A stretch of DNA of 64,000 nt from an uncultured Coriobacteriaceae bacterium (GTDB lineage Bacteria > Actinomycetota > Coriobacteriia > Coriobacteriales > Atopobiaceae). Location of the stretch: contig CADAUA010000013.1 of the NCBI GenBank assembly GCA_902791035.1, positions 1 through 64,000 of the forward strand, in the 5' to 3' direction. Below, piece after piece: positions 1 through 64,000 of this stretch. The notes under the pieces are model-generated. The model had not been told where the DNA came from. It worked only from the letters and a program-made list of their open reading frames with translations, and did no database searches. A program made the position numbers and the translations under genes. The number at the start of each line of letters is the position of its first letter. Position 1 is the first letter of the stretch.

Positions 1-61
1 CGGCAAGGCCGTGGGAGGGTAGGGCGCCGCTGACCACCGAGGGGCGGTCCCGTTTCCGCAG

Positions 62-104
62 GGGAGGGCCCCGCAGCGAGACGCTGCGGGGCCCTCCCTT
101 TTTT
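62..104 (+). terminator. Strong intrinsic terminator
   Basis: A perfect 17-bp stem (62-78 with 82-98), a three-base loop and six Ts form a textbook rho-independent terminator. It reads from the left and should end a + strand transcript that starts outside the window. Confidence 0.9.
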
Positions 105-282
105 GCGCGGTAGTTCACGGCTGTAACTCTCGTTTCGTCGGGAGTGCTGGTCTGGTCCGTTTACTTGGGCCCTTTGGGCCTGCGCCGACTGTTTGGGGCC
201 TTTGACGGAAGGTTGCGTTCCTGTTTGCTGCCTTGCTCATAACATGAAGAGATGATTTGCCATTCATCGGGAAAGGAGTGGA

Positions 283-2103
283 ATGGCCAGACTTCATGTG
301 ATGGAGCGCAGCGAGGAGCAGGCGGTGATGGACGAGCTGCACGCAGCCTTGGGTAGGCGTTTGGCGGTGAGCTCCCTGGCGCCGTGTCCGGTGGAGTTCA
401 CGGCGGCTTACGTGAACATGTGCGCGACCCAGAGCTGTGGCAAGTGCACGCCCTGTAGGGTTGGCCTGCGGGCGCTCTCGGACCTTCTTGACGACGTGCT
501 GGAGAACAGGGCCGATGAGCACACCTTGGAACTTATCGAGCGTACGGCACGGAGCATCTATCTGAGCGCAGACTGCGCCATCGGCTACGAAGCCGGCGAG
601 ATGGCGCTTACGGCCATTCGTGGATTCAGGGACGACTTCGAGCATCACGTGCAGAAGCACGCCTGTGGCTTCCGCATCGCGGAGCAGGTGCCCTGCGTGG
701 CGGGGTGTCCCGCAGGTGTGGACATCCCGGGTTACATCAGCTTGGTGGAGGCCCGCCGGTACACGGATGCTGTGCGGCTCATCCGTAAGGACAACCCCCT
801 GCCACTCGTGTGTGGGTATGTGTGCGAGCACCCCTGCGAGATGAACTGTCGCCGCGGCATGGTGGACGACCCCATGAACATCCGCGGTCTCAAGCGCTTT
901 GCGGTGGACCACATGGAGAGTGACTATCGTCCTTGGATTGCCGAGAAGACGGGCAAGCGCGTGGCGGTTGTGGGCGGGGGCCCCGCTGGGCTCTCGTGCG
1001 CCTATTACTTGGCCATCATGGGGCACGAGGTGACCATCTACGAGGCGCGCCACCAGCTGGGTGGCATGCTGCGCTATGGCATCCCCAACTACCGCCTGCC
1101 CCACGAGAAGCTGGACTCCGAGATCCAGTGGATCCTGGACTGCGGCATAGACGTGAGGGTGGACACCAAGGTGGACGACCTGGCGGCCCTGCGCGGCGAG
1201 TATGATGCCGTGTACCTGGCGATCGGTGCCCACATGGACCGCAAGCTGGGGCTTCCCGGCGAGGATGCCGTGGGCGTGCTCTCCGCAGTGGAGATGCTCC
1301 GAGCCTTGGGAGATGGGATCCGCCCGGACTTCTCGCAGGAGCGGGTGTGCGTGATCGGCGGAGGCAACGTGGCCATGGACGTTGCGCGTTCGGCCGTTCG
1401 TCTGGGAGCTAAGAAGGTCACGATCGTGTACCGCCGCCGCGTGGCAGACATGACGGCACAGGACGAGGAGATAGCGGGTGCCAAGGCAGAGGGCTGCGAG
1501 CTCCTGGAGCTGCACGCACCCCTCGGCATCGAGACCAAGGACGGGTACGTGACGGGCCTGCGCGTGCAGCGCCAGATCATCGGCGGTCTCTCTCGGGGCC
1601 GCTTTGCCCCGCGGGCGGCCGAGGCGCCGGAGGAGGTCATCCCCTGCGAGCGCGTGGTCGTGGCCATAGGCCAGGCCATCGAGTCCGCGCCCTTCGAGGC
1701 GGAGGGCGTGCCCTGCAACCGCGGGCGCATCACCGTGGGGGAGGATTCCGCGGTGCCTGGGCTCGACGGGGTCTTCTCGGGCGGCGACTGCCAGTCCGGC
1801 CCCGCCACGGTGATCCGCGCGGTCAACGCGGGCAAGGTGGCCGCAGGCAACATCGACAACTACCTGGGCTTCGACCACAAGGTCATGTTGGAGGTCGAGC
1901 TGCCGCCCGTGCAGTTCAAGGGCAAGACCAGCTGCGCGCGCTGCGAGCTCACCATGCGTGAGGCGGATGACCGCAAGCGCGACTTCGACCTTATCGAGAA
2001 CGGGCTCACCGAGGAGGAGGCCCACCAGGAGGCGGCTCGCTGCCTGCGGTGCGACCACTTTGGCTACGGCGCGTTCCGCGGAGGGAGGATCGAGCAGTGG
2101 TAA
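283..2103 (+). CDS. NAD(P)-dependent flavoprotein oxidoreductase, NuoF-like cluster domain fused to a GltD-like reductase
   Basis: The 606-residue protein has a short N-terminal piece with the NuoF N3 iron-sulfur signature (SCGKCTPCR near residues 51-59). It lacks NuoF's FMN/NADH-binding part. A GltD/NfnB-type unit follows: an Fer4_20-like region with paired Cys motifs (about 125-200), a dinucleotide fold (VAVVGGGPAGLSCAYYL near 225) and a second NAD(P) fold (CVIGGGNVAMDVARSA near 355). The tail carries two CxxC motifs (CARCEL, CLRCDHFG). The stop codon lies inside the next gene, a [FeFe]-hydrogenase, so the two are translationally coupled. It probably passes electrons between NAD(P)H and that hydrogenase; whether the pair bifurcates with ferredoxin is inference. 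The ATG at 283 has AAAGGAG five bases upstream. Confidence 0.85.
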   Translation: MARLHVMERSEEQAVMDELHAALGRRLAVSSLAPCPVEFTAAYVNMCATQSCGKCTPCRVGLRALSDLLDDVLENRADEHTLELIERTARSIYLSADCAIGYEAGEMALTAIRGFRDDFEHHVQKHACGFRIAEQVPCVAGCPAGVDIPGYISLVEARRYTDAVRLIRKDNPLPLVCGYVCEHPCEMNCRRGMVDDPMNIRGLKRFAVDHMESDYRPWIAEKTGKRVAVVGGGPAGLSCAYYLAIMGHEVTIYEARHQLGGMLRYGIPNYRLPHEKLDSEIQWILDCGIDVRVDTKVDDLAALRGEYDAVYLAIGAHMDRKLGLPGEDAVGVLSAVEMLRALGDGIRPDFSQERVCVIGGGNVAMDVARSAVRLGAKKVTIVYRRRVADMTAQDEEIAGAKAEGCELLELHAPLGIETKDGYVTGLRVQRQIIGGLSRGRFAPRAAEAPEEVIPCERVVVAIGQAIESAPFEAEGVPCNRGRITVGEDSAVPGLDGVFSGGDCQSGPATVIRAVNAGKVAAGNIDNYLGFDHKVMLEVELPPVQFKGKTSCARCELTMREADDRKRDFDLIENGLTEEEAHQEAARCLRCDHFGYGAFRGGRIEQW

Positions 2104-3833
2104 CCCTGACCATAGACGACAAGCAGGTGACCGTGCCCGAGCACACGTCCATCCTGGACGCTGCCCGGTCGGTGGACATAAACATCCCCACCCTCTGCTA
2201 CCTGCGGGACGTGAACGAGATAGGTGCCTGCCGCGCCTGCGTGGTGGAGGTGGACGGCATCGACCAGCTGGTCGCCTCCTGCAACAACACCGTGCTGGAC
2301 GGCATGGTGGTGCACACGAACAGCCCCAAGGTTCGCCAGGCTCGCAAGATAAACGTGGAGCTCCTGCTCTCGCAGCACGACTCCGAGTGCACGAGCTGCG
2401 TGCGCAGCGGCAACTGCACCCTGCAGACCGTGGCCAACGACCTGGGCATCTCCAGCCTGCCCTACCACAAGCACCTGCCCCACCAGCCCTGGGACCAGGA
2501 CTTCCCCCTCATCCGCAACAACGACAAGTGCATCAACTGCCTGCGCTGCATAGCCATCTGCGAGAAGGTCCAGGCCGAGGGCGTGTGGGACCTCACCAAC
2601 CGCTCCAGCCATACCAGCGTGGGCGTCGTGGGTGGGGCTCCCATCTCCGAGTCCGACTGCGCTCTGTGCGGTCAGTGCATCACGCACTGCCCCACGGGCG
2701 CCCTTCGCGAGCGCGACGACACAGACAAGGTCATGGACGCCGTAGCCGACCCCAACAAGATCGTGGTCGTACAGGTGGCTCCTGCCGTGCGCACGTCCTG
2801 GGGCGAGCCCTTCGGGCTCACGCGGGAGGAGGCCAGTGTGGGCCGCATGGTCGCGGCCTTCCGGCGCCTGGGCTTCGACTACGTGTTCGACACGGACTTC
2901 TCGGCGGACCTCACCATCATGGAGGAGGGCTCCGAGCTCCTGGAGCGCCTTGCCCATCCCGAGGGCAAGAGGTTCCCCATGTTCACGTCCTGCTGTCCCG
3001 GCTGGGTGCGTTACTGCAAGGCGCGCCATCCGCAGTTCACGGACCAGCTCTCCACCTCCAAGTCGCCGGGCCAGATGTTTGGTGCCATCGCCAAGAGCTA
3101 CTACGCCGAGCTCCTGGGTGTCGACCCGCACCGGATCTTCTGCGTTGAGATCATGCCCTGTCTGGCAAAGAAGGCCGAGGTTGCCATACCCGTGATGAAC
3201 GACGCCTGCGGCGACCCAGACGTGGACGTGAGCCTGACCACGCGCGAGATCTGCCGCCTGATCCGCGCCGACCACATAGACGTGCGGTCGCTGCCCGAGG
3301 AGGACTTCGACCAGCCCTTGGGCACGGCCACGGGTGCCGGCCACATCTTTGGCGCCACGGGCGGCGTGATGGAGGCGGCCCTGCGCACGGCATACTTCCT
3401 GCTTGCGGGAAAGAACCCCGACCCGGACGCCTTCCGCGACGTGCGCGGCCTGGATGGCTGGAAGGAGGCCACCTTCGACATGGCGGGCACGCCCCTGCAT
3501 GTGGCCGTGGCAAGTGGCCTGGGCAACGCCAACCGTCTGCTCAATGCCCTGGCCGCGGGCGAGGTCTCCTACGACTTCGTGGAGATCATGGCCTGCCCCG
3601 GAGGCTGCGCCGGTGGCGGTGGCCAGCCCATCCACGATGGGCAGGAGCTGGCTGGGGAGCGTGGCGAGGTGCTCTGGGGACTCGACCGCGGGAGTGCGCT
3701 GCGCTTCTCGCACGAGAACCCGTCAATCCAGGACTGCTACGCCAACTACCTGGGTGCACCTCTGAGCGAACGTGCCGAGAAGCTCCTCCACACCGACCAC
3801 CACGCGTGGCTCATGCCCCGCGAACGCTCCTAG
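2097..3833 (+). CDS. hydA: [FeFe]-hydrogenase catalytic subunit, modular group A type
   Basis: Catalyses reversible H2 formation from protons in the cytoplasm. Domains in order are an N-terminal [2Fe-2S] ferredoxin fold, a His/Cys cluster region (HDSECTSC...SGNC), two 4Fe-4S motifs (CINCLRCIAIC, CALCGQCITHC) and the H-cluster domain. The latter has all three signatures: L1 TSCCPGW (Cys299/300), L2 MPCLAKKAE (Cys355) and L3 MACPGGCAGGGGQ (Cys500/504). The chosen start is GTG at 2097, eight bases after GGAGGGAGGA; this gives 578 residues and a 7-base overlap with the upstream gene. An in-frame ATG at 2049 would place 16 non-family residues in front of the ferredoxin fold. The HydE, HydF and HydG maturases are not in this window. 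Confidence 0.93.
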   Translation: MVTLTIDDKQVTVPEHTSILDAARSVDINIPTLCYLRDVNEIGACRACVVEVDGIDQLVASCNNTVLDGMVVHTNSPKVRQARKINVELLLSQHDSECTSCVRSGNCTLQTVANDLGISSLPYHKHLPHQPWDQDFPLIRNNDKCINCLRCIAICEKVQAEGVWDLTNRSSHTSVGVVGGAPISESDCALCGQCITHCPTGALRERDDTDKVMDAVADPNKIVVVQVAPAVRTSWGEPFGLTREEASVGRMVAAFRRLGFDYVFDTDFSADLTIMEEGSELLERLAHPEGKRFPMFTSCCPGWVRYCKARHPQFTDQLSTSKSPGQMFGAIAKSYYAELLGVDPHRIFCVEIMPCLAKKAEVAIPVMNDACGDPDVDVSLTTREICRLIRADHIDVRSLPEEDFDQPLGTATGAGHIFGATGGVMEAALRTAYFLLAGKNPDPDAFRDVRGLDGWKEATFDMAGTPLHVAVASGLGNANRLLNALAAGEVSYDFVEIMACPGGCAGGGGQPIHDGQELAGERGEVLWGLDRGSALRFSHENPSIQDCYANYLGAPLSERAEKLLHTDHHAWLMPRERS

Positions 3834-3839
3834 CACGCC

Positions 3840-3862
3840 AAAAGCGTCTGACGTTCTTGACA
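3840..3862. repeat. GTCTGAC-centred palindrome after hydA
   Basis: An imperfect palindrome around GCGTCTGACGTTC begins seven bases after the hydA stop. The same core recurs after other stop codons in this window (14202, 15237, 19802, 53781). It is probably a 3'-end hairpin. Confidence 0.5.
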
Positions 3863-3863
3863 G

Positions 3864-3900
3864 GGGCGCCGCCATCCGTGCTGGGTGGCGGCGCCCTTAT
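3864..3900. terminator. Terminator hairpin between convergent hydA and FKBP genes
   Basis: An 11-bp perfect GC-rich stem (3864-3874 with 3886-3896) with an 11-base loop lies between two converging genes. The T tract is short, so termination strength is uncertain. Confidence 0.7.
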
Positions 3901-3902
3901 TG

Positions 3903-4331
3903 CTAGCCCTCGACGGAGAGAAGCTCGATGTTGAAGTTGAGGTCCTTACCGGCCATCTCGTGGTTGAGGTCGAAGGTCACGGTGGTGTCGGTCTTGTCGA
4001 GCACCACGGCACGATGGGGGTAACCGTTGCCGTCAGCCAGGGTCACCTGCATACCCTTGGTCACGTTCTCGGAGCCGGGCATGTCGGCGATGCGGACGGT
4101 CTGCACGAGGCTGGGACGACGGGGTCCGTAGGCGTCGGCCGCGGGGATGTGCACGTCGCGTACCTCGCCCACCTGCATCTCGTTCACGGCGGCATCGAAG
4201 CCCTTGATCATCTGCCCCGCCATGCAGATGAACTCCAGCGGCTCGTTGCGGTCACGGGAGGAGTCGAACTTGGTGCCGTCGTCGAGGGTGCCCACGTAGT
4301 GGACACTGACCTTCTTGCCTGCGTTGCTCAT
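3903..4331 (-). CDS. FKBP-type peptidyl-prolyl cis-trans isomerase, SlyD-like
   Basis: A 142-residue cytoplasmic protein of the SlyD-like FKBP family. It begins KKVSVHYVGTLDDGTKFDSS, has the GQMIKGFDAA motif near residue 40, and then the inserted-flap region typical of SlyD. It ends without SlyD's histidine-rich metal-binding tail, so it is probably a folding catalyst and chaperone without nickel storage. The ATG at 4331 has CAGGAG six bases upstream. A longer in-frame extension to 4544 lacks family similarity and was not used. Confidence 0.88.
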   Translation of the reverse strand: MSNAGKKVSVHYVGTLDDGTKFDSSRDRNEPLEFICMAGQMIKGFDAAVNEMQVGEVRDVHIPAADAYGPRRPSLVQTVRIADMPGSENVTKGMQVTLADGNGYPHRAVVLDKTDTTVTFDLNHEMAGKDLNFNIELLSVEG

Positions 4332-4453
4332 CCTGAGCTCCTGTTCGGTCGTCGGGGCGCCCCTGTGGCGCACACGGAGCCTATGGTACCCAAAGGCGGT
4401 CGCGGCGATGCGGGAGACTGGCGGCTCCGAGGGCCCGTGGTGCCTGTCTGGGC

Positions 4454-4459
4454 TACACT
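4454..4459 (+). promoter_or_regulatory. Possible -10 element for murI
   Basis: TACACT sits so that transcription would start near 4466, just inside the upstream ATG at 4465. That leaves the TTG at 4495, with its own ribosome site, as the likely start. No clear -35 box is seen. Confidence 0.35.
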
Positions 4460-4494
4460 TCTCTATGGCATCGGTCTCTGAGGAGGGGTGGGAG

Positions 4495-5277
4495 TTGGGT
4501 CGCGAGGGTTTTGTCGGCGTGTTCGACTCGGGCGTGGGCGGCATCTCGGTGCTGCGCGCGCTGACGGCCGAGCTCCCACACGAGGACTTCCACTTCTTTG
4601 GGGACTCCGCGAACGCGCCCTATGGGGAGAAGAGCGTGGAAGAGGTTCGTGCGCTCGTGGCCCATATCGCGGACGGCATGCTGGCGGATGGTGCCAAGGC
4701 CATCGTGATCGCCTGCAACACGGCCACCTCCACAAGCGCGGCCCTGCTGCGCGCGGAGCATCCCGACGTGCCCATCATCGGCGTGGAGCCGGCCCTCAAG
4801 CCTGCGGTCGAGGCTGCGAGGCCGGGCGCCGTCCTCGTGATGGCCACGCCGGTGACGCTGCGGCTCGAGAAGTTCCAGGAGCTCGAGCGCCATGTGGCCG
4901 GCGAGAGCGACGTGCGCGTGCTGTGCGCCCCGTGCCCGGGGCTGGCCTCGCGCATCGAGCAGGGACACCTGGACGAGCCGGACGTGACGGACCTCCTGCA
5001 GGGGCTGGTGGGGGGATATCGCGGCGAGGTGGGGAGCGTGGTGCTTGGCTGCACTCACTATCCCTTCGTGCGCAGGCAGGTCGCGAAGGTGTTGGGGCTG
5101 CCGGACGAGGCCTTCTTCGACGGGGCGGCGGGGACGGCACGCCAGTGCCGACGGATGCTGGAGGCCGCCGGGCTTCTCGCGGACGAGGGGCGTAGCGGCA
5201 CGGTGTCGCTGGGCTCGAGCCGCAACACCGCAGAGGAGCTGGAGCTCTACCGGCGCTTCTTGGCCCTCCCGCTCTAG
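4495..5277 (+). CDS. murI: Glutamate racemase
   Basis: Converts L-glutamate to D-glutamate for peptidoglycan. It is 260 residues, the usual family length. Visible motifs are FDSGVGGISVLRAL at the N terminus, the first catalytic cysteine in ACNTATS (Cys74), and the second in LGCTHYP (Cys186). The TTG at 4495 is preferred because AGGAGGGG lies just upstream (4481-4488), whereas the in-frame ATG at 4465 has no ribosome site and a putative -10 box directly before it. It is divergent from the FKBP gene and apparently monocistronic. Confidence 0.9.
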   Translation: MGREGFVGVFDSGVGGISVLRALTAELPHEDFHFFGDSANAPYGEKSVEEVRALVAHIADGMLADGAKAIVIACNTATSTSAALLRAEHPDVPIIGVEPALKPAVEAARPGAVLVMATPVTLRLEKFQELERHVAGESDVRVLCAPCPGLASRIEQGHLDEPDVTDLLQGLVGGYRGEVGSVVLGCTHYPFVRRQVAKVLGLPDEAFFDGAAGTARQCRRMLEAAGLLADEGRSGTVSLGSSRNTAEELELYRRFLALPL

Positions 5278-5503
5278 CGGATGGGTTTGTGCCTGGATTT
5301 GCGCAAAGGCATTGGAAGGAGGGCAGGGCAGCGCCGGCCTCTCCGTCTCACCCTGACATGTGTGACGGGTTTTGGGAACCAAGATGCGCGCCGCACGCTG
5401 GCCAGCCAGTGGGATAACCTCTCTTAGGTGCGGATTCGGGCCGGACAGATGGGTACGGCCGGCATCCCGGCATGTGGGCGGCGGCGAGCAGCGAGGAGCA
5501 CAG

Positions 5504-6721
5504 ATGAGGTACGACTTCACGTCGATAATGGACAGGCACGGCATGGACGCCATCGCGGTGGACGCGGTGGGCGAGGGTGAGCCCAACGGCTTCCTGCCCG
5601 CGGCCCCGGACCCCGGCTTCGACGCCATCCCCATGTGGGTGGCCGACATGAACTTCCCCACCTGTCCCGCCATCACCGACGCGATCGTCAAGCGCGCCCA
5701 GCACCCGGCCTTCGGCTACTTCGAGCCGCGCGACGAGTACTTCGACGAGATCATCCACTGGCACGAGAAGCGCAACGGCGCGACCGGCCTCACCCGCGAG
5801 TGCATCGGCTACGAGAACGGCGTGCTTGGCGGGGTGGTTTCCACCATGCAGTCCTTCGCGGCCCCGGGCGACGCGGTCCTTCTCCACAGCCCCACCTACA
5901 TCGGCTTTACCGGCAGCCTCTCCAATGCGGGATACAAGCTCGTCCTTTCGCCCATGTACCGCGACGAGCAGGGCGTCTGGCGCATGGACTTCGAGGACAT
6001 GGCCAAGAAGATCGAGAAGAACCACATCCACTGCGCCGTCTTCTGCTCCCCGCACAACCCCACCGGACGCGTGTGGGAGCGCTGGGAGATCGAGAAGGCC
6101 ATGGAGGTGTACCGCGAGCATGACTGCGTCGTGATCTCAGACGAGATCTGGAGCGACCTGATCATGCCCGGCCACACGCACATCCCCACCCAGGCGGTGA
6201 GCGAGGACGCGCACATGCGTACGGTTGCCCTGTACGCGCCTTCCAAGACCTTCAACCTGGCTGGTCTCGTGGGCAGCTACCACATCATCTACAACCCCTA
6301 TATCCGCGACCGCGTGGTGGCCACCTCGAAGAAGTGCCACTACAACGAGATGAACGTGCTCAGCATGCACGCCCTTATCGGTGCCTACAGCGCCGATGGC
6401 GAGGAGTGGCTGGACGAGCTGCGCGAGGTGCTGGGCGGCAACGTGGACTGGGCGGTGGACTACATCCGCGAGCACTTCGAGGGCGTTGAGCTGGCCAAGC
6501 CCGAGGGGACGTACATGCTCTTCCTGGACTGCACCAAGTGGTGCGAGGCGCATGGCAAGACGATTGACGAGGTGCTGCGCGCGGGCTGGCGCGTGGGCGT
6601 GGACTGGCAGGATGGCCGCCCCTTCCATGGGGAGTGCCACATCCGCATGAACCTGGCCCTGCCGCTCTCCCGTGTTCAGGAGGCCTTCGGGCGTCTGGAC
6701 AAGTACGTGTTCAGCGCGTAG
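5504..6721 (+). CDS. MalY/PatB-family PLP-dependent C-S lyase
   Basis: A 405-residue fold-type I aminotransferase-like enzyme. It starts YDFTSIMDRHGMDAIAVDAV and has IPMWVADMNFPT, the PLP-contact SPHNPTGRVW, and the Schiff-base lysine in APSKTFNLAG (Lys248). MalY/PatB proteins usually cleave cystathionine or cysteine to thiol, ammonia and a keto acid. The exact substrate cannot be read from sequence. The ATG at 5504 follows GAGGAG. The 226 bp upstream hold nothing recognised. Confidence 0.85.
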   Translation: MRYDFTSIMDRHGMDAIAVDAVGEGEPNGFLPAAPDPGFDAIPMWVADMNFPTCPAITDAIVKRAQHPAFGYFEPRDEYFDEIIHWHEKRNGATGLTRECIGYENGVLGGVVSTMQSFAAPGDAVLLHSPTYIGFTGSLSNAGYKLVLSPMYRDEQGVWRMDFEDMAKKIEKNHIHCAVFCSPHNPTGRVWERWEIEKAMEVYREHDCVVISDEIWSDLIMPGHTHIPTQAVSEDAHMRTVALYAPSKTFNLAGLVGSYHIIYNPYIRDRVVATSKKCHYNEMNVLSMHALIGAYSADGEEWLDELREVLGGNVDWAVDYIREHFEGVELAKPEGTYMLFLDCTKWCEAHGKTIDEVLRAGWRVGVDWQDGRPFHGECHIRMNLALPLSRVQEAFGRLDKYVFSA

Positions 6722-6928
6722 GCGCCTGGCGTGCCGAGCGGTGCCCGCAAAAGTGGCGTGAGTCCCTGCCGGTGACCGGAAGGATTGCGCGCCGTTTGCA
6801 TCGCAGCTGCGGGAATTGCGCGCTCCCTGCATCGTTTTCGCGCCCTCCAGGGCCCCTTTTTGATGCATCTGGCGCGCTTTCCCGGCAAAGGTGGTGCAAC
6901 CGGCGCGGAATGCGGGGCTGGGTCACCG

Positions 6929-6972
6929 CGTGACACGAGCTCCGACCCCGCGTGACACGAGCTCCGACCCCG
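6929..6972. repeat. Two tandem 22-bp units
   Basis: Two identical abutting copies of a 22-bp unit beginning CGTGACACGAGCTCC lie just upstream of the SNF2 gene. They belong to the same family as 12414-12513. The rest of 6722-7021 holds no gene that I can see. Confidence 0.8.
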
Positions 6973-7021
6973 TTGCGTGCTAGGCTAGAGGGTCACGCAC
7001 GGTTCGACCGAAAGGCGCAGC

Positions 7022-10000
7022 TTGATCACTCGCGACGGCATAGCCCGCTCCTGCCGTCCGGCCATCATGGGCCGGGGCAGCATCATCGCGCGGCAGGGGG
7101 GCATCCGTCATCGTACCTGCTCGTATGCCGACGGCCTCACTAGGCTCTCCGCCCAGGTGGACTCCGCCTCCGGCTATTCGGAGCGCTACAAGACCCAGGT
7201 GGAGCTCGACGAGGACTCCGACGAGCTCGTTTCGTACGACTGCACCTGCCCCGCCGCCTACAACTACGCCGGGCCCTGCAAGCACAGCATCGCCGTCGCG
7301 CTGGACTTCGTGGCCGATCCCACGCGTTACAGGGGCTACAGCCGCACCCAGCATGCCCGTACCTCGGCTGCCCTGCGGGTCTACCTGGACCAGTCCGCCG
7401 CCGCCCCGACCTTGCCGGCGGGTGCTCCCACGGCCGAGACCCAGGGCGACGTGCGTCTGGTGCCCACGCTCACGTGGGCCAACGACCTTGCGCTGAGGCT
7501 GCAGGTGAGGGGCGCGGCGGGCACCTACGTGGTCAAGAGCCTGTCCGACCTCCTGCACGACGTGGATGCCCGCGCCTTCCACCAGTACGGCAAGAAGCTC
7601 GCCTTCACGCACGACCCGCAGATGTTCGACGACCGCTCACGCGACCTCCTGGCCTTCCTGCGTCGGGCCGCGCTCAACCGCGCGTCCTTCTCGGTGTCGC
7701 GCTACGCGCCATACGGGTATGCCGCTGGCTCAAGTACGTCTTCCATGGGCAGGGAGCTGCGGCTCTCCCTGCCTGAGGTCGACGAGCTCATGGGAGTTCT
7801 CGTGGGTTCGGAGGTCACGCTCGAGACGGTGTCGCCGCAAGGACGCGCCGTACGTCCGCTAGCCCGTACCCTCCCGGTACGCGACGGGGACCCGGACCTG
7901 GGACTGGACCTCCTGGCCACCAACGGAGCCTACGAGCTGGTGCCGCGCACGCGAGCGGGCTTCTTCCAGGGTGCGGCTGGGCTCTACGCCGTGGCGCAGG
8001 ATGCCATCTGGAGGTGCACGCCGCGGCTCGTTGCGGTCTCGGACTTCCTGACCAAGGTCTACGACGGGGCCTATGCCAGCCATCCCGTCCTTGCGGGTGA
8101 CGACGCGGGGCGCTTTGCCGCGACGGCCCTGCCCGCGCTGGAGGGTGCCCTCCCCATGGACGTCCCTGAGGAGCTCGAGGCGCTGCGTCCCAAGCCCTGC
8201 CGCATCGAGTTCTACCTGGACTACGGGAGCGGGGGCGTGACCTGCGACGTGCAGGCGGTCTATGGCGACAAGCGCCATCACCTGATGGGCCGCCTGGTGG
8301 GGGAGCGCGTGGAGGCGGGTCGCGACGTCACCCGCGAGGTCGAGGCCCGGCAGCTGGCCCTGCGCTACCTCGTGGGCGGCACAGGTTCCCGGGCTACTAT
8401 CTCTTCCCGTGACTCGGCTGCGATCGCCGCCCTTCTCTTTGACGGCGTGACGGCCTTCCGCAAGCTGGGCGACGTGTATGCGACCCCTGCGTTCGAACGG
8501 CTGGTCTCGCGCGGGCGCCCCAGGGTCCAGCTGCGCGTGTCCACCCACTCCAACCTCATAGACCTCGAGGTGAGCACCACGGACCTGCCCCTGGACGAGC
8601 TGCACGCGCTCCTGGCCAGCTACCGACGCAAGCGGCGCTTCCACCGGCTGAGGGACGGGTCCTTCGTGGACCTGGAGGGATTGGACCTCGCGGAGGCGGA
8701 CCGCATGGCCGAGGAGCTGGGCCTCTCGGCACGCGACCTGGCCCGGGGACGCGCGGAGATTCCTGCATACAAGGCCTTCCTGCTCGACTCCATGCTCTCG
8801 GACGACGAGAAGGACGAGTCCTTCTCGCGATACGTGGATGGCTTCCGGGCCCTTGACCCCTCGACCTATGAGGTGCCCGAGTCGCTCGGGGGGAGGCTGC
8901 GGCCCTACCAGGTGGCGGGCTTCCAGTGGATGAGCGCCCTCATGGACATGAGTTTTGGCGGCATCCTGGCAGACGAGATGGGCCTGGGCAAGACTGCCCA
9001 GGTGATCGCCGTCCTTCTTGCCCGGCGGGGGAGCGGCCCTGCGCTCGTGGTCTGCCCGGCCTCGCTCGTGTACAACTGGCAGGCTGAGTTCCAGAAGTTC
9101 GCCCCGGGGATCGACGTGGCGGTGGTTGCCGGCACGGCGTCCGAGCGCGCCCAGCTCCGTGGGGAGGACCATGAGGTCTATGTGACGTCGTACGACCTCC
9201 TGCGTCGCGACGTGGCCGACTGGGCGGCCATGCCCCTCTGGATGGAGGTGCTGGACGAGGCCCAGTACATCAAGAACCACGAGACCCTGGTGGCGCGTGC
9301 CGTCAAGGCGCTCCAGACGCAGCATCGCATGGCGCTCACGGGCACGCCCGTGGAGAATCGCCTGTCCGAGCTCTGGAGCATCTTCGACTTCCTCATGCCG
9401 GGGCTCCTGGGGAGCTACGAGAGCTTCCGCGACCGCTACGAGCAGCCCATCGCGGATGGCGACGAGGAGGCGGCCGCCCGGCTCTCGGCGGCGGTGGGGC
9501 CCTTCATCCTGCGGCGGCTCAAGGCCGATGTCCTCAAAGACCTGCCCGACAAGCTGGAGCAGGTGGTCTACGCCCACATGGAGGGTGAGCAGCGCAGACT
9601 CTACCTGGCGCACGAGCAGGCTCTGCGGATGTCGCTCGCCAAGCAGGACGATGGGGACTTCGGCCGGGGGAAGCTGCAGGTGCTGGCGGAGCTCACGCGC
9701 CTGCGACAGGTGTGCTGCGACCCCCGCCTGGCCTTCGAGGACTATGATGGCCCGTCGTGCAAGCTGGATGCCATCGTGGAGCTGGTGGAGGCTTGCGTGG
9801 ATGCAGACCGCAAGATGCTCGTGTTCTCGCAGTTCACGACCTACCTGGGACTGATCGCGGACGAGCTGGACGAACGGGGGATCGCCTATTACACCATCAC
9901 GGGGTCCACGCCCAAGCGGCGGCGACTGGAGCTGGTGGACGCTTTCAACGCGGACGCCACGCCGGTCTTCCTGATCTCGCTCAAGGCTGGCGGGACCGGC

Positions 10001-10267
10001 CTCAACCTGGTCGGCGCCTCCGTGGTGGTGCATGCTGACCCCTGGTGGAACGCCGCGGCCCAGGACCAGGCCACCGACCGAGCTCACCGCATAGGCCAGA
10101 CCCGCGACGTCACGGTGTATAAGGTCATCGTGCGTGACACGATCGAGGACCGTATCCTGGCCCTGCAGGAGGAGAAGAGCGAGCTGGCCCGCCAGGTGGT
10201 GGGCGAGGGCGGTGGGATGGGTCTCGCAAGCCTGCGCCGCGAGGACCTGATCGAACTCTTGGGGTAG
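7022..10267 (+). CDS. SWIM zinc-finger SNF2-family DNA helicase/ATPase
   Basis: A 1081-residue Swi2/Snf2-type ATPase of the bacterial HepA/RapA-like superfamily 2. An N-terminal SWIM zinc finger (CTCPAAYNYAGPCKHSIA, about residues 77-95) precedes a long middle domain. The motor follows: motif I DEMGLGKTAQVIAVL (about 650), motif II DEAQYIKN (DEAQ), motif III TGTPVENRLSELWSIFDFL, motif V KAGGTGLNL and motif VI QATDRAHRIGQ. It probably remodels protein-DNA or polymerase-DNA complexes using ATP. The start is TTG at 7022 with GAAAGGCG upstream; a later ATG would cut into the SWIM region. The stop codon forms one end of a 33-bp palindrome. Confidence 0.9.
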   Translation: MITRDGIARSCRPAIMGRGSIIARQGGIRHRTCSYADGLTRLSAQVDSASGYSERYKTQVELDEDSDELVSYDCTCPAAYNYAGPCKHSIAVALDFVADPTRYRGYSRTQHARTSAALRVYLDQSAAAPTLPAGAPTAETQGDVRLVPTLTWANDLALRLQVRGAAGTYVVKSLSDLLHDVDARAFHQYGKKLAFTHDPQMFDDRSRDLLAFLRRAALNRASFSVSRYAPYGYAAGSSTSSMGRELRLSLPEVDELMGVLVGSEVTLETVSPQGRAVRPLARTLPVRDGDPDLGLDLLATNGAYELVPRTRAGFFQGAAGLYAVAQDAIWRCTPRLVAVSDFLTKVYDGAYASHPVLAGDDAGRFAATALPALEGALPMDVPEELEALRPKPCRIEFYLDYGSGGVTCDVQAVYGDKRHHLMGRLVGERVEAGRDVTREVEARQLALRYLVGGTGSRATISSRDSAAIAALLFDGVTAFRKLGDVYATPAFERLVSRGRPRVQLRVSTHSNLIDLEVSTTDLPLDELHALLASYRRKRRFHRLRDGSFVDLEGLDLAEADRMAEELGLSARDLARGRAEIPAYKAFLLDSMLSDDEKDESFSRYVDGFRALDPSTYEVPESLGGRLRPYQVAGFQWMSALMDMSFGGILADEMGLGKTAQVIAVLLARRGSGPALVVCPASLVYNWQAEFQKFAPGIDVAVVAGTASERAQLRGEDHEVYVTSYDLLRRDVADWAAMPLWMEVLDEAQYIKNHETLVARAVKALQTQHRMALTGTPVENRLSELWSIFDFLMPGLLGSYESFRDRYEQPIADGDEEAAARLSAAVGPFILRRLKADVLKDLPDKLEQVVYAHMEGEQRRLYLAHEQALRMSLAKQDDGDFGRGKLQVLAELTRLRQVCCDPRLAFEDYDGPSCKLDAIVELVEACVDADRKMLVFSQFTTYLGLIADELDERGIAYYTITGSTPKRRRLELVDAFNADATPVFLISLKAGGTGLNLVGASVVVHADPWWNAAAQDQATDRAHRIGQTRDVTVYKVIVRDTIEDRILALQEEKSELARQVVGEGGGMGLASLRREDLIELLG

Positions 10268-10332
10268 CAAACACAGGGGGTACTCCCCCGCGTTTGGTGC
10301 CAAACGCGGGGGAGTACCCCCTGTGTTTGCTA
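10265..10332. repeat. 33-bp perfect palindrome with a 2-base spacer
   Basis: Arms at 10265-10297 and 10300-10332 are exact reverse complements, separated by TG. The left arm starts with the TAG stop of the SNF2 gene. It sits between converging genes and lacks a T tract. The arm core reads GGGGGTACTCCCCC, itself a small palindrome. Confidence 0.95.
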
Positions 10333-10334
10333 GA

Positions 10335-10362
10335 GGGGCCGCCACCCGGAGGTGACGGCCCC
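10335..10362 (-). terminator. Hairpin downstream of the GGGtGRT gene
   Basis: Arms GGGGCCGCCACC and GGTGACGGCCCC pair with one mismatch around a four-base loop. It is a likely terminator for the minus-strand operon, but without a U tract. Confidence 0.5.
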
Positions 10363-10400
10363 AAGACCAAGCGACAAGCCCTGCGAGCAGGTCAGGCGAC

Positions 10401-11412
10401 CTACTTCTTGAGGGCCTCCTCGACGGCCACGGCGCACGCGACGGTGCAGCCGACCATGGGGTTGTTGCCCATGCCGATGAGGCCCATCATGTCCACGTGC
10501 GCAGGCACGGAGGAGGGAGCCGGCGAACTGCGCGGAGGAGTGCATGCGGCCCATGGTGTCGGTCATGCCGTAGGAGGCGGGGCCGGCAGCCATGTTGTCG
10601 GGGTGCAGCGTACGGCCGGTGCCGCCGCCGGAGGCCACGGAGAAGTACTTCTTGCCGGCGAGCGTGCGCTCCTTGAAGTAGGTGCCCGCCACGGGGTGCT
10701 GGAAGCGGGTCGGGTTCGTGGAGTTGCCGGTGATGGAGATGTCGACGTTCTCGTGCCACATGATGGCAACGCCCTCGCGGACGTCGTCGGCGCCGTAGCA
10801 GTTGACGGCGGCACGCGCACGCGGGCCATCGGAGTAGGGGATGGTCTCGACGATCTTCAGCTCGGAGGTGTAGTAGTCGAACTGGGTCTTCACGTAGGTG
10901 AAGCCGTTGATGCGGGCGATGATCTGGGCGGCGTCCTTGCCAAGGCCGTTCAGGATGACGCGCAGGGGCTTCTTGCGGGCCTTGTTGGCGTTGTTGGCGA
11001 TGCCGATGGCGCCCTCGGCTGCGGCGAAGGACTCGTGGCCGGCCAGGAAGGCGAAGCACTCGGTGTCCTCGCCCAGGAGCATGGCGCCCAGGTTGCCGTG
11101 GCCAAGGCCGACCTTGCGGTCGTCGGCGACGGAGCCGGGCACGCAGAAGGCCTGCAGGCCCTCACCGATGGCGGCGGCGGCCTCAGATGCGGTCTTGACG
11201 CCCTTCTTCACGGCGATGGCGCAGCCCAGCGTGTAGGCCCACTTGGCGTTCTCGAACGCGATGGACTGAATGCCGGTGGTGATGTCATAGGGGTTGAAGC
11301 CGAGGTCGGTGCAGATCTTCAGCGCGTCCTCAAGGCCGTCGATGCCGTACTTCTCGCACGCCTTGTCAATCTGGGCGATGCGGCGCTCATAACCCTCGAA
11401 AGAAACTGCCAT
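10401..11412 (-). CDS. GGGtGRT protein, interrupted by a one-base frameshift
   Basis: The product matches the uncharacterised GGGtGRT family (named for its GGGTGRTLHPDNMAAGPASYG segment, seen here in full). The reading frame breaks after MHSSAQFAGS. Removing one G from the run at 10515-10517 restores SSVPAHVDMMGLIGMGNNP and a normal end EEALKK at 10401, giving 336 residues. As written, the frame runs on to 10330 with a nonsense tail. The gene follows a NifU-like gene 33 bp upstream, the usual partner of this family. Function is unknown; a link to iron-sulfur or redox metabolism is inferred from the partner only. A sequencing error and a real mutation cannot be separated here. The ATG has AAAGGAGG upstream. 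Confidence 0.85.
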
Positions 11413-11445
11413 GGTGTATTCAGCCTCCTTTTCTTTGTGTAGAAG

Positions 11446-12180
11446 TTACTCGTGGACGGGGAACTTGGACTCGGGGTCGTGGGTCTCCTCATCGGTGCGG
11501 GGATCGATGAACTTGGCGACCTGGTCCCACTGGCCGTAGTGGCCCATGGCCTTCTGGACGGCCTCGGCGGGCTCGACGCCAGCCTTGACGGCGTCGGTGA
11601 ACTTGCCGAGGTTCAGGAACTCGAAGGCCACGATCTCGTCCTTGGAGTTGAGGCCCATGCGGGTGACATAGCCCTGGGTGAGCTCGAGGTAACGGGCGCC
11701 CTTGGCGGCGGTACCGTACATGGTGCCCACCATGGAGCGCAGGCCCTTGCCGAGGTCGTCGAGGCCGGTGCCCACGGGCAGGCCGTCCTCAGAGAAGGCC
11801 GTCTGGGTGCGGCCGTAGACGATCTGGAGGAAGAGCTCACGCATGGCGACGTTGATGGCGTCGCACACGAGGTCGGTGTTGAGGGCCTCGAGGATGGTCT
11901 TCTTGGGCAGGATCTCGGCGGCCATGGCGGCGGAGTGGGTCATGCCCGAGCAGCCGATGGTCTCGACGAGGCACTCCTCGATGACGCCCTGCTTGACGTT
12001 GAGGCTGAGCTTGCAGGCACCCTGCTGGGGCGCGCACCAACCAACGCCGTGGGTGTAGCCGGAGATGTCAGAGATCTCCTTGGCCTGGACCCACTTGCCC
12101 TCCTCGGGGATGGGTGCGGGGCCGTGGTATGCACCCTTGGCAACGGGGCACATACGCTCCACTTCTGCCGAATACTGCAT
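11446..12180 (-). CDS. NifU/IscU-like iron-sulfur scaffold protein, partner of GGGtGRT
   Basis: A 244-residue protein with a NifU N-terminal-like scaffold core. Conserved cysteines are seen in GWCAPQQGACKLSL (about residues 47-58) and ETIGCSGMTHSAAMAAEI (about 72-90), followed by RELFLQIVYGRTQTAFSEDGLP. It is longer than IscU (about 130 residues), with an extra C-terminal region containing ELTQGYVTRMG. It probably binds an iron-sulfur cluster or a metal and works with the next gene on the same transcript. The ATG has GAGAGGAG upstream. It lies in the first position of a two-gene operon. Confidence 0.85.
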   Translation of the reverse strand: MQYSAEVERMCPVAKGAYHGPAPIPEEGKWVQAKEISDISGYTHGVGWCAPQQGACKLSLNVKQGVIEECLVETIGCSGMTHSAAMAAEILPKKTILEALNTDLVCDAINVAMRELFLQIVYGRTQTAFSEDGLPVGTGLDDLGKGLRSMVGTMYGTAAKGARYLELTQGYVTRMGLNSKDEIVAFEFLNLGKFTDAVKAGVEPAEAVQKAMGHYGQWDQVAKFIDPRTDEETHDPESKFPVHE

Positions 12181-12413
12181 GTAAAGCTCCTCTCCAGAAC
12201 TTTTCCGGCGTCGGGTGACGTCGGGATGCCTTGTGCCGGGCAGGCGGGTCCGTGCCGCCCTGCCGGCATCGACCAGTCTCTAGTTTATGGCATCCGGGGG
12301 CTGTGGGGGAGCCTGAGGGGACGATTTTGCGCACGTGTCCGTGAGAACGTTCTCGCGTGCCGTGAGCGGCGCAAGGAGTGGGTGCGAGGGGTGGTGGCGG
12401 GTGGCCTCCCGGC

Positions 12414-12513
12414 GTGACGTGGGGGGTCGGGCTCCGTGTCACGTGGGGTCGGGCTCCGTGTCACGTGGGGTCGGGCTCCGTGTCACGATAGGCGTGACAC
12501 GGGACCCGACCCC
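12414..12513. repeat. Tandem 22-bp units ending in a 21-bp hairpin
   Basis: One diverged and two exact 22-bp units (12438-12459, 12460-12481) beginning GTCACGTGGGGTCGGG run into a hairpin. Its arms at 12467-12487 and 12493-12513 match at 19 of 21 positions around ATAGG. The rest of the 425-bp gap 12181-12605 holds a divergent promoter region and nothing else recognised. Confidence 0.85.
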
Positions 12514-12591
12514 GATGTCACGCCGGGCGAGGTGGCTTCGCGGATGTGGCGGAGAGCGGTGCCCCAGGGGAAGAAGGCCTTGTTGTCCGTG

Positions 12592-12597
12592 TATAAT
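12592..12597 (+). promoter_or_regulatory. TATAAT box 8 bp before a start codon (leaderless mRNA)
   Basis: A perfect TATAAT ends eight bases before the ATG of the EamA gene, so transcription should begin at or within a base or two of that ATG. No Shine-Dalgarno sequence is present. No good -35 box is seen. Confidence 0.7.
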
Positions 12598-12605
12598 GCC
12601 TTCCC

Positions 12606-13532
12606 ATGACTGAGAGGACCATACATAGGCTCGACCCGCCCGCCTGGTTCTGGAAGATCGCCCTTGCGGGTGCGGCCGCCATCTGGGGCGGCTCCTTCGT
12701 CGTGCTCAAGGACACGCTGGATGCCGTGACTCCCGCTTGGCTCATGGCGGTGCGGTTCCTGCTGGCCGGGCTCGTGCTGTCCGTCGTCTTCCACCGGAGC
12801 CTGGCACGCAACCTCGACGGGAGCCACGTGCTGGCGGCAGCCATTCTGGGTGGCATCGGCGGGGTGGCCTTCACGGTGCAGAACGTGGGGCTCGTGTACA
12901 TCTCGCCGGGGCGCAACGCCTTCCTCACGGCGGTCTACTCCGTGCTCGTACCCTTCTTCACCTGGGCGCTCTACTGCCAGCGACCCGCCACCCACAACGT
13001 GGCGGGGGCGCTCCTGGCCGTGGCGGGGGTGGGCTTCCTCTCCCTGGGGGACGACCTCTCCGTCTCGCTCGGGTTCGGCGACTGGCTCACGCTCCTCTGC
13101 GCGGTCCTGTACGCCTTGCAGATCACGCTGGGCGCGCACTTGCTGCCCGCGCACGACGTGCGGACGGTCACGGCGCTGCAGATGGGCTTCACGGGGCTCT
13201 CGGCCTTGGTCATGGCTTTGGTGACGGAGCCGATGCCGGACTTCGCGGTATTCGTTACCGGGCCCGTGCTAGCGTCGATGGCCTACCTGGTGCTCCTGTC
13301 GTCGTGCCTGTGCTACGTGATCCAGAACGTGGGACAGACCAAGGTGCCGGCGGCCGACGCGGGGCTGCTCCTCTCATTGGAGAGCGTGTTTGCCGTCATT
13401 GCCAGCGTGATCTTCTACGGGGAGGAGCTCACGCCCCGGCTGGTGGTGGGTTTCGCGCTTATCTTTGTGGCCATCGTGGTCAGCGAGCTGGGACCGACGC
13501 TTGTGGCGCGCATCCGCAGTGCCGCGGAGTGA
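12606..13532 (+). CDS. EamA/DMT-family transporter
   Basis: A 308-residue inner-membrane protein with about ten hydrophobic segments in two EamA repeats. Typical drug/metabolite-transporter features are [28 protein letters not shown] early in repeat one and [33 protein letters not shown] in repeat two. It likely exports a small metabolite such as an amino acid or purine; the substrate is not deducible. It appears to be translated from a leaderless transcript, since TATAAT lies eight bases upstream of the ATG. It is followed by queF on the same strand, but with a separate promoter. Confidence 0.87.
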
Positions 13533-13574
13533 CGGGAGGCCTGACTGCAGCGGATGGCAGGGCCCTTGTTGGCG

Positions 13575-13580
13575 TATAGT
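13575..13580 (+). promoter_or_regulatory. -10 box of the queF transcript
   Basis: TATAGT places the start of transcription near 13587, giving a leader of about 95 bases that holds two hairpins before queF. The -35 region is weak. Confidence 0.5.
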
Positions 13581-13618
13581 GTTGCGCCGTGACCGCCCGC
13601 ACGCCGCTCCATCGGGCG

Positions 13619-13662
13619 GCGACAGTTCGATTGCACCGTCCTGTCGCAAAACAAAACCAGGG
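13619..13662 (+). promoter_or_regulatory. Probable preQ1-I riboswitch upstream of queF
   Basis: A seven-base-pair stem GCGACAG/CTGTCGC (13619-13625, 13641-13647) closes a loop starting TTCG and containing CACC. An A-rich tail AAAACAAAACCAGGG follows. This order matches the compact preQ1-I aptamer, in which the A-rich tail folds back into the stem groove and a loop segment pairs with the tail. Genes downstream are queF and a queuosine-precursor transporter, the classic targets. Another hairpin (13593-13619) precedes it. Confidence 0.55.
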
Positions 13663-13680
13663 CTACCAAGGGAGAAGACC

Positions 13681-14190
13681 ATGGCTCAGAACCAAGGCGC
13701 CGACGAGCGCCGCACGAGGGAGGACCTGACCCTCCTGGGTGCCAAGGGCACCCGCTACCCGTCCGACTACGACCCCGCGGTGCTGGAGCGCTTCTCCAAC
13801 AGGCACCCCGGCAACGACTACTGGGTCAAGTTCAACTGCCCGGAGTTCACGAGCCTCTGCCCCATCACGGGCCAGCCGGACTTTGCCACCATCTACATCT
13901 CCTACGTGCCGGACGAGTACCTGGTGGAGTCCAAGAGCCTCAAGCTCTACCTCTTCTCCTTCCGCAACTACGGGGAGTTCCACGAGGACTGCGTCAACCG
14001 GGTGATGAAGGACCTGGTGGCCCTTCTTGACCCCAAGTACATCGAGGTCTGGGGCAAGTTCCTGCCGCGCGGGGGCCTCTCCATAGACCCCTACGCAAAC
14101 CACGGCAAGCCCGGCACCCCCTGGGAGGAAGTGGCCTGGACCCGTCTGGCCAACCACGACCTCTATCCCGAGCGAGTCGACAACCGCTAG
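13681..14190 (+). CDS. queF: NADPH-dependent 7-cyano-7-deazaguanine reductase
   Basis: Reduces preQ0 to preQ1 in queuosine synthesis. The 169-residue protein is a unimodular QueF of the T-fold superfamily. It contains the catalytic cysteine in [14 protein letters not shown] (Cys60), the following Asp, and [21 protein letters not shown], the NADPH/substrate signature. The ATG follows AAGGGAGAA. The gene sits behind a probable preQ1-I riboswitch and ahead of a YhhQ-type transporter, so the pair both makes and salvages the precursor. Confidence 0.95.
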
Positions 14191-14201
14191 CGTGCCCAGC
14201 C

Positions 14202-14230
14202 GTGCCATAAGTGTCTGACACTCTTGGCAC
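14202..14230. repeat. GTCTGAC-centred palindrome after queF
   Basis: Imperfect arms GTGCCATAAGTGTC and GACACTCTTGGCAC flank a single T, eleven bases after the queF stop. It belongs to the 3'-end palindrome family. Confidence 0.65.
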
Positions 14231-14284
14231 GACACTTTTGGCGCAGCTGCGTCGGATCCCACCCCTCACCAAAGGAGAAACCCC

Positions 14285-14977
14285 ATGGACAAGAACCAGG
14301 GGACTGCCGAGAGGACCACCTTCTCGGCGCCCTTCCTCGTGATTTGCGTGCTCTATGTGACCTTCCTCATCCTCTCCAACCTCATAGCCGGCAAGATGTG
14401 GGCGCCCTTTGGCGACGTGGCACTGCCTGCCGCGGTCATGCTCTTCCCGGTCACGTACATCTTTGGTGACGTCTTCACCGAGGTCTACGGCTACAGGCGG
14501 GCGCGTCTCGTGATCTGGCTGGGCTTTGGCATGTGCGCCATCGCCGTGGCCGTGTACCTGATCACGATCGCCCTGCCGTACCCCGCCTTCTGGCAGAACC
14601 AGGAGGCCTTCGCCACGGTCCTCGGCACCACACCACGCGTGTTCGCGGCCTCGCTCGTGGGCTACCTCTTTGGCGAGTTCTCCAACTCCATGATCTTGTC
14701 GAAGATAAAGGTGGCAACCAAGGGCAAGCACCTCTGGGTGCGTACGATCCTCTCCACCGTGGTGGGGGAGGCCTTCGACTCCGCGATCTTCATCACCGGT
14801 TCCTTCGCAGGCACCATGGACGGCTCGGTGCTCATGCAGATGATCCTCAACCAGTACCTCTTCAAGGTGTGCTTCGAGGCGGTCTTCACGCCGGTGACCT
14901 ACTGGGTGGTGGGCCGGCTCAAGGCCATCGAGGGCGAGGACCACTTCGACGAGGGCGTGAGCTACCGGGTGCTCTAG
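14285..14977 (+). CDS. Queuosine precursor transporter, YhhQ/VUT family
   Basis: A 230-residue membrane protein with about six hydrophobic segments. It shows the VUT-family pattern LSNLIAGKM near residue 30, FGDVFTEVYGYRRAR near 60, and GEFSNSMILSKIKV and RTILSTVVGEAFDSAIF in the second half. The family imports preQ0 or preQ1. Placement directly after queF behind the same leader supports this role. The ATG has AAAGGAG six bases upstream. Confidence 0.9.
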   Translation: MDKNQGTAERTTFSAPFLVICVLYVTFLILSNLIAGKMWAPFGDVALPAAVMLFPVTYIFGDVFTEVYGYRRARLVIWLGFGMCAIAVAVYLITIALPYPAFWQNQEAFATVLGTTPRVFAASLVGYLFGEFSNSMILSKIKVATKGKHLWVRTILSTVVGEAFDSAIFITGSFAGTMDGSVLMQMILNQYLFKVCFEAVFTPVTYWVVGRLKAIEGEDHFDEGVSYRVL

Positions 14978-15050
14978 CACCGGTGCGGGCGGGATGTGTA
15001 GCCACCTTCTGCGCCTGCTAGGTGGTAGCATTTGGCCCGGGAGGTAAGGC

Positions 15051-15224
15051 GTGGACGGTATGCCACGCTATGCGGGCAAGTCGAAGAAGTTCGTGGATGA
15101 CAGGATCCTGGCGCAGGTGGACGGGCCCGCGCTGGACCGGCAGATCTGCGACGAGCTCTTCGAGCGGGACTACACTCTCATTGGCGGACAGATCGAGGAC
15201 TGGCGTCGCGCGCACAGGCACTAG
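15051..15224 (+). CDS. Small protein of unknown function (57 residues)
   Basis: A GTG-started frame reading MDGMPRYAGKSKKFVDD and ending EDWRRAHRH has GGGAGG six bases upstream, a strong ribosome site. An ATG nine bases later is an alternative start. The product is charged and soluble, with no signal peptide or membrane segment, and I do not recognise a family. It lies between the queuosine transporter and the aminotransferase on the same strand, and a GTCTGAC palindrome follows its stop as it does for nearby real genes. Confidence 0.65.
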   Translation: MDGMPRYAGKSKKFVDDRILAQVDGPALDRQICDELFERDYTLIGGQIEDWRRAHRH

Positions 15225-15229
15225 CGGGT

Positions 15230-15265
15230 CGCGACAAGGGCGTCTGACGCTCTTGGCAAGGCGAC
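15230..15265. repeat. GTCTGAC-centred palindrome after the 57-residue gene
   Basis: GGGCGTCTGACGCTCTTGG lies about a dozen bases after the stop codon, flanked by GCGAC and its near repeat. It is the same family as 14202-14230. Confidence 0.5.
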
Positions 15266-15286
15266 TCTGGGCGGGGAGGGGATCTC

Positions 15287-16153
15287 ATGGAAGAGGTCGG
15301 CTACTACAACGGCCGGATCGGTGACCTGCGGCAGATGACGGTGCCCATGCTGGACCGTGCCGTCTACTTTGGCGACGGCGTCTACGACGCGGCGACCTTC
15401 GCGCACGGCAACATCTTCGCCGAGAAGGACCACTTCGAACGCTTCTACAACAGCCTCCGCATGCTGCGGATAGACGACTTCCCGCTCACGCCCGAGCAGC
15501 TGCACGACGAGCTCCGGCGCTGCATAGACGCCTTCGATGGCGACGAGGGCTTCCTCTACTGGCAGTGCTCCCGGGGTACGGCTCCGCGCACGCACGCCTT
15601 TCCGGAGGACGCCACGCCCAATCTCATGGCATACGTGGTGGGGCGTCGCCCGTTCGATCCCAGCGTGACCTATGACCTCATCTCGCTGGAGGACAAGCGC
15701 TACTACTACTGCAACATCAAGACCTTGAACCTCATCCCGAGCATCCTGGCCTTTCAGACGGCCAAGGAGGCGGGCTGCCAGGAGGTCGTGCTCTATCGCG
15801 AGGGCCTGGGGCAGCGCAGGGTCACGGAGGGCGCCCACTCCAACGTCCTTATCATCAGGGATGGCGTGCTGGTGGCACCCCCGCGCGACAACCTGATTCT
15901 CCCGGGCATCACCCTCAAGCACCTGCTCATGCTGGCTGGTCAGCTGGGCATACCCACCCAGGAGCGGCCCTTCATGCTGGAGGAGGTCCAGGAGGCGGAC
16001 GAGGTTCTCATCTCGAACACGGGCAGGCTGTGCACGCGGGCGCGGTCGCTCGACGGGCGGCCGGTGGGGATGCGGGACCCCGCCACGGCACGTAGGCTCC
16101 AGGAGGCCTACCTGGACTTCTACGAGCGGGACACGAGCCGGCCTCGGGCATAG
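15287..16153 (+). CDS. Class IV aminotransferase (D-amino acid aminotransferase-like)
   Basis: A 288-residue fold-type IV PLP enzyme. Key features are YFGDGVYDAATFAHGNIF near the start, the Schiff-base lysine in CNIKTLNLIPSILA (Lys145), RVTEGAHSNVLIIRDG and LPGITLKHLL. The spacing fits D-alanine aminotransferase, which interconverts D-amino acids and keto acids for cell-wall precursors; 4-amino-4-deoxychorismate lyase is less likely. Glutamate racemase nearby (4.5 kb) would supply D-glutamate. The ATG has GGGGAGGGGA upstream. Confidence 0.82.
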   Translation: MEEVGYYNGRIGDLRQMTVPMLDRAVYFGDGVYDAATFAHGNIFAEKDHFERFYNSLRMLRIDDFPLTPEQLHDELRRCIDAFDGDEGFLYWQCSRGTAPRTHAFPEDATPNLMAYVVGRRPFDPSVTYDLISLEDKRYYYCNIKTLNLIPSILAFQTAKEAGCQEVVLYREGLGQRRVTEGAHSNVLIIRDGVLVAPPRDNLILPGITLKHLLMLAGQLGIPTQERPFMLEEVQEADEVLISNTGRLCTRARSLDGRPVGMRDPATARRLQEAYLDFYERDTSRPRA

Positions 16154-16214
16154 GGCCGCGGGGCGGCAAGGGTGCTTGGGGCGAGGGCACGGCGTGTCCT
16201 CGCCCATGGATCCC

Positions 16215-16739
16215 CTAGAGCTCGAAGGCCAGCTCGGCGAGGGAGAGGCGCCTCGTGTGGCCGGGGGCAGGCTTTGCGTCGGCGGCGGGGTGGCCGAGGT
16301 CCAGCAGGCAGACGAGGCGCAGGTCGGCCGGTATGCCGAGGGCCCGCTCCACCTCGGCAGTGTTGTAGCCGCGGGCCCAGAGGGTGCCAAGGCCCAGCTC
16401 GGCGGCCTGGAGCATCATCTGGGTGCAGGCTATGGAGCAGTCCATCTCGCCTGCGCAGTAGTCCGGCTCGCCGAAGGCGCCGTTGCGGTAGGCGCGATCC
16501 ACGTCGTAGCACACGGCCAGGACCACTGGCGCGCCGTAGGTCATGCGGGTGGCGGCGCGCAGGCGTGCGAGCGCCTCGGTGCTGCGGACTACGAGGATGC
16601 GCTGGGGCTGGAAGTTATGGGCTGTGGGCGCCACGCGGGCGGCCTCGAGCACGAGCCCGAGGTCCTTGTCGCTCACGGGTTCGTCCGAATAGGCGCGGCA
16701 GGACCAGCGCTCCTGGGTGGCCAGCTGCAGGAAGTCCAT
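16215..16739 (-). CDS. Nitroreductase-family protein
   Basis: A 174-residue FMN-dependent NADH/NAD(P)H oxidoreductase of the nitroreductase superfamily, short form. The N terminus FLQLATQERWSCRAYSDEPV carries the FMN phosphate contact region. APTAHNFQPQRILVVRS and GLGTLWARGYN are the other family landmarks. The physiological substrate is unknown; such enzymes often reduce quinones, flavins or nitro compounds. The ATG at 16739 follows GAGAGGAC. It is divergent from nudC. Confidence 0.87.
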   Translation of the reverse strand: MDFLQLATQERWSCRAYSDEPVSDKDLGLVLEAARVAPTAHNFQPQRILVVRSTEALARLRAATRMTYGAPVVLAVCYDVDRAYRNGAFGEPDYCAGEMDCSIACTQMMLQAAELGLGTLWARGYNTAEVERALGIPADLRLVCLLDLGHPAADAKPAPGHTRRLSLAELAFEL

Positions 16740-16881
16740 GGTGTGTCCTCTCTTAGGTCGTGTTGCGCGGAGTGAGAAAAAGTGGCTGTCGCCTGTTCTC
16801 GCTCCCGTTGATGGCGAGGCGCGGGGGCGTCTTGCGCAAGAATGGCTTGCAGACATTCTCTCACGAGAGCGAGGCTCGGGC

Positions 16882-17763
16882 ATGATCCAGGACATAGCAC
16901 CGTACGTGTACGACAACCACTACCATGCCGACGCCACATCGACGCCGACGAGCTACGTGCTCCGCTACCGCGACCGGTCGGTGCTGGTGCGCGTGCGCCA
17001 TGGCGGGGCCGGCGGGGCCGACGAGGCCTCAGTGGGCGACGAGGTGGAGCTGCCACGGCTGGAGGACTATCCTGACCGGCCGCGCGACCTGGTGTTTCTC
17101 TTCCGCGTGGGGGAGGAGGACTTCTGGCTGGCGCGGGACGAGAAGGTCGTGGAGCCTGCGGGCTTTACCTACGAGGCGGTCAACTGGCTGCGGCATGCCT
17201 ATCCCCAGCACCTGCTCTTTGCCGCGGCGGTGGGCTGGCAGCTCTTCAACTGGTACGGCGACAACCGCTTCTGCTCCAGGTGCGGGGGTGCCATGGAGCT
17301 GGCGCCCCGCAGCCGCGAGATCGTGTGTCCCAGCTGCGGAAAGATCGTCTACCCGAAGATCCAGCCGGGTGTGATCGTGGGCGTGGTGGACGGCGACTCG
17401 CTCGTGCTCACGCGCTATGCGGGGCGGTCGCTCAAGATCTACGCGCTGGTGGCTGGCTTTACGGAGATCGGCGAGTCGCTCGAGGGGACCTGTCACCGCG
17501 AGGTTATGGAGGAGGTGGGGCTGCATATCAAGAATTTGCGGTTCTACAAGAGCCAGCCCTGGCCTTTCTCCGACACGCTGCTGGCGGGGTTCTGGGCCGA
17601 GGTGGACGGCAGCCGGGAGATCGTGGTGGACCACAGCGAGCTCAAGGAGGCCGTGTGGCTCCGGCGCGAGGAGATCCCACCGGAGCGTACGGGCGACCGG
17701 GCGAGCCTCACGGGCGAGATGATCGAGCGGTTCCGCGCGCTTGGCCGCGGGGTGCTGGGGTAG
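16882..17763 (+). CDS. nudC: NAD+ diphosphatase (NADH pyrophosphatase)
   Basis: Hydrolyses NAD(H) to NMN(H) and AMP and can remove NAD caps from RNA. The 293-residue protein has the NudC zinc ribbon (CSRCGG and CPSCGK, about residues 132-155), the Nudix box GFTEIGESLEGTCHREVMEE (about 193-212) and the NudC hallmark SQPWPFSDTLLAGF just after it. The ATG at 16882 is chosen because the family N terminus begins shortly after; an upstream extension to 16717 has no similarity and would overlap the nitroreductase. Confidence 0.92.
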   Translation: MIQDIAPYVYDNHYHADATSTPTSYVLRYRDRSVLVRVRHGGAGGADEASVGDEVELPRLEDYPDRPRDLVFLFRVGEEDFWLARDEKVVEPAGFTYEAVNWLRHAYPQHLLFAAAVGWQLFNWYGDNRFCSRCGGAMELAPRSREIVCPSCGKIVYPKIQPGVIVGVVDGDSLVLTRYAGRSLKIYALVAGFTEIGESLEGTCHREVMEEVGLHIKNLRFYKSQPWPFSDTLLAGFWAEVDGSREIVVDHSELKEAVWLRREEIPPERTGDRASLTGEMIERFRALGRGVLG

Positions 17764-17771
17764 CGTCGACG

Positions 17772-18082
17772 GGCACCTCGGTCCTGCTGTCACGGCACCT
17801 CGGTCCTGGCTGTCACGGCACCTCGGTCCTGCTGTCACGCCGGCGGCTGTTGCGGGCTGTCTGATTCCGCGCGGGAGTCGCAGGATGCGACATCTGCGCG
17901 AAAGCACCTGGCAGCAAGCATGCACTCTGCCGCCTATGTTCAGGAAAGCCGCAGATAACGGGCGGTTCGTCATGCAGAGTGTATGCTATCGATGGCAACG
18001 AAGGCCACGCTCTGGTGGTGGAGCGTGACAGCCAGAGCGTGACAGCAGGACCGAGGTGCCGTGACAGCAGGACCGAGGTGCC
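17772..18082. repeat. Nested inverted tandem repeats between convergent genes
   Basis: Three copies of a 22-23-bp unit containing CACCTCGGTCCTGCT (17772-17833) face two inverted copies containing AGCAGGACCGAGGTG (18039-18082). Enclosed is a foldback element with near-perfect 14-bp arms (17917-17930 and 17974-17987) around a 43-bp interior containing GCAGATAA. This fills the gap 17764-18116; no gene is seen there. Confidence 0.9.
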
Positions 18083-18116
18083 CGATCGGTGGGTGCCCGA
18101 TCGGTGCCCGATCCCG

Positions 18117-19016
18117 CTAGTCGTGGGCGGGCAGCCACTCCTGGAGGAGGGCCAGGTAGCGCGCCCGGTCCTCGGCAAAGCACATGTGGCGGCAGCCCTC
18201 GAAGAGCTCCCAGCGGGCACCGGGGATGCCGTCGGCCATCTGCTTGGCCACGAGCGGGCTGCAGAGGTCCTGCGTTCCGGAGACCACGAGCGCGGGGCAG
18301 CAGATCTCGTCCAGACGCCCGGAGTAGTCGTAGCCCGCCAGCGTCCCCGACGGCATGAGCTCGTTCTGTCCCCAGCCGGCTACGTAGCTCTCGCGTCCGT
18401 GCCCCTTGGGCCGACGCAGGCACTCGGGGTCCCTCTCGCTTGGCGCGCCCGCACAGAAGAGCTCCATGTAGCGGTCGATGGCGGCCAGGTAGGCGGATGT
18501 CGAGAAGTCCCCGGATGCCTCGGCGGCAAGGATCGCCTCGCGCTCGCCGGGTGCCAGGTAACGCAGACGGCGGTGCCCCTCCTGGCTCCAGAGGGCCGCG
18601 GAGGCCAGCGTGGACGAAAGCACGACGGACCTCACGCCCGCCGGCTGCCGGTCGCAGAGGTAGATGATGGCCAGCATGCCTCCCCAGGACTGGCCCAGCA
18701 GGTGGACGCGATCCAGCCCCAGCGCCTCCCGCACCGCCTCGAGCTCGCCCACCCAGGTGTCGGCGCACCAGAGCTCGGGCTTGTTTGCCATCGCGTCGTC
18801 CCAGGAGCGGCCGCATCCCAGCTGGTCGTACGTCACGAGCGTCCGATGGTCGAGGTCTGCCAGCGGGTCCAGGAGCTCGAAGTAGTTGTGCGTGGAGCCG
18901 GGACCGCCGTGCAGGAGGACGAGCGGCGCGCGGGCGGGGTCGGGCTCGTCAGGGCGCACCACGCGCACGTAGGTCTGGTATCCCAGGTAGGGGACGTAAG
19001 TCTCTTCCACGTGCAT
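18117..19016 (-). CDS. Alpha/beta hydrolase, proline iminopeptidase-like
   Basis: A 299-residue cytoplasmic alpha/beta-hydrolase of the S33 peptidase type. Seen are LVLLHGGPGSTHNYFELL (oxyanion HGGPG), YDQLGCGRS, the nucleophile elbow GQSWGG, the acid region VVSGTQDLCSP and the final histidine GCRHMCFAE. HGGPG with GQSWGG and DQLGCG is typical of proline/leucine aminopeptidases of lactic bacteria and actinobacteria. It likely releases N-terminal amino acids, proline included, from peptides. The ATG at 19016 follows GGGAGAAG. Confidence 0.85.
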   Translation of the reverse strand: MHVEETYVPYLGYQTYVRVVRPDEPDPARAPLVLLHGGPGSTHNYFELLDPLADLDHRTLVTYDQLGCGRSWDDAMANKPELWCADTWVGELEAVREALGLDRVHLLGQSWGGMLAIIYLCDRQPAGVRSVVLSSTLASAALWSQEGHRRLRYLAPGEREAILAAEASGDFSTSAYLAAIDRYMELFCAGAPSERDPECLRRPKGHGRESYVAGWGQNELMPSGTLAGYDYSGRLDEICCPALVVSGTQDLCSPLVAKQMADGIPGARWELFEGCRHMCFAEDRARYLALLQEWLPAHD

Positions 19017-19088
19017 GGGCTTCTCCCTTGGGACTCGTGGGCTCGCCGCCAACCGGCGGGGTGCGCCAAGCAACAAGGACGCGCCGCA

Positions 19089-19173
19089 GGCGGCCTGCAG
19101 GCAACCGGCGGCCAGGCTGCCAGGCGGCCTGCAGGCAACCGGCGGCCAGGCGGCCAGGCTGCCAGGCGGCCTA
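19089..19173. repeat. GC-rich tandem repeat running into the engB stop codon
   Basis: Direct repeats of about 33-41 bp built from GGCGGCCTGCAGGCAACCGG and GGCCAGGCTGCC blocks run to the last codons of engB. The second copy has an 8-bp expansion. The final copy supplies the engB stop (19171-19173). Confidence 0.75.
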
Positions 19174-19755
19174 CAGGCAGGCCTTCTCGATGCGCTTGCG
19201 GAGCTGCGGGATCCCGTAGCCCTTCTCGGCGGAGGTCACAATCATCTGGTCGCGCGGGACCTCCAGCTGGCGGGAGAGAAGGTCTGCCATCTCCTTCTGC
19301 TTGGTGGGACCGAGCTTGTCGGCCTTGGTGAGGGCAACCACGTAGGGCAGGTCCTCGCCGCGCAGGAAGTCCAGCATCTGCAGGTCGAGCTTCTGGGCCT
19401 CGTGGCGGATGTCCACGAGCGAGACCACCAGGTTGAAGCTGCGCTCCTGGGTAAAGTAGCCGTTGATGAGGGTGGCCCAGCGGTCGCGTTCCTTCTGGCT
19501 CACCTTGGCGAAGCCGTAGCCGGGCAGGTCCACGAAGCTCACGCCGTCGACGTCGTAGAAGTTGATGTTTATGGTCTTACCGGGCTGCGCGGAGGTGCGG
19601 GCCAGCTGCTTGCGGTTGAGGAGCTTGTTGAGGAGCGAGGACTTGCCCACGTTGGAGCGGCCCACGAAGGAGACCTCCGGCGTGGTGGGGGCGGGCAGCT
19701 GCTCGGGCGTGCCGTACGAGGCCACGTAGCGGGCCAGCTGGTAGTTGAGGGCCAT
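19171..19755 (-). CDS. engB: Ribosome biogenesis GTPase EngB/YsxC
   Basis: A 194-residue essential GTPase needed for large-subunit ribosome assembly. All G motifs are visible: G1 GRSNVGKSSLLN (about 32-43), G2 around TSAQPGKTININFY, G3 DLPGYGFAKV, G4 TKADKLG and G5 TSAEKGYG. Length is normal. The last codons coincide with a GC-rich tandem repeat. The ATG has GGAGG upstream. It lies downstream of the DUF3516 helicase on the same strand, separated by a 79-bp gap with a palindrome. Confidence 0.95.
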   Translation of the reverse strand: MALNYQLARYVASYGTPEQLPAPTTPEVSFVGRSNVGKSSLLNKLLNRKQLARTSAQPGKTININFYDVDGVSFVDLPGYGFAKVSQKERDRWATLINGYFTQERSFNLVVSLVDIRHEAQKLDLQMLDFLRGEDLPYVVALTKADKLGPTKQKEMADLLSRQLEVPRDQMIVTSAEKGYGIPQLRKRIEKACL

Positions 19756-19763
19756 GGGGCCTC

Positions 19764-19832
19764 CTTGCGGTCGGGTGTCACAGAAGTGTCTTGCGGTCGG
19801 GTGTCACAGAAGTGTCTGACACTTCTGTGACA
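19764..19832. repeat. 27-bp duplication ending in a perfect TGTCAC palindrome
   Basis: A 27-bp block containing TGTCACAGAAGTGTC is repeated (19764-19790, 19791-19816), and the second copy continues into the mirror arm. This makes a 15-bp perfect inverted repeat (19802-19816, 19818-19832) around one T. It lies three bases after the helicase stop. The same half-plus-whole layout recurs at 53766-53811. Confidence 0.9.
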
Positions 19833-19834
19833 TG

Positions 19835-22462
19835 CTAGTCGTCTATGAATCCTACCCGATAGGTCGAGAAGACCACGGAACCCTCATCCTGCGTGGCGTC
19901 CAGGTCCACGTCGCCCCAGATGCCGAAGTCGTGGTCGTCGTCGGAGTCGCGGAAGACCTGGTGCACGTGCCATACGTGGCGGCTGCGCTCGTCCTTCTCG
20001 TCGATGTCCAGGTAGGCCTTGCTGTGGGCGTCGGCGTCGAGCAGGATGGACTCGTGCTCCGCGAAGAAGCCCTCGAGCGCCCGGCCCCACACCACCTCGC
20101 GGTAGCCCCAGTCGGCGTCGAGCGCGCCAAGCTCGGCCGTGCGGCCCAGCGCCGCCAGACGCACGCGGGCCCAGAGGGCGTTGCGCACGAGCAGGGTGAG
20201 GCCGTGGCGGTCGTGGACCACCTCGTCGGCGCCGGGCGCGCCAAGCTCCGTGACGTCTGGCAGCTCGCCCGCGCTCTCCCACTCGTCCACGAGGCTGGAG
20301 TCGGTGCAGCGTACCACCATGCGAAGCCATACGATTACGTCCTCCAGGCGCTCGTCGCGCTTGTCGGCGGGGACGGTGCGGTCGAGCACCCGGTAGGCGT
20401 CGGAGAGGTAGCGCAGGAGCGTGCCCTCGGAGCGAGCGATGTTGTAGCGGCCGATGTAGGTCTTGAAGTCGGATGCCGTCTCCACCATGTCGCGCAGGAC
20501 CGACTTGGGCCGCAGGCAGTAGTCCGCCGCCCAGGGGACCTTCTCGCAGTACTGGGCAAAGGCCGCGGAGAGAAGCTCCTCCAGCGGCTTGGGGTAAGTG
20601 ACCTCCTGGGCGCGCTCCATGCGCTCCTCGTACTCGATGCCCTCGGCCTTCATCTCGGCAATGGCGCGGCCGCGGGCCTCGCGCTCCTGGGCGCGCAGGA
20701 TCTTGATGGGATCCTCCAGCGTGGCCTCCACCATGCTGATGAGGTCGAGCGCGTAGGTCTCCGACTCCGGGTCGAGCAGCTCCAGCGCGGCCAGGAGGAA
20801 GGGCGACAAGGGCTGGTCCAGCGCGAAGTCGTCGGGGACGTCCATGGTGAGCAGGTAGGAGGAGGTGGGGACCCCGTCCGCATCGGGCTCGCCCTCGGCC
20901 CTCTGCACCACCCCGGCGTCGAGCAGGGTGGCAAAGACCTCGTCGACCCGCTGGTCGAGCGCGGCCTTCTCGTCCGCGGGCTGGGCGGAGTCCGCCACCA
21001 GCTGGTGCAGGCGGGCGAGGGCGTCGCCTCCCTGCTCGACCTCGGCCAGCGCCATGGAGTGGGTGATCTTGAGGCGGGGACGCAGGGGCTCTGGGTCGGC
21101 GGCTATCAGCCGGTCGAAGGTGGACTTATCCCAGCCCACGAAGTCCTTGGGCGGGGTCTTGGTCTTGACCTTGCGGGCCTTCTTGGGATCGCCGCCTGCC
21201 TTGGTCAGGGCCTTGGCACGCTCGATGTCGTACTCGGTGGCCTCCGCGAGCACCACGCCCTCGGTGTCGAAGCCGGAGCGTCCCGCGCGACCGGCGATCT
21301 GGTGGAACTCGCGGGCGTTGAGACGGCGCATGCGGTGGCCGTCGTACTTGGTGAGCTGGGTGAGGACCACGGTGTGGATGGGGACGTTTATGCCCACGCC
21401 CAGGGTGTCCGTGCCGCAGATCACGGGGAGGAGCCCCTGCTGGGCGAGCTTCTCCACCAGCAGGCGGTAGCGGGGGAGCATCCCCGCGTGATGCACGCCC
21501 ACGCCGGTGAGGAGCAGGCGCTTCAGGGTCTTGCCGAAGGTGGTGGTAAAGCGCTGACCCTTGATGGCATCGCGCACGGCGTCCCGCTGCTCCTTGGTGG
21601 ACACGCCATAGCTGGCCAGGGCCTGGGCGCTCTGGACGGCGTCATCCTGCGAGAAGTGCACGATGTAGAGGGGCGCCTCGCCGGCGCGCAGGGCCAGCTC
21701 GACCGTGCCCTCGAGGGCAGTCTCCACGAACTCGTAGGAGAGGGGGACCGGGCGCGGCGCGTCCGTGACCAGGCTGACGGGCCGGTCGGTGTGGGCCTCG
21801 AGCGTGGCCTTGATGCCGGAGACGTCGCCCAGGGTGGCAGACATGAGGAGGAACTGCACGTGGGGGAGGGTGAGGAGGGGCACCTGCCAGGCCCAGCCAC
21901 GGTCGCGGTCGCCGTAGAAGTGGAACTCGTCCATGGCCACGGCGCCGATGTCGGCGTGCTCGCCCAGGCGCAGGGCGTCCTGGGCCAGGATCTCCGCCGT
22001 GCAGCACACGACCGGGGCCTCGGCATTGATCACCACATCGCCCGTGATCATGCCCACGTTGTCGCGGCCCAGGAGGTCCACCATCTCGAAGAACTTCTCG
22101 GAGACGAGGGCCTTGATGGGGGCGGTGTAGTAGGCACGGCGGTTGGTGCAGTTGGCCATGAAGAGAAGGCCCAGAGCCACGAGGGTCTTGCCGGAGCCGG
22201 TTGGGGTGCCCAGGATCACGTGGTCGCCGGACGCGATGTCGAGCAGGGCCTCCTCCTGGTGGGGCCAGAGCTCGATGCCGCGTGACTCCACCCAGCCCAT
22301 GTAGAGCTCGAGGGCGTCCTCGGCGGGGATGTCGGGGTAGGTCTCGGCATCGGGCCAGGGAATGAGGCGGCCGAGGGCCCCGGGGCCGTTGGGGCCGAGG
22401 TCGGCCACCTCGCGGCGGATGCCCGAGGGCGTGGTGCTGGTGGCGTCGACGGCCTCGCTCAT
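19835..22462 (-). CDS. DEAD/DEAH-box helicase with C-terminal DUF3516
   Basis: An 875-residue Ski2-like superfamily 2 helicase. Motifs are GTPTGSGKTLVALGLLF (Walker A), DEFHFYGDRDRGWAWQ (DExH box), SATLGD, GVGVHHAGMLPRYR, GTDTLGVGINVPIHTVV and QIAGRAGRSGFDTEG. The long C-terminal half matches the DUF3516 domain seen in actinobacterial helicases of this kind. It probably unwinds structured RNA or RNA/DNA; the substrate is unknown. The ATG at 22462 overlaps the TGA of the upstream gene by one base, so translation is coupled. An in-frame ATG at 22480 is an alternative. Confidence 0.88.
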   Translation of the reverse strand: MSEAVDATSTTPSGIRREVADLGPNGPGALGRLIPWPDAETYPDIPAEDALELYMGWVESRGIELWPHQEEALLDIASGDHVILGTPTGSGKTLVALGLLFMANCTNRRAYYTAPIKALVSEKFFEMVDLLGRDNVGMITGDVVINAEAPVVCCTAEILAQDALRLGEHADIGAVAMDEFHFYGDRDRGWAWQVPLLTLPHVQFLLMSATLGDVSGIKATLEAHTDRPVSLVTDAPRPVPLSYEFVETALEGTVELALRAGEAPLYIVHFSQDDAVQSAQALASYGVSTKEQRDAVRDAIKGQRFTTTFGKTLKRLLLTGVGVHHAGMLPRYRLLVEKLAQQGLLPVICGTDTLGVGINVPIHTVVLTQLTKYDGHRMRRLNAREFHQIAGRAGRSGFDTEGVVLAEATEYDIERAKALTKAGGDPKKARKVKTKTPPKDFVGWDKSTFDRLIAADPEPLRPRLKITHSMALAEVEQGGDALARLHQLVADSAQPADEKAALDQRVDEVFATLLDAGVVQRAEGEPDADGVPTSSYLLTMDVPDDFALDQPLSPFLLAALELLDPESETYALDLISMVEATLEDPIKILRAQEREARGRAIAEMKAEGIEYEERMERAQEVTYPKPLEELLSAAFAQYCEKVPWAADYCLRPKSVLRDMVETASDFKTYIGRYNIARSEGTLLRYLSDAYRVLDRTVPADKRDERLEDVIVWLRMVVRCTDSSLVDEWESAGELPDVTELGAPGADEVVHDRHGLTLLVRNALWARVRLAALGRTAELGALDADWGYREVVWGRALEGFFAEHESILLDADAHSKAYLDIDEKDERSRHVWHVHQVFRDSDDDHDFGIWGDVDLDATQDEGSVVFSTYRVGFIDD

Positions 22463-22785
22463 CAGGCGTCCCTCCCGCACTCGAAGGCGGCCATCTCGGC
22501 GCGGCAGACGTCCTGGAGGTGCTTCTCTGCCTCGGCGATGGCAGCGGGGTCGCCCTCACGCTTGGCGCGGCGAAGGGCGTTCATGGCCGAGGCGAAGTCC
22601 AGGTCGGCGGGGGAGGGGGCGTCGTCGGGATCCTGTCCATGGCCGGGGTCGGCTGCAACCCCCTGGGCGACATCGCCGGTCTTGTTGCCGTCGAAGGCCG
22701 TGCGGGAACCCGATGCCTCGATCTGCGCGCGGAACTCCTCTGCAAGCCTGCGGTCGCTCTCGTCCAGCTGATCGTCCCTGTCCAT
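22462..22785 (-). CDS. Small conserved-looking protein upstream of the DUF3516 helicase
   Basis: A 107-residue acidic, probably helical protein (MDRDDQLDESDRRLAEEFRA at the start, ending AEMAAFECGRDA) with no signal peptide or membrane segment. I do not recognise a family. The ATG at 22785 has AGGAGG four bases upstream and the stop overlaps the helicase start, so both belong to one operon; it may be a cofactor of that helicase. Longer upstream starts would run through the TCGAGTAGGTC array and are unlikely. Confidence 0.72.
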   Translation of the reverse strand: MDRDDQLDESDRRLAEEFRAQIEASGSRTAFDGNKTGDVAQGVAADPGHGQDPDDAPSPADLDFASAMNALRRAKREGDPAAIAEAEKHLQDVCRAEMAAFECGRDA

Positions 22786-22883
22786 GCGTCCTCCTGGTCT
22801 CGTGTTCAACTCGTCCATTCTACGACAGCGGCTATTTCGGTTAGCTGGTGGCCGTGTCGCGCTCGGAACTGACGTAACCGCTG

Positions 22884-23536
22884 TCGAGTAGGTCTGGCGC
22901 CTCTTATGGCTGTTGCGACGCGGTCTTGCGATGCCGCACCGCCCCTCGAGTAGGTCGGTCGGGCCGCATGGGGCATGAGTTCGTTTGCCGACTCCGACAG
23001 GAGCCCCCTCGAGTAGGTCATCGGCCGCCCTGGGAGCCCGGCTGGTGAGCCGCAGTTGCATAGGCATGTCGTCGAGTAGGTCAGTCGGCCTTGCCCGTTT
23101 CCTTGGCGAGGGACTTGAGGGGTTCCGGATTTCATCGTTGGAGGGGCCTGAGGAAGTCGCGAGGTGGGGGTGGTGACCTACTCGAGGGGCGCTCCGACCG
23201 GTTCGGCCAGTGCTGCCGTTGGACGGCGACCTACTCGACGGGGCTTCCGCCCGGGTTGGCTGCTGGTGCGGAGAGACTGTGACCTACTCGAGGGGCGCTC
23301 CGACCGAACAGGAAGACGGGGTGTCGGGAGCGCGACCTACTCGACGGGAGATGTGTCCGGGCTGGGCGCTGGGTCTGCGGGTTCTGACCTACTCGAGCCG
23401 CGGTGTGCGAGGAACTGGGGCGGGGATGCGGTCGAGTAGGTCGCTCGTCGGCTCCAACGGCGCCTGTCGTCGGTCAGGATGCGACTGCGGCCCCGCCCGT
23501 CGGCGCAATCGGACGAGAATGGGTGCCGAGTAGGTC
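22884..23536. repeat. Array of eleven TCGAGTAGGTC sites with helical spacing
   Basis: Forward sites begin at 22884, 22946, 23009 and 23072 (62, 63, 63 bp apart). Inverted sites GACCTACTCGA begin at 23175, 23228, 23281, 23334 and 23386 (53, 53, 53, 52 bp). Forward sites recur at 23432 and 23526 (94 bp). A further 10/11 match (23684) lies inside the GH3 coding region. Bases between sites differ, apart from frequent GGGG next to the motif. The array fills the 769-bp divergent gap 22786-23554, in which no gene is seen. Confidence 0.95.
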
Positions 23537-23554
23537 GTCCGGAGGAGGTACCGC

Positions 23555-26326
23555 ATGCCCCAGTCCAACATCACACGCCGAGAAGCCCTGCTGGTCGGCG
23601 CGGCCATAGCGAGCTCGGCCCTTGCAGCCTGCTCGGGTGATGCGGGAGGGGATGTGGTCGCGACCTCGGACGACGGGGCTCCCGACCTACTCGTGGCCTC
23701 CCTCGACCCAAAGTCAACTGCCGATTGGGATGCCCAGTACTACCAGCCGGCCTACGACTCCCCGGCGGAGGCCGCTGAGGCGGCCCGCGCTGTGGCCGAG
23801 GAGGTGGAGGAGGGCGGCATCGTCCTCCTCAAGAACGACGGCACCCTGCCGCTGCCCGCGGGCGCTGCGGTCTCGCTCCTAGGCCGCTCGTCGGTGGACA
23901 CGCTCTATGGCGGCCTGGGGGCTGGTGCGGTTCCGGCAGACACGCCCTGCACCTCCATCTACGACGGTCTGGTGGCGGCGGGCTTGGTGCCCGACCCCGC
24001 GATGCGCGACTGGATCGTCACCCACGCGGCGAACTACCCGCGCACCAGCGTGACCACCATGGACCTGCGGGATGTCACGACCTTCTACATAGGCGAGATC
24101 CCCTGGGAGGACTACCCCGAGGAGCTCAAGGCCCGCCTCGCCGGCACGCCTGCCGTCGTCGTGATCGGCCGCGAGAGCGGGGAGAGCTTCGACCTCTCGC
24201 GCGACCTGGGCCAGGAGCTGGCCGACCCGCGCTACGAGTCCTTCGTGCCCAACCGAGAGACCGCGCGCTACCAGCCTGGCCAGCACTCGCTCCAGCTCAG
24301 CGCCGAGGAGCGCGACCTCATAGCCGCGGCCAAGGCGGCCTGCGCCAGCGTGACCGTGCTCGTGAACTCGGGCACGCCCCTCGAGCTGGGCGAGCTCGTG
24401 GAGCCTGGCGGACCGCTCGAGGTCAACGCCATCCTGCACGTGGGCTTCCCAGGTGCGGTGGGCGCGAACGCGATCGGCCGGGTCCTCACAGGGGTGGTCG
24501 ACCCCTCCGGGCGCACCTGCGACACCTGGGCACGCGACGCGCTGGCCAACCCCACCACGGGCAGCCTGGGCGAGCATCCCTATACCGACGTTAGCGGCTT
24601 CTACCCCGGCAACGCCGACATGGGCGACGGTGCCTACTTCTGCGAGTACCGCGAGGGCATCTACATGGGCTACCGCTGGTACGAGACGGCGGGGGAGACG
24701 GGTGCCATAGACTATGACCAGGCAGTCGTGTGGCCCTTCGGCTTCGGCCTTTCGTACACGACCTTCTCGCGCGAGCTCCAGGACGTGACGCTTGCCAGCG
24801 ACAAGGACAGCGTGACCGCCCGTGTCCGCGTGACGAACACAGGCGACCGAGCCGGCCGCGATGTGGCGGAGGTCTACACGAGCTCCCCCTGGTTCGAGGG
24901 CGGCCTCGAGGTGCCGGCCTGCCGCCTGGCGGCCTTTGCCAAGACGGGGGAGCTCGCGCCGGGCGCATCCGCGGAGCTCGAACTGACTTGGCCGGTGGTC
25001 GACATGGCCTCCTGGGACGTCCGCACCGGTACCTGGGAGCTGGCGGCGGGTGCCCACGTGGTCAGCCTCCGCTCTGACGCCCATACCGTGGTGGACTCGC
25101 GCGAGCTCGAGCTCGAGGCACGCAGCTGGACCGAGGACCCGGCGACGGGCGCCGCCCTGGCCAACCGTTTCCCGGACCTGGACGAGTACCTCAAGGCTAA
25201 CTGCCAGCCGCTGGCCACGCGCACCGACCTCGCGGGGACCTTCCCCGCCGTGCCGGACGCGCGCACCGCGGCCGAGGTGGGGCTGGACCTGCAGCAGTAC
25301 GACGCGACCGCGCACGAGGACCCCGCGTCGACCATGCCTACGACCGGGGCGGACGGCATCGTCAACCTCATCGACCTGCGCGGACGCAGCCTGGACGACC
25401 CCCTCTGGGACCTCTTGCTGGACCGGCTGACTATGGGCGAGATGGTCAACGCCTGCTGCGTGGACCCGTCTGCGGCCATCGACTCCATCGGCAAGCCCGC
25501 CTGGCGCTGGACCGACAGCCCGGCCGGCCTCGAGACCCCCACCGACGGCGTGCCCCACTGCGCCTGGCCCAGCGAGTACCTGGTGGGCCAGACCTGGGAC
25601 GCCGACCTGGTGCGCCGCATGGGCGAGGCCGTGGGCGAGGAGGCCCTGGTGTCGGGCTACTTCGCCTGGTACGCGCCTGCCATGAACCTGCACCGGTCGC
25701 CCTTCTCGGCGCGCAACTACGAGTACTACTCGGAGGACCCGCAGCTCACGGGCGTGCTGGGGGCGGCACTGGCGGCGGGCTGCGCCTCGCGAGGGGTCGT
25801 AAGCATGTGCAAGCACCTGGGCGTGTACGACCAGGACTCCTGCCGTCGGCAGCACGTGCTCAACTGGTGTGGCGAGCAGGCCGTGCGTGAGATATACGTG
25901 CGGCCCTTCGAGCTGGTGGTCAAGTCGGCTGCGGCGCGCGAGGTGCCCATGATCGACGCCTCCACCGGCGAGCGGATCACGGCGACCCTGCCCCTCCTGG
26001 CCATCATGAGCTCCTACAACTTCCTGGGGGCTACCTGGGCGGGCGGCCGCCCCGAGCTCCAGACGGACCTCCTCCGCGGCGAGTGGGGCTTTGGCGGGGT
26101 GGTGGAGTCTGACTTCAGCGTGGACGACTACTACATGGACCACGACCAGGCCATCGCGGCAGGCACGGACATCCAGCTCTGTACGCCCGCCACGGGAACC
26201 TTCGCCAACCTGCGGAGCGCGACCACGGTGCGTGCCATGCGCCGTGCCATGCGGCGCTACCTCTACGTGGTGGTAAACTCCTGCGCTATGAACGGGATCG
26301 TGCCCACGGTGCGAGTGGAGGAGTAG
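23555..26326 (+). CDS. Tat-exported lipoprotein glycoside hydrolase family 3, domain-permuted
   Basis: A 923-residue glycosidase, probably beta-glucosidase-like. The N terminus has a twin-arginine signal (TRREALLVGAAIA, Arg8-Arg9) and a lipobox LAAC (Cys26), predicting an anchored protein outside the membrane. The GH3 C-terminal alpha/beta domain comes first (GGIVLLKNDGTLPLP near 90; WPFGFGLSYTTFS near 395), then a fibronectin-III-like domain. The catalytic barrel comes last, with RSPFSARNYEYYSEDP near 710 and the nucleophile region GVVESDFSVDDYY (Asp853). This order is the reverse of standard GH3 but known in some rumen enzymes. GGAGGAGG precedes the ATG. The upstream array of TCGAGTAGGTC sites probably controls it. 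Confidence 0.9.
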   Translation: MPQSNITRREALLVGAAIASSALAACSGDAGGDVVATSDDGAPDLLVASLDPKSTADWDAQYYQPAYDSPAEAAEAARAVAEEVEEGGIVLLKNDGTLPLPAGAAVSLLGRSSVDTLYGGLGAGAVPADTPCTSIYDGLVAAGLVPDPAMRDWIVTHAANYPRTSVTTMDLRDVTTFYIGEIPWEDYPEELKARLAGTPAVVVIGRESGESFDLSRDLGQELADPRYESFVPNRETARYQPGQHSLQLSAEERDLIAAAKAACASVTVLVNSGTPLELGELVEPGGPLEVNAILHVGFPGAVGANAIGRVLTGVVDPSGRTCDTWARDALANPTTGSLGEHPYTDVSGFYPGNADMGDGAYFCEYREGIYMGYRWYETAGETGAIDYDQAVVWPFGFGLSYTTFSRELQDVTLASDKDSVTARVRVTNTGDRAGRDVAEVYTSSPWFEGGLEVPACRLAAFAKTGELAPGASAELELTWPVVDMASWDVRTGTWELAAGAHVVSLRSDAHTVVDSRELELEARSWTEDPATGAALANRFPDLDEYLKANCQPLATRTDLAGTFPAVPDARTAAEVGLDLQQYDATAHEDPASTMPTTGADGIVNLIDLRGRSLDDPLWDLLLDRLTMGEMVNACCVDPSAAIDSIGKPAWRWTDSPAGLETPTDGVPHCAWPSEYLVGQTWDADLVRRMGEAVGEEALVSGYFAWYAPAMNLHRSPFSARNYEYYSEDPQLTGVLGAALAAGCASRGVVSMCKHLGVYDQDSCRRQHVLNWCGEQAVREIYVRPFELVVKSAAAREVPMIDASTGERITATLPLLAIMSSYNFLGATWAGGRPELQTDLLRGEWGFGGVVESDFSVDDYYMDHDQAIAAGTDIQLCTPATGTFANLRSATTVRAMRRAMRRYLYVVVNSCAMNGIVPTVRVEE

Positions 26327-26974
26327 ATGCCCATGCGGCGCCCGACTAGCCCCGACTGCGTGCTCTTCGACTTCGACGGTGTGTGCGCGGACACCGAGCC
26401 CCTGGGGCTCGAGCTCGACCGCAGGGCATTCTCGACCTACGGCTTCGTACCCACGGAGGAGGAGCTCCACAGCCTCGTGGGCACGACGGGCGAGGAGAGC
26501 ATCCCGGCGGTCTTCGCGGCGCATGGCCTGTGCGTGAGTGCGGCCGAGTACTGGTCCCACCGCGGCGACAACTCATGGATCTACCGTGACGCTCCCCTTG
26601 AGCCGTCGCCCGGGGTGTGCGAGCTTCTTGCCCGCCTGCGTGCGCGGGGCGTGCGCACGGGGCTCGTGTCCACCACGTCGGCGCGCGACATCCTCTCTGC
26701 CCTCAATCGCCTGGGGCTCGCGAGCTGCTTCGACGTGCTCGTGACGGGCGACCTGGTGGAGCGCCGCAAGCCCGATCCCATGCCGTATCTGGAGGCTCTG
26801 CGGCACCTAGGGTTCGAGGCTGAGGGAAATGTGGCCATCGAGGACTCGCCCACGGGCATAGCCTCGGCCAAGGCCGCGGGGCTCTACGTGGTGGGCTATG
26901 CCGGCGGGCGGATCGTGCAGGACACGTCGGCGGCAGACGAGACGGTGACCGGCTTCGACGGGCTCTTCGCCTGA
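26327..26974 (+). CDS. HAD-family hydrolase, beta-phosphoglucomutase/phosphatase-like
   Basis: A 215-residue HAD subfamily I protein. Motif I is LFDFDGVCADTEPLG, motif II TGLVSTTSARD, motif III ERRKPDPMPYLEAL and motif IV AIEDSPTGIASAKAAG. The cap lies between motifs I and II, as in beta-phosphoglucomutase and sugar-phosphate phosphatases. The second Asp of motif I is present (DFD), consistent with phosphatase or mutase chemistry. The ATG directly follows the GH3 stop, so the two form an operon; it may handle a phosphosugar derived from the GH3 product. Confidence 0.85.
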   Translation: MPMRRPTSPDCVLFDFDGVCADTEPLGLELDRRAFSTYGFVPTEEELHSLVGTTGEESIPAVFAAHGLCVSAAEYWSHRGDNSWIYRDAPLEPSPGVCELLARLRARGVRTGLVSTTSARDILSALNRLGLASCFDVLVTGDLVERRKPDPMPYLEALRHLGFEAEGNVAIEDSPTGIASAKAAGLYVVGYAGGRIVQDTSAADETVTGFDGLFA

Positions 26975-27179
26975 GACCCTGCGACGCGACCTGGCCTGCG
27001 GTCGCGAGCCGCGGTCGCGGGCCTCGCGGCGGGGCGGGGGGCCGGCTGGCGTGCCTCTCGTGTGCCAGGAGGTTAACGAGAGTGTTAAGAGATGCGTCGG
27101 CGCTTGTTGCCCGGCGTACCTTTGAGCATACGCATCATAGGGCGTGGGGGCACTTGCCCCACTGAGAGGAAGTTCAAAG

Positions 27180-28226
27180 ATGGTTGAGAAGAAGGACATC
27201 GACTGGGGCAGCCTCGGCTTCGCCTACCAGCACACGGACTACAGCTACGTGTCCAACTACAAGGACGGCGCGTGGGACGAGGGCGGCCTCACCCCCGACC
27301 ATACCGTGACGCTCTCCGAGTGCGCCGGCCTTCTCCACTACTGCCAGGAGGTCTTCGAGGGCCTCAAGGCCTACACCACCAAGGACGGCAAGATCGTATG
27401 CTTCCGTCCCGACATGAACGCCCAGCGCATGTACGACTCCGCCGAGCGCATCGAGATGCCGCCCTTCCCCAAGGATCGCTTCGTCAAGGCCGTCGAGGAC
27501 GTCGTGCGCGCGAACGCCGCCTGGGTGCCGCCCTTTGGCTCCGGCGCCACGCTCTACATCCGCCCCTTCATGTTTGCCACGGGTGACGTCATTGGCGTCA
27601 AGCCCGCCGACGAGTACCAGTTCCGCATCCTCGTGACCCCCGTGGGCCCCTACTACAAGGGCGGCGTGCACCCCGTCAAGCTGCAGGTCTCCGACTACGA
27701 CCGTGCGGCGCCCCACGGCACCGGCAACATCAAGGCCGGCCTCAACTACGCCATGAGCCTCAAGCCCTCCGTGGAGGCCCACGCCAAGGGCTACGCGGAC
27801 AACATGTTCCTGGACCCCATGACCCGCACCTACGTGGAGGAGTCCGGCGGCGCCAACATCCTCTTTGTGAAGAAGGACGGCACCCTGGTGGTCCCGCAGT
27901 CCTTCACCGACTCCATCCTGCCCTCCATCACCCGCCGCTCGCTCGTGGACGTGGCCGAGCATTACCTGGGCATGACCGTGGAGCAGCGTCCCGTCAAGTA
28001 CCAGGAGATCCTGGACGGCGAGTTCGTGGAGTGCGGCATGTGCGGCACCGCGGCCGTTATCTCGCCGGTGGGCGAGGTTGACGACCACGAGCACCAGACG
28101 GTCTTCGCCTCCGGCATGGAGAACGTGGGCCCCGTGATGAAGGAGCTCCGCGAGACCCTCACCGGCATCCAGTCCGGCGAGCTGGAGGACAAGTTCGGCT
28201 GGGTCCACGAGATCGACGTGGACTAG
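27180..28226 (+). CDS. ilvE: Branched-chain amino acid aminotransferase
   Basis: A 348-residue fold-type IV PLP enzyme that transfers amino groups between branched-chain amino acids and 2-oxoglutarate. Evidence is LLHYCQEVFEGLKAY near residue 60, the Schiff-base lysine in TGNIKAGLNYAMSL (Lys185), YVEESGGANILFV and ECGMCGTAAVISPVG. The length suits the longer BCAT group of eukaryotes and many actinobacteria. GAGAGGAAG lies upstream of the ATG. The 205-bp leader holds a GC-rich hairpin (27143-27162) and a probable promoter. Confidence 0.94.
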   Translation: MVEKKDIDWGSLGFAYQHTDYSYVSNYKDGAWDEGGLTPDHTVTLSECAGLLHYCQEVFEGLKAYTTKDGKIVCFRPDMNAQRMYDSAERIEMPPFPKDRFVKAVEDVVRANAAWVPPFGSGATLYIRPFMFATGDVIGVKPADEYQFRILVTPVGPYYKGGVHPVKLQVSDYDRAAPHGTGNIKAGLNYAMSLKPSVEAHAKGYADNMFLDPMTRTYVEESGGANILFVKKDGTLVVPQSFTDSILPSITRRSLVDVAEHYLGMTVEQRPVKYQEILDGEFVECGMCGTAAVISPVGEVDDHEHQTVFASGMENVGPVMKELRETLTGIQSGELEDKFGWVHEIDVD

Positions 28227-28234
28227 GCGCGGAG

Positions 28235-28302
28235 GCTTGTCGGGCTTGTTGCCGACAAAGCTTCGCTGCGCTCAGGATTTGCCGGGAACAAGCCCGGCAA
28301 GC
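28235..28302. repeat. Foldback element with 16-bp arms after ilvE
   Basis: Arms GCTTGTCGGGCTTGTT (28235-28250) and its one-mismatch complement (28287-28302) enclose a 36-bp interior. A short perfect palindrome GCTGGCCCAGGCCAGC follows at 28304-28319. Confidence 0.75.
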
Positions 28303-28342
28303 CGCTGGCCCAGGCCAGCGCCGTGCAGATAGGTAGTTTGGT

Positions 28343-28369
28343 GGGGTGGGTGCCGTTGGCACCCACCCC
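28343..28369. terminator. Terminator-like hairpin downstream of ilvE
   Basis: A 12-bp perfect stem (28343-28354 with 28358-28369) closes a GTT loop in the ilvE/SDR convergent gap. The following bases are TCCTG, so there is no real T tract. Confidence 0.6.
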
Positions 28370-28472
28370 TCCTGTGTAGATGGGCTCCCTTCTCGCCTTG
28401 CTCGAAGGTCGCCTCGCCGGGGATGTTCCTCCCGCTTGGGAGGGCTAAGCGTCGTGGTCGTCCCCGCCGCCA

Positions 28473-28561
28473 AATAACGGACATATCTTGGGTCGGGGAG
28501 GTGTGCCACCTGCGGTTTTGCAGGCAGGAGGTGTCCCGGCGGGCAAGATATGTCCGTTATT
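28473..28561. repeat. Foldback element with 18-bp perfect arms
   Basis: AATAACGGACATATCTTG (28473-28490) is exactly complemented at 28544-28561 around a 53-bp interior. The interior contains a further small hairpin, CCTGCGGTTTTGCAGG. It lies 28 bp from the SDR stop. The gap 28227-28588 holds only such elements and no gene. Confidence 0.9.
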
Positions 28562-28588
28562 GTTGAAGTGCGCGAGCGCGGGATTGGC

Positions 28589-29428
28589 TTAGGCCAGCTG
28601 CTTGGCCATCTGGCCGGCCACCATGCCGCCGTCCATCACGATGTCGCAGCCGGTGAGGTACTCGTGACCGGGCTCCAGGAGCTTCTGGATGAGGTCGGCC
28701 ATCTCCTCGGGCGTGCCCACGCGGCCCATGGGAGTGCGGGCGCCGGCGGCCTCGGCGTTGTCGCCCATGGTCTTGCGCAGCATGGGCGTCATGAAGGTGC
28801 CGGGGGCAATGGAGAAGATCTGGCAGCCACGCTTGGCGTAGCGGGTGGCGTTGGCCTTGGTGTGGTAGATGCAGAAGGACTTGGAGGCGGCGTAGGCCAG
28901 GTAGGCACGGCCGAGGAACTCCATGCCGGGGATGAGGTCGCGCTTCTCCAGATAGGCCAGGTAGGGCTCGCACACGGCGGGCGAGGTGGCCTCGTTCCAG
29001 ATGGCCAGGTCCTCGGGGCCGGGCTGGTAGAAGTAGCCGGTCACGGAGGTGAAGTTCACGAGTGCCGCGTGGTCCATGAGGGGAAGGAAGACGTTGTCGA
29101 CGTTGATGGTGCCGCCCATGTTCACTGCCAGGATCTTGGCCGAGTCGCCGCCGTTGGAGTCGATGCCGGCCGCGTGCACCACGTTGCCGATGGGGGCAAT
29201 CTCCTGCGCCGCCGCGGCGAAGGCTGTGAGCGAGTCGAGGTCGGAGACGTCACACTTGTGGCCGTAGGCTTCCACGCCGGCCGCCTTGACCTCCTCGAGC
29301 GCCTCGGTCAGGCGCTTCTCGTTGCGCCCACCGATGATCACGGGGCCGAACTTGCCCAGGGCGATGGCCGTGGCCTTGCCCATGCCGGACGTGCCACCGG
29401 TGACTACCTGGACTCTTCTTTCCGTCAT
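28589..29428 (-). CDS. Short-chain dehydrogenase/reductase
   Basis: A 279-residue NAD(P)-dependent SDR. The cofactor motif is VVTGGTSGMGKA at the N terminus, then VVHAAGID (in place of NNAG), the catalytic YAASKSFCIYH (YxxxK) and PGTFMTPML. It has an insertion of about 35 residues between the active-site strand (FTSVTGYFYQ) and the catalytic Tyr, as in 3-alpha-hydroxysteroid-dehydrogenase-like SDRs. The substrate is unknown; an alcohol or sterol is possible. The ATG at 29428 follows AAGGAGG. The gene is divergent from a TetR regulator, which likely controls it. Confidence 0.85.
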   Translation of the reverse strand: MTERRVQVVTGGTSGMGKATAIALGKFGPVIIGGRNEKRLTEALEEVKAAGVEAYGHKCDVSDLDSLTAFAAAAQEIAPIGNVVHAAGIDSNGGDSAKILAVNMGGTINVDNVFLPLMDHAALVNFTSVTGYFYQPGPEDLAIWNEATSPAVCEPYLAYLEKRDLIPGMEFLGRAYLAYAASKSFCIYHTKANATRYAKRGCQIFSIAPGTFMTPMLRKTMGDNAEAAGARTPMGRVGTPEEMADLIQKLLEPGHEYLTGCDIVMDGGMVAGQMAKQLA

Positions 29429-29459
29429 GCTTCCTCCTTGCTTGCAGGCCAATAAACGG

Positions 29460-29469
29460 TACAGCTGTA
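29460..29469. promoter_or_regulatory. Palindromic candidate TetR operator
   Basis: TACAGCTGTA, a perfect 10-bp palindrome, lies between the divergent SDR and TetR genes. Its position suits an autoregulatory operator for the TetR protein. Confidence 0.4.
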
Positions 29470-29542
29470 ACGTGCCGCAGGTACCGCGAGGTATGCTTTC
29501 ACAAGCACGGAGAATATGCGGAACGGAGAGGGCGGTTTTGTC

Positions 29543-30088
29543 ATGCCAAAGACGCGAGAGGCTGCCGAGCGCCAGGCGGAGCGTTCCAAGCGGGCGCTAG
29601 CCGAGGGGCTCCTGGCCCTGCTTGCCGAGAAGGACCTCCCGGAGCTGAGCGTGACCATGCTCTGCGAGCGCACGCACGTCTCGCGCACCACCTTCTACCG
29701 GCACTTCTCGCGGCTGGAGGACGTGCTAGCCTGGTACGTGGACGGGCTTCTTGCCACCTACACGCAGACCCACCCCGTGGGCCGCGACTACGCCGACGAC
29801 GTGCGTGAGTTCGTTACGGGCATGCCGCTCTCGCGCGAGCTGCTCAAGATGCTCCACGACCGCCACCTCATGTGGGTGCTGGGTGATGCCTTCGAGCGCC
29901 GCGTGGCGTTCGCCATGGGCGGGGAGAACTTCGTGCGCCTGTTGGGAGAGCCCCGCTACGCCGACTACCAGCAGCGCTTCATCGTGGACACCCTGCTCTC
30001 CGTCCTGGGTACCTGGGTAGAGCGTGGCTTTGCCGAGAGGCCCGAGGAGCTGGCGGAGGTGCTGGCCAAGCTCGTCGTGACGGTGTGA
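29543..30088 (+). CDS. TetR/AcrR-family transcriptional regulator
   Basis: A 181-residue DNA-binding repressor. The N-terminal helix-turn-helix reads ELSVTMLCERTHVSRTTFYR followed by HFSRLEDVLAWYV, the standard TetR pattern. The ligand domain is unclassified. It is divergent from the SDR gene with a palindrome between them, so local control of that enzyme is likely. The start is uncertain: ATG 29543 keeps the usual length, while an in-frame ATG at 29516 has a closer GGAG. Confidence 0.85.
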   Translation: MPKTREAAERQAERSKRALAEGLLALLAEKDLPELSVTMLCERTHVSRTTFYRHFSRLEDVLAWYVDGLLATYTQTHPVGRDYADDVREFVTGMPLSRELLKMLHDRHLMWVLGDAFERRVAFAMGGENFVRLLGEPRYADYQQRFIVDTLLSVLGTWVERGFAERPEELAEVLAKLVVTV

Positions 30089-30100
30089 GATAGGTGCGGG

Positions 30101-30135
30101 ATATCTGTTGCTCAGATATACCATCCGGGTATACT
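30101..30135 (+). promoter_or_regulatory. Promoter and operator of the AbrB/RelE operon
   Basis: A perfect inverted repeat ATATCTG-N5-CAGATAT (30101-30119) overlaps the expected -35 region of a promoter whose -10 box is TATACT (30130-30135). This is a classic layout for toxin-antitoxin autorepression. Confidence 0.65.
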
Positions 30136-30170
30136 AATTGAAAAGTTAGAAAGTTAGAAAAGAGGATGGC

Positions 30171-30434
30171 ATGCTGACGGAGTTCAAAGACAAGTCGCAA
30201 GTCACCATTCCTAAGGCAGTTGTGAACGAGCTCGGACTCTCCAAGGGAGATCTCTTCGAGGTCCTGGTTGATCATGGCTCCGTGAGGCTTGTGCCTGTCG
30301 TGGTCTACCCCAAAGACAAGGCGAACGAGCTTGAGGCGTTGGCTGCGATAGCGCGCGAGGAACGTGGTGCCGGCAGTGCCGATGTTTACGATGATGTCGA
30401 GGATCTTATAGCTGACCTGCACAAGGCGGTCTAG
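30171..30434 (+). CDS. AbrB/MazE-type antitoxin
   Basis: An 87-residue protein with an N-terminal SpoVT-AbrB swapped-hairpin domain (SQVTIPKAVVNELGLSKGDL, then VEV-like strands) and a C-terminal acidic tail. It should bind the operator repeat upstream and neutralise the following toxin. It ends directly before the toxin's ATG, so translation is coupled. Base composition is less GC-rich than its neighbours, a sign of acquisition. Confidence 0.85.
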   Translation: MLTEFKDKSQVTIPKAVVNELGLSKGDLFEVLVDHGSVRLVPVVVYPKDKANELEALAAIAREERGAGSADVYDDVEDLIADLHKAV

Positions 30435-30710
30435 ATGGCCTTCAAACTCCAGCTCGAGAAGAACTTCGTCAGGCACTACAAGAAGCTAAGTGCGGAGGAG
30501 CGGGAGCTCGTCGATTCCAAGCTGAGGATTCTGGCAAAGAATCCTTGGCATCCCTCGCTTAGGACCAAACGAATTCAGGGTACTGGTGAGTTCGAGGTCA
30601 GCGTCAACATGGACATCCGCATGGCGATTACATTCGAGGGCGACACCATTATCGCGCTGCTTGACGTCGACCATCACGACAAGCTCCACAAGAGGAGGGC
30701 TCGTCGGTAG
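30435..30710 (+). CDS. RelE/YafQ-like mRNA interferase toxin
   Basis: A 91-residue basic protein with the RelE/ParE-superfamily pattern: FVRHYKKLSAEERELVDSKL (helix 1), LAKNPWHPSLRTKRIQGTGEFEVSVNMDIRMAI (beta strands with basic residues) and HHDKLHKRRARR at the end. It probably cleaves ribosome-bound mRNA unless held by the upstream antitoxin. An HHDKL-type end is common in YafQ/HigB-like toxins. The pairing of an AbrB-type antitoxin with a RelE-type toxin is found in nature but less usual than RelB/RelE. Confidence 0.85.
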   Translation: MAFKLQLEKNFVRHYKKLSAEERELVDSKLRILAKNPWHPSLRTKRIQGTGEFEVSVNMDIRMAITFEGDTIIALLDVDHHDKLHKRRARR

Positions 30711-30714
30711 GGGC

Positions 30715-30748
30715 GTGCCAAGGGGATGGGCCCCCGTCGCGTTGGCAC
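30715..30748 (+). terminator. Hairpin after the toxin gene
   Basis: Arms GTGCCAA (30715-30721) and TTGGCAC (30742-30748) flank an inner pair of G and C runs five bases after the toxin stop. It is a likely transcription end. Confidence 0.5.
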
Positions 30749-30762
30749 GGACCACAGCCATA

Positions 30763-30885
30763 CTCCTGCCGGTCGAGCCTCAGGTTAGTAGAGTCGCGAT
30801 TTGCTTCAACGTGATATAACCGCAGGTAAACGAATTGCGACTCGCTAAGTCACACTCTACTAACTTGAAGTTCGACCGGCAGGAG
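30763..30885. repeat. Foldback element with imperfect arms of about 30 bp
   Basis: The left arm starting CTCCTGCCGGTCGA and carrying GTTAGTAGAGT pairs with its complement ending at 30885 at about 26 of 30 positions. A nested pair (GAGTCGCGATT and AATTGCGACTC) continues the stem. The interior holds ATATAACCGCAGGTAA. It lies between the convergent toxin and uidA genes. Confidence 0.85.
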
Positions 30886-30950
30886 GTCCCGCAGCCGGTA
30901 GGGGGCCGCGCGAGGTAGGGGGCGGTTTCCCGCGTACGGCGCGCCGCGTC

Positions 30951-32789
30951 CTAGCGCTGTTCGGCCTGCTTGTCGCGGTAGTCGGGGATCTGCGTCCAGC
31001 GATCGCGCAGGAGGAAGGCCACCGCCTTGGGCTGGCGGTCGCGTGTGAAGGCGCCCTTCTTGTTGCCGTCCACGCGCATGATGCCCTCGGTGGTCTGGAA
31101 GTCGCAGAGGTTCCAGGGCTGCTCGCCCACCACCCAGTCGAACATGTCGAAGACCTCGTGCTGCACGCGGAAGAACTCCAGCTGGTACTCCTCGCTCCAC
31201 ATGACGCTGGGCAGCTTGTGGACGCCCGCCATGGTGTCGGTGCCGTACTCGGTGAACATGAAGGGCTTGTCGGGCTCAAGCTCCTCCCACTTGTGCATCT
31301 CGTCGATGAGGATCTGCCTGGCGTCCTCTATGCGGGGGCCGCCGCACACGTACCAGCCGTCGTAGCGGTTGAGCATCATGAAGTCCGCCAGGTGGGTGCA
31401 CTTGTCGATGCCGGCGCGGCAGCGGGTCACGTTGGTGTAGGAGCGGGGCCGGCGCTGGGGGTCGAGCTCGCGGCACAGCGAGAAGACCTTCTCCGCGTAG
31501 GGCACGGCCGCCTGGGAGGAGAAGTCCGGCTCGTTGAAGAGGGACCAAGCGCACACGCACGCGTGGTTCTTGTCGCGCGCCACGAGCTCGCGCACGGCCT
31601 GCAGGTGGGCCGCCAGGGTCTCCGTCTGGATCCTGGGGTCGTCGAAGATGGTCTCTCCGGTGGCACCCGCCACGGCGTCCGCGAAGTTCTTTGTGGAGCG
31701 CAGGAGGCCCACGGCGGCCACCTCGTCGATCACGAAGAAGCCCTCGCGGTCGGCCTCGTAGAGCTGCTCCTCCGCGTAGGGGTAGTGGCTGGTGCGGAAG
31801 GAGTTGGCGCCCATCCACTTGAGGAGCTCGAAGTCGCGCTTGTTGACCACGGGGTCGAAGCCGCGACCGTGGATGGGGGAGTCCTCATGGCGTCCGAAGC
31901 CCTTGAGGTAGACGGGCTTGCCGTTGACGAGGATCTGGCGGCCCCGCACCTCCACGGTGCGCAGACCCACCACGTCGTACCACTCGTCCACCAGCCGCTC
32001 GCCGTCCGTGACGCGCACCCACACGGTGTAGAGCTCGGGGGCGCGCAGGTTCCAGAGGCGGGCGTCGCGCACGCGGAGCTGGCCCGCCTTGCCGATAGCG
32101 GAGGCGGCAACGGACCCGTCGGGGTCGCACAGGCTCACCTCCACCTGGTGGCTGCCCGATGTCTCCACGCGGAAGTCCACGAGGGCGTCGGCCCCGTCCA
32201 GCGAGGTTACGAGCGAGACGTCCTCCACGCGCTCGGTGGGCGTGGCCAGCATGCGCACCTTGCGCTGGAGGCCGGAGTAGTTGAAGAAGTCGAAGTAGGG
32301 GGCGGCGATCTTGGTGCCGTCGCGCATGGTGGCCGTGCCGCCCAGGGGGATGGTCTGCTCGGTGAGGACGTTGTTCATGCGGACGGCCACGTAGTTCCAG
32401 TCGTCCCAGCGCACGGCGTCGTTCATGCGCGCCGCGAAGGGGGTGAAGCCGCCCTCGTGGCTGGCCAGCTCGACGCCGTTGACGTACACGGTGGCGCGGT
32501 GGGTGGCGGAGTCGAAGCGGAGGTCGACGTTCCTGTCGCGCCACTCGCCCGGCACGAAGACGCGGCGGGCGTACCAGAAGTCGCCGTAGTACTCGCGGCT
32601 CCACTTGTCGGTAAAGACGTCGTTGAAGCTGGCGGGGACCGGCATGTCGATGGGGTCGGGGAGGCCGTTCTTGGCCCAGCCGGCCTCCACGCCCTCCGCC
32701 TTGGGGTCGAACTGGAAGTCCCAGGTGCCGCACAGGTCCTCCGTGCGGCGGGTGCGGGTGATGCGCGGGTACTGAGATGCGAAGGGCAT
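30951..32789 (-). CDS. uidA: Beta-glucuronidase, glycoside hydrolase family 2
   Basis: A 612-residue enzyme that splits beta-D-glucuronides to glucuronate and aglycone. GH2 sandwich domains come first (FDSATHRATVYVNGVELASHEG), then the barrel (KPVYLKGFGRHEDSPIHGRG). The acid/base glutamate is in SLFNEPDF (Glu420), the nucleophile in FTEYGTDT (Glu514), and the carboxylate-reading Asn-x-Lys motif in NKKGAFTR near residue 582. No signal peptide is seen, so it is cytoplasmic. AGAGAGGA precedes the ATG. It is divergent from an AraC regulator and near uxuBA-uxaC, which consume its glucuronate. The loop length suggests a gut-type enzyme. Confidence 0.95.
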   Translation of the reverse strand: MPFASQYPRITRTRRTEDLCGTWDFQFDPKAEGVEAGWAKNGLPDPIDMPVPASFNDVFTDKWSREYYGDFWYARRVFVPGEWRDRNVDLRFDSATHRATVYVNGVELASHEGGFTPFAARMNDAVRWDDWNYVAVRMNNVLTEQTIPLGGTATMRDGTKIAAPYFDFFNYSGLQRKVRMLATPTERVEDVSLVTSLDGADALVDFRVETSGSHQVEVSLCDPDGSVAASAIGKAGQLRVRDARLWNLRAPELYTVWVRVTDGERLVDEWYDVVGLRTVEVRGRQILVNGKPVYLKGFGRHEDSPIHGRGFDPVVNKRDFELLKWMGANSFRTSHYPYAEEQLYEADREGFFVIDEVAAVGLLRSTKNFADAVAGATGETIFDDPRIQTETLAAHLQAVRELVARDKNHACVCAWSLFNEPDFSSQAAVPYAEKVFSLCRELDPQRRPRSYTNVTRCRAGIDKCTHLADFMMLNRYDGWYVCGGPRIEDARQILIDEMHKWEELEPDKPFMFTEYGTDTMAGVHKLPSVMWSEEYQLEFFRVQHEVFDMFDWVVGEQPWNLCDFQTTEGIMRVDGNKKGAFTRDRQPKAVAFLLRDRWTQIPDYRDKQAEQR

Positions 32790-32876
32790 GGCGATTCCTC
32801 TCTGGGGAGTGGCCCGGCAGCGTGCCTCCGGGGCTGGCGATCGGTGTGCGTTACGTCATATGATGCGGGTGCCATC

Positions 32877-32949
32877 TGTTGACCGAGATGAGTATTGCAC
32901 ACGAAAAACCAGTCGTTTGTCCCATTGGAAGACCTTACGCGTTTGGTCA
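32877..32949. promoter_or_regulatory. Candidate operator region shared with the uxu promoter
   Basis: Three words reappear in 35669-35834: TGTTGACCG (32877), TCCCATTGGA (32920, inverted in the other region) and ACGCGTTTGGTCA (32937, inverted there). This is the divergent uidA/AraC gap, so the AraC protein is the likely binder. Confidence 0.6.
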
Positions 32950-33000
32950 GGCTTGTCTCGACTATGGTTAATGCCATGCGATCCGAAACGAGGGGGAGCC

Positions 33001-34032
33001 ATGACGCCGGAGGAGTTGGACCAGCACCTGCGCCAGCTGAGCGAGCACGAGAAGCAGTACCGCGACGGCGTGAGCCCCGCGCCAATCACGGGCCGGGAGT
33101 TCGTGGACATGGGCGGCGTGTCGGTCATGAGGTCCACCTACTGGACCGGCACCAGTCTGACGGGCCCCCTGACCGGCGTGGACTATGTGCCCCGGCAGGG
33201 CCGCGCCGCCCTCGTGCGCGTGAAGCGCCACTCCCGCTTCCGCGAGTACCCGCTCCACTTCCATGACTTCGTGGAGCTGGCCTACATGTACGACGGCACC
33301 TGCATGGAGACGGTGAACGACCGCCTTATGGGCATCCGGGCCGGGCAGGTCCTTCTCGTGGATTCGGGCGTGGTGCACACCATCGCGCCCCTGCGCGAGG
33401 GTGACATCCTGGTGAACGTCCAGATAGAGAAGGGCTTTCTCAACGCGGGCTTCTTCAACCGGATGGACTCGACGAGCCTGGTGACCTCCTTCTTCGTCAA
33501 CGCCATCTCAAAGGGCGTGGCGCACGACTCCTACATCCTCTTTCGCTCCCAGGGGGACCGGCGCCTGCGCACCTTCATGACGGAGTTCTTGTGCGAGTGC
33601 CTGGACCCCTCGCCGCACGGGGAGGGCATGGCCGAGGCGCTCTTCTCGGTGGTGCTGGCGGAGCTCGTGAACGTGTACGAGCGCGGCGCCGAGCAGCAGC
33701 TGGGGAGCGACCGCTACAGCGTGGTGCCCATCCTGCGCTACATAGAGGAGAACTATCGCAGCTGTACCCTCAAGGGGACGGCGGACGAGTTCTGCATGTC
33801 CACGAGCTCGCTCACCAAGCTCCTGCGGCGCGAGTGCGACTCCACCTTCAAGGAGCTGGTCCAGCAGCAGCGCATGGCGGCCGCCCGGACCCTCCTGGCC
33901 AACGACGAGCTCTCCGTGACGGACGTGGCCCGCAACGTGGGCTACTCCAACATGACCTTCTTCTACAAGGTCTTCGACCGGCAGTTCGGCATGTCGCCGG
34001 GGGGCTATCGGACCCTGGTGCACGGAAAATGA
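33001..34032 (+). CDS. AraC-family transcriptional regulator of the glucuronide locus
   Basis: A 343-residue regulator with an N-terminal cupin-like sensing domain (HFHDFVELAYMYDGTCMETVND, about residues 83-104) and a C-terminal double helix-turn-helix. The latter spans CTLKGTADEFCMSTSSLTKLLRREC and ELSVTDVARNVGYSNMTFFYKVFDRQFGMSPGGYR. It probably activates uidA, the PTS gene and the uxu operon when a glucuronide or glucuronate is present; shared motifs in both divergent promoter regions support this. The ATG has AGGGGGA upstream. Confidence 0.88.
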   Translation: MTPEELDQHLRQLSEHEKQYRDGVSPAPITGREFVDMGGVSVMRSTYWTGTSLTGPLTGVDYVPRQGRAALVRVKRHSRFREYPLHFHDFVELAYMYDGTCMETVNDRLMGIRAGQVLLVDSGVVHTIAPLREGDILVNVQIEKGFLNAGFFNRMDSTSLVTSFFVNAISKGVAHDSYILFRSQGDRRLRTFMTEFLCECLDPSPHGEGMAEALFSVVLAELVNVYERGAEQQLGSDRYSVVPILRYIEENYRSCTLKGTADEFCMSTSSLTKLLRRECDSTFKELVQQQRMAAARTLLANDELSVTDVARNVGYSNMTFFYKVFDRQFGMSPGGYRTLVHGK

Positions 34033-34036
34033 GCAC

Positions 34037-34075
34037 GCAATGGGACAGGAGTCGATGACGCTCTTGTCCCATTGC
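34037..34075. repeat. Palindrome carrying the operator word CAATGGGACA
   Basis: Arms GCAATGGGACAGGAGTC and its partner GACGCTCTTGTCCCATTGC lie five bases after the AraC gene. CAATGGGACA also occurs in the uidA/AraC promoter region. It may be a terminator, a binding site, or both. Confidence 0.6.
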
Positions 34076-34176
34076 CTATGCGATGTATGACGAGGACGGG
34101 CGCGCCGGGGTTGCCGAACGCGTCCGTCCTTGTTGTCAGAGCCTTTGAACTGCGGCTCTGCAGGCTAGGCGACTTG

Positions 34177-35577
34177 CTACTCCGCGTCCTCCAGGAGCGA
34201 GGGATCGGTGATCATGGAGTCGTCGAAGCCAAAGAAGTAGGTGCCGATGGCCGCGCCAAGGAAACCGATGGCAGCGCAGATGGGCACGCCCCAGCCGCCA
34301 GGGAAGAGGGAGAGCGCGGGCAGCGTGATGAGGTTCACGCCGATGAAGGCGAGGCGCTGGACGCCGGCGAGGACGATGGGGATGGCGGCGAAGGCGGAGG
34401 CGATGCAGGCGATCACGAAGGGCTTCTTGTACTTGAGGTTGACGCCGTAGATGGCGGGCTCGGTCACGCCGGCGAGAAGGGCGGTCACCCACGTGGGGCC
34501 TGCGAGCTCCTTGAGGTTCTTGTTCCTGGTCTTGAGGAAGACGCCCAGGCAGGCGCCGGCCATGGCGAAGTTGCAGCCCCAGGAGAGCGGGGAGATCCAG
34601 TCATAGCCCAGGACGGAGAAGTTGTTCATCACGATCGGGGTAAAGGCCGCGTGCATGCCAAAGATGATGAGGACGGGCCAGAAGCCGGCGAAGAGCATGC
34701 CTGCCACGATGGGGGCGACGCTGTAGATGGCCATGATGGCATCAGAGACCAGCTGGCCCAGGAGCTGGAAGACGGGGCCCACGGCGATGAGCTCGACGGG
34801 AACGAGCACCAGGATGCAGAGCATGTAGCCAAAGAGGGAGAAGATCGTCTTGGACATGTGGCCCTTGAGGAATCCCTCGCACTTGGCAAGCAGCCAAGCC
34901 ATGATGACGGGCGGGATGACGGAGGTGGCGTAGTTGAGCACGTTCACCGGGATGCCGAAGAAGTCCATCGCGGTGCCGTCAGTGACGGCGGAGACGATCG
35001 TGGGGTAGAGGAGCGGGAAGACGATGGCCATGGCCACGTAGCGGTTGGTCTTGAACTTGTCTGCCGCGGAGGCCGCCAGGACGAAGGGCAGGAAGCGCAT
35101 GAAGCCGTCGCCGGCCGCGTAGAGGATGGTGTAGGCGCCGGTCTGCGCGAAGTCCGGGAAGAAGTTTGCCAGGAGCACCAGCAGGGCCTTAATCATGCCC
35201 ACGCCCACGAAGGCGCCCATGAAGGGGAAGAAGATGCCGGAGACCGTGGAGGAGAACTTGTCCATTATGCTGCGGTCGTCCTTGGCGTCCGCGTCGTCGG
35301 CAGGGACCTCGCCCTGGCCGAAGCCCGTGCCCAGCTGCGCGATGGCGGCGTCGTAGGCATCCTCGACGTCGGTGCCGATGACCACCTGGTACTGGCCGTT
35401 GCCGTGCACGACGTCGATCACGCCCTTGGTCTGCTTGACCTTGGCGTCATCGGCCTTGCCCTCGTCCTTGAGGACGAAGCGCAGGCGGGTGACGCAATGC
35501 GTGACGGACGTGATGTTGTCCTTGCCACCCACCTTCTCGATGACTTCCGCGGCGAGCGCCTTGTAGTCCTTTGCCAT
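34177..35577 (-). CDS. PTS EIIBC permease, glucose/beta-glucoside family, without IIA domain
   Basis: A 466-residue phosphotransferase permease. The EIIB domain comes first, with the phospho-cysteine in SVTHCVTRLRF (Cys28). A linker follows (about 80-105), then the EIIC membrane domain with about ten hydrophobic segments and the signature AGVTEPAIYGVNLKYKKPF. No EIIA domain is attached and no IIA gene is nearby, so it must use a IIA from elsewhere. Its position between the AraC gene and uxuB, facing a shared promoter region, implies uptake of a sugar tied to glucuronides. The ATG at 35577 follows GAGAGGA. Confidence 0.88.
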   Translation of the reverse strand: MAKDYKALAAEVIEKVGGKDNITSVTHCVTRLRFVLKDEGKADDAKVKQTKGVIDVVHGNGQYQVVIGTDVEDAYDAAIAQLGTGFGQGEVPADDADAKDDRSIMDKFSSTVSGIFFPFMGAFVGVGMIKALLVLLANFFPDFAQTGAYTILYAAGDGFMRFLPFVLAASAADKFKTNRYVAMAIVFPLLYPTIVSAVTDGTAMDFFGIPVNVLNYATSVIPPVIMAWLLAKCEGFLKGHMSKTIFSLFGYMLCILVLVPVELIAVGPVFQLLGQLVSDAIMAIYSVAPIVAGMLFAGFWPVLIIFGMHAAFTPIVMNNFSVLGYDWISPLSWGCNFAMAGACLGVFLKTRNKNLKELAGPTWVTALLAGVTEPAIYGVNLKYKKPFVIACIASAFAAIPIVLAGVQRLAFIGVNLITLPALSLFPGGWGVPICAAIGFLGAAIGTYFFGFDDSMITDPSLLEDAE

Positions 35578-35668
35578 GTGGGTTCCTCTCCCTCGCTGGC
35601 CTTCTTGCTGACAAGTGCATTCTGCGGGAGGCCCACCCGTGGGGATATGTCGTAACGGACGCAAGGAT

Positions 35669-35834
35669 TGACCAAACGCGTATTGCTTGCCTAGAGAGCC
35701 AAGGGAGTTCTTGGAAGTAACGCAAGGGATTCGTGCAAGGATTCTAGCAGGCATTTGTTGTGCATGGATTAGGGTCATTGTCCTTTCTGTCATCGGTGTT
35801 GACCGTACGAGGACATCGCTCTTGTCCAATGGGA
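35669..35834. promoter_or_regulatory. Divergent PTS/uxuB control region
   Basis: TGACCAAACGCGT (35669), TGTTGACCG (35797) and TCCAATGGGA (35825) match words in the uidA/AraC gap, two of them inverted. The gap 35578-35896 holds this regulatory DNA and no gene. Confidence 0.6.
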
Positions 35835-35896
35835 TAACGATTCTGTCTCCGCGTAGCATGTGCCTCGGACGCACGCATGGCTAGGGAGGATGGGAC

Positions 35897-37516
35897 ATGA
35901 CGACTCTAAGGGATTGGCGGGGCTGCACGGACGAGCTCCGGCGGATGGGCGTGACGCTGCCGGGGGAGGCCTCGGCGGCGGCGCGCGCGGCGGGCGCCAG
36001 GCAGCCGCGCTGGGTGCACGTGGGTGGCGGCAACCTCTACCGGGCCTTCCATGCAGTGGTGGCCCAGGACCTGATCGATGCCGGGCTCCTGGACCGCGGC
36101 GTGGGCGTGCTCGAGCTGCGCCGGCCCTTCATGTGCGACAAGGTCTACGCGCCCTACAACCAGGACCTCCTGCAGGTGGTCATGCCCGCCGAGGGCGGCC
36201 TGCGCGAGCGCGTGGTCAGCTCCACCGCCCTGGACGTCTTTGCCAACCCGGCCAACCCCGCGGGCTGGGAGCTGGCGCGGGACTGGTTTGCCAGCCCGGA
36301 CCTGCAGCTGGTTACGGTCACCATCACCGAGAAGGGCTATGCGGTGGCCGATGGCACGGGTGCCCTTCTTCCTGCGGTGGCTGCGGACGTGGAGGTCGGA
36401 CCGGCGGCGCCCCAGACGGCCATGGGCATCCTGGCATCGCTCCTCCTCGCACGCTTCGAGGCGGGCGCCGCTCCTGTGGCCATGGTGACCACCGACAACT
36501 TCTCGCGCAACGGTGAGCACTTCCGCGACACCGTCCTGACCCTGGTGCGCGGGTGGGCCGAGCATGGCCATGTGGGCGACGACTTCCTCTCGTGGGTGGC
36601 AGACGAGCGCTGCGTGAGCTTCCCCTGGACCATGATCGACCGTATCACCCCTGCCCCCTCGCCCGAGGTGGCGCAGACCCTGGCCGATGAGGGCTGGGAG
36701 GACCTGGGCCTGATCGACGCCGGGCGCGGTGCCCATGCCGCGGGCTTCGCAAACACCGAGGAGGCCCACTACCTGGTGGTGGAGGACTCCTTCCCCAACG
36801 GCCGGCCTCCGCTTGAGGAGGCTGGCGTGATCATGTGCGATCGGCAGACCGCCGAGCGCGCGGACACCATGAAGGTCACGGCCTGCCTGAACCCCCTCCA
36901 CACCACGCTGGCCGTCTATGGGTGCCTGCTTGGCTACACGCGCATCTGGCAGGAGATGGAGAACCCGGACCTGGCGGCCCTGGTGCGCCGGCTTGGCTAC
37001 GAGGAGGACCTGCCCGTGGTGGTGGACCCGGGCGTGATCGACCCCGCCGCCTTCCTGGACGAGCTCCTTGGCCGCCGCCTGCCCAACCGCGCCCTGCCTG
37101 ACGCGCCGCAGCGCATTGCCACGGACACCTCGCAGAAGGTCCCCGTGCGCTTTGGCCATACCCTGCGTGCCTACGTTGAGACCGGGCGCAGCGTGGAGGG
37201 GCTTGTCTGCATCCCCTTGGCCATCGCTGGCTGGCTTCGCTACCTGGTGGCCGTGGATGACGCTGGCAAGGCCTTCGAGCCCAGCTCCGACCCGCGTCTG
37301 GCCGAGCTCCAGGCCCACCTTGCCGGCGTGACCCTGGGCCGTGCGGACGCCACGTTGGTACATGCGGCCTGCCAGCCCATCCTGGCCGACAAGTGCCTCT
37401 TTGGCGTGGACCTCTACGAATGCGGCCTGGGCTCCAAGGTGGAGGCCATGCTGCTGGAGGAGCTGGCCGGCCCCGGTGCGGTGGCCGCCACCATCGCACG
37501 TTACGTCCGCGCCTAG
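35897..37516 (+). CDS. uxuB: Fructuronate reductase (D-mannonate oxidoreductase)
   Basis: A 539-residue member of the mannitol dehydrogenase family that reduces fructuronate to mannonate with NADH. N-terminal fold WVHVGGGNLYRAFHAVV, then VTITEKGYAV, TTDNFSRNGEHFRD, the catalytic-lysine region MKVTACLNPLHTTLAVYG and the C-terminal HTLRAYVE. It is a little longer than Escherichia coli UxuB. The ATG follows GGGAGGA. First gene of the uxuB-uxuA-uxaC operon. Confidence 0.92.
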   Translation: MTTLRDWRGCTDELRRMGVTLPGEASAAARAAGARQPRWVHVGGGNLYRAFHAVVAQDLIDAGLLDRGVGVLELRRPFMCDKVYAPYNQDLLQVVMPAEGGLRERVVSSTALDVFANPANPAGWELARDWFASPDLQLVTVTITEKGYAVADGTGALLPAVAADVEVGPAAPQTAMGILASLLLARFEAGAAPVAMVTTDNFSRNGEHFRDTVLTLVRGWAEHGHVGDDFLSWVADERCVSFPWTMIDRITPAPSPEVAQTLADEGWEDLGLIDAGRGAHAAGFANTEEAHYLVVEDSFPNGRPPLEEAGVIMCDRQTAERADTMKVTACLNPLHTTLAVYGCLLGYTRIWQEMENPDLAALVRRLGYEEDLPVVVDPGVIDPAAFLDELLGRRLPNRALPDAPQRIATDTSQKVPVRFGHTLRAYVETGRSVEGLVCIPLAIAGWLRYLVAVDDAGKAFEPSSDPRLAELQAHLAGVTLGRADATLVHAACQPILADKCLFGVDLYECGLGSKVEAMLLEELAGPGAVAATIARYVRA

Positions 37517-37517
37517 A

Positions 37518-37547
37518 GCCATGCCAGGAGTGACTGGCACCCTTGGC
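37518..37547. repeat. Hairpin between uxuB and uxuA
   Basis: TGCCAGGAGTGACTGGCA (37522-37539) folds on TGCCA/TGGCA, with GCCA/TGGC outside. It starts two bases after the uxuB stop, a diverged relative of the 3'-end palindromes. Confidence 0.4.
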
Positions 37548-37590
37548 GCGACGGCCTTGACACGATATGAACCCTGATTGGAGACGCGCA

Positions 37591-38670
37591 ATGAAGATGA
37601 CGTTTCGCTGGTACGGCGCCGGCGAGGAGAAGATCACCCTGCAGGAGATCCGACAGATTCCGGGGGTCTCGGGCATCGTGGGCTGCCTCATGGACGTCCC
37701 CGTGGGCGAGGTCTGGCTGCGGGAGCGCATAGCCGCCTTGGTGGACCAGGCCCATGCCGCCGGCCTGGAGCTCGAGGTAATCGAGTCCGTGAACGTCCAC
37801 GACGACATCAAGGCGGGCCTGCCCACCCGCGACCGCTATATAGAGAACTACTGCCAGACCATCCGCAACCTGGCGGACTTTGGCGTCAAGGTGATCTGCT
37901 ACAACTTCATGCCCGTCTTTGACTGGGTCAAGAGCGACCTGGACTACGTGCTGCCGGATGGGTCGAGCACCTTGGCCTTCGAGGAGGCCGATGTGCCCGA
38001 GGACCCCAACGTGCTTCTGGACCGCTACGCTAAGGGCACGGGCGACTTCGTGCTGCCGGGCTGGGAGCCGGAGCGCCTGGCCCAGATCCGCCACCTCTTT
38101 GATATCTATGCCGATGTGGACGAGGAGACCTTGCGCCAGAACCTGGTCTACTTCCTGGAGGGCGTGATTCCCACCTGCGAGGAGTGCGGCGTCAAGATGG
38201 CGATCCACCCGGACGACCCGCCCTACAGCCTCTTCGGCCTGCCCCGCATCATCAAGAACCGCGAGGACCTGGACTGGCTCTGCCGTGCGGTGGACAGTCC
38301 TGCCAACGGCATCACCCTCTGCACGGGCTCCATTGCCGAGGACCCGGCAAACGACGTGTATGCGATTCTCGCCGAGTTCACCCGCCGCGGCCGCATCCAC
38401 TTCGTCCATGCCCGCAACATCCGCTACCTGGAGCCGGGCAAGAACCGCGACTTCTACGAGGCGGGCCACTGGACCGGTGCGGGCTCGCTCGACATGTTCC
38501 GCATCATGGCGGCCCTGCACGACAACGGCTTCGAGGGCTACATCCGTCCCGACCACGGCCGCATGATCTGGGGCGAGACCGGTCGCGCCGGCTATGGGCT
38601 CTACGACCGCGCGCTGGGGTGCGCGTATCTGAACGGCCTCTGGGAGGCCCTGGAGAAGAGGAGCGCATAG
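37591..38670 (+). CDS. uxuA: Mannonate dehydratase
   Basis: A 359-residue barrel enzyme that dehydrates D-mannonate to 2-keto-3-deoxygluconate. Motifs include MTFRWYGAGEEKITLQEIRQ at the start, VICYNFMPVFDW, MAIHPDDPPYSLFGLPRI (metal ligands), CTGSIAEDPANDVY, HFVHARNI and YIRPDHGRMIWGE. The ATG at 37591 is preferred over 37567 because GGAG lies upstream and family proteins begin MKMTFRWYG. It is followed without a gap by uxaC. Confidence 0.95.
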   Translation: MKMTFRWYGAGEEKITLQEIRQIPGVSGIVGCLMDVPVGEVWLRERIAALVDQAHAAGLELEVIESVNVHDDIKAGLPTRDRYIENYCQTIRNLADFGVKVICYNFMPVFDWVKSDLDYVLPDGSSTLAFEEADVPEDPNVLLDRYAKGTGDFVLPGWEPERLAQIRHLFDIYADVDEETLRQNLVYFLEGVIPTCEECGVKMAIHPDDPPYSLFGLPRIIKNREDLDWLCRAVDSPANGITLCTGSIAEDPANDVYAILAEFTRRGRIHFVHARNIRYLEPGKNRDFYEAGHWTGAGSLDMFRIMAALHDNGFEGYIRPDHGRMIWGETGRAGYGLYDRALGCAYLNGLWEALEKRSA

Positions 38671-40086
38671 ATGCTGCTGAACGACGACTTCCTGCTTACC
38701 AGCGCGTGGGCTCGCAGGCTCTACCACGACCATGCCGAGAAGATGCCCATCATCGACTACCACTGCCACTTGGTGCCCCAGGAGATCTACGAAAACAAGG
38801 GCTACGAGGACCTTACGCAGGTATGGCTTTGCGACCACGGCTTTGGCGACCACTACAAGTGGCGCCTCATGCGCGCCAACGGTGTGCCCGAGCGGCTGAT
38901 CACCGGAGACGGCGAGCCCTGGGACAAGTACCTGGCCTTCGTGCGCACCATAGAGCGGGCGGCGGGCAATCCCATCTTCGAGTGGAGCCACCTGGAGCTA
39001 CGTCGGTTCTTTGGCATAGACCTGACCATCTGCGAGCGCAACGCGCATGAGATCTGGGAGCGTGCCAACGCCCTCCTGGCCACGCCGGACTTCCGTGCCA
39101 AGAGGCTGATCCAGCGCATGGGCGTGCGCTGCCTGTGCACGACGGACGACCCTGCGAGCGACCTGTGCTGGCACCGGCTCCTGGCGGACGAGGAGGGTGA
39201 GAACGGCTTCAAGGTGCTGCCCACCTTTAGGCCGGACGCCCTTCTCGATGTGGCTGCCCCCGGCTTTGGCGACTACGTGCGCGCCATGGGCGCCGCCTCG
39301 GGCGTGGAGGTCACCGATTGGGAGAGCCTCAAGGCGGCGGCCGAGGCCCGCGTGGACTTCTTCCACGCCGTAGGGGGACGCCTGGCGGACCACGGGATGA
39401 ACAGCTTTGCGTTCGCGCCGGCGGGGGAGAAGGACGTGGAGGCCACGGTGGCCGCCGCGCTTGCAGGCGAGTCCGTGGGGGCGGATGCCGCGGCGGCCTA
39501 CCAGACGGCCATGACGCTTGCCCTCATGGGGGCCTACGAGCGGCATGGCTGGACCATGCAGGTGCATGGCAACTGCTTCCGCAACGACTCCACCCTCGGC
39601 CTGCGTACCATCGGACGCGATGCCGGCTTCGACACCGTGGGAGACCAGGCGGACTTCGCCCTGCAGCTCAAGCGGCTCATGGACGCCGCCCAGCAGGTGG
39701 GCGACCTGCCGCGCATGATTCTCTACAGCCTCAACGACTCCGACTGGCTGGCCCTGGCCACCCTAGCGGGCGCCTTCCAGGGCGGGGTGCGCCAGCGCAT
39801 CCACTTTGGCAACGCCTGGTGGTTCAACGACACCTACGACGGCATGAGGAGGCAGCTCACCATGTATGCCCAGCAGAGCCTCCTGGGCAACTGCCTGGGC
39901 ATGCTCACGGACTCGCGCAGCTTCCTCTCCTACCCGCGCCACGAGTACTTCCGCCGCGTGCTCTGCCAGACGGTGGGGGAGTGGGTGGACCAGGGCAGGC
40001 TTCCCGAGGACGAGGACTTCCTGGGTGGGCTCATCGAGGACGTGTGCTACAACAACGCCCACGACTACTTCGGCTTCTTTGCGTAG
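38671..40086 (+). CDS. uxaC: Glucuronate isomerase
   Basis: A 471-residue amidohydrolase-fold enzyme that converts glucuronate to fructuronate. Evidence: MPIIDYHCHLVPQEI (HxH metal motif), CLCTTDDPASDL, MQVHGNCFRNDSTLG, GNAWWFNDTYDGMRRQL and LTDSRSFLSYPRHEYFRR. The ATG directly follows the uxuA stop (TAGATG) with GAAGAGGAG inside the preceding codons. Last gene of the operon; a GC-rich terminator follows. Confidence 0.96.
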   Translation: MLLNDDFLLTSAWARRLYHDHAEKMPIIDYHCHLVPQEIYENKGYEDLTQVWLCDHGFGDHYKWRLMRANGVPERLITGDGEPWDKYLAFVRTIERAAGNPIFEWSHLELRRFFGIDLTICERNAHEIWERANALLATPDFRAKRLIQRMGVRCLCTTDDPASDLCWHRLLADEEGENGFKVLPTFRPDALLDVAAPGFGDYVRAMGAASGVEVTDWESLKAAAEARVDFFHAVGGRLADHGMNSFAFAPAGEKDVEATVAAALAGESVGADAAAAYQTAMTLALMGAYERHGWTMQVHGNCFRNDSTLGLRTIGRDAGFDTVGDQADFALQLKRLMDAAQQVGDLPRMILYSLNDSDWLALATLAGAFQGGVRQRIHFGNAWWFNDTYDGMRRQLTMYAQQSLLGNCLGMLTDSRSFLSYPRHEYFRRVLCQTVGEWVDQGRLPEDEDFLGGLIEDVCYNNAHDYFGFFA

Positions 40087-40101
40087 CCGGCGACAAGCTG
40101 A

Positions 40102-40139
40102 GCGGGAGGGCCGTCCCGGGCCGGGAAGGGCCTCCCGCT
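40102..40139. terminator. Bidirectional terminator between uxaC and the GntR gene
   Basis: GCGGGAGGGCC and GGGCCTCCCGC form a strong stem around a GC-rich loop, placed midway between converging stops. T runs are short on both sides. Confidence 0.65.
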
Positions 40140-40148
40140 TGGCGTCGC

Positions 40149-40847
40149 CTACTCGGCCTCGAAGTACCCCGGGAACTCCGCCATGACCTCGCGCTGCTCG
40201 TCCAGCATGGCGCGCAGGTGCTGGGTGGCCAGGAAGGCGGCATCGGTGGGGCGGCGCTCGGCGATGGCATCACAGATCCCCACGTGCTGGGCCAGGATGC
40301 TCTGGCGGTCCAGGCCCTTGGCGCCTATGCGGAGCCAGCGGTAGCGCTGGAGGTCGGTGTCGCCCGCGCGCAGCCACTCCCAGGCCAGGTGGCGCCCCGC
40401 CACGGTGAAGAAGGCCTCGTGCATGGCCAGGTCCGCCTCGAAGAAGGCCCCTACGTCTCCTTCCTCCATGGCCTGGCGCTGGGCGCGCAGGGTGGAGCCG
40501 ATCAGGCTGAGGCCGGCCTCGTCCACGCGTGAGCAGCATTCCACCACGACCTCGCGCTCCACCTGCGTGCGCACGAAGCGGGCGCTCTCCATGCGGGCGG
40601 GGGAGATGAGGCTCACGTAGGTCCCGCTCTTGGGCCTTGCCTGGACGAGCCCCTCCTGCTGCAGGCGGACCAGGCCCTCTCGTACGGGCGTGCGGCCGAG
40701 GTTCAGCTCCCGGCAGAGGCTGCTCGCCCCCAGGCGCTCGCCCGGCTTGTAGGCGAAGCGGGCTATGCCCTCGCGCAGGATGCGGTAGGCGCTCTCCTGC
40801 TGCAGGGCACCCTCGTCCATGGCGGGGCTCGCGTTCTTGTCGGCCAT
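40149..40847 (-). CDS. GntR-family (FCD domain) transcriptional regulator
   Basis: A 232-residue regulator of the FadR/FCD group. A winged helix-turn-helix lies at the N terminus (YRILREGIARFAYKPGERLGASSLCRELNLGRTPVREGLVRLQQEGLV) and an FCD ligand domain follows, with metal-type residues in EADLAMHEAFFTVAG and QHVGICDAI. The family includes UxuR/ExuR/KdgR-like sensors of hexuronates. It is divergent from kdgK, with matching half-sites in the intervening DNA, so it likely represses the KDG branch. GAGAGGAG precedes the ATG. Confidence 0.87.
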   Translation of the reverse strand: MADKNASPAMDEGALQQESAYRILREGIARFAYKPGERLGASSLCRELNLGRTPVREGLVRLQQEGLVQARPKSGTYVSLISPARMESARFVRTQVEREVVVECCSRVDEAGLSLIGSTLRAQRQAMEEGDVGAFFEADLAMHEAFFTVAGRHLAWEWLRAGDTDLQRYRWLRIGAKGLDRQSILAQHVGICDAIAERRPTDAAFLATQHLRAMLDEQREVMAEFPGYFEAE

Positions 40848-40877
40848 GGTCACTCCTCTCGACTGCAGCAAATGTAA

Positions 40878-40905
40878 CATATCAGTTGCTAGCAAAACTG
40901 GTATG
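40878..40905. promoter_or_regulatory. Candidate GntR operator
   Basis: CATATCAGTT-N8-AACTGGTATG is a one-mismatch inverted repeat near the GntR start. A third half-site CATACCAG lies at 41011-41018, between the kdgK -10 box and its ribosome site. The repeated ATACCAG half-site argues for repression of both genes. Confidence 0.6.
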
Positions 40906-40966
40906 GCAGATTTACCATGAATCAGGGCGATATTCTTCTCAAGTTGCGAAAAATGCCAGAGAACGC

Positions 40967-40994
40967 TTGACGTACAGAAAAGAAGATCTAGAGT
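40967..40994 (+). promoter_or_regulatory. Promoter of the kdgK-eda operon
   Basis: TTGACG (40967-40972) and TAGAGT (40989-40994) are 16 bp apart. A GntR half-site lies just downstream. Confidence 0.6.
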
Positions 40995-41034
40995 CATAGA
41001 TAGAAACTAACATACCAGATAGAGAGGAATGGCC

Positions 41035-42078
41035 ATGTACAGTCTGCCAGGTGGTCAGGTTCTTTCCTTTGGTGAGCTCATGATGCGGCTGTCCCCACAG
41101 GTGGGGCTGCGAGTCGAGCAGACACCCTCCTTCGACGTCAACTTCGGCGGCGCGGAGGCGAACGTGGCTTCCTCGCTGGCCTACCAGGGGGACGACGCTG
41201 CCTACCTCACCGTCCTGCCGCAGAACCGCCTGGCCGACCGCGCTCTCCGCGGCCTCCGCGCCCTGGGGGTGGACACCTCGCGGGTGCTCCGTGCGGGCGA
41301 CCGCATGGGCATGTACGTCTTCGAGCCGGGCAGCTCCGAGCGGCCCAACTCCGTGGTCTACGACCGCAAGTACTCCGCCATGAGCATGGCATCGGCCGAG
41401 GACTTCGGCTGGGACGCGCTTCTTGATGGCGTGGGGACCTTCTACGTGAGCGGCATCACGCCCGCCATCTCGCCCGAGCTGGCGCTGGCCTGCCGCCAGG
41501 CCCTCGTGGCCTGCCGCGAGCGGGGCGTCGCCACGGTGTGCGACCTCAACTACCGAGGCAAGATGTGGGCCCCGGAGCAGGCCCAGGCCGTCATGCGGGA
41601 GCTCCTGCCCTACGTGGACGTCTGCATAGCCAACGACGAGGACGCCTCGGCAAGCCTGGGCATCGACGAGGGTGTGGGCTCCCTCGAGCACGGCATCGAG
41701 GAGACCGAGGGCTATGTGCGGGTGGCGCGCGACGTGTGCGAGCGCTTTGGCTGTAAGGTCGTGGCCTCCGTGATCCGCGACATCCGCTCCGTGGAGGACT
41801 CGGATTGGATGGGCATGCTCTATGACGCCGGGTCGGACGAGGTCACACTCTCCCCGGTGCATCACGTGCACGTGCTCGAGGGAGTGGGCGCGGGGGACGC
41901 CTTTGGCGCCGGTCTGGTGCACGCCCTCCTTGCCGGCTGGGCGGAACAGGAGACCATCGACTATGCGATCGCGGCGAGCGTCCTCAAGCTTGGCGTTCGT
42001 GGCGACACCAACTACGTGACCGAGGCGGAGATAAGGGCTGCGGCGAGCAAGGGTTCAGGCGCGCGCGTTGCGCGGTAG
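41035..42078 (+). CDS. kdgK: 2-keto-3-deoxygluconate kinase, PfkB family
   Basis: A 347-residue ribokinase-family sugar kinase. Signature one NFGGAEANVASSLAYQG is near residue 38; the C-terminal PfkB signature with the catalytic Asp is GVGAGDAFGAGLVHALL near 285. SVVYDRKYSAMSMA matches KDG kinases. Placed between the hexuronate operon and eda, it should phosphorylate KDG to KDPG with ATP. AGAGAGG lies seven bases before the ATG at 41035; the ATG at 41029 is too close to it. Confidence 0.9.
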   Translation: MYSLPGGQVLSFGELMMRLSPQVGLRVEQTPSFDVNFGGAEANVASSLAYQGDDAAYLTVLPQNRLADRALRGLRALGVDTSRVLRAGDRMGMYVFEPGSSERPNSVVYDRKYSAMSMASAEDFGWDALLDGVGTFYVSGITPAISPELALACRQALVACRERGVATVCDLNYRGKMWAPEQAQAVMRELLPYVDVCIANDEDASASLGIDEGVGSLEHGIEETEGYVRVARDVCERFGCKVVASVIRDIRSVEDSDWMGMLYDAGSDEVTLSPVHHVHVLEGVGAGDAFGAGLVHALLAGWAEQETIDYAIAASVLKLGVRGDTNYVTEAEIRAAASKGSGARVAR

Positions 42079-42134
42079 ACGGGACTGGGTACCGGAAGAC
42101 TGCTTGGGCGCCAGCAGGCGCGGATGGGGGAGAC

Positions 42135-42791
42135 ATGTCTGACTACATGGACAAGGACGGGTTCTACAACAAGGTCTACCAGACGGGCGTGGTGCCCGTG
42201 GTGGTGTTGGAGCGGGCGGAGGATGCCGTGCCCTTGGGCCGCGCGCTCGTGGCGGGAGGCCTGCCCGCGGCCGAGGTGACCTTTCGTACGGCTGCGGCGG
42301 CAGACTGCATCCATACGATGAGCCAGGAGTGCCCCGGCCTTCTCGTGGGTGCTGGCACCGTGCTCAACGTGGAGCAGGCCAGGCGCGCGGTCGATGCGGG
42401 GGCGACCTTCGTGGTGAGCCCGGGCTTCGACTTGGGCGTGGTGGACTGGTGCCTGGACCACGAGGTGGACGTGATCCCGGCCGGCGTGACGCCCACGGAG
42501 GTGACGGCGCTCGTAAACCGGGGCCTCGCGGTGACCAAGTTCTTCCCCGCCGCGCAGTACGGCGGGCGCGGTACCATCGATGCCTTGGCCTCGGTCTTCG
42601 TGGGACACCGCTTCATGCCCACCGGTGGCGTGAGCCTGGCCAACGTGGAGGAGTACCTGGGTGACCCTGCGATCATCGCGTGCGGTGGCACTTGGATGGT
42701 CAAGCCCAAGCTCTTCGCGGACGGAGACTTCGGCCAGGTCGAGAAGGCCACGGGCGAGGCTGCGGCAGTCGTGAGACGTCTTCGCGGGTAG
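42135..42791 (+). CDS. eda: KDPG/KHG aldolase
   Basis: A 218-residue class I aldolase that splits KDPG to pyruvate and glyceraldehyde-3-phosphate. Motifs: GVVPVVVLERAEDAVPLGRAL, AEVTFRTAAAADCI (catalytic Glu), VGAGTVLNVEQARRAVDAGA, SPGFD, GVTPTEV, the Schiff-base lysine in VTKFFPAAQYGG (Lys135) and MPTGGVSLANVEEYL. It completes glucuronate breakdown in this locus. It follows kdgK by 56 bp and is probably cotranscribed. Confidence 0.95.
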   Translation: MSDYMDKDGFYNKVYQTGVVPVVVLERAEDAVPLGRALVAGGLPAAEVTFRTAAAADCIHTMSQECPGLLVGAGTVLNVEQARRAVDAGATFVVSPGFDLGVVDWCLDHEVDVIPAGVTPTEVTALVNRGLAVTKFFPAAQYGGRGTIDALASVFVGHRFMPTGGVSLANVEEYLGDPAIIACGGTWMVKPKLFADGDFGQVEKATGEAAAVVRRLRG

Positions 42792-42797
42792 CGGTGT

Positions 42798-42827
42798 TGT
42801 CACAAAGGTGTCAGTCACTTTTGTGAC
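42798..42827. repeat. TGTCAC palindrome after eda
   Basis: TGTCACAAAGGTGTC and GTCACTTTTGTGACA form an imperfect inverted repeat around one A, six bases after the eda stop. It is the same family as 19802-19832. Confidence 0.7.
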
Positions 42828-42852
42828 ATACGAAAATTTGTTCGAAAGCGGC

Positions 42853-42909
42853 TTGACATGATCGCCCCCTCGTGCTGAAATGTATTCCGTAAACGAAGCC
42901 GAGGGGGCG
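42853..42909 (+). promoter_or_regulatory. Promoter and operator of the RelB/PIN operon
   Basis: TTGACA (42853-42858) and TGAAAT (42876-42881) are 17 bp apart. A perfect 10-bp inverted repeat CGCCCCCTCG/CGAGGGGGCG has one arm in the promoter spacer (42863-42872) and the other over the ribosome site (42900-42909). A bound repressor would block both. Confidence 0.65.
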
Positions 42910-42914
42910 AAGCT

Positions 42915-43205
42915 ATGAAGACTGCGGTGGTTTCCGGCAGGGTGGACACGTCCGTAAAGGAGAAGGCGGATGCCTATCTCAAGGAGAAGGGTGTCACGCC
43001 GGGCGAGGTCATCAAGAACGTGTGGGCGGGTATCGCCACCACAGGCCAGGTGCCTGGTCCCGTGGACGAGGAGGAAGCCCTCAGACGCAAGCGGGCATTG
43101 CTGGCGGACCTGCTCCAGCTTGCGGATTCGCTTCCGCCCAACGCGGAATTCACGAATATGACCAAGGCGCAGGTGCGCGACTTCGTGGCAGGCAAGTATG
43201 AGTGA
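42915..43205 (+). CDS. RelB/DinJ-like antitoxin
   Basis: A 96-residue protein with a ribbon-helix-helix N terminus (SGRVDTSVKEKADAYLKEKGVTPGEVIKNVWAGIATTG), the RelB/DinJ pattern, and a C-terminal toxin-binding tail. It should bind the inverted repeat in its promoter. Its end overlaps the start of the PIN-domain gene by eight bases. Pairing of a RelB-type antitoxin with a PIN toxin is a mixed module. Confidence 0.83.
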   Translation: MKTAVVSGRVDTSVKEKADAYLKEKGVTPGEVIKNVWAGIATTGQVPGPVDEEEALRRKRALLADLLQLADSLPPNAEFTNMTKAQVRDFVAGKYE

Positions 43206-43656
43206 GCTTCTTCTTGATACGGATATCCTGCTCGACGTCCTGGATCGCTCTCGCCCGGAGTGCGCCGAGGCCCGGGAGGTCCTCTCGCTCTGCAACGGCG
43301 GGGGAGACATGGGCTTGGTGTGTTCGGGTGCATTGAAGGACGTCTACTACATTCTGGGAAGGATGTGGGGTGAGCCCGCAGCACGTCGCTGCGTGAGCGA
43401 CCTCATGGGACTTCTCGTAGTCGTGCCGATAGGGGCTGAGGAGTGCGACTTGGCCATGCGATCGGGGGAACCGGACTTCGGGGACGGCATAGTGCGGGCA
43501 GCGGCAGAGCTGGAGGGTGTGGACTTCATCCTCACGAGGGACAAGACCGCCTTCCAGAACTCCAAGGTGCGCAGCGTCACCTGTGCGGAGTACCTGCGCA
43601 TCGTGGCGAGCGAGCCCACGCCTCGGCAGCTCCTGTACCCCGACGCCCAGGGATGA
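43198..43656 (+). CDS. PIN-domain ribonuclease toxin
   Basis: A 152-residue PIN-domain protein. The acidic residues of the Mg-dependent RNase site are visible: DTDILLDVLD at the N terminus, an acidic residue in the middle (GEPDFGDGIVRAAAELEGVDFILTRDK) and the final TRDKTAFQNSKVRSVTCAEYL. It is likely the toxin of the overlapping antitoxin gene. The ATG at 43198 lies inside the last antitoxin codons (ATGAGTGA). Operon of two genes. Confidence 0.85.
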   Translation: MSELLLDTDILLDVLDRSRPECAEAREVLSLCNGGGDMGLVCSGALKDVYYILGRMWGEPAARRCVSDLMGLLVVVPIGAEECDLAMRSGEPDFGDGIVRAAAELEGVDFILTRDKTAFQNSKVRSVTCAEYLRIVASEPTPRQLLYPDAQG

Positions 43657-43739
43657 GGTAGGTTCTTGTCTGACATTCGCGGCGTCTGGGTCTGCGCTGG
43701 GCGTGGCCTCAGGTTGCGCAGTTCTTCTTGGAGGTGCAT

Positions 43740-44552
43740 ATGGAACCGGCCCTTGTATGCGTGGACTTGGATGGAACGCTCACGAATCCAGACAAGGCCG
43801 TAACCAAGGCCTGCCGCCAGGCGCTTGCGGATGCTGTCGATGCGGGGCTGACGGTCGCCTTTGCCTCTGGCAGGGACGCGAAGGGCATATTCTCCCTCAT
43901 GGACGAGATGGGCTTGCCGCATACCTGCGCGGCCCTCTCTGGTGCGATCTCCTATCTGGATGGCCGGGAGGTGGGGCATCACACCATCGAGGCTGGCCGG
44001 GTGCTGGAGGTGGTCAGGGTGGCGGAGCGTCTGGGGGCCTACGTTGGCGTGTCGGGTGCGGACTTCTGGCTGCCGGCAGGACGCATCAGGTGGCATCCGG
44101 CCTTCGCCAAGGGGCGCGACCCGGAGGAATACACGCCCTACGAGGACCTCTATGCAGCGCTGCCTGTCCATGGGGATGGCTTTCTCAAGGTCTCGCTCCA
44201 CACCGACACTGGCGAGGAGTTCGAGAACCTGCGCGAGGCCCTTTCTCGAATCGACGGCATCGTACTGGCACGCTCGGACGCGAACTGGTTGGACGTGACG
44301 GCAGAGGGCTGTACCAAGGCGGAGGGAATCGGGCATCTGCGCCAGGCCATCGGACTCAGCCCGGAGCGGGTGGCCATGGTAGGCGACGACGAGAACGACG
44401 TTGCTGCCCTCCGCGCTGCGGGTCTGGCCATCGCCATGGGGAACGCGGCACCGTCGGTCAAGGCTGTCGCGGATGTGGTGGTGGCGGACAACGCCCACGA
44501 TGGATGTGCCGAGGCGCTGCACCTGGCCATCGAGAAGTTCACGAACGACTGA
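43740..44552 (+). CDS. Cof-type HAD phosphatase
   Basis: A 270-residue HAD subfamily IIB protein. Motif I is CVDLDGTLTNPDKAV, motif II ASGRDAKGI, the cap follows in the middle, motif III contains CTKAEGIGHL (Lys) and motif IV MVGDDENDVAALRAAGLAIAMGNA. Such proteins remove phosphate from sugar phosphates, flavin or other small molecules; the substrate is unknown. GGAGG lies five bases before the ATG at 43740. Confidence 0.88.
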   Translation: MEPALVCVDLDGTLTNPDKAVTKACRQALADAVDAGLTVAFASGRDAKGIFSLMDEMGLPHTCAALSGAISYLDGREVGHHTIEAGRVLEVVRVAERLGAYVGVSGADFWLPAGRIRWHPAFAKGRDPEEYTPYEDLYAALPVHGDGFLKVSLHTDTGEEFENLREALSRIDGIVLARSDANWLDVTAEGCTKAEGIGHLRQAIGLSPERVAMVGDDENDVAALRAAGLAIAMGNAAPSVKAVADVVVADNAHDGCAEALHLAIEKFTND

Positions 44553-44593
44553 CGACCCCGTCGCGAGAGCGCCGGGACCTCCTGGCTTGGGCG

Positions 44594-44599
44594 TATACT
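44594..44599 (+). promoter_or_regulatory. -10 box of hisS
   Basis: TATACT sits 36 bp upstream of the hisS ATG, giving a leader of about 30 bases with AGAAGGAG. The -35 region is weak. Confidence 0.5.
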
Positions 44600-44635
44600 C
44601 TTGCGCGCACGACACACGATAGAAGGAGCTTATCC

Positions 44636-45949
44636 ATGGGACAGCGCATCCAGGGCACCGAGGACCTCTACGGCGGGTACATGCGTGCCTGGCAGCATAT
44701 GCAGGACGTGGCGCGCGACCTCTTTGGCGCGTACGGGTTCGACATGATCGAGACGCCTGCCATCGAACAGGTGGACACCTTCGTGCACGGCATCGGCGAG
44801 TCCACCGATGTGGTGCGCAAGGAGATGTTCCGCGTCTTCTCTGGCGCCCTCATGGACCGGCTGCTCGAGTCTGGCAGCGAGAGTGGCCTCAAGGCCAAGC
44901 AGCGCATGGCCATGCGGCCCGAAGGCACGGCTGGTGTGGTGCGCGCCGCGGTGGAGGGCAACTTCGTGCCGCAGGGCGGCGCCCCCGTCAAGCTGTGGTA
45001 CGCCGAGCCGATGTTTCGCGGCGAGCGCCCGCAGAAGGGGCGCCTGCGCCAGTTCCATCAGGTGGGCGTGGAGTGGCTGGGCGCGCCCGACCCCGCCGCG
45101 GATGCCGAGTGCATCATCATGCTGATGGAGTTCTACAAGCGTCTGGGCTTCGATCCTTCCAAGCTCAAGCTATCCATCAACTCCATGGGCGATGCCAACT
45201 GCCGCCCCGCCTACCGCGACAAGGTCCGTCAGTTCATCCTGGACCACGCGGACGAGATGTGCGAGGACTGCATCGAGCGTGCGGAGATCAACCCCCTGCG
45301 TTCCTTCGACTGCAAGAACGACCACTGCCGCGAGGTCATGAAGGCGGCCCCCCTCGTGACCGACAACCTCTGCGACGACTGCCGCGACCACTACGCCAAG
45401 GTCAAGCAATACCTGGACGCGGCGGGCGTGTCCTACGTGGAGGATCCAACGCTGGTGCGTGGCCTCGACTACTACACCCGGACGGTCTTCGAGGTGGAGG
45501 TCGAGGGTGCGGGCGTGGGCGCCATCGGTGGCGGCGGTCGCTACGACGGCCTCATGGAGCTCGAGGGTGGCAAGCCCACGCCGGGCATCGGCTTTGCCGT
45601 GGGCTTCGAGCGCATCGCGCTGGCCCTTGCCTCCCAGGGCGTGAGCCTGGAGGGTGCCGAGCCCAGCTGCGTGTACGTGGCCTGCACTGGCGCCGACGAG
45701 CGCTCCGCAGCCTTTGACGCCACGCTGGCCCTGCGGCGCGCCGGCATCCGCACCGAGGCCGACTACCAGGGCCGCTCGCTCAAGAGCCAGTTCAAGCAGG
45801 CGGACAAGCTCCATGCCCGCGTGTGCGTGGTTCTGGGCTCCGACGAGGTGGCGGCTGGCGTGGCGACGCTTCGCGACATGTCCACCCACGAGCAGGTCCA
45901 AGTTCCCATAGGTGAGCTCGTGGAGCGCGTCCAGGCCCTCCTCGCCTAA
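44636..45949 (+). CDS. hisS: Histidyl-tRNA synthetase
   Basis: A 437-residue class II synthetase that charges tRNA-His. Motif 2 region MFRGERPQKGRLRQFHQVGVEWLG, the histidine motifs LVRGLDYYTRTVFEVE and GGGRYDGLMELEGG, motif 3 GIGFAVGFERIALAL and a C-terminal anticodon-binding domain (QFKQADKLHARVCVVLGSDEVAAG) are present. CxxC pairs in the insert (CEDC, CDDC) suggest a zinc-binding variant. AspS, often its neighbour, lies 9 kb away in this window. Confidence 0.96.
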   Translation: MGQRIQGTEDLYGGYMRAWQHMQDVARDLFGAYGFDMIETPAIEQVDTFVHGIGESTDVVRKEMFRVFSGALMDRLLESGSESGLKAKQRMAMRPEGTAGVVRAAVEGNFVPQGGAPVKLWYAEPMFRGERPQKGRLRQFHQVGVEWLGAPDPAADAECIIMLMEFYKRLGFDPSKLKLSINSMGDANCRPAYRDKVRQFILDHADEMCEDCIERAEINPLRSFDCKNDHCREVMKAAPLVTDNLCDDCRDHYAKVKQYLDAAGVSYVEDPTLVRGLDYYTRTVFEVEVEGAGVGAIGGGGRYDGLMELEGGKPTPGIGFAVGFERIALALASQGVSLEGAEPSCVYVACTGADERSAAFDATLALRRAGIRTEADYQGRSLKSQFKQADKLHARVCVVLGSDEVAAGVATLRDMSTHEQVQVPIGELVERVQALLA

Positions 45950-45968
45950 GACCACAGCAAGGTAGATG

Positions 45969-46005
45969 AGCGGCGGGCTTCCCTCACGTGGGATGGCCCG
46001 CCGCT
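45969..46005 (+). terminator. Terminator-like hairpin after hisS
   Basis: AGCGGCGGGC pairs with GCCCGCCGCT, with an inner stem around CTTCCC/GGGATGG. The bases after it are GTCGC, so no T tract. Confidence 0.55.
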
Positions 46006-46091
46006 GTCGCAAACAGTCGTCCCTTTGGCGTGCGTGGCGGGGCAGATGGGGTATCGTGTCTCGGATTCCAAATGAGACCCGGAGGTGGACC

Positions 46092-47306
46092 GTGCCCCAG
46101 AGCCCCACGACCCAGACCACACCCAAGAAGAACTACTCCCGCACCCTGCTCGCCTGCTACCTGGGCTTCATCACGCAGGCGATCTCGTCCAACTTCGCAC
46201 CCCTGCTCTTTACCACCTTCAACCGCGAGTACGGGATCCCGCTCGAACAGGTTGCCCTCGTCTCCACGGTCTTCTACTTCACGCAACTCCTGATCGACGC
46301 CTTCTGCGCCAAATTCGTGGACCGCGTGGGTTATCGGCGTGCGGTGGTGCTCTCCGAGGTCATCTCGGCGGCGGGCCTAGCGGGCCTCGCCTTCCTGCCG
46401 GACCTCCTGCCGGACCCCTTCGTGGGCATCATGGCCTGCGTGATCGTGTACGCCATGGGGTCGGGCCTCATCGAGGTCCTGGTGAGCCCCATCGTGGAGG
46501 CCTGCCCCTTCGACAACAAGGAGGGCGTGATGAGCCTCCTCCACTCCTTCTACTGCTGGGGCTCGGTGGGGGTGGTCGCGGGGTCCACGCTCTTCTTCGC
46601 CGTCTTCGGCGTGGAGCACTGGCGGGTACTGGCCTGCATCTGGGCCCTTATCCCGCTATATAACATCTACAACTTCATGACCTGCCCGATCGAGCGGCTC
46701 GTGGAGGAGGGGCAGTCCATGGGGATCCGCGACCTCCTGCGCAGTGGCGTCTTCTGGGTACTGCTCGTCCTCATGGTCTGCGCCGGCGCCTCCGAGATCG
46801 CCATGGCGCAATGGGCCTCGGCCTTTGCCGAGACGGCACTGGGCGTGAGCAAGACCGTGGGCGACATCGCAGGCCCCTGCGCCTTTGCGGTGCTCATGGG
46901 CACCAGCCGCGCCCTCTATGGCAAGGCGGGCGAGAAGCTCGACCTCAAGCGCTTCATGGTGGGGTCTGGCCTGCTCTGCGTGGTCTGCTACCTCCTAGCA
47001 GGCCTTGCCAACATCCCCATGCTGGGGCTTGTGGGCTGTGCCGTCTGCGGCTTCTCTGTGGGCATCATGTGGCCTGGCGCCATCAGCATCGCCTCGCAGA
47101 CCCTGCCTGCGGGCGGGACCGCCATGTTCGCCCTGCTGGCGCTGGCGGGAGACGCCGGCGGTTCCTCCGGCCCGGCACTGGTGGGCATGGTGGCCCAGGG
47201 GGTCGGGGGAGACCTCCACGTGGGCGTGCTCTCGGGCGTGGTCTTCCCGGTGGTGCTCGTGGCCTGCGTGGTCGCCCTCATGCGCAGGGAGAAGGCCACG
47301 GCCTAG
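46092..47306 (+). CDS. Major facilitator superfamily transporter
   Basis: A 404-residue membrane protein with about twelve hydrophobic segments. The first-loop motif is KFVDRVGYRRAVVLSEV and the second half opens with SGVFWVLLVLMVCAGASEIAMAQWASAFAE. It resembles the FucP/NarK-like and sugar-type MFS carriers without a decisive substrate motif. GGAGG lies six bases before the GTG at 46092. It is flanked by hisS and a convergent exporter operon. Confidence 0.85.
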   Translation: MPQSPTTQTTPKKNYSRTLLACYLGFITQAISSNFAPLLFTTFNREYGIPLEQVALVSTVFYFTQLLIDAFCAKFVDRVGYRRAVVLSEVISAAGLAGLAFLPDLLPDPFVGIMACVIVYAMGSGLIEVLVSPIVEACPFDNKEGVMSLLHSFYCWGSVGVVAGSTLFFAVFGVEHWRVLACIWALIPLYNIYNFMTCPIERLVEEGQSMGIRDLLRSGVFWVLLVLMVCAGASEIAMAQWASAFAETALGVSKTVGDIAGPCAFAVLMGTSRALYGKAGEKLDLKRFMVGSGLLCVVCYLLAGLANIPMLGLVGCAVCGFSVGIMWPGAISIASQTLPAGGTAMFALLALAGDAGGSSGPALVGMVAQGVGGDLHVGVLSGVVFPVVLVACVVALMRREKATA

Positions 47307-47387
47307 TGATGCACGTCGGGGGCGGGAGCGCCGGCGGGGCCCCGCCAGCGCCTGGCGAGACCCGATGTGACCCACCGGCTCGGCAAA

Positions 47388-47491
47388 GTGTCACTTGCAG
47401 GTGCCCGCTCTGGCACTGGTGACAAGCGCGCACCTCATCTACCTGCAATTATATGAAGTGCAATCAACTGCCAGACACCTGCAAGTGACAC
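47388..47491. repeat. Foldback element with 16-bp perfect arms
   Basis: GTGTCACTTGCAGGTG (47388-47403) is exactly complemented at 47476-47491. Inside lie TGGCA/TGCCA and, on the minus strand, CATATAATTGCAGGTA, close to the core of the element at 30763-30885. The 251-bp gap 47307-47557 holds this and no gene. Confidence 0.9.
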
Positions 47492-47557
47492 ATCGCCGCG
47501 GATCCGGGCCAGTAAGGCCCCGATAGCCCCGCTCCTCGGCCGCGCAGGGCCCGAGCC

Positions 47558-48772
47558 CTACTGGTACCGCAGCGCCTCCACCGGGTCCAGCCTGCTGGCC
47601 CGCCGCGCCGGCCCGTAGCCAAAGACGAGGCCGATGCCTATGCAGATGCCCGAGGCCAGAAGCACTGTGCTCGGGGTGACCACCGGAGTGATCTGCATGC
47701 CCATGCCGCTGGTGATGAGCCCAGACCCCAGGGTGGCCAGCGCCCATGCCCCCAGATAGCCAAAGAGGATGCCAAAGACCCCGCCCACCAGGCATAGTGC
47801 CACGCTCTCCAGCAGGAACTGCCGGGTGATGTCGGACCTCCTGGCCCCCAGCGCCTTGCGGAGCCCTATCTCGCGGATGCGCTCGGTCACGTTGGTGAGC
47901 ATCATGTTCATGATGCCGATGCCGCCCACCACCAGGCTGATGCCGGCCACGGCGGTCATGAGCAGCTGGAAGGCGCCCATGGTGGAGTCCAGCTGGTCGA
48001 TCATGGACTTCATGGTCTGGATGTAGACGTAGCCGTCGGCATCCTCGCCTGTGAGGTGGTAGTAGCTCACGAGGTAGCTCTTGGTGCGCTCGCCCAGGGT
48101 GTCCAGGTCCGCCCCCTCGCGCGCGTAGCCGTAGACTTGGTCCAGGCCCCAGTTGTAGATGCGCGTCTGGAAGGTGGAGAGGGGCACATAGAGCGTCTCG
48201 TTGCCGGTCGTATAGCCGTTGGCGTCCTCCAGCACGCCCACCACAGAGTAGCGGTCGTTGCCCACGGAGAGGCTCTTGCCCACCACGCTGTCCGCGTCCT
48301 GGCCCCAGAGCTTGTTTGCCAGGCCCTGGCTCACGACGGCCACCAGGGCACTTTCGTCCACCTCGTCCTCGGAGAAGCCGCGGCCCTCCGCGAACTTGCT
48401 CCCCATGGCCACGAAGTACTTGTCCTCGACGCCGTTGGTGTAGATGCCGTCGAGCTTGACCTGGCCGGTGGAGACGGAGGAGCTCGTTCCCGCGGTGCCC
48501 GTGAGGAACTCGTAGTCCGTCATGCCCTTCTCCAGCTGGCGCAGGTCGGAGCGCTGCAGGGGCTCGCCGTTGGGGTAGGCGTTTATCATGACCAGGCGCG
48601 ACTGGTTGAGGCCCAGTTGGGCCACCATGGCGTACTTGACGCCGTCGATGAGGGCCGTCATGGCGATGACGGCCGAGATGCCTATGACGATGCCCAGGAT
48701 GGTGAGGAGGCTTCGGGCCCGGTTGGCGCGTATTGCCGAGAAGGTCTCGGCCAGAAGGTCGCGGATCCTCAT
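47558..48772 (-). CDS. MacB-type ABC transporter permease
   Basis: A 404-residue FtsX/MacB-fold permease. One N-terminal membrane helix (RSLLTILGIVIGISAVIAMTAL) leads to a long extracytoplasmic MacB-PCD domain. Three C-terminal helices follow, with GGIGIMNMMLTNVTERIREIGLRKALGARRSDI and PARRASRLDPVEALRYQ. It likely works by mechanotransmission with the adjacent ATPase and fusion protein. Its start overlaps the ATPase stop (ATGA). Last gene of a three-gene operon on the minus strand. Confidence 0.9.
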   Translation of the reverse strand: MRIRDLLAETFSAIRANRARSLLTILGIVIGISAVIAMTALIDGVKYAMVAQLGLNQSRLVMINAYPNGEPLQRSDLRQLEKGMTDYEFLTGTAGTSSSVSTGQVKLDGIYTNGVEDKYFVAMGSKFAEGRGFSEDEVDESALVAVVSQGLANKLWGQDADSVVGKSLSVGNDRYSVVGVLEDANGYTTGNETLYVPLSTFQTRIYNWGLDQVYGYAREGADLDTLGERTKSYLVSYYHLTGEDADGYVYIQTMKSMIDQLDSTMGAFQLLMTAVAGISLVVGGIGIMNMMLTNVTERIREIGLRKALGARRSDITRQFLLESVALCLVGGVFGILFGYLGAWALATLGSGLITSGMGMQITPVVTPSTVLLASGICIGIGLVFGYGPARRASRLDPVEALRYQ

Positions 48773-49596
48773 AGGGCGCTCGCCTCCCGGGGGCCGGCGA
48801 TGGGTGCTGGGGTGGTTGGCCCCGCGGGAACCACCGCAGAAGCCGCGTCCTTGTCGCTTGCACCTGCGGCCGCACGGGCCCCGCGGGCGGTGCGCTCCAC
48901 GAAGGCGCGCTCCTCCTCCGCCGTGAGCAGGCGGCCGTCGCGGATGTGGACGGTTCGGTCGGCCCAGGCAGCCACCTCGGCGTCGTGGGTGATCAGGACC
49001 ACCGTCTTGTCGCGGGCCTTGAGGCGCAGGAAGGTACGCATGACCATCTCGCCGGTGGCGGTGTCGAGGTTGCCCGTGGGCTCGTCGGCAAGCAGCAGGG
49101 GCGGGTCGGCCACGAGGGCGCGGGCTATGGCCACGCGTTGTACCTGGCCGCCGGAGAGCTCGTTGGAGCCGTGGTCCCAGTACTCCTCGGGCAGGTCCAC
49201 GGCGCGCAGGGCCTTGATGGCGCGCAGCTCGCGCTCGCGGGGGTCCACGGGGGAGTAGAGGAGGGGCAGGATCACGTTGCGCATCACGGAGGCGCGGGGC
49301 AGCAGGTTGAAGCTTTGGAAGACAAAGCCCAGCTGGGTGGAGCGCACGTGGGCTAGGTCGTCGTCCGAGAGGTCGGAGACGTCTATGCCCTGCAGGCGGT
49401 AGGTGCCCGTGGTGGGACGGTCCAGGCAGCCCAGGATGTTCATGAGGGTGGACTTGCCGGAGCCCGAGGGGCCCATGATGGCCAGGAACTCCCCGCGCGG
49501 CACCGTGAGCGAGATGCCGCGCAGCGCCGGCGTGTAGCCCGCAGCGCCCTCGTAGATTCGGTAGACGTTCTGGGTCTCGATGACCGGGGTGGCCAT
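48769..49596 (-). CDS. MacB/LolD-type ABC transporter ATPase
   Basis: A 275-residue ATPase. Walker A GPSGSGKSTLMN (about residues 41-52), the Q-loop FVFQSFNLLPRASV, the signature LSGGQVQRVAIARALVADP, Walker B LLLADEPTGNLD and the switch histidine LITHD are all present. A tail of about 45 residues rich in Ala and Pro follows the core. It drives the MacB-type permease. It lies two bases after the fusion-protein gene. Confidence 0.93.
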   Translation of the reverse strand: MATPVIETQNVYRIYEGAAGYTPALRGISLTVPRGEFLAIMGPSGSGKSTLMNILGCLDRPTTGTYRLQGIDVSDLSDDDLAHVRSTQLGFVFQSFNLLPRASVMRNVILPLLYSPVDPRERELRAIKALRAVDLPEEYWDHGSNELSGGQVQRVAIARALVADPPLLLADEPTGNLDTATGEMVMRTFLRLKARDKTVVLITHDAEVAAWADRTVHIRDGRLLTAEEERAFVERTARGARAAAGASDKDAASAVVPAGPTTPAPIAGPREASAL

Positions 49597-49598
49597 GG

Positions 49599-50975
49599 CT
49601 AGCCCTCCGTGGTGGCGTAGGAGCTCGAGGTCGCGTCGTCGGGATAGGCCACGCCGTCGCCGCCGGAATCCCAGCCGTTCACGAGTTGGACCATGTCGCC
49701 GTCCGCCAGGTCGCCGTCGACGGCCGCCTCGGAGGTGGACTGGGCAAGGATCGTGACGGTCACGGGCTCGAACTCGGTCATGGCCTCGTCGGTGGCGCGG
49801 TAGACGGTGGCCGTGCCGTCGCCGTTCTCCATGAGGGCCGAGGTGGGCACCATCATGACGTCGGGGAGGTCCTGCATCAGGATCTCGACCATGGCCGTCA
49901 TGCCGGGCTTGAGCTGGGGGTCGGGCGCGGGGATGAGAAGATCCACGTTGTAGGTCACGATGGAGCCGCTGTAGCCGTAGTCGCCGCCGCCCTCGCCACT
50001 GGACATGGTGGCTATGCGGGTGACCTGCGCCTCGCTCGTGACGTCAGGCAGGGCCGAGAAGGTCGCGCGGGCGGTCTGCCCCACGGCGACCTTGGAGATG
50101 TCCACCTCGTTGACCTGCACGGTCACGGTCATCTGGGAGAGGTCGGCAATCTGCATGAGGGTGCCGGAGGCGCCTGTGCCCATGCCGCCGGTGGCTGCGC
50201 CGAGAGCCGCCCCCACCTGGGCGTTCATGACCACCACGGTGCCGGCGGAGGGTGCGGTGACGGTGCGCTTGGCGGCGCGGGCCACGGCTTCCTCGTAGGC
50301 CGACTGGGCGGACTCCAGGCCCAGCTGGGCGGAGTCGATGCCGGCCTTGGCCTCGGCCAGCTGGCCCTCGTCGGCCTGGTAGGTCTGGTAGGCCTCGGCC
50401 ACGGCGCTATAGGTGGACTTGGCGGACTGGAGCTGGGCCTTGGCCGTGCGCACGGCCACGTCCGCCTCGCGGACGGCCTTGTCGAGGTCGTCGTTCTTGA
50501 TGGTCATGAGGACGTCGCCCTCGTTCACGTAGGAGCCCTCGGCCACATTGACGGACTCGATGATGCCGTCGACCTCGGGCGTCACGACCACGGAGGAGAC
50601 GGGCTGGACGGAACCCTGCGCCTGGACGGACTGGGTGAAGTTCCCACGGTAGGCCGAGGCCACTGGTGTGGTGGGGACGTCCGAGCCGCCACCGCCCTGC
50701 TGGGAGAGGGCCCAGGCCGCTATGGCCGCGACCACGACGGCGGCCACGACCGCGATGGTGGCCACGCGCTTGCGGCTGCGGGCCTTGCGCTTCTTCTGCA
50801 GGGCGTCGTAGGCCATCTTGGCCTCCACGTCCTCCTCGGAGGAGTCGGGGCCGATCACGGGGAGGGGCTGGGCCAGGTGCCTGGTGGCATCGGCGGTGCC
50901 GGCTGTGGGGGCAGGGGGCTCCTGCGGGCTCTGGTGCTTGCCAGGCTTCTCGGGCTTGTCGTCTGATGTGGCCAT
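49599..50975 (-). CDS. Membrane fusion/periplasmic adaptor protein of the MacAB-like exporter
   Basis: A 458-residue HlyD/MacA-type adaptor. A long polar N-terminal stretch of about 70 residues precedes one membrane helix (VATIAVVAAVVVAAIAAWAL). A lipoyl half (SVNVAEGSYVNEGDVLMTI), a coiled-coil hairpin (about 160-235) and beta-barrel regions (GKVAVGQTARATFSALP-like) follow. Together with the next two genes it probably exports a peptide, lipid or drug. GGAGG is upstream of the ATG. First gene of the operon. Confidence 0.88.
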   Translation of the reverse strand: MATSDDKPEKPGKHQSPQEPPAPTAGTADATRHLAQPLPVIGPDSSEEDVEAKMAYDALQKKRKARSRKRVATIAVVAAVVVAAIAAWALSQQGGGGSDVPTTPVASAYRGNFTQSVQAQGSVQPVSSVVVTPEVDGIIESVNVAEGSYVNEGDVLMTIKNDDLDKAVREADVAVRTAKAQLQSAKSTYSAVAEAYQTYQADEGQLAEAKAGIDSAQLGLESAQSAYEEAVARAAKRTVTAPSAGTVVVMNAQVGAALGAATGGMGTGASGTLMQIADLSQMTVTVQVNEVDISKVAVGQTARATFSALPDVTSEAQVTRIATMSSGEGGGDYGYSGSIVTYNVDLLIPAPDPQLKPGMTAMVEILMQDLPDVMMVPTSALMENGDGTATVYRATDEAMTEFEPVTVTILAQSTSEAAVDGDLADGDMVQLVNGWDSGGDGVAYPDDATSSSYATTEG

Positions 50976-51087
50976 GGGTGCCTCCGACGGTCGGCGCGGC
51001 GCTTGGGGGACATGCGGTCCAGCCTTGCCTCCAAGCATATCATCCGGCTACGCCGAGGCGCCGCTGACGCTATCCTGTGTTCTGTGA

Positions 51088-51885
51088 GTGGTAGGTGACA
51101 GTTCTGCAACCTCAGGTTCAGCCTGGGAGCGGGGGCGGCGCGTGGCGAGTGGGCGAGTGCCGGTCGGCGGAGGCTCGGCAGTCGATAGGGGCGGTCTTTC
51201 TGGCGGGCCCCTCTGGGAGGATGCCTGGGCACTTGCCTGGGACAAGCCCCAGGGGATCATCGTGCACGGCGATGGCACGGGCGCCCGCACGCTGACCGAC
51301 GACGTGGCGGCCTGGCTCTCGGCGACGGGCAGGCCGGGCCTGCGTCCCCAGGCCCTGCAGCGGCTGGACCGGGACACCTCGGGCCTCGTGCTCTTCTCGC
51401 TCGACCGGACGACCCAGCCGTCCTTCGACGCCCTGGTGGCTGGCAGGGGGATGGACAAGCGCTACGTGGCTGTGGTTGAGGGGAGGCTCCCCAAGGGCGT
51501 GCGCCGCATCGAGCAGCCCATAGGCCGCGACCGCCACGACAGCCGGCGGATGCGGGTGAGCCCCACGGGAAAGTCCAGCTCCACGGTGGTGAGGCCGCTC
51601 GCCTGGCGGGACGGCCGCACCTTGGTGGCCGTGCGACTGGAGACGGGGCGGCGCCACCAGATCCGCGTGCACCTCTCGGCACTGGGCTTCCCCATCGTGG
51701 GCGATGCGCTTTATGGCCGCCCCGCGCGAGGGGGCAAGGGCCCCACGCTCATGCTGCACGCCCTGGAGGAGGGCTTCGAGCATCCCGTGACGGGCGAGCT
51801 GGTGTGCATCCGCACCCCCTGGCCCGCTCGCTTTGCGGCCCTGGGCTTTTCCGAACCGGCCGGGTCTCCTGCTGTGGTGGTGTGA
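51088..51885 (+). CDS. RluA-family pseudouridine synthase
   Basis: A 265-residue enzyme that isomerises uridine in rRNA or tRNA. The catalytic motif is LQRLDRDTSGLVLFSLDR (Asp94), followed by DKRYVAVVEGRLPKGVRRIEQPIGRD and TGRRHQIRVHLSALGFPIVGDALYG. No S4 RNA-binding domain is apparent. It starts at GTG 51088 after an in-frame stop, with no ribosome site; TATCCT at 51071-51076 suggests a very short leader. A start inside the frame is possible. Confidence 0.85.
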   Translation: MVGDSSATSGSAWERGRRVASGRVPVGGGSAVDRGGLSGGPLWEDAWALAWDKPQGIIVHGDGTGARTLTDDVAAWLSATGRPGLRPQALQRLDRDTSGLVLFSLDRTTQPSFDALVAGRGMDKRYVAVVEGRLPKGVRRIEQPIGRDRHDSRRMRVSPTGKSSSTVVRPLAWRDGRTLVAVRLETGRRHQIRVHLSALGFPIVGDALYGRPARGGKGPTLMLHALEEGFEHPVTGELVCIRTPWPARFAALGFSEPAGSPAVVV

Positions 51886-51886
51886 T

Positions 51887-52048
51887 TGCACCCGCGATGG
51901 CACACGGACGTCCGTGACCGCCCCTGGGACGGCCTGCGACCATCGCGGGTGCAGGTTTTGCCTGTATACAGGGGATATTCTGCACCTGCGATGCCAAAGT
52001 AAGCCTCAAAGGGAACTTGTGGGGAGGTCTGCCGCATCGCGGGTGCAG
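51887..52048. repeat. Four alternating hairpin arms upstream of the second hydrogenase
   Basis: Arms at 51887-51900 (TGCACCCGCGATGG), 51940-51953, 51980-51994 and 52034-52048 alternate in orientation, so three competing hairpins can form, with interiors of about 39, 26 and 39 bases. The gap 51886-52166 holds no gene. Confidence 0.85.
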
Positions 52049-52166
52049 GCCGTGTGCTGGGCGGCTTCGTAGTTGGGGGACCGCCCCCGTTTGCGAAGCT
52101 GCGTCTTGGGTGAGATTGCTTCATACTAGAGGCGTCCATGCACGAACCTAGGAGAGGGGTTTATCC

Positions 52167-53762
52167 ATGGCCGATACCATGCGTGGCGTGTACACGAACC
52201 TTACCGACATCCGCCGGCGCGTCTTCTGCGAGGTGGCCAAGCTGGCCTACGCCGTGGGTGACAACGCGGACGTTGCCCACCGCATCGACGAGCTGCCCTA
52301 CGAGATCATCCCCGGCGACGTGGCCACCTACCGCGAGTCCGTCTTCCTGGAGCGCGCCATCGTGGGCGAGCGCATCCGCCTGACCATGGGCCTGCCCCTC
52401 CAGGACGCTGACCACCTGAACCGCCTCTCGGACGGCCTCGCCGAGGCCATGGAGCCCGAGGTCTACTACCAGCCGCCGCTGATCAACGTCATCAAGTTCG
52501 CCTGCAATGCCTGCGAGGACAACACCTACCGCGTGACCGACGCCTGCCAGGGCTGCCTGGCTCACCCCTGCCGCGAGATCTGCCCCAAGGGTGCCATCAC
52601 CTTCGTGAACAAGCGCGCCCACATAGACCAGGACAAGTGTATCCACTGCGGCATGTGCTTCAAGACCTGCCCCTACAACGCGATCCACCACCACGTGCGC
52701 CCCTGCGCCGCGGCCTGCGGCATGAAGGCCATCGGCTCCGACGAGCAGGGTCGTGCGAAGATCGACTACGAGAAGTGCGTCTCTTGCGGCCAGTGCCTGA
52801 TCAACTGCCCCTTTGGCGCCATCGCCGACAAGAGCCAGATCTTCCAGGTGATCCAGGCCATCAACGCCGGCGACGAGGTCATCGCCGCCGTGGCGCCGGC
52901 CTTCGTGGGGCAGTTCGGCGGCAAGGGCAACGTGGGCAAGCTCCGTGAGGCCTTCAAGCGGCTGGGCTTCTCGGGCGTGGAGGAGGTGGCCCTGGGCGCC
53001 GACCTCTGCACCATCCAGGAGGCGGACGACTTCCTGGAGGAGGTGCCTGAGAAGCTCCCCTTCATGGGCACGAGCTGCTGCCCGGCCTGGTCGGTCATGG
53101 CAAAGAAGGAGTTCCCCAAGTACGCCAACTGCATCTCCATGGCCCTCACGCCCATGACGCTGACGGCGCGCATGATCCGCACCCAGCACCCGCACGCAAA
53201 GATCGTCTTCGTGGGGCCGTGCGCAGCCAAGAAGCTCGAGGCCATGCGCAAGTCCATCCGCTCCGAGGTGGACTTCGTGCTCACCTTCGAGGAGATGGCG
53301 GGCATGATGGACGCCAAGGAGATCGACTACCTCTCGCTCGAGGACGACAACAAGTCCGACTTCGACGTGGCGTCGGCCGACGGGCGCGGCTTTGCCGTGG
53401 CGGGCGGCGTGGCCACGGCCGTGGTCAACGCCATCCACAAGCGCTACCCGGACCGCGAGGTCAACGTCGTGAACGCCGAGGGGCTCGACGAGTGCCGCAA
53501 GATGATGCGCGACGCCACCAAGGGCAAGTACCCCGGCTACCTGCTGGAGGGCATGGCCTGCCCGGGCGGCTGCGTTGCCGGCGCGGGCACGCTCCAGGCC
53601 ATAAACAAGAGCGCCGCCGCCGTCAAGCGCTACGCCAAGCGGTCGCCGCGCCAGGGTGCCGCCGAGAACGCCTACCGCATGCTGATCCCGGCGCTCGCGA
53701 GCGAGGACGGGATCGACCACGAGGTGGACGAGACCCTGGAGGCCCAGCGTCCCCACGAGTAG
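52167..53762 (+). CDS. [FeFe]-hydrogenase, stand-alone, probably group B type
   Basis: A 531-residue hydrogenase without the [2Fe-2S] domain. Clusters are CNACEDNTYRVTDACQGC...CREIC, CIHCGMCFKTCPYNA, an atypical CAAAC, and CVSCGQCLINCPFGA. The H-cluster motifs are TSCCPAWSVM (Cys304/305), GPCAAKKLE (Cys352) and GMACPGGCVAGAG (Cys465/469). L1 reads TSCCPAW, not TSCCPGW, and L3 lacks GGGQ, which argues for the less studied group B rather than a second bifurcating enzyme. No partner subunit is nearby. Its role (H2 evolution from ferredoxin, or sensing) is open. AGGAGAGG is upstream. Confidence 0.9.
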   Translation: MADTMRGVYTNLTDIRRRVFCEVAKLAYAVGDNADVAHRIDELPYEIIPGDVATYRESVFLERAIVGERIRLTMGLPLQDADHLNRLSDGLAEAMEPEVYYQPPLINVIKFACNACEDNTYRVTDACQGCLAHPCREICPKGAITFVNKRAHIDQDKCIHCGMCFKTCPYNAIHHHVRPCAAACGMKAIGSDEQGRAKIDYEKCVSCGQCLINCPFGAIADKSQIFQVIQAINAGDEVIAAVAPAFVGQFGGKGNVGKLREAFKRLGFSGVEEVALGADLCTIQEADDFLEEVPEKLPFMGTSCCPAWSVMAKKEFPKYANCISMALTPMTLTARMIRTQHPHAKIVFVGPCAAKKLEAMRKSIRSEVDFVLTFEEMAGMMDAKEIDYLSLEDDNKSDFDVASADGRGFAVAGGVATAVVNAIHKRYPDREVNVVNAEGLDECRKMMRDATKGKYPGYLLEGMACPGGCVAGAGTLQAINKSAAAVKRYAKRSPRQGAAENAYRMLIPALASEDGIDHEVDETLEAQRPHE

Positions 53763-53765
53763 GGT

Positions 53766-53811
53766 TGTCACAGAAGTGTCTGTCACAGAAGTGTCTGACA
53801 CTTCTGTGACA
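53766..53811. repeat. TGTCAC half-site followed by a perfect palindrome
   Basis: TGTCACAGAAGTGTC (53766-53780) is repeated at 53781-53795 and then mirrored at 53797-53811. This copies the layout at 19764-19832 and begins four bases after the hydrogenase stop. Confidence 0.9.
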
Positions 53812-53837
53812 TTTCAGGTTTGATGGAATGACAGGAA

Positions 53838-53867
53838 AGGGGCCGGCTCCTGTGGGAGTCGGCCCCT
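53838..53867. terminator. Terminator-like hairpin between the hydrogenase and the convergent small gene
   Basis: AGGGGCCGGCTCC pairs with GGGAGTCGGCCCCT around a three-base loop, with one mismatch. Weak T tracts on either side. Confidence 0.6.
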
Positions 53868-53892
53868 CGCGTGCTACGCCTGCTAGACGGAG

Positions 53893-54201
53893 CTACTCGA
53901 CCTTCTCGCCCTTGATCGAGGCGTAGAAGGTCGCCTGGTCAAAGACGTCCTTGATGGTCTTGCCGTGCACGAACGGCAGGGTGAGGAACTCATCCACGGT
54001 GGGAACGAGCTCGGAGCAGTCCACGAAGTGGTTCTTGGAGTTGCGACGGGAGGTGTCCTGCGCGCGCCACGCCTCGTAGTTGACGTCCGTGAGGTAATAG
54101 ACGCTCGACCCGACCTTCATGTAGACCGAGTGGTTGACGTGCAGGTACTCGGCCAGGTCTTCGTAATTGATGTCGAGTGCCTCAGCTGCCTTCTTGCCCA
54201 T
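53893..54201 (-). CDS. Uncharacterised 102-residue protein
   Basis: A soluble protein of 102 residues starting GKKAAEALDINYEDLAEYLH and ending DVFDQATFYASIKGEKVE, rich in Asp, Glu and Tyr with no membrane segment. I recognise no family. It has a clear ribosome site (GAAAGGA) and a terminator-like hairpin after it, so it is a real gene. The 174-bp gap to the next gene includes a TCGACCG/CGGTCGA inverted repeat. Confidence 0.75.
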   Translation of the reverse strand: MGKKAAEALDINYEDLAEYLHVNHSVYMKVGSSVYYLTDVNYEAWRAQDTSRRNSKNHFVDCSELVPTVDEFLTLPFVHGKTIKDVFDQATFYASIKGEKVE

Positions 54202-54375
54202 GGCGTGTCCTTTCTCGAACGGCCAGTGCTTTCAGAAAACTATACCGCCGTCGGGGCTCGTCATGACGCTGGCATTACAAACCTGCCGTCGACCGAAAGT
54301 TTTGTTGGTGAACGGTCGAGGTCTTGCGTTTGGCCCCACGATGAGTTTGGGCTCGCTGGGGGAGGATACCTACCG

Positions 54376-55026
54376 TCAACCGGCCAGGATCGCCGCCTCG
54401 AGCTCCCTGGGCGCGTCCACGATGGGGGAGGCGCCGAGCTCCTCCAGTCGCTCGCGACCACGGAATCCCCACGAGCAGGCGATGCAGGGGCAGCCGGCGG
54501 CGCGGGCCGTGGCCAGGTCCACCTCGGAGTCGCCCACGTATACGTAGTTCGCGGGGTCGCCGTGGAGGGCCTCGACGGCCAGGCGCACGAGTGCGGGGTC
54601 GGGCTTGCGGGCCACGCCGGCGCGCTCGCCCGACACGAAGGAGAAGAGCCCCGGGTAGTACCTGTCGATGAGCTCGCGCACCACGTCGTCGGACTTGTTT
54701 GACACGACGGCGAGGGCCACCCCCTGCTCGCCCAGCGAGCGTACGAGATCGACCATGCCGGGATAAGGATGGGTGAGCTCGGCATAGTGGGTGGCGTAGG
54801 TGGCGCGGAAGTCCGCAAAGGCGGCCTCGAGCACCGGGGCTGGGGTGCCCTCGGGAATGGAGCGCTCCACCAGGCGGCGGACGCCGTTGCCCACTGCGGC
54901 GCGAACCTCGGCGAGGCCGCGCGAAGGCAGACCCTGGCTGGCCAGGCCGTGGTTTACGGCGGCCTGGAGGTCGCCCAGGGTGTCGAGCAGGGTGCCGTCC
55001 AGGTCGAAGATCGCGGTGGGATACAT
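54376..55026 (-). CDS. HAD-family phosphatase, phosphoglycolate phosphatase-like
   Basis: A 216-residue HAD subfamily I protein. Motif I is AIFDLDGTLLDTLGDLQAAVN, followed by a helical cap with YPGMVDLVRSLGEQGVALAVVSNKSDD (motif II), GVARKPDPALVRLAVEAL (motif III) and YVGDSEVDLATARAAGCPCIACSWGFR (motif IV). The pattern GDSEVDxxTARAAG is typical of Gph. It may remove phosphate from phosphoglycolate or another small phosphoester. GAGAGGAG precedes the ATG at 55026. Confidence 0.88.
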   Translation of the reverse strand: MYPTAIFDLDGTLLDTLGDLQAAVNHGLASQGLPSRGLAEVRAAVGNGVRRLVERSIPEGTPAPVLEAAFADFRATYATHYAELTHPYPGMVDLVRSLGEQGVALAVVSNKSDDVVRELIDRYYPGLFSFVSGERAGVARKPDPALVRLAVEALHGDPANYVYVGDSEVDLATARAAGCPCIACSWGFRGRERLEELGASPIVDAPRELEAAILAG

Positions 55027-55065
55027 GCGGGCTCCTCTCGTAGGTGCTGACAAGAGCCTACACCT

Positions 55066-55153
55066 GTCACGCCACCTCGGTCCTGCTGTCACGCCACCTC
55101 GGTCCTGCTGTCACGCCACCTCGGTCCTGCTGTCACGCCACCTCGGTCCTGCT
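55066..55153. repeat. Four identical tandem 22-bp repeats
   Basis: Four exact abutting copies of a 22-bp unit containing GTCACGCCACCTCGG (starts 55066, 55088, 55110, 55132) lie in the divergent gap between the Gph and AspS genes. The unit differs at one base from that at 17772-17833. The 336-bp gap has no gene. Confidence 0.95.
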
Positions 55154-55362
55154 GACACGTTCCTGCCTGTCACGTTCTCACGTCGGCACATCTCGGCTCC
55201 GCGCACTTATCGCGCACTTGTCCGTTCGCCGACCGTATGGGCCCGCTCGCGTAGTACAATTCCGAACGCTTGCCACGGGGCGCTGTCTACGCCCCCGCCG
55301 GCAACTCACGGCAAGTCGCCCGCAACGGCACGGGGCGGCTGTGACACAGAAAGGTTATGCCC

Positions 55363-57144
55363 ATGGATCAGCACACCATGCACACCCGCACCTGCGGCGA
55401 GCTCCGCGCGGAGGAGATCGGCGAGGAGGTCACGCTCACCGGCTGGGTGTGGCACCGCCGCGACCACGGCGGCCTCATCTTCGTGGACCTGCGCGACCGC
55501 GACGGCGTGACGCAGGTCTCCTTCGACCCGGAGTTCTGCTCCCAGGAGGTCTTCCATACCGCCGAGACCATCCGCTCCGAGTGGCCCATCAAGGTCACCG
55601 GCACCGTGCGCGAGCGTCCCGAGGGTCAGGACAACGAGAAGCTGGCCACCGGCCACGTGGAGGTCCTCGCCCACGCCATCGAGGTCCTCAACACCTCCAA
55701 GACCCCGGCCTTCCAGATCGAGGACCACGTGGACACTGCCGAGGACGTGCGCCTGCGCTACCGCTACCTCGACCTGCGCCGCCCCAAGATGCAGGCCAAC
55801 CTCAAGCTGCGCTCGGACTTCACCTTCGCCATCCGCGAGGCCCTGCACCACCATGAGTTCATGGAGGTCGAGACCCCGGCCCTCTTCAAGTCCACGCCCG
55901 AGGGCGCACGCGACTTCCTGGTGCCCTCCCGCACCCAGCCGGGCCACTTCTATGCCCTGCCGCAGTCCCCGCAGCTGCTCAAGCAGCTCCTCATGGTGGG
56001 TGGCGTGGAGCGCTACTGCCAGGTGGCCAAGTGCTTCCGCGACGAGGACCTGCGTGCCGACCGTCAGCCCGAGTTCACCCAGGTGGACGTCGAGATGAGC
56101 TTCGTGACCGAGGACGACGTGATGGGCGAGCTGGAGGAGGTCCTCTCCGAGGCCTTTGCTCAGGTGGGGGTGCAGATGCCCACCCCGCTGCGCCGTCTGC
56201 CCTACTGGGACGCCATGGACACCTACGGCTCCGACAAGCCCGACACCCGCTTTGGCATGGAGCTCCACGATGTGACGGGCATCTTCAGCCAGTCCAAGTT
56301 CAAGCTCTTCGCCAACGCCGCCGCGACCCCCGGCATGCACGTCAAGGCCATCAACGCCAAGACCGCCGGTACCTGGCCGCGCGCCCGCATCGACCGCCTG
56401 GCCGACGTGGCCGCCACCTTTGGCGCCAAGGGCCTGGCCTACATCGCCTTCCGCCCGGACGGCTCCGTGACCAGCCCCATCGTCAAGTTCTTCTCCGACG
56501 AGGAGATGGCTGCCCTCAAGGCCGAGATGGGCGTGGAGCCGGGCGACCTCGTGATGTTTGCCGTGGAGAAGCGTCTCGTGGCCGACGAGATCCTGGGCGG
56601 CATGCGCAACCACATGGCCAACGAGCTGGAGCTCCCGCGCGAGGGCCACGACTTCCTCTGGGTTGTGGACTTCCCCCTCTTCCACTGGGACGACGAGCTC
56701 AAGCGCCTGGACTCCGAGCACCAGCCCTTCACCCAGCCCCTGGAGGCCGACATCGAGAAGCTCGACAGCACCGACCGCGACACGCTCCTCTCCATTGGCT
56801 CGCACACCTACGACTTCGTGATGGACGGCTACGAGGCCGGCGGTGGCGGCATGCGTATCCACAACGCCAAGCTGCAGGAGAAGGTCCTGGAGCTCCTGGG
56901 CTTTACGCCGGAGCGCGCCAAGGCGCAGTTCGGCTTCCTCATGGAGGCCCTGGAGTTCGGCGCGCCTCCCATGGGCGGCTTCGCGCTCGGCCTCGACCGC
57001 GTGTGCATGCTGCTCACGGGCTCCGACTCCATCCGCGAGGTCATGGCCTTCCCCAAGACCTCCAGCGGCTCCGACCTCATGAGCGCTGCGCCCAGTGAGG
57101 TCTCCATGGCCCAGCTCAAGGAGGTCTCCCTCCGCCTGCTGTAA
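55363..57144 (+). CDS. aspS: Aspartyl-tRNA synthetase
   Basis: A 593-residue class IIb synthetase of the bacterial type. An OB-fold anticodon domain (LTGWVWHRRDHGGLIFVDLRDR) is followed by HEFMEVETPALFKSTPEGARDFLVPSR, motif 2 FRDEDLRADRQPEFTQVDVEMSF, the bacterial GAD insertion (about 300-420) and motif 3 PPMGGFALGLDRVCMLL. It may charge only tRNA-Asp or also tRNA-Asn. AAAGG lies eight bases before the ATG at 55363; an ATG six bases earlier is too close to it. Confidence 0.95.
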   Translation: MDQHTMHTRTCGELRAEEIGEEVTLTGWVWHRRDHGGLIFVDLRDRDGVTQVSFDPEFCSQEVFHTAETIRSEWPIKVTGTVRERPEGQDNEKLATGHVEVLAHAIEVLNTSKTPAFQIEDHVDTAEDVRLRYRYLDLRRPKMQANLKLRSDFTFAIREALHHHEFMEVETPALFKSTPEGARDFLVPSRTQPGHFYALPQSPQLLKQLLMVGGVERYCQVAKCFRDEDLRADRQPEFTQVDVEMSFVTEDDVMGELEEVLSEAFAQVGVQMPTPLRRLPYWDAMDTYGSDKPDTRFGMELHDVTGIFSQSKFKLFANAAATPGMHVKAINAKTAGTWPRARIDRLADVAATFGAKGLAYIAFRPDGSVTSPIVKFFSDEEMAALKAEMGVEPGDLVMFAVEKRLVADEILGGMRNHMANELELPREGHDFLWVVDFPLFHWDDELKRLDSEHQPFTQPLEADIEKLDSTDRDTLLSIGSHTYDFVMDGYEAGGGGMRIHNAKLQEKVLELLGFTPERAKAQFGFLMEALEFGAPPMGGFALGLDRVCMLLTGSDSIREVMAFPKTSSGSDLMSAAPSEVSMAQLKEVSLRLL

Positions 57145-57181
57145 GCGCTGTGGCGACAAGCGACAAACGCGTGTGACCCTG

Positions 57182-57214
57182 CGGCCCCGTCACCCTGTGG
57201 TGGCGGGGCCGTTT
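57182..57214 (+). terminator. Terminator after aspS
   Basis: CGGCCCCG (57182-57189) pairs with CGGGGCCG (57204-57211), with CACC/GGTG inside, followed by TTTCT. Confidence 0.7.
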
Positions 57215-57231
57215 CTGTGGGAGTAAATAGC

Positions 57232-57265
57232 AATGATAGCTGCAACGATGATTGGTATTATCATT
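57232..57265 (+). promoter_or_regulatory. Operator and -10 of the Phd/ParE operon
   Basis: AATGATA (57232-57238) and TATCATT (57259-57265) form an inverted repeat around N20. TATTAT (57256-57261) may be the -10 box. The position suits antitoxin autorepression. Confidence 0.5.
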
Positions 57266-57282
57266 CAAACAGGAGGTGTCAC

Positions 57283-57561
57283 ATGGAAGCCATCTATTCG
57301 TCTACAGCACTGCAGAACAACCAGCGCGAAATCAAGGACATAGCCCGCAAACAGGTCGTGCACATCACCGAGAACGGCAACGGAGCCTTTGTCTTCTGCT
57401 CCGAGGAGCTCTTCCAGAAGGCCCTGGACGATGCCGCGGAGGAGGCGGTGCTACGGGCGACCATTGAGCGGGGTCGCAGCGACATCGCCGGCGGCCGTTT
57501 CTACGAAGGCACAGAAGCTGCCCGCGCTGAGGTAGAGAAGCGCGTGGCGTCACGTGGCTAG
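57283..57561 (+). CDS. Phd/YefM-like antitoxin
   Basis: A 92-residue protein starting EAIYSSTALQNNQREIKDIARKQVVHITENGNGAFVFCSEELFQ, the Phd/YefM DNA-binding pattern, with a charged helical tail. It should neutralise the overlapping toxin gene and repress their shared promoter through the AATGATA repeat. AGGAGG is upstream of the ATG. One of three toxin-antitoxin pairs in the window. Confidence 0.85.
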   Translation: MEAIYSSTALQNNQREIKDIARKQVVHITENGNGAFVFCSEELFQKALDDAAEEAVLRATIERGRSDIAGGRFYEGTEAARAEVEKRVASRG

Positions 57562-57823
57562 GCTCCTCTACACCGAGCAGTTCGTGAGCGACATGGCGCA
57601 AATTGACCTGGCGAGCAAGCGCGAGCAGGTCTTGGACGCATGCGACCGGCTAGCGAGCTTTCCCCTCATGGGCACGGCGGACATGCCCTTGTCGCTGCTG
57701 CGCGAGTATGGGCGCGGGATTCGCAAGCTCGTCGTGCGGCCGTTCACCGTTGTGTACGAATACGTTGAGGAGACGGACGAGGTGCATGTGCTCGGCCTTG
57801 TCTACGGTCGGGCCGTAAGATAA
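57554..57823 (+). CDS. ParE/RelE-superfamily toxin
   Basis: An 89-residue basic protein with LLYTEQFVSDMAQIDLASKREQVLDACDRLASFPLMGT, LLREYGRGIRKLVVRPFTVVYEYVEETDEVHVLGLVYG, the ParE/RelE fold pattern. It starts at GTG 57554, overlapping the antitoxin stop by eight bases. Whether it targets gyrase (ParE) or mRNA (RelE) cannot be told. Confidence 0.85.
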   Translation: MARLLYTEQFVSDMAQIDLASKREQVLDACDRLASFPLMGTADMPLSLLREYGRGIRKLVVRPFTVVYEYVEETDEVHVLGLVYGRAVR

Positions 57824-57883
57824 CTTTCCTCCCCACCGTCCTAGGATAGGACGCACCGGAGGGGCAGATCCTTCCCGGGACGG

Positions 57884-59377
57884 CTACAGGCGCCTCTCGG
57901 CGCGGCGGCGGATGACGGCGTACTCGCTCACGAGCAGCACCGCCAGCACCGCCATGGTTACCAGGCTGGAGAGCACGGCGCCCGCCAGCTGCGAGAAGTT
58001 GATGAGCAGCATGGCCACTGGCACGGAGAAGGCGAAGGCGATCAGGTAGAGGCGGGTGACGGCCTGCTGCTCGCGCAGCACGGTGATGATCTGGTAGAGG
58101 AAGTCGATCACCGCGCACACGCCGCCCGTGGCCACCATCACGTAGACGAGCGGGCGGAACTGCTCGAAGTCTATGCCATAGAGGAAGCTCATGACGGGGA
58201 TGCCGACCCAGCCCATCACGAGTGCCATGACCACGGTGATGGCCGCGATCACGGCGATCATGGCGATGATGAGCAGGTCAAAGCGCTTGTGCTTCTCGGG
58301 GTCGGCCCAGATGCTTGCCAGTCGGACCAGCTGGGGCTTGTAGATGATGGCAGCGGTCATGAGGATGGCGTGCGCCGGGAAGTACATGGCGTTGTAGTAG
58401 AGCTGGTTGTCGTAGGAGAGGGCGCCCTCCATGGCGAACTTGGGCACGGAGTCGATGAGGTTGTAGAGGAAGAGGGCCGCGAAGAGCGGGAAGCACTGGA
58501 CGAAGAGCTCGCGCACGCCGCGCAGGCTCCAGGGGAAGCTCCTGTCCGTCTCGAAGATGGCCAGCGGGATGGTGAGAAGGACGGCCGAGGCGATGCCGCC
58601 TATGGCCATGGCGTAGCTCGACACCACGAGGTTGCGCGTTAGGAAGAGGGCCACGGTAAAGGCCACGAAGCCGAGCGCGCACCGCACCGCCTGGGAGAGC
58701 CCGGCCAGGTAGAGCTTGTCCTTCTGTTGCAGGCGGCCCTCGTAGACGTCGCCCAGGGCGTCCGTGGCGCGGAAGACCAGGACGGCCATGACGATGTGGG
58801 TCATGTCGGCCGCGTAGCCGCGGATGCGGCAGTAGAGAAGGCCGACTGCCAGCATGACCACGCAGGTGATCACGCGGTTTATCTGGTAGTCGTAGAAGGA
58901 CTGCATCTCGTCGAGGTCGCTCACCTGATAGGTGCGCACACCGTAGTTGCCCAGGAAGAGCAGGAGCGTGCCCACCACCATGGCCATGGAGAAGAGGCCG
59001 GCCTGCTCGGCGCCCACGAACTGGGTGCACACGATGGTGAGGAGGGGGAAGAGCCCGCCCCAGCAGGCCTGGCCTATGGTGTTGCACACGTAGTCGCGCG
59101 TGGTGCGGTGGGGGAGGTACTGCTCGGATTGGGCGGCGACGGAGCCCGAGAAGACCGCGGAGATCAGGCGGTCCCACCAGTGGTTGATGGTGCGCGAGAG
59201 CCAGCTGGGCTGCTTGGCCTCGCCGGGGCGGGCGTTCTTGTTTGCACGTGCGCGGGCGCGGCGGCGGGGCTCGGCTGCGTTCTCGCGATCGGAGTAGCGG
59301 GGGGTGCGGCGCGGGGTGGGCGAGGGTGCGTCCTCGGGCCCCTCTTCGCGTCTTGTTGGCCTTCTATCGAGCGGCAT
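57884..59377 (-). CDS. Polysaccharide flippase (MOP/MATE superfamily, Wzx-like)
   Basis: A 497-residue membrane protein with about twelve to fourteen hydrophobic segments after a basic, Arg-rich cytoplasmic N-terminal region (residues 1-60). TIGQACWGGLFPLLTIVCTQFVGAEQAGLFSMAMVVGTLLLFLGNYGVRTYQVSD fits the Wzx/MurJ-like MOP superfamily. It probably flips lipid-linked saccharides for a wall or capsule polymer. GAGGAG precedes the ATG at 59377. It is isolated from other polysaccharide genes in the window. Confidence 0.8.
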   Translation of the reverse strand: MPLDRRPTRREEGPEDAPSPTPRRTPRYSDRENAAEPRRRARARANKNARPGEAKQPSWLSRTINHWWDRLISAVFSGSVAAQSEQYLPHRTTRDYVCNTIGQACWGGLFPLLTIVCTQFVGAEQAGLFSMAMVVGTLLLFLGNYGVRTYQVSDLDEMQSFYDYQINRVITCVVMLAVGLLYCRIRGYAADMTHIVMAVLVFRATDALGDVYEGRLQQKDKLYLAGLSQAVRCALGFVAFTVALFLTRNLVVSSYAMAIGGIASAVLLTIPLAIFETDRSFPWSLRGVRELFVQCFPLFAALFLYNLIDSVPKFAMEGALSYDNQLYYNAMYFPAHAILMTAAIIYKPQLVRLASIWADPEKHKRFDLLIIAMIAVIAAITVVMALVMGWVGIPVMSFLYGIDFEQFRPLVYVMVATGGVCAVIDFLYQIITVLREQQAVTRLYLIAFAFSVPVAMLLINFSQLAGAVLSSLVTMAVLAVLLVSEYAVIRRRAERRL

Positions 59378-59488
59378 GGGCACGTCTCCTCTGCCGGGTT
59401 TGTCTACAAGGCATGATTGTACCGTCCTGTTGGCCGAAGGGTCGCCAACAGGGGTGGCCCCTATTTGCGGGCATCGCACGCAGGGCGC

Positions 59489-59600
59489 AACATGCGACAT
59501 CTGTGTGTAGGCTCGAGACAGATAGCATACACTCTGCGGCAATGAACCAGAAAAACAGCAGGTAATGACCAATCAGTTGCACAGAGTGTATGTTATAGAA
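59489..59600. repeat. Foldback element homologous to the one at 17885-17998
   Basis: Arms TAGCATACACTCTG (59523-59536) and CAGAGTGTATGTTA (59582-59595) enclose a 45-bp interior containing CAGCAGGTAATGA. ATGCGACATCTG lies 25 bp before the left arm, as it does before the element near 17917. The divergent gap 59378-59773 holds this and the ppc leader, and no gene. Confidence 0.85.
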
Positions 59601-59773
59601 GGCGACAAGAGATTAGATGCTGGTGACAGATGGCCATGTCCCGGTGGCGGACCTCTGGCTGCAGCCCTATATATCTGTGATGTTTCGGAGGCCTTGGCGG
59701 GAGGGGCAAGACTTTTGCCAAGCGATACGCTCATGTCGCACGTCAAGATGCTCGGAGAGTTTGGAGGCATGTC

Positions 59774-62473
59774 GTGGCAGACCAGCCACTTGCGGTAACG
59801 TCGCAGCCTGCCAATGTGCTGGCTGCTGTCGAGATCCCGGAGACCCTGCGCGACAACCTGGAGCTCTTCCTCATGCTGGTGCGCCGCGTCCTCTCCGAGT
59901 CCGACCCCGGCCTCCTCGAGACCTTCGACGACATGCTGGGCGACGCTATCCGCATCACCTACGGCCAGCTGGACGAGGCCGCGCTCGATGCAGCCTTTGA
60001 CGACTTCATGTCCAAGATCCAAGCTCAGCCGGTCGAGCGCGCGACCCTCCTCATGCGTGCCTTTGTGACCTACTTCCACTTGGCAAACATCTGCGAGGAG
60101 AACTACCGCGTGGCGTCGTTGCGCGAGCGCGAGTCCCAGGTGCCGGTGAGCGCGGACGAGGATCCCATAAACGACCTCACCGTGGCCTACCACCAGCTGG
60201 TGGACGAGTGCGGTCGGGGCAAGGCCATAGCCCTCTTGAACCGCCTGGAGTTCCGTCCGGTCTTTACCGCCCATCCCACTGAGGCGCGCCGCAAGGCCAC
60301 CGAGGGCAAGATCCGCCGCATCTCGGTCCTGCTGGAGGAGCGCCCGCGCCTGGGCGGCGTAGCCCTGGCCGAGAACGAGCGCAAGATGCTCCAGGAGATC
60401 GATGCCCTTATCCGCACCAGCCCCATTGCGCGCAAGAAGCCGACCCCCGTGGAGGAGGCCGACACCATCATCAACATCTTCGACTCCACGCTCTTCCGCA
60501 TGGTGCCCGAGGTCTACCGACGCTTCGACGACTGGGAGCTGGGCGAGAAGGCCGGCTCCGTCCCGCCCATGTGTCCGGCCTTCTTCCACCCCGGCAGCTG
60601 GATCGGCTCCGACCGCGACGGCAACCCCAACGTGACCGCCAAGGTGAGCCGTCAGGTGAGCGAGAAGTTCCGTGTCCACATGCTGGAGACCCTGGCCGAT
60701 GCAACTCGCCGCATCGGCAAGAATCTGACGCTGGACGCCGAGTACACAATCCCCTCCGACGAGCTCATGAACCTCTGGAGCCATCAGGTGGAGATGAGCG
60801 AGAAGATCACGAGCGAGGCCCAGGAGATAAGCACCTCGGAGCTGCACCGTGCCGTCATGATCGTGATCTCCGAGCGTCTGCGGGCCACCATAGTGCGCAC
60901 GGCGGACATCATGTACGCGAATGCCGACGCCTACATCGCCGACCTCAAGGTGGTGCAGCGCTCGCTTGCCAAGGGCGGGGCGCCCCGAACGGCCTACGGC
61001 CCCGTGCAGACCCTCATCTGGCAGGCGGAGACCTTTGGCTTCCACATGGTGGAGATGGAGTTCCGGCAGCACTCGCTGGTGCACGCCCGCGCCCTCGAGG
61101 ACATCCGCAGGCACGGCCGCCACGGAGAGCTCGCCCCCATGACCCGCGAGGTCTTGGACACCTTCCGCGCCATCGGCTACATCCAGCGCAAGAACGGCGT
61201 CAAGGCCGCGCGGCGATACATCATCTCCTTTACCAAGTCCGCACAGGACATCGCCAACGTCTACGAGCTGGCCCGCTTGGCCTTCGCCCACGCCACAGAC
61301 GTGCCCGTGCTCGACGTGATTCCCCTCTTCGAGCAGGTGGAGGACCTGGAGAATGCCGTCGACACCCTGAACGAGGTCATCAAGCTGCCGGACGTCCAGC
61401 GTCGCCTGGCCGAGACCGGCCGGCGCATGGAGGTCATGCTGGGCTACTCGGACTCCTCCAAGGATGCCGGTCCCACCTCGGCCACCCTGGTGCTGCACGA
61501 GGCGCAGGCCCGCATAGCCCAGTGGGCCGAGGAGAACAACATCGACCTCGTGCTCATGCACGGCCGCGGCGGCGCCGTGGGCCGCGGCGGCGGCCCCGCC
61601 AACCGCGCGGTCCTGGCCCAGCCCAAGGGGTCCGTCAACTGCGTCTTCAAGCTCACAGAGCAGGGCGAGGTCATCTTTGCTCGCTACGGCGACCCCACCC
61701 TGGCTCGTCGCCACGTGGAGTCCGTGGCCGGCGCCACCCTCCTCCAGTCCGCCCCCTCCGTGGAGTGGAAGAACACCGAGACCACCCAGTGCTACGCCGA
61801 CCTGGCCCACCAGCTTGATGCGGCCTCCCGCGAGCGCTACCTGGACCTCCTCCACACCGAGGGCTTTGCCGAGTGGTTCTCCACCGTGACGCCCCTCACG
61901 GAGATCGGCCTCATGCCCATAGGGTCACGGCCCGCCAAGCGCGGCCTGGGGGCCAAGTCCTTGGACGACCTGCGCACCATCCCTTGGATCTTCTCCTGGT
62001 CGCAGGCCCGTACGAACCTCGCCGCCTGGTATGGCCTGGGCACCGCCTGCGAGACCGTGGGGGACTTGGACCTTCTCCGCGAGGCCTACCACGAGTGGCC
62101 GCTCTTCACGACCTTCATCGACAATATAGAGATGTCCCTCTCTAAGACGGACGAGCGCATAGCCAAGCTCTATCTGTCCCTGGGTGACAGGCCCGACCTC
62201 GACCAGAAGGTCCTGGACGAGATGGCCCTCACCCGCAAGTGGGTTCTGGCCATCGTGGGCGACGCGTGGCCCCTGGAGCACCGTCGGGTGCTGGGCCCCG
62301 TCATCCGCATGCGCTTGCCCTTCGTGAACGTTCTTTCCGTCACGCAGGCCTTGGCCCTGCGCCGCATGCGTCAGGGCGGTGAGTCGATGAGCCCGGAGGA
62401 GCGCGACAAGTACACCTATCTCATCCTCTGCACCGTTTCCGGAGTCGCCGCGGGCCTGCAGAACACAGGGTGA
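59774..62473 (+). CDS. ppc: Phosphoenolpyruvate carboxylase
   Basis: An 899-residue enzyme that carboxylates PEP to oxaloacetate, feeding the reductive branch to succinate and amino acids. Motifs: VFTAHPTEARRKATEGKIRRI (catalytic His), GSDRDGNPNVTAKVS, GYSDSSKDAGPTSATLVLHEAQ, LMHGRGGAVGRGGGPANRAVL and the C-terminal LQNTG. GTG at 59774 has TTGGAGG six bases upstream. Its GC-rich 3' hairpin is at 62514. Confidence 0.96.
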   Translation: MADQPLAVTSQPANVLAAVEIPETLRDNLELFLMLVRRVLSESDPGLLETFDDMLGDAIRITYGQLDEAALDAAFDDFMSKIQAQPVERATLLMRAFVTYFHLANICEENYRVASLRERESQVPVSADEDPINDLTVAYHQLVDECGRGKAIALLNRLEFRPVFTAHPTEARRKATEGKIRRISVLLEERPRLGGVALAENERKMLQEIDALIRTSPIARKKPTPVEEADTIINIFDSTLFRMVPEVYRRFDDWELGEKAGSVPPMCPAFFHPGSWIGSDRDGNPNVTAKVSRQVSEKFRVHMLETLADATRRIGKNLTLDAEYTIPSDELMNLWSHQVEMSEKITSEAQEISTSELHRAVMIVISERLRATIVRTADIMYANADAYIADLKVVQRSLAKGGAPRTAYGPVQTLIWQAETFGFHMVEMEFRQHSLVHARALEDIRRHGRHGELAPMTREVLDTFRAIGYIQRKNGVKAARRYIISFTKSAQDIANVYELARLAFAHATDVPVLDVIPLFEQVEDLENAVDTLNEVIKLPDVQRRLAETGRRMEVMLGYSDSSKDAGPTSATLVLHEAQARIAQWAEENNIDLVLMHGRGGAVGRGGGPANRAVLAQPKGSVNCVFKLTEQGEVIFARYGDPTLARRHVESVAGATLLQSAPSVEWKNTETTQCYADLAHQLDAASRERYLDLLHTEGFAEWFSTVTPLTEIGLMPIGSRPAKRGLGAKSLDDLRTIPWIFSWSQARTNLAAWYGLGTACETVGDLDLLREAYHEWPLFTTFIDNIEMSLSKTDERIAKLYLSLGDRPDLDQKVLDEMALTRKWVLAIVGDAWPLEHRRVLGPVIRMRLPFVNVLSVTQALALRRMRQGGESMSPEERDKYTYLILCTVSGVAAGLQNTG

Positions 62474-62513
62474 CAAGGACGGAACCCTGCGAGGGGTGGG
62501 ATGCGCGAGTTTA

Positions 62514-62552
62514 GCGGAGCCCCAGGTGCCATCGCGGCGCCTGGGGCTCCGC
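62514..62552 (+). terminator. Strong hairpin after ppc
   Basis: GCGGAGCCCCAGGTGCC and its complement pair at 16 of 17 positions, 41 bp after the ppc stop. No T tract follows, so it could be a terminator or an mRNA stabiliser. Confidence 0.6.
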
Positions 62553-62582
62553 CTGTACAGCCGAGTGTGCATGCATGGCCCC

Positions 62583-62835
62583 TCGAGTAGGCAGGTGCCT
62601 CGCGACGGGGAGGAGCCACTACGGCGCATACCCCCTCGAGTAGGTAAGTGGCTCCCTGCGGGGGAGAGGCGTGTGCGCGGTTTGGCCGCCGAGTAGGTAG
62701 CTCCCGTGCGGGAGACTCACCCCGAGAGGCTCCCAAGTGGCATGCCGTGTGCCTACTCGAGAGGGTTCCTGCTGCATTCCGGTCCCTATGGCTGCCCCGC
62801 GTCGGTTGCCGGGTCACGACAACCTGCCTACTCGA
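62583..62835. repeat. Second array of TCGAGTAGG sites
   Basis: Forward sites begin at 62583, 62636 and 62689, exactly 53 bp apart. Inverted sites TGCCTACTCGA begin at 62750 and 62825. The base after GGT or GGC is A here, against C in the first array. The last site overlaps the TetR stop codon. Gap 62474-62827 has no gene. Confidence 0.93.
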
Positions 62836-63424
62836 CGCCCCTTCTGGACACGCCCGCCTCACCTGCGTTGCAGAAGGCGCCTATGAGGTCCTGCATGTCG
62901 CGCCACTCTTGGTCCTTCTTCCAGCCGAGGGCGGAGTTGACACTGAAGGAGCCAAAGATCATGAAGCGAACGAGCAACTCGGCCTGGTGCCTGGGGAGGC
63001 CTGTCCTCTCCATGAGTTCAGGCACGTGATGTGGCCCCTCGGTCTGGTAGAGACGCTCGACCAAGTAGTCGGTCACGGAGGAATCCTTGAAGAGTGGGAG
63101 GTACCTGGGGTTGGACGAGACGCGCTGACACATGGGGAGCCGCACCAGTCCTGCGGTCTCGCCCTGGCACACCTCGTCCGTAGCGCCCTGCGTTCCCGGC
63201 ACGTCGTCCTCCGCGAGCGCCTCGTCGAGGATCGCGTCCAGTACCTCCGCCAGGTTCTTGTAGTGCAGGTAGAAGGTGGCGCGCGTGATTTCCGCCCTGC
63301 GGCACACGTCTGTCACGGTCACCTTGTCGAAGCGCTTCTCGCCTATGACCTCGAGCAGGGCGTCCTTGATGGCACGCTGCGTGTAGAGGGTCCTGCGGTC
63401 GGTCTTTCGCGTCTGGTCTGCCAA
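62828..63424 (-). CDS. TetR-family regulator divergent from a GH3 gene
   Basis: A 198-residue regulator. Its helix-turn-helix reads KVTVTDVCRRAEITRATFYL followed by HYKNLAEVLDAILDEAL. A C-terminal ligand domain follows (WKKDQEWRDMQDLIGAF near the end). It is divergent from a membrane-anchored GH3 with a palindrome over the promoter, so it likely controls glycosidase expression. Its stop codon lies inside a site of the second TCGAGTAGG array. No clear ribosome site was seen; the ATG at 63424 is the first of the frame. Confidence 0.85.
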   Translation of the reverse strand: MADQTRKTDRRTLYTQRAIKDALLEVIGEKRFDKVTVTDVCRRAEITRATFYLHYKNLAEVLDAILDEALAEDDVPGTQGATDEVCQGETAGLVRLPMCQRVSSNPRYLPLFKDSSVTDYLVERLYQTEGPHHVPELMERTGLPRHQAELLVRFMIFGSFSVNSALGWKKDQEWRDMQDLIGAFCNAGEAGVSRRGVE

Positions 63425-63534
63425 AGTCTGCTCCTGTCATTTCCGGGGAGAGAAGTCCCATACAAATTCCGAGACCTGTCAATGAACGTCTGCATCGGCG
63501 GCTCTTGTATGGGACAAGTCTTATGTGGACGCCT

Positions 63535-63560
63535 TAATCTTTGCCTAACAGATTGTTTAG
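63535..63560 (+). promoter_or_regulatory. Promoter and candidate TetR operator of the second GH3
   Basis: TAATCT (63535-63540) is a plausible -10 box; CTAACAGATTGTTTAG (63545-63560) is a near-perfect inverted repeat directly over the expected start of transcription. Farther upstream GTCCCATACAA is mirrored by TTGTATGGGAC. Confidence 0.55.
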
Positions 63561-63590
63561 AAACATCTGGAATGGAAAGGAAGGTACCAC

Positions 63591-64000
63591 ATGCTCGAGA
63601 TTGAGTGGGAGGACGTCTTGGGAGTTCTCCAAACCTGCCAACCCTACCTGATTGCCCTTGCGGTGATCCTGGTAGCCGGCATCGTGGCAATGATCGCCTG
63701 CCGCAAGCAGCCCAAGCCGCGCAAGCGCCTGGTGCGCACCTTCGCCGGCATCGGCATGGTGGCCGGTACCGTGGCCATGGCCACTGCCATTGCCATGGGT
63801 CCCATGTACACGCTCATCAACCTCTCGCAGGGCAAGGGCCAGGTGAGTCAGGAGACCACCAACGAGGCCGCCGCAGTGGCCTCGAGCATCGCGGACGAGG
63901 GCTTCGTGCTCCTCAAGAACGACGACGCCACCCTGCCCCTCAAGGACGTGGACAAGGTCAATCTCTTTGGCTGGGCATCCACCAACCCCGTCTACGGCGG
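63591..64000 (+). CDS. Membrane-anchored GH3 glycosidase, 5' part only
   Basis: The first 136 residues are in the window. Two hydrophobic helices (LIALAVILVAGIVAMIA near 20-37, and GIGMVAGTVAMATAIAMGP near 54-72) precede VASSIADEGFVLLKNDDATLPL, the start of the GH3 C-terminal alpha/beta domain. As in the GH3 at 23555, that domain comes first, so this is likely another permuted enzyme. AAGGAAGG precedes the ATG. The gene runs out of the window. Confidence 0.85.
   Translation, partial: MLEIEWEDVLGVLQTCQPYLIALAVILVAGIVAMIACRKQPKPRKRLVRTFAGIGMVAGTVAMATAIAMGPMYTLINLSQGKGQVSQETTNEAAAVASSIADEGFVLLKNDDATLPLKDVDKVNLFGWASTNPVYG

Follow-up and report, generated by a model that had tools for sequence, protein, structure and literature searches.

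Helix-Phased Arrays of a Short Oriented Word, Probably Protein-Binding, in One Chromosome Segment of an Atopobiaceae Genome

Results

An Array Upstream of a GH3 Lipoprotein Gene

The window analyzed here, 64,000 nucleotides in length, corresponds to positions 1–64000 of contig C13 in an assembly of 2.69 Mb and 37 contigs. A gap in it separates two divergent genes, one on the minus strand starting near 22785 and the other, encoding a GH3 lipoprotein, at 23555. This gap houses an array (A10) made up of 10 exact copies of the word TCGAGTAGGTC and two copies with one mismatch, located between 22884 and 23694, the last of them within the GH3 coding region:

22786..23554, no strand: 769-bp gap between divergent genes, housing A10
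22884..22894, plus strand: A10 site 1, exact TCGAGTAGGTC
22946..22956, plus strand: A10 site 2, exact TCGAGTAGGTC, 62 bp from site 1
23009..23019, plus strand: A10 site 3, exact TCGAGTAGGTC, 63 bp from site 2
23072..23082, plus strand: A10 site 4, exact TCGAGTAGGTC, 63 bp from site 3
23175..23185, minus strand: A10 site 5, exact TCGAGTAGGTC, opening the reverse block
23228..23238, minus strand: A10 site 6, exact TCGAGTAGGTC, 53 bp from site 5
23281..23291, minus strand: A10 site 7, exact TCGAGTAGGTC, 53 bp from site 6
23334..23344, minus strand: A10 site 8, exact TCGAGTAGGTC, 53 bp from site 7
23386..23396, minus strand: A10 site 9, exact TCGAGTAGGTC, 52 bp from site 8
23432..23442, plus strand: A10 site 10, exact TCGAGTAGGTC, outside the converging blocks
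23526..23536, plus strand: A10 site 11, one mismatch (CCGAGTAGGTC), 94 bp from site 10
23684..23694, minus strand: A10 site 12, one mismatch (ACGAGTAGGTC), in the GH3 coding region
23555..26326, plus strand: GH3 lipoprotein gene, right of A10, with Pfam GH3 N- and C-terminal domains

The spacings were 62, 63, and 63 bp in the forward block, 103–105 bp across the center, 53, 53, 53, and 52 bp in the reverse block, and then 94 bp; measured between 9-mer starts, the center spans 105 bp, that is, 10 turns. The word, the coordinates and the spacings were all recovered as an earlier note, made on the letters alone, had given them. The match at 23684, which the same note had located inside the coding region, was found in the GH3 frame on the minus strand with one mismatch and may be a chance match. 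When up to two mismatches were allowed, TCGAGTAGGTC had 69 matches in the whole window, compared with 14.9 expected, a number reached by none of 100 shuffles. The copies at 23175 and 23281 belong to a part of A10 that was duplicated internally long ago (73% over 122 bp), so a few spacings of 53 bp cannot count as independent.

Ten Arrays in One Segment

The array described in the earlier note was hence real, but the description had missed a second array in the window (A9, at 62583–62835, with the word TCGAGTAGGCA/TA), as well as the fact that A10 is one of 10 arrays in a single chromosome segment. The features around A9 were as follows:

59774..62473, plus strand: ppc (PEP carboxylase), left of A9; reading frame and product recognized by eye; synteny anchor
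62583..62591, plus strand: A9 site 1, TCGAGTAGGCA
62636..62644, plus strand: A9 site 2, TCGAGTAGGTA, 53 bp from site 1
62689..62697, plus strand: A9 site 3, CCGAGTAGGTA, 53 bp from site 2
62752..62760, minus strand: A9 site 4, TCGAGTAGGCA, 63 bp from site 3
62827..62835, minus strand: A9 site 5, TCGAGTAGGCA, 75 bp from site 4
62828..63424, minus strand: TetR-type regulator (Pfam TetR_N), right of A9, converging with ppc

A one-mismatch scan of contigs C9 and C13 defined the whole set, which comprised 10 arrays and 74 sites, with five to 12 sites per gap. Arrays A1 to A7 were located on C9 at 116.5, 129.3, 140.2, 149.3, 163.8, 167.6, and 184.6 kb, and A10, A9, and A8 on C13 at 22.9, 62.6, and 66.4 kb. 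A genome-wide exact search for pairs of CGAGTAGG lying 46–76 bp apart (start to start) returned 40 pairs, all of them on C9 and C13, while the control for this search gave one match.

The end of C13 carries tetR, GH3 and array A8, and that of C9 carries feoB, feoA, feoA, array A7 and a 770-aa gene. Olsenella sp. kh2p3 (L122) has, in order, a ppc fragment, tetR, GH3, an array, feoA, feoA and feoB, and by this synteny C13 and C9 most likely face each other with their right ends. The 10 arrays thus most likely occupy one segment of about 115 kb plus a small gap, the junction being placed by gene order rather than by sequence across it. The 770-aa gene (C9:185259–187571), situated between A8 and A7, had no Pfam match and was absent from the kh2p3 locus; its C-terminal part looked TerD-like by eye.

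The Site, Its Helical Phase and Its Order

The logo obtained from the 74 sites was [TC]CGAGTAGG[TC][AC], which is non-palindromic. The word TCGAGTAGGTC is true for A10, but its TC ending is specific to that array, a point that the earlier note had missed; the others carry CA, TA or mixtures. A weak element, GGxCGR, was present upstream at −14 to −9, with CGR at −11 in 29 of the 74 sites, compared with 0–10 at other offsets. Occasionally, in arrays A2 and A3, copies of the word followed one another in tandem at 11 or 12 bp.

The gaps, ranging from 41 to 125 bp, fell on multiples of 10.4–10.5 bp. Consecutive same-strand gaps longer than 20 bp (n = 47) gave R = 0.87 at 10.4 bp (p ~3e-16), and opposite-strand gaps (n = 13) gave R = 0.78 at 10.5 bp. 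The observed phase value was not reached in any of 20,000 random draws, and the phase also exceeded chance when the 21 distinct gap lengths were taken alone. After removal of the 51–54 and 61–64 gap classes, R was 0.77 for the 17 gaps left. The same-face phasing proposed for A10 consequently extends to all 10 arrays and holds without the 53 and 63 classes. The note had named random scatter without phase as the contrary outcome; exact-word pairs and triples, searched genome-wide and in 140 relatives, showed the opposite.

Furthermore, a forward block was followed by a reverse block in every one of the 10 arrays, so that the words converge on the middle, and sites outside these converging blocks were found only in A6 and A10.

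DNA Between the Words

Once the words were masked, no sequence common to the arrays was detected, except in the A8–A9 pair and within A10; unmasked, A8 and A9 were 77% alike over 101 bp. The flanks of paired sites were no more similar to each other than shuffled ones and were not complementary, and the 42 nt from GTAG onward folded no better than shuffled sequence (mean z −0.18); on the upstream side the mean z was 0.07. An explanation by RNA pairing or hairpins was discarded on these grounds, the flanks not being complementary and a fold signal being absent. Kept words, a kept phase and free DNA between them are the pattern predicted for a protein-binding array.

Converging blocks around a center would also be expected of recombination or attachment sites, in which arm-type sites are aimed at a crossover core, as in a phage attP. 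The genes between the arrays do differ between species, as with the 770-aa gene between A8 and A7 that kh2p3 lacks. The centers, however, had no common core sequence save in A8 and A9, and their lengths varied from 41 to 115 bp, which makes this explanation highly improbable.

Other Repeat Families in the Genome

Further array families emerged when 1.10 Mb of the genome was scanned for 9-mer clusters in an unbiased way. The second family, with the word TAGGGTGCA, comprised about 16 arrays in a strict − + − + order with gaps of 48/35 bp (each close to four turns when the reference point is taken near TAG) and unique spacers. It was present on nine contigs (C1, C2, C4, C5, C7, C8, C12, C14, and C15), for example at 185.5, 187.7, and 202.0 kb of C5 and at 16.1, 114.5, and 145.2 kb of C1; its pairs were absent from C9 and C13, and its exact pattern was not found in the other 139 family genomes. 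The third family, CGAAC..GGTTAGTAGAG (CGAACTTCAGGTTAGTAGAG), showed a ++|−− order around a promoter-like core, CATAATCGCAGGTAGACG, at C2:13.9 kb and C21:17.0 kb. A core similar to CATAATCGCAGGTAGACG, flanked by TTGCAGGTG palindromes, was seen on C11 and C27. The first and third families have an AGTAG core in common, preceded by a CGAA-like element at a distance of one turn, and the second has a similar, weaker C-x-RRA element. We conjecture that the three families correspond to related proteins with different words. Additionally, a single array at C3:156.5 kb (L238:6882–7094), composed of CGTACTGAC/GTCAGTACG inverted pairs 47–48 bp apart, had the geometry of the second family with another word.

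Tandem repeats of 22 bp, CTGTCACGCcacctcggtcctg and GTGACA..CTCCGACCCC, were located in the window at 55064–55150 and 17772–18074 and also on C5, C15, C23, and C24; they are REP-like, since elsewhere they flank Y1-transposase genes. Repeats of 51 bp with two small palindromes (CGCTTAG..CTAAGCG and TTCCC..GGGAA) formed long runs at C2:11.4 kb, C10:81–89 kb, C22:16.1 kb, C23:4.3 kb, and C11:77.6 kb. Inverted repeats of GCGGCAGAC (51/66 bp) were found at the start of C9 (67–241) and in the last kilobase of C4, and their presence at both contig ends suggests that the left end of C9 and the right end of C4 are adjacent.

In such a genome, full of intergenic repeats of the 22-bp and 51-bp kind, several of them beside Y1-transposase genes, the arrays might themselves be a selfish or neutral REP/BIME-like family of short repeats that was duplicated locally with no benefit to the cell. 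The A8/A9 copies and the duplication inside A10 would suit this origin, and the alternating order of the second family resembles that of BIMEs. Against it, the sites lacked a hairpin and a spacer in common, the word was absent within 1.5 kb of five Y1-transposase genes, and neutral spread leaves the phase at 42, 73, 84, 94, 105, 115, and 125 bp unexplained. We consider such an origin clearly unlikely.

Neighboring Genes

The neighbors of the arrays, several of them named by eye, included argD and an MFS transporter, ABC transporters and a MatE protein, ligA, DUF2130, an HtrA-like protease, flavodoxin-like and DUF438-like genes, ferritin, feoAB, ppc, tetR, and GH3. These housekeeping genes were unrelated to one another, and their layouts included converging, diverging and co-directional ones. 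The link to GH3 made in the earlier note was hence not general, the other nine arrays being flanked by unrelated genes. Within the window, a 562-aa reading frame without a Pfam match lies beside ppc (57884–59572, minus strand). An aspS leader RNA (Rfam RF02930; 55272–55355, plus strand) immediately preceding the gene at 55357 was the only Rfam match in the window.

Some of these gaps would be natural places for operators, and several arrays do lie in promoter-bearing ones (feoAAB, ferritin, ABC transporters, GH3). A transcription regulator bound there, for instance a head-to-tail winged-helix protein, could control the adjacent genes. The site looks bipartite, with its strong half and its weak half some 12 bp from each other, and a repeat of 11–12 bp was seen for some sites; this is also the layout for OmpR/PhoB-type proteins. 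A winged-helix regulator gene (C9:151348–152028) is located about 1.7 kb from A4, and the third word family encloses a promoter-like core. Nevertheless, two arrays, A1 (C9:116532) and A9 (window 62583), lie between converging gene ends, where a promoter is not expected. The neighbors share no common pathway, and a regulon limited to one 115-kb segment would be odd. Operator arrays of this kind are, in our estimate, somewhat unlikely.

Position in the Chromosome

The genes dnaA and parB were found on C2, at 77.4 and 84.7 kb, respectively, while the arrays were on C9 and C13 only. In relatives whose genomes are finished or almost so, a few tens of kb usually separate ppc from ligA, and the two lie about 0.25–0.65 Mb from dnaA; by synteny, this places the segment along one arm and not at the origin. 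The iteron-like replication site considered in the earlier note was not borne out by these positions, and no initiator gene was recognized near the arrays, whose neighbors were judged by eye. An origin or centromere role was likewise rejected, dnaA and parB being on another contig. The GC skew across the segment was weak and mixed, and no convincing dif-like site was found on C9 or C13; a location at the terminus thus seems unlikely, the segment being mid-arm by synteny.

Arrays in Relatives

Exact-word pairs and looser GAGTAG triples were searched in 140 family genomes, isolated or coding matches being set aside. Word-arrays were present in the genome studied here and in Olsenella sp. kh2p3 only and, with just one other genome of the 140 carrying them, the function of the arrays is not general in the family. 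In kh2p3 the array lies on a contig of 7.2 kb. The GH3 encoded there is 91% identical to its counterpart in this genome, whereas LigA, Ppc and the helicase of kh2p3 are 81–83% identical and its DnaA 69%. Given this difference, the fragment was apparently acquired from a donor related closely to this genus, as judged by the identities alone; kh2p3 also carries a separate complete ppc besides the ppc fragment. In its GH3–feoA gap the phased sites were kept and the intervening DNA was barely alignable, while the feoA promoter aligned well. A different inverted array in kh2p3, of CGTTGTTACCGG with partly repeated spacers (L333:3923–4280), was hairpin-like and is perhaps that species' own version.

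The GH3 homologs in other family genomes had no comparable array in their flanks, and a search of plasmids gave no match. A scan of 85,000 species produced many unrelated matches among those listed, and the ones opened on viral contigs proved to be repeats of a CRISPR-like or coding kind. In the literature, the word was found only in papers on unrelated topics, and arrays of such a kind in Atopobiaceae were not found.

Discussion

The 10 gaps described here are, with high probability, same-face protein-binding arrays, to judge from the anatomy of the sites. The cooperative binding array suggested in the earlier note is well supported by the phase across the 10 arrays, although protein binding, cooperativity and bridging are each something that we infer. 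A looping region, which the note also offered, may be formed as well, and a role in segregation or chromosome organization is conceivable. A single DNA-binding protein with sequence specificity would recognize the words, each site pairing a strong core, [TC]CGAGTAGG[TC][AC], with a less strong CGR element that precedes it by about one helical turn. From two facing blocks on the same face of the helix, the bound molecules would touch along that face, and the protein might fold or bridge the DNA of each gap.

Such a protein may act on the region of about 115 kb as a unit, by bridging, anchoring or compacting it. This extension is suggested by the presence of 10 gaps within some 115 kb and of none elsewhere in the exact-word pair search. 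On balance, we hold only tentatively, at slightly less than even chances, that same-face arrays of one predicted protein act on the chromosome region as a unit, rather than serving an ordinary regulator of each neighboring gene. The confinement could also stem from local duplication, as the likeness of A8 and A9 illustrates, and the syntenic genes of relatives lie off the origin and off the expected terminus, where known region-marking systems act.

A broader and rather unlikely proposal is a bacterial address system. One protein would mark about 115 kb of one arm through 10 converging phased arrays, related proteins with other words (CCNNTAGGGTGCA; CGAAC..GGTTAGTAGAG) would use their own geometry elsewhere in the genome, and the words would change fast between species. 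To our knowledge, region-marking site systems are few (matS, ram, parS), and we know of no precedent for converging helix-phased arrays confined to one stretch off the origin and terminus. If the protein bridges the arrays, the region would be a sequence-defined chromosome domain, directly testable by removal. With words replaced so quickly from species to species, the system would also lend itself well to the study of how a DNA-binding protein and its sites co-evolve.

Among known systems, MatP/matS of Escherichia coli shares with the arrays the use of one word, at many places in one chromosome region, independently of neighboring genes. The matS site is palindromic, 13 bp long and occurs singly at scattered places in the terminus, whereas the word here is non-palindromic, is organized in phased arrays and lies in a region whose homolog in relatives is found away from the expected terminus. 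RacA/ram of Bacillus subtilis resembles the arrays in that short, GC-rich sites are clustered within a restricted part of the chromosome. The ram sites, however, are inverted repeats surrounding the origin, while the origin markers of this genome are on another contig.

The REP/BIME elements with their RAYT partners are likewise intergenic and species-specific; the second family alternates in orientation as they do, and the word contains GTAG. In contrast, the arrays have no palindrome or hairpin and their spacers are unrelated. Five Y1_Tnp genes were found as candidate RAYT-like partners, with CGAGTAGG within about 1.5 kb of none of them. A RAYT/REP link for the word-arrays was rejected, these transposases being flanked by other repeats instead.

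Plasmid iterons, ParB/parS and ParR/parC also have repeated protein-binding words in helix phase, but here there are 10 separate chromosomal arrays with gaps of five to six turns, and parB and dnaA are elsewhere. The DnaA-box clusters (datA, DARS, DBC) are intergenic and have an oriented 9-bp word; the word described here is not a DnaA box, and its arrays are symmetric and limited to one segment. In agreement with the earlier note, the arrays are not a CRISPR, having 11-bp words in both orientations and gaps of 41–125 bp, as opposed to direct repeats of at least 23 bp with constant spacers. None of the tested families fits the arrays, which do have the feature of a cooperative array, that is, oriented words in helical phase with unconstrained DNA between them.
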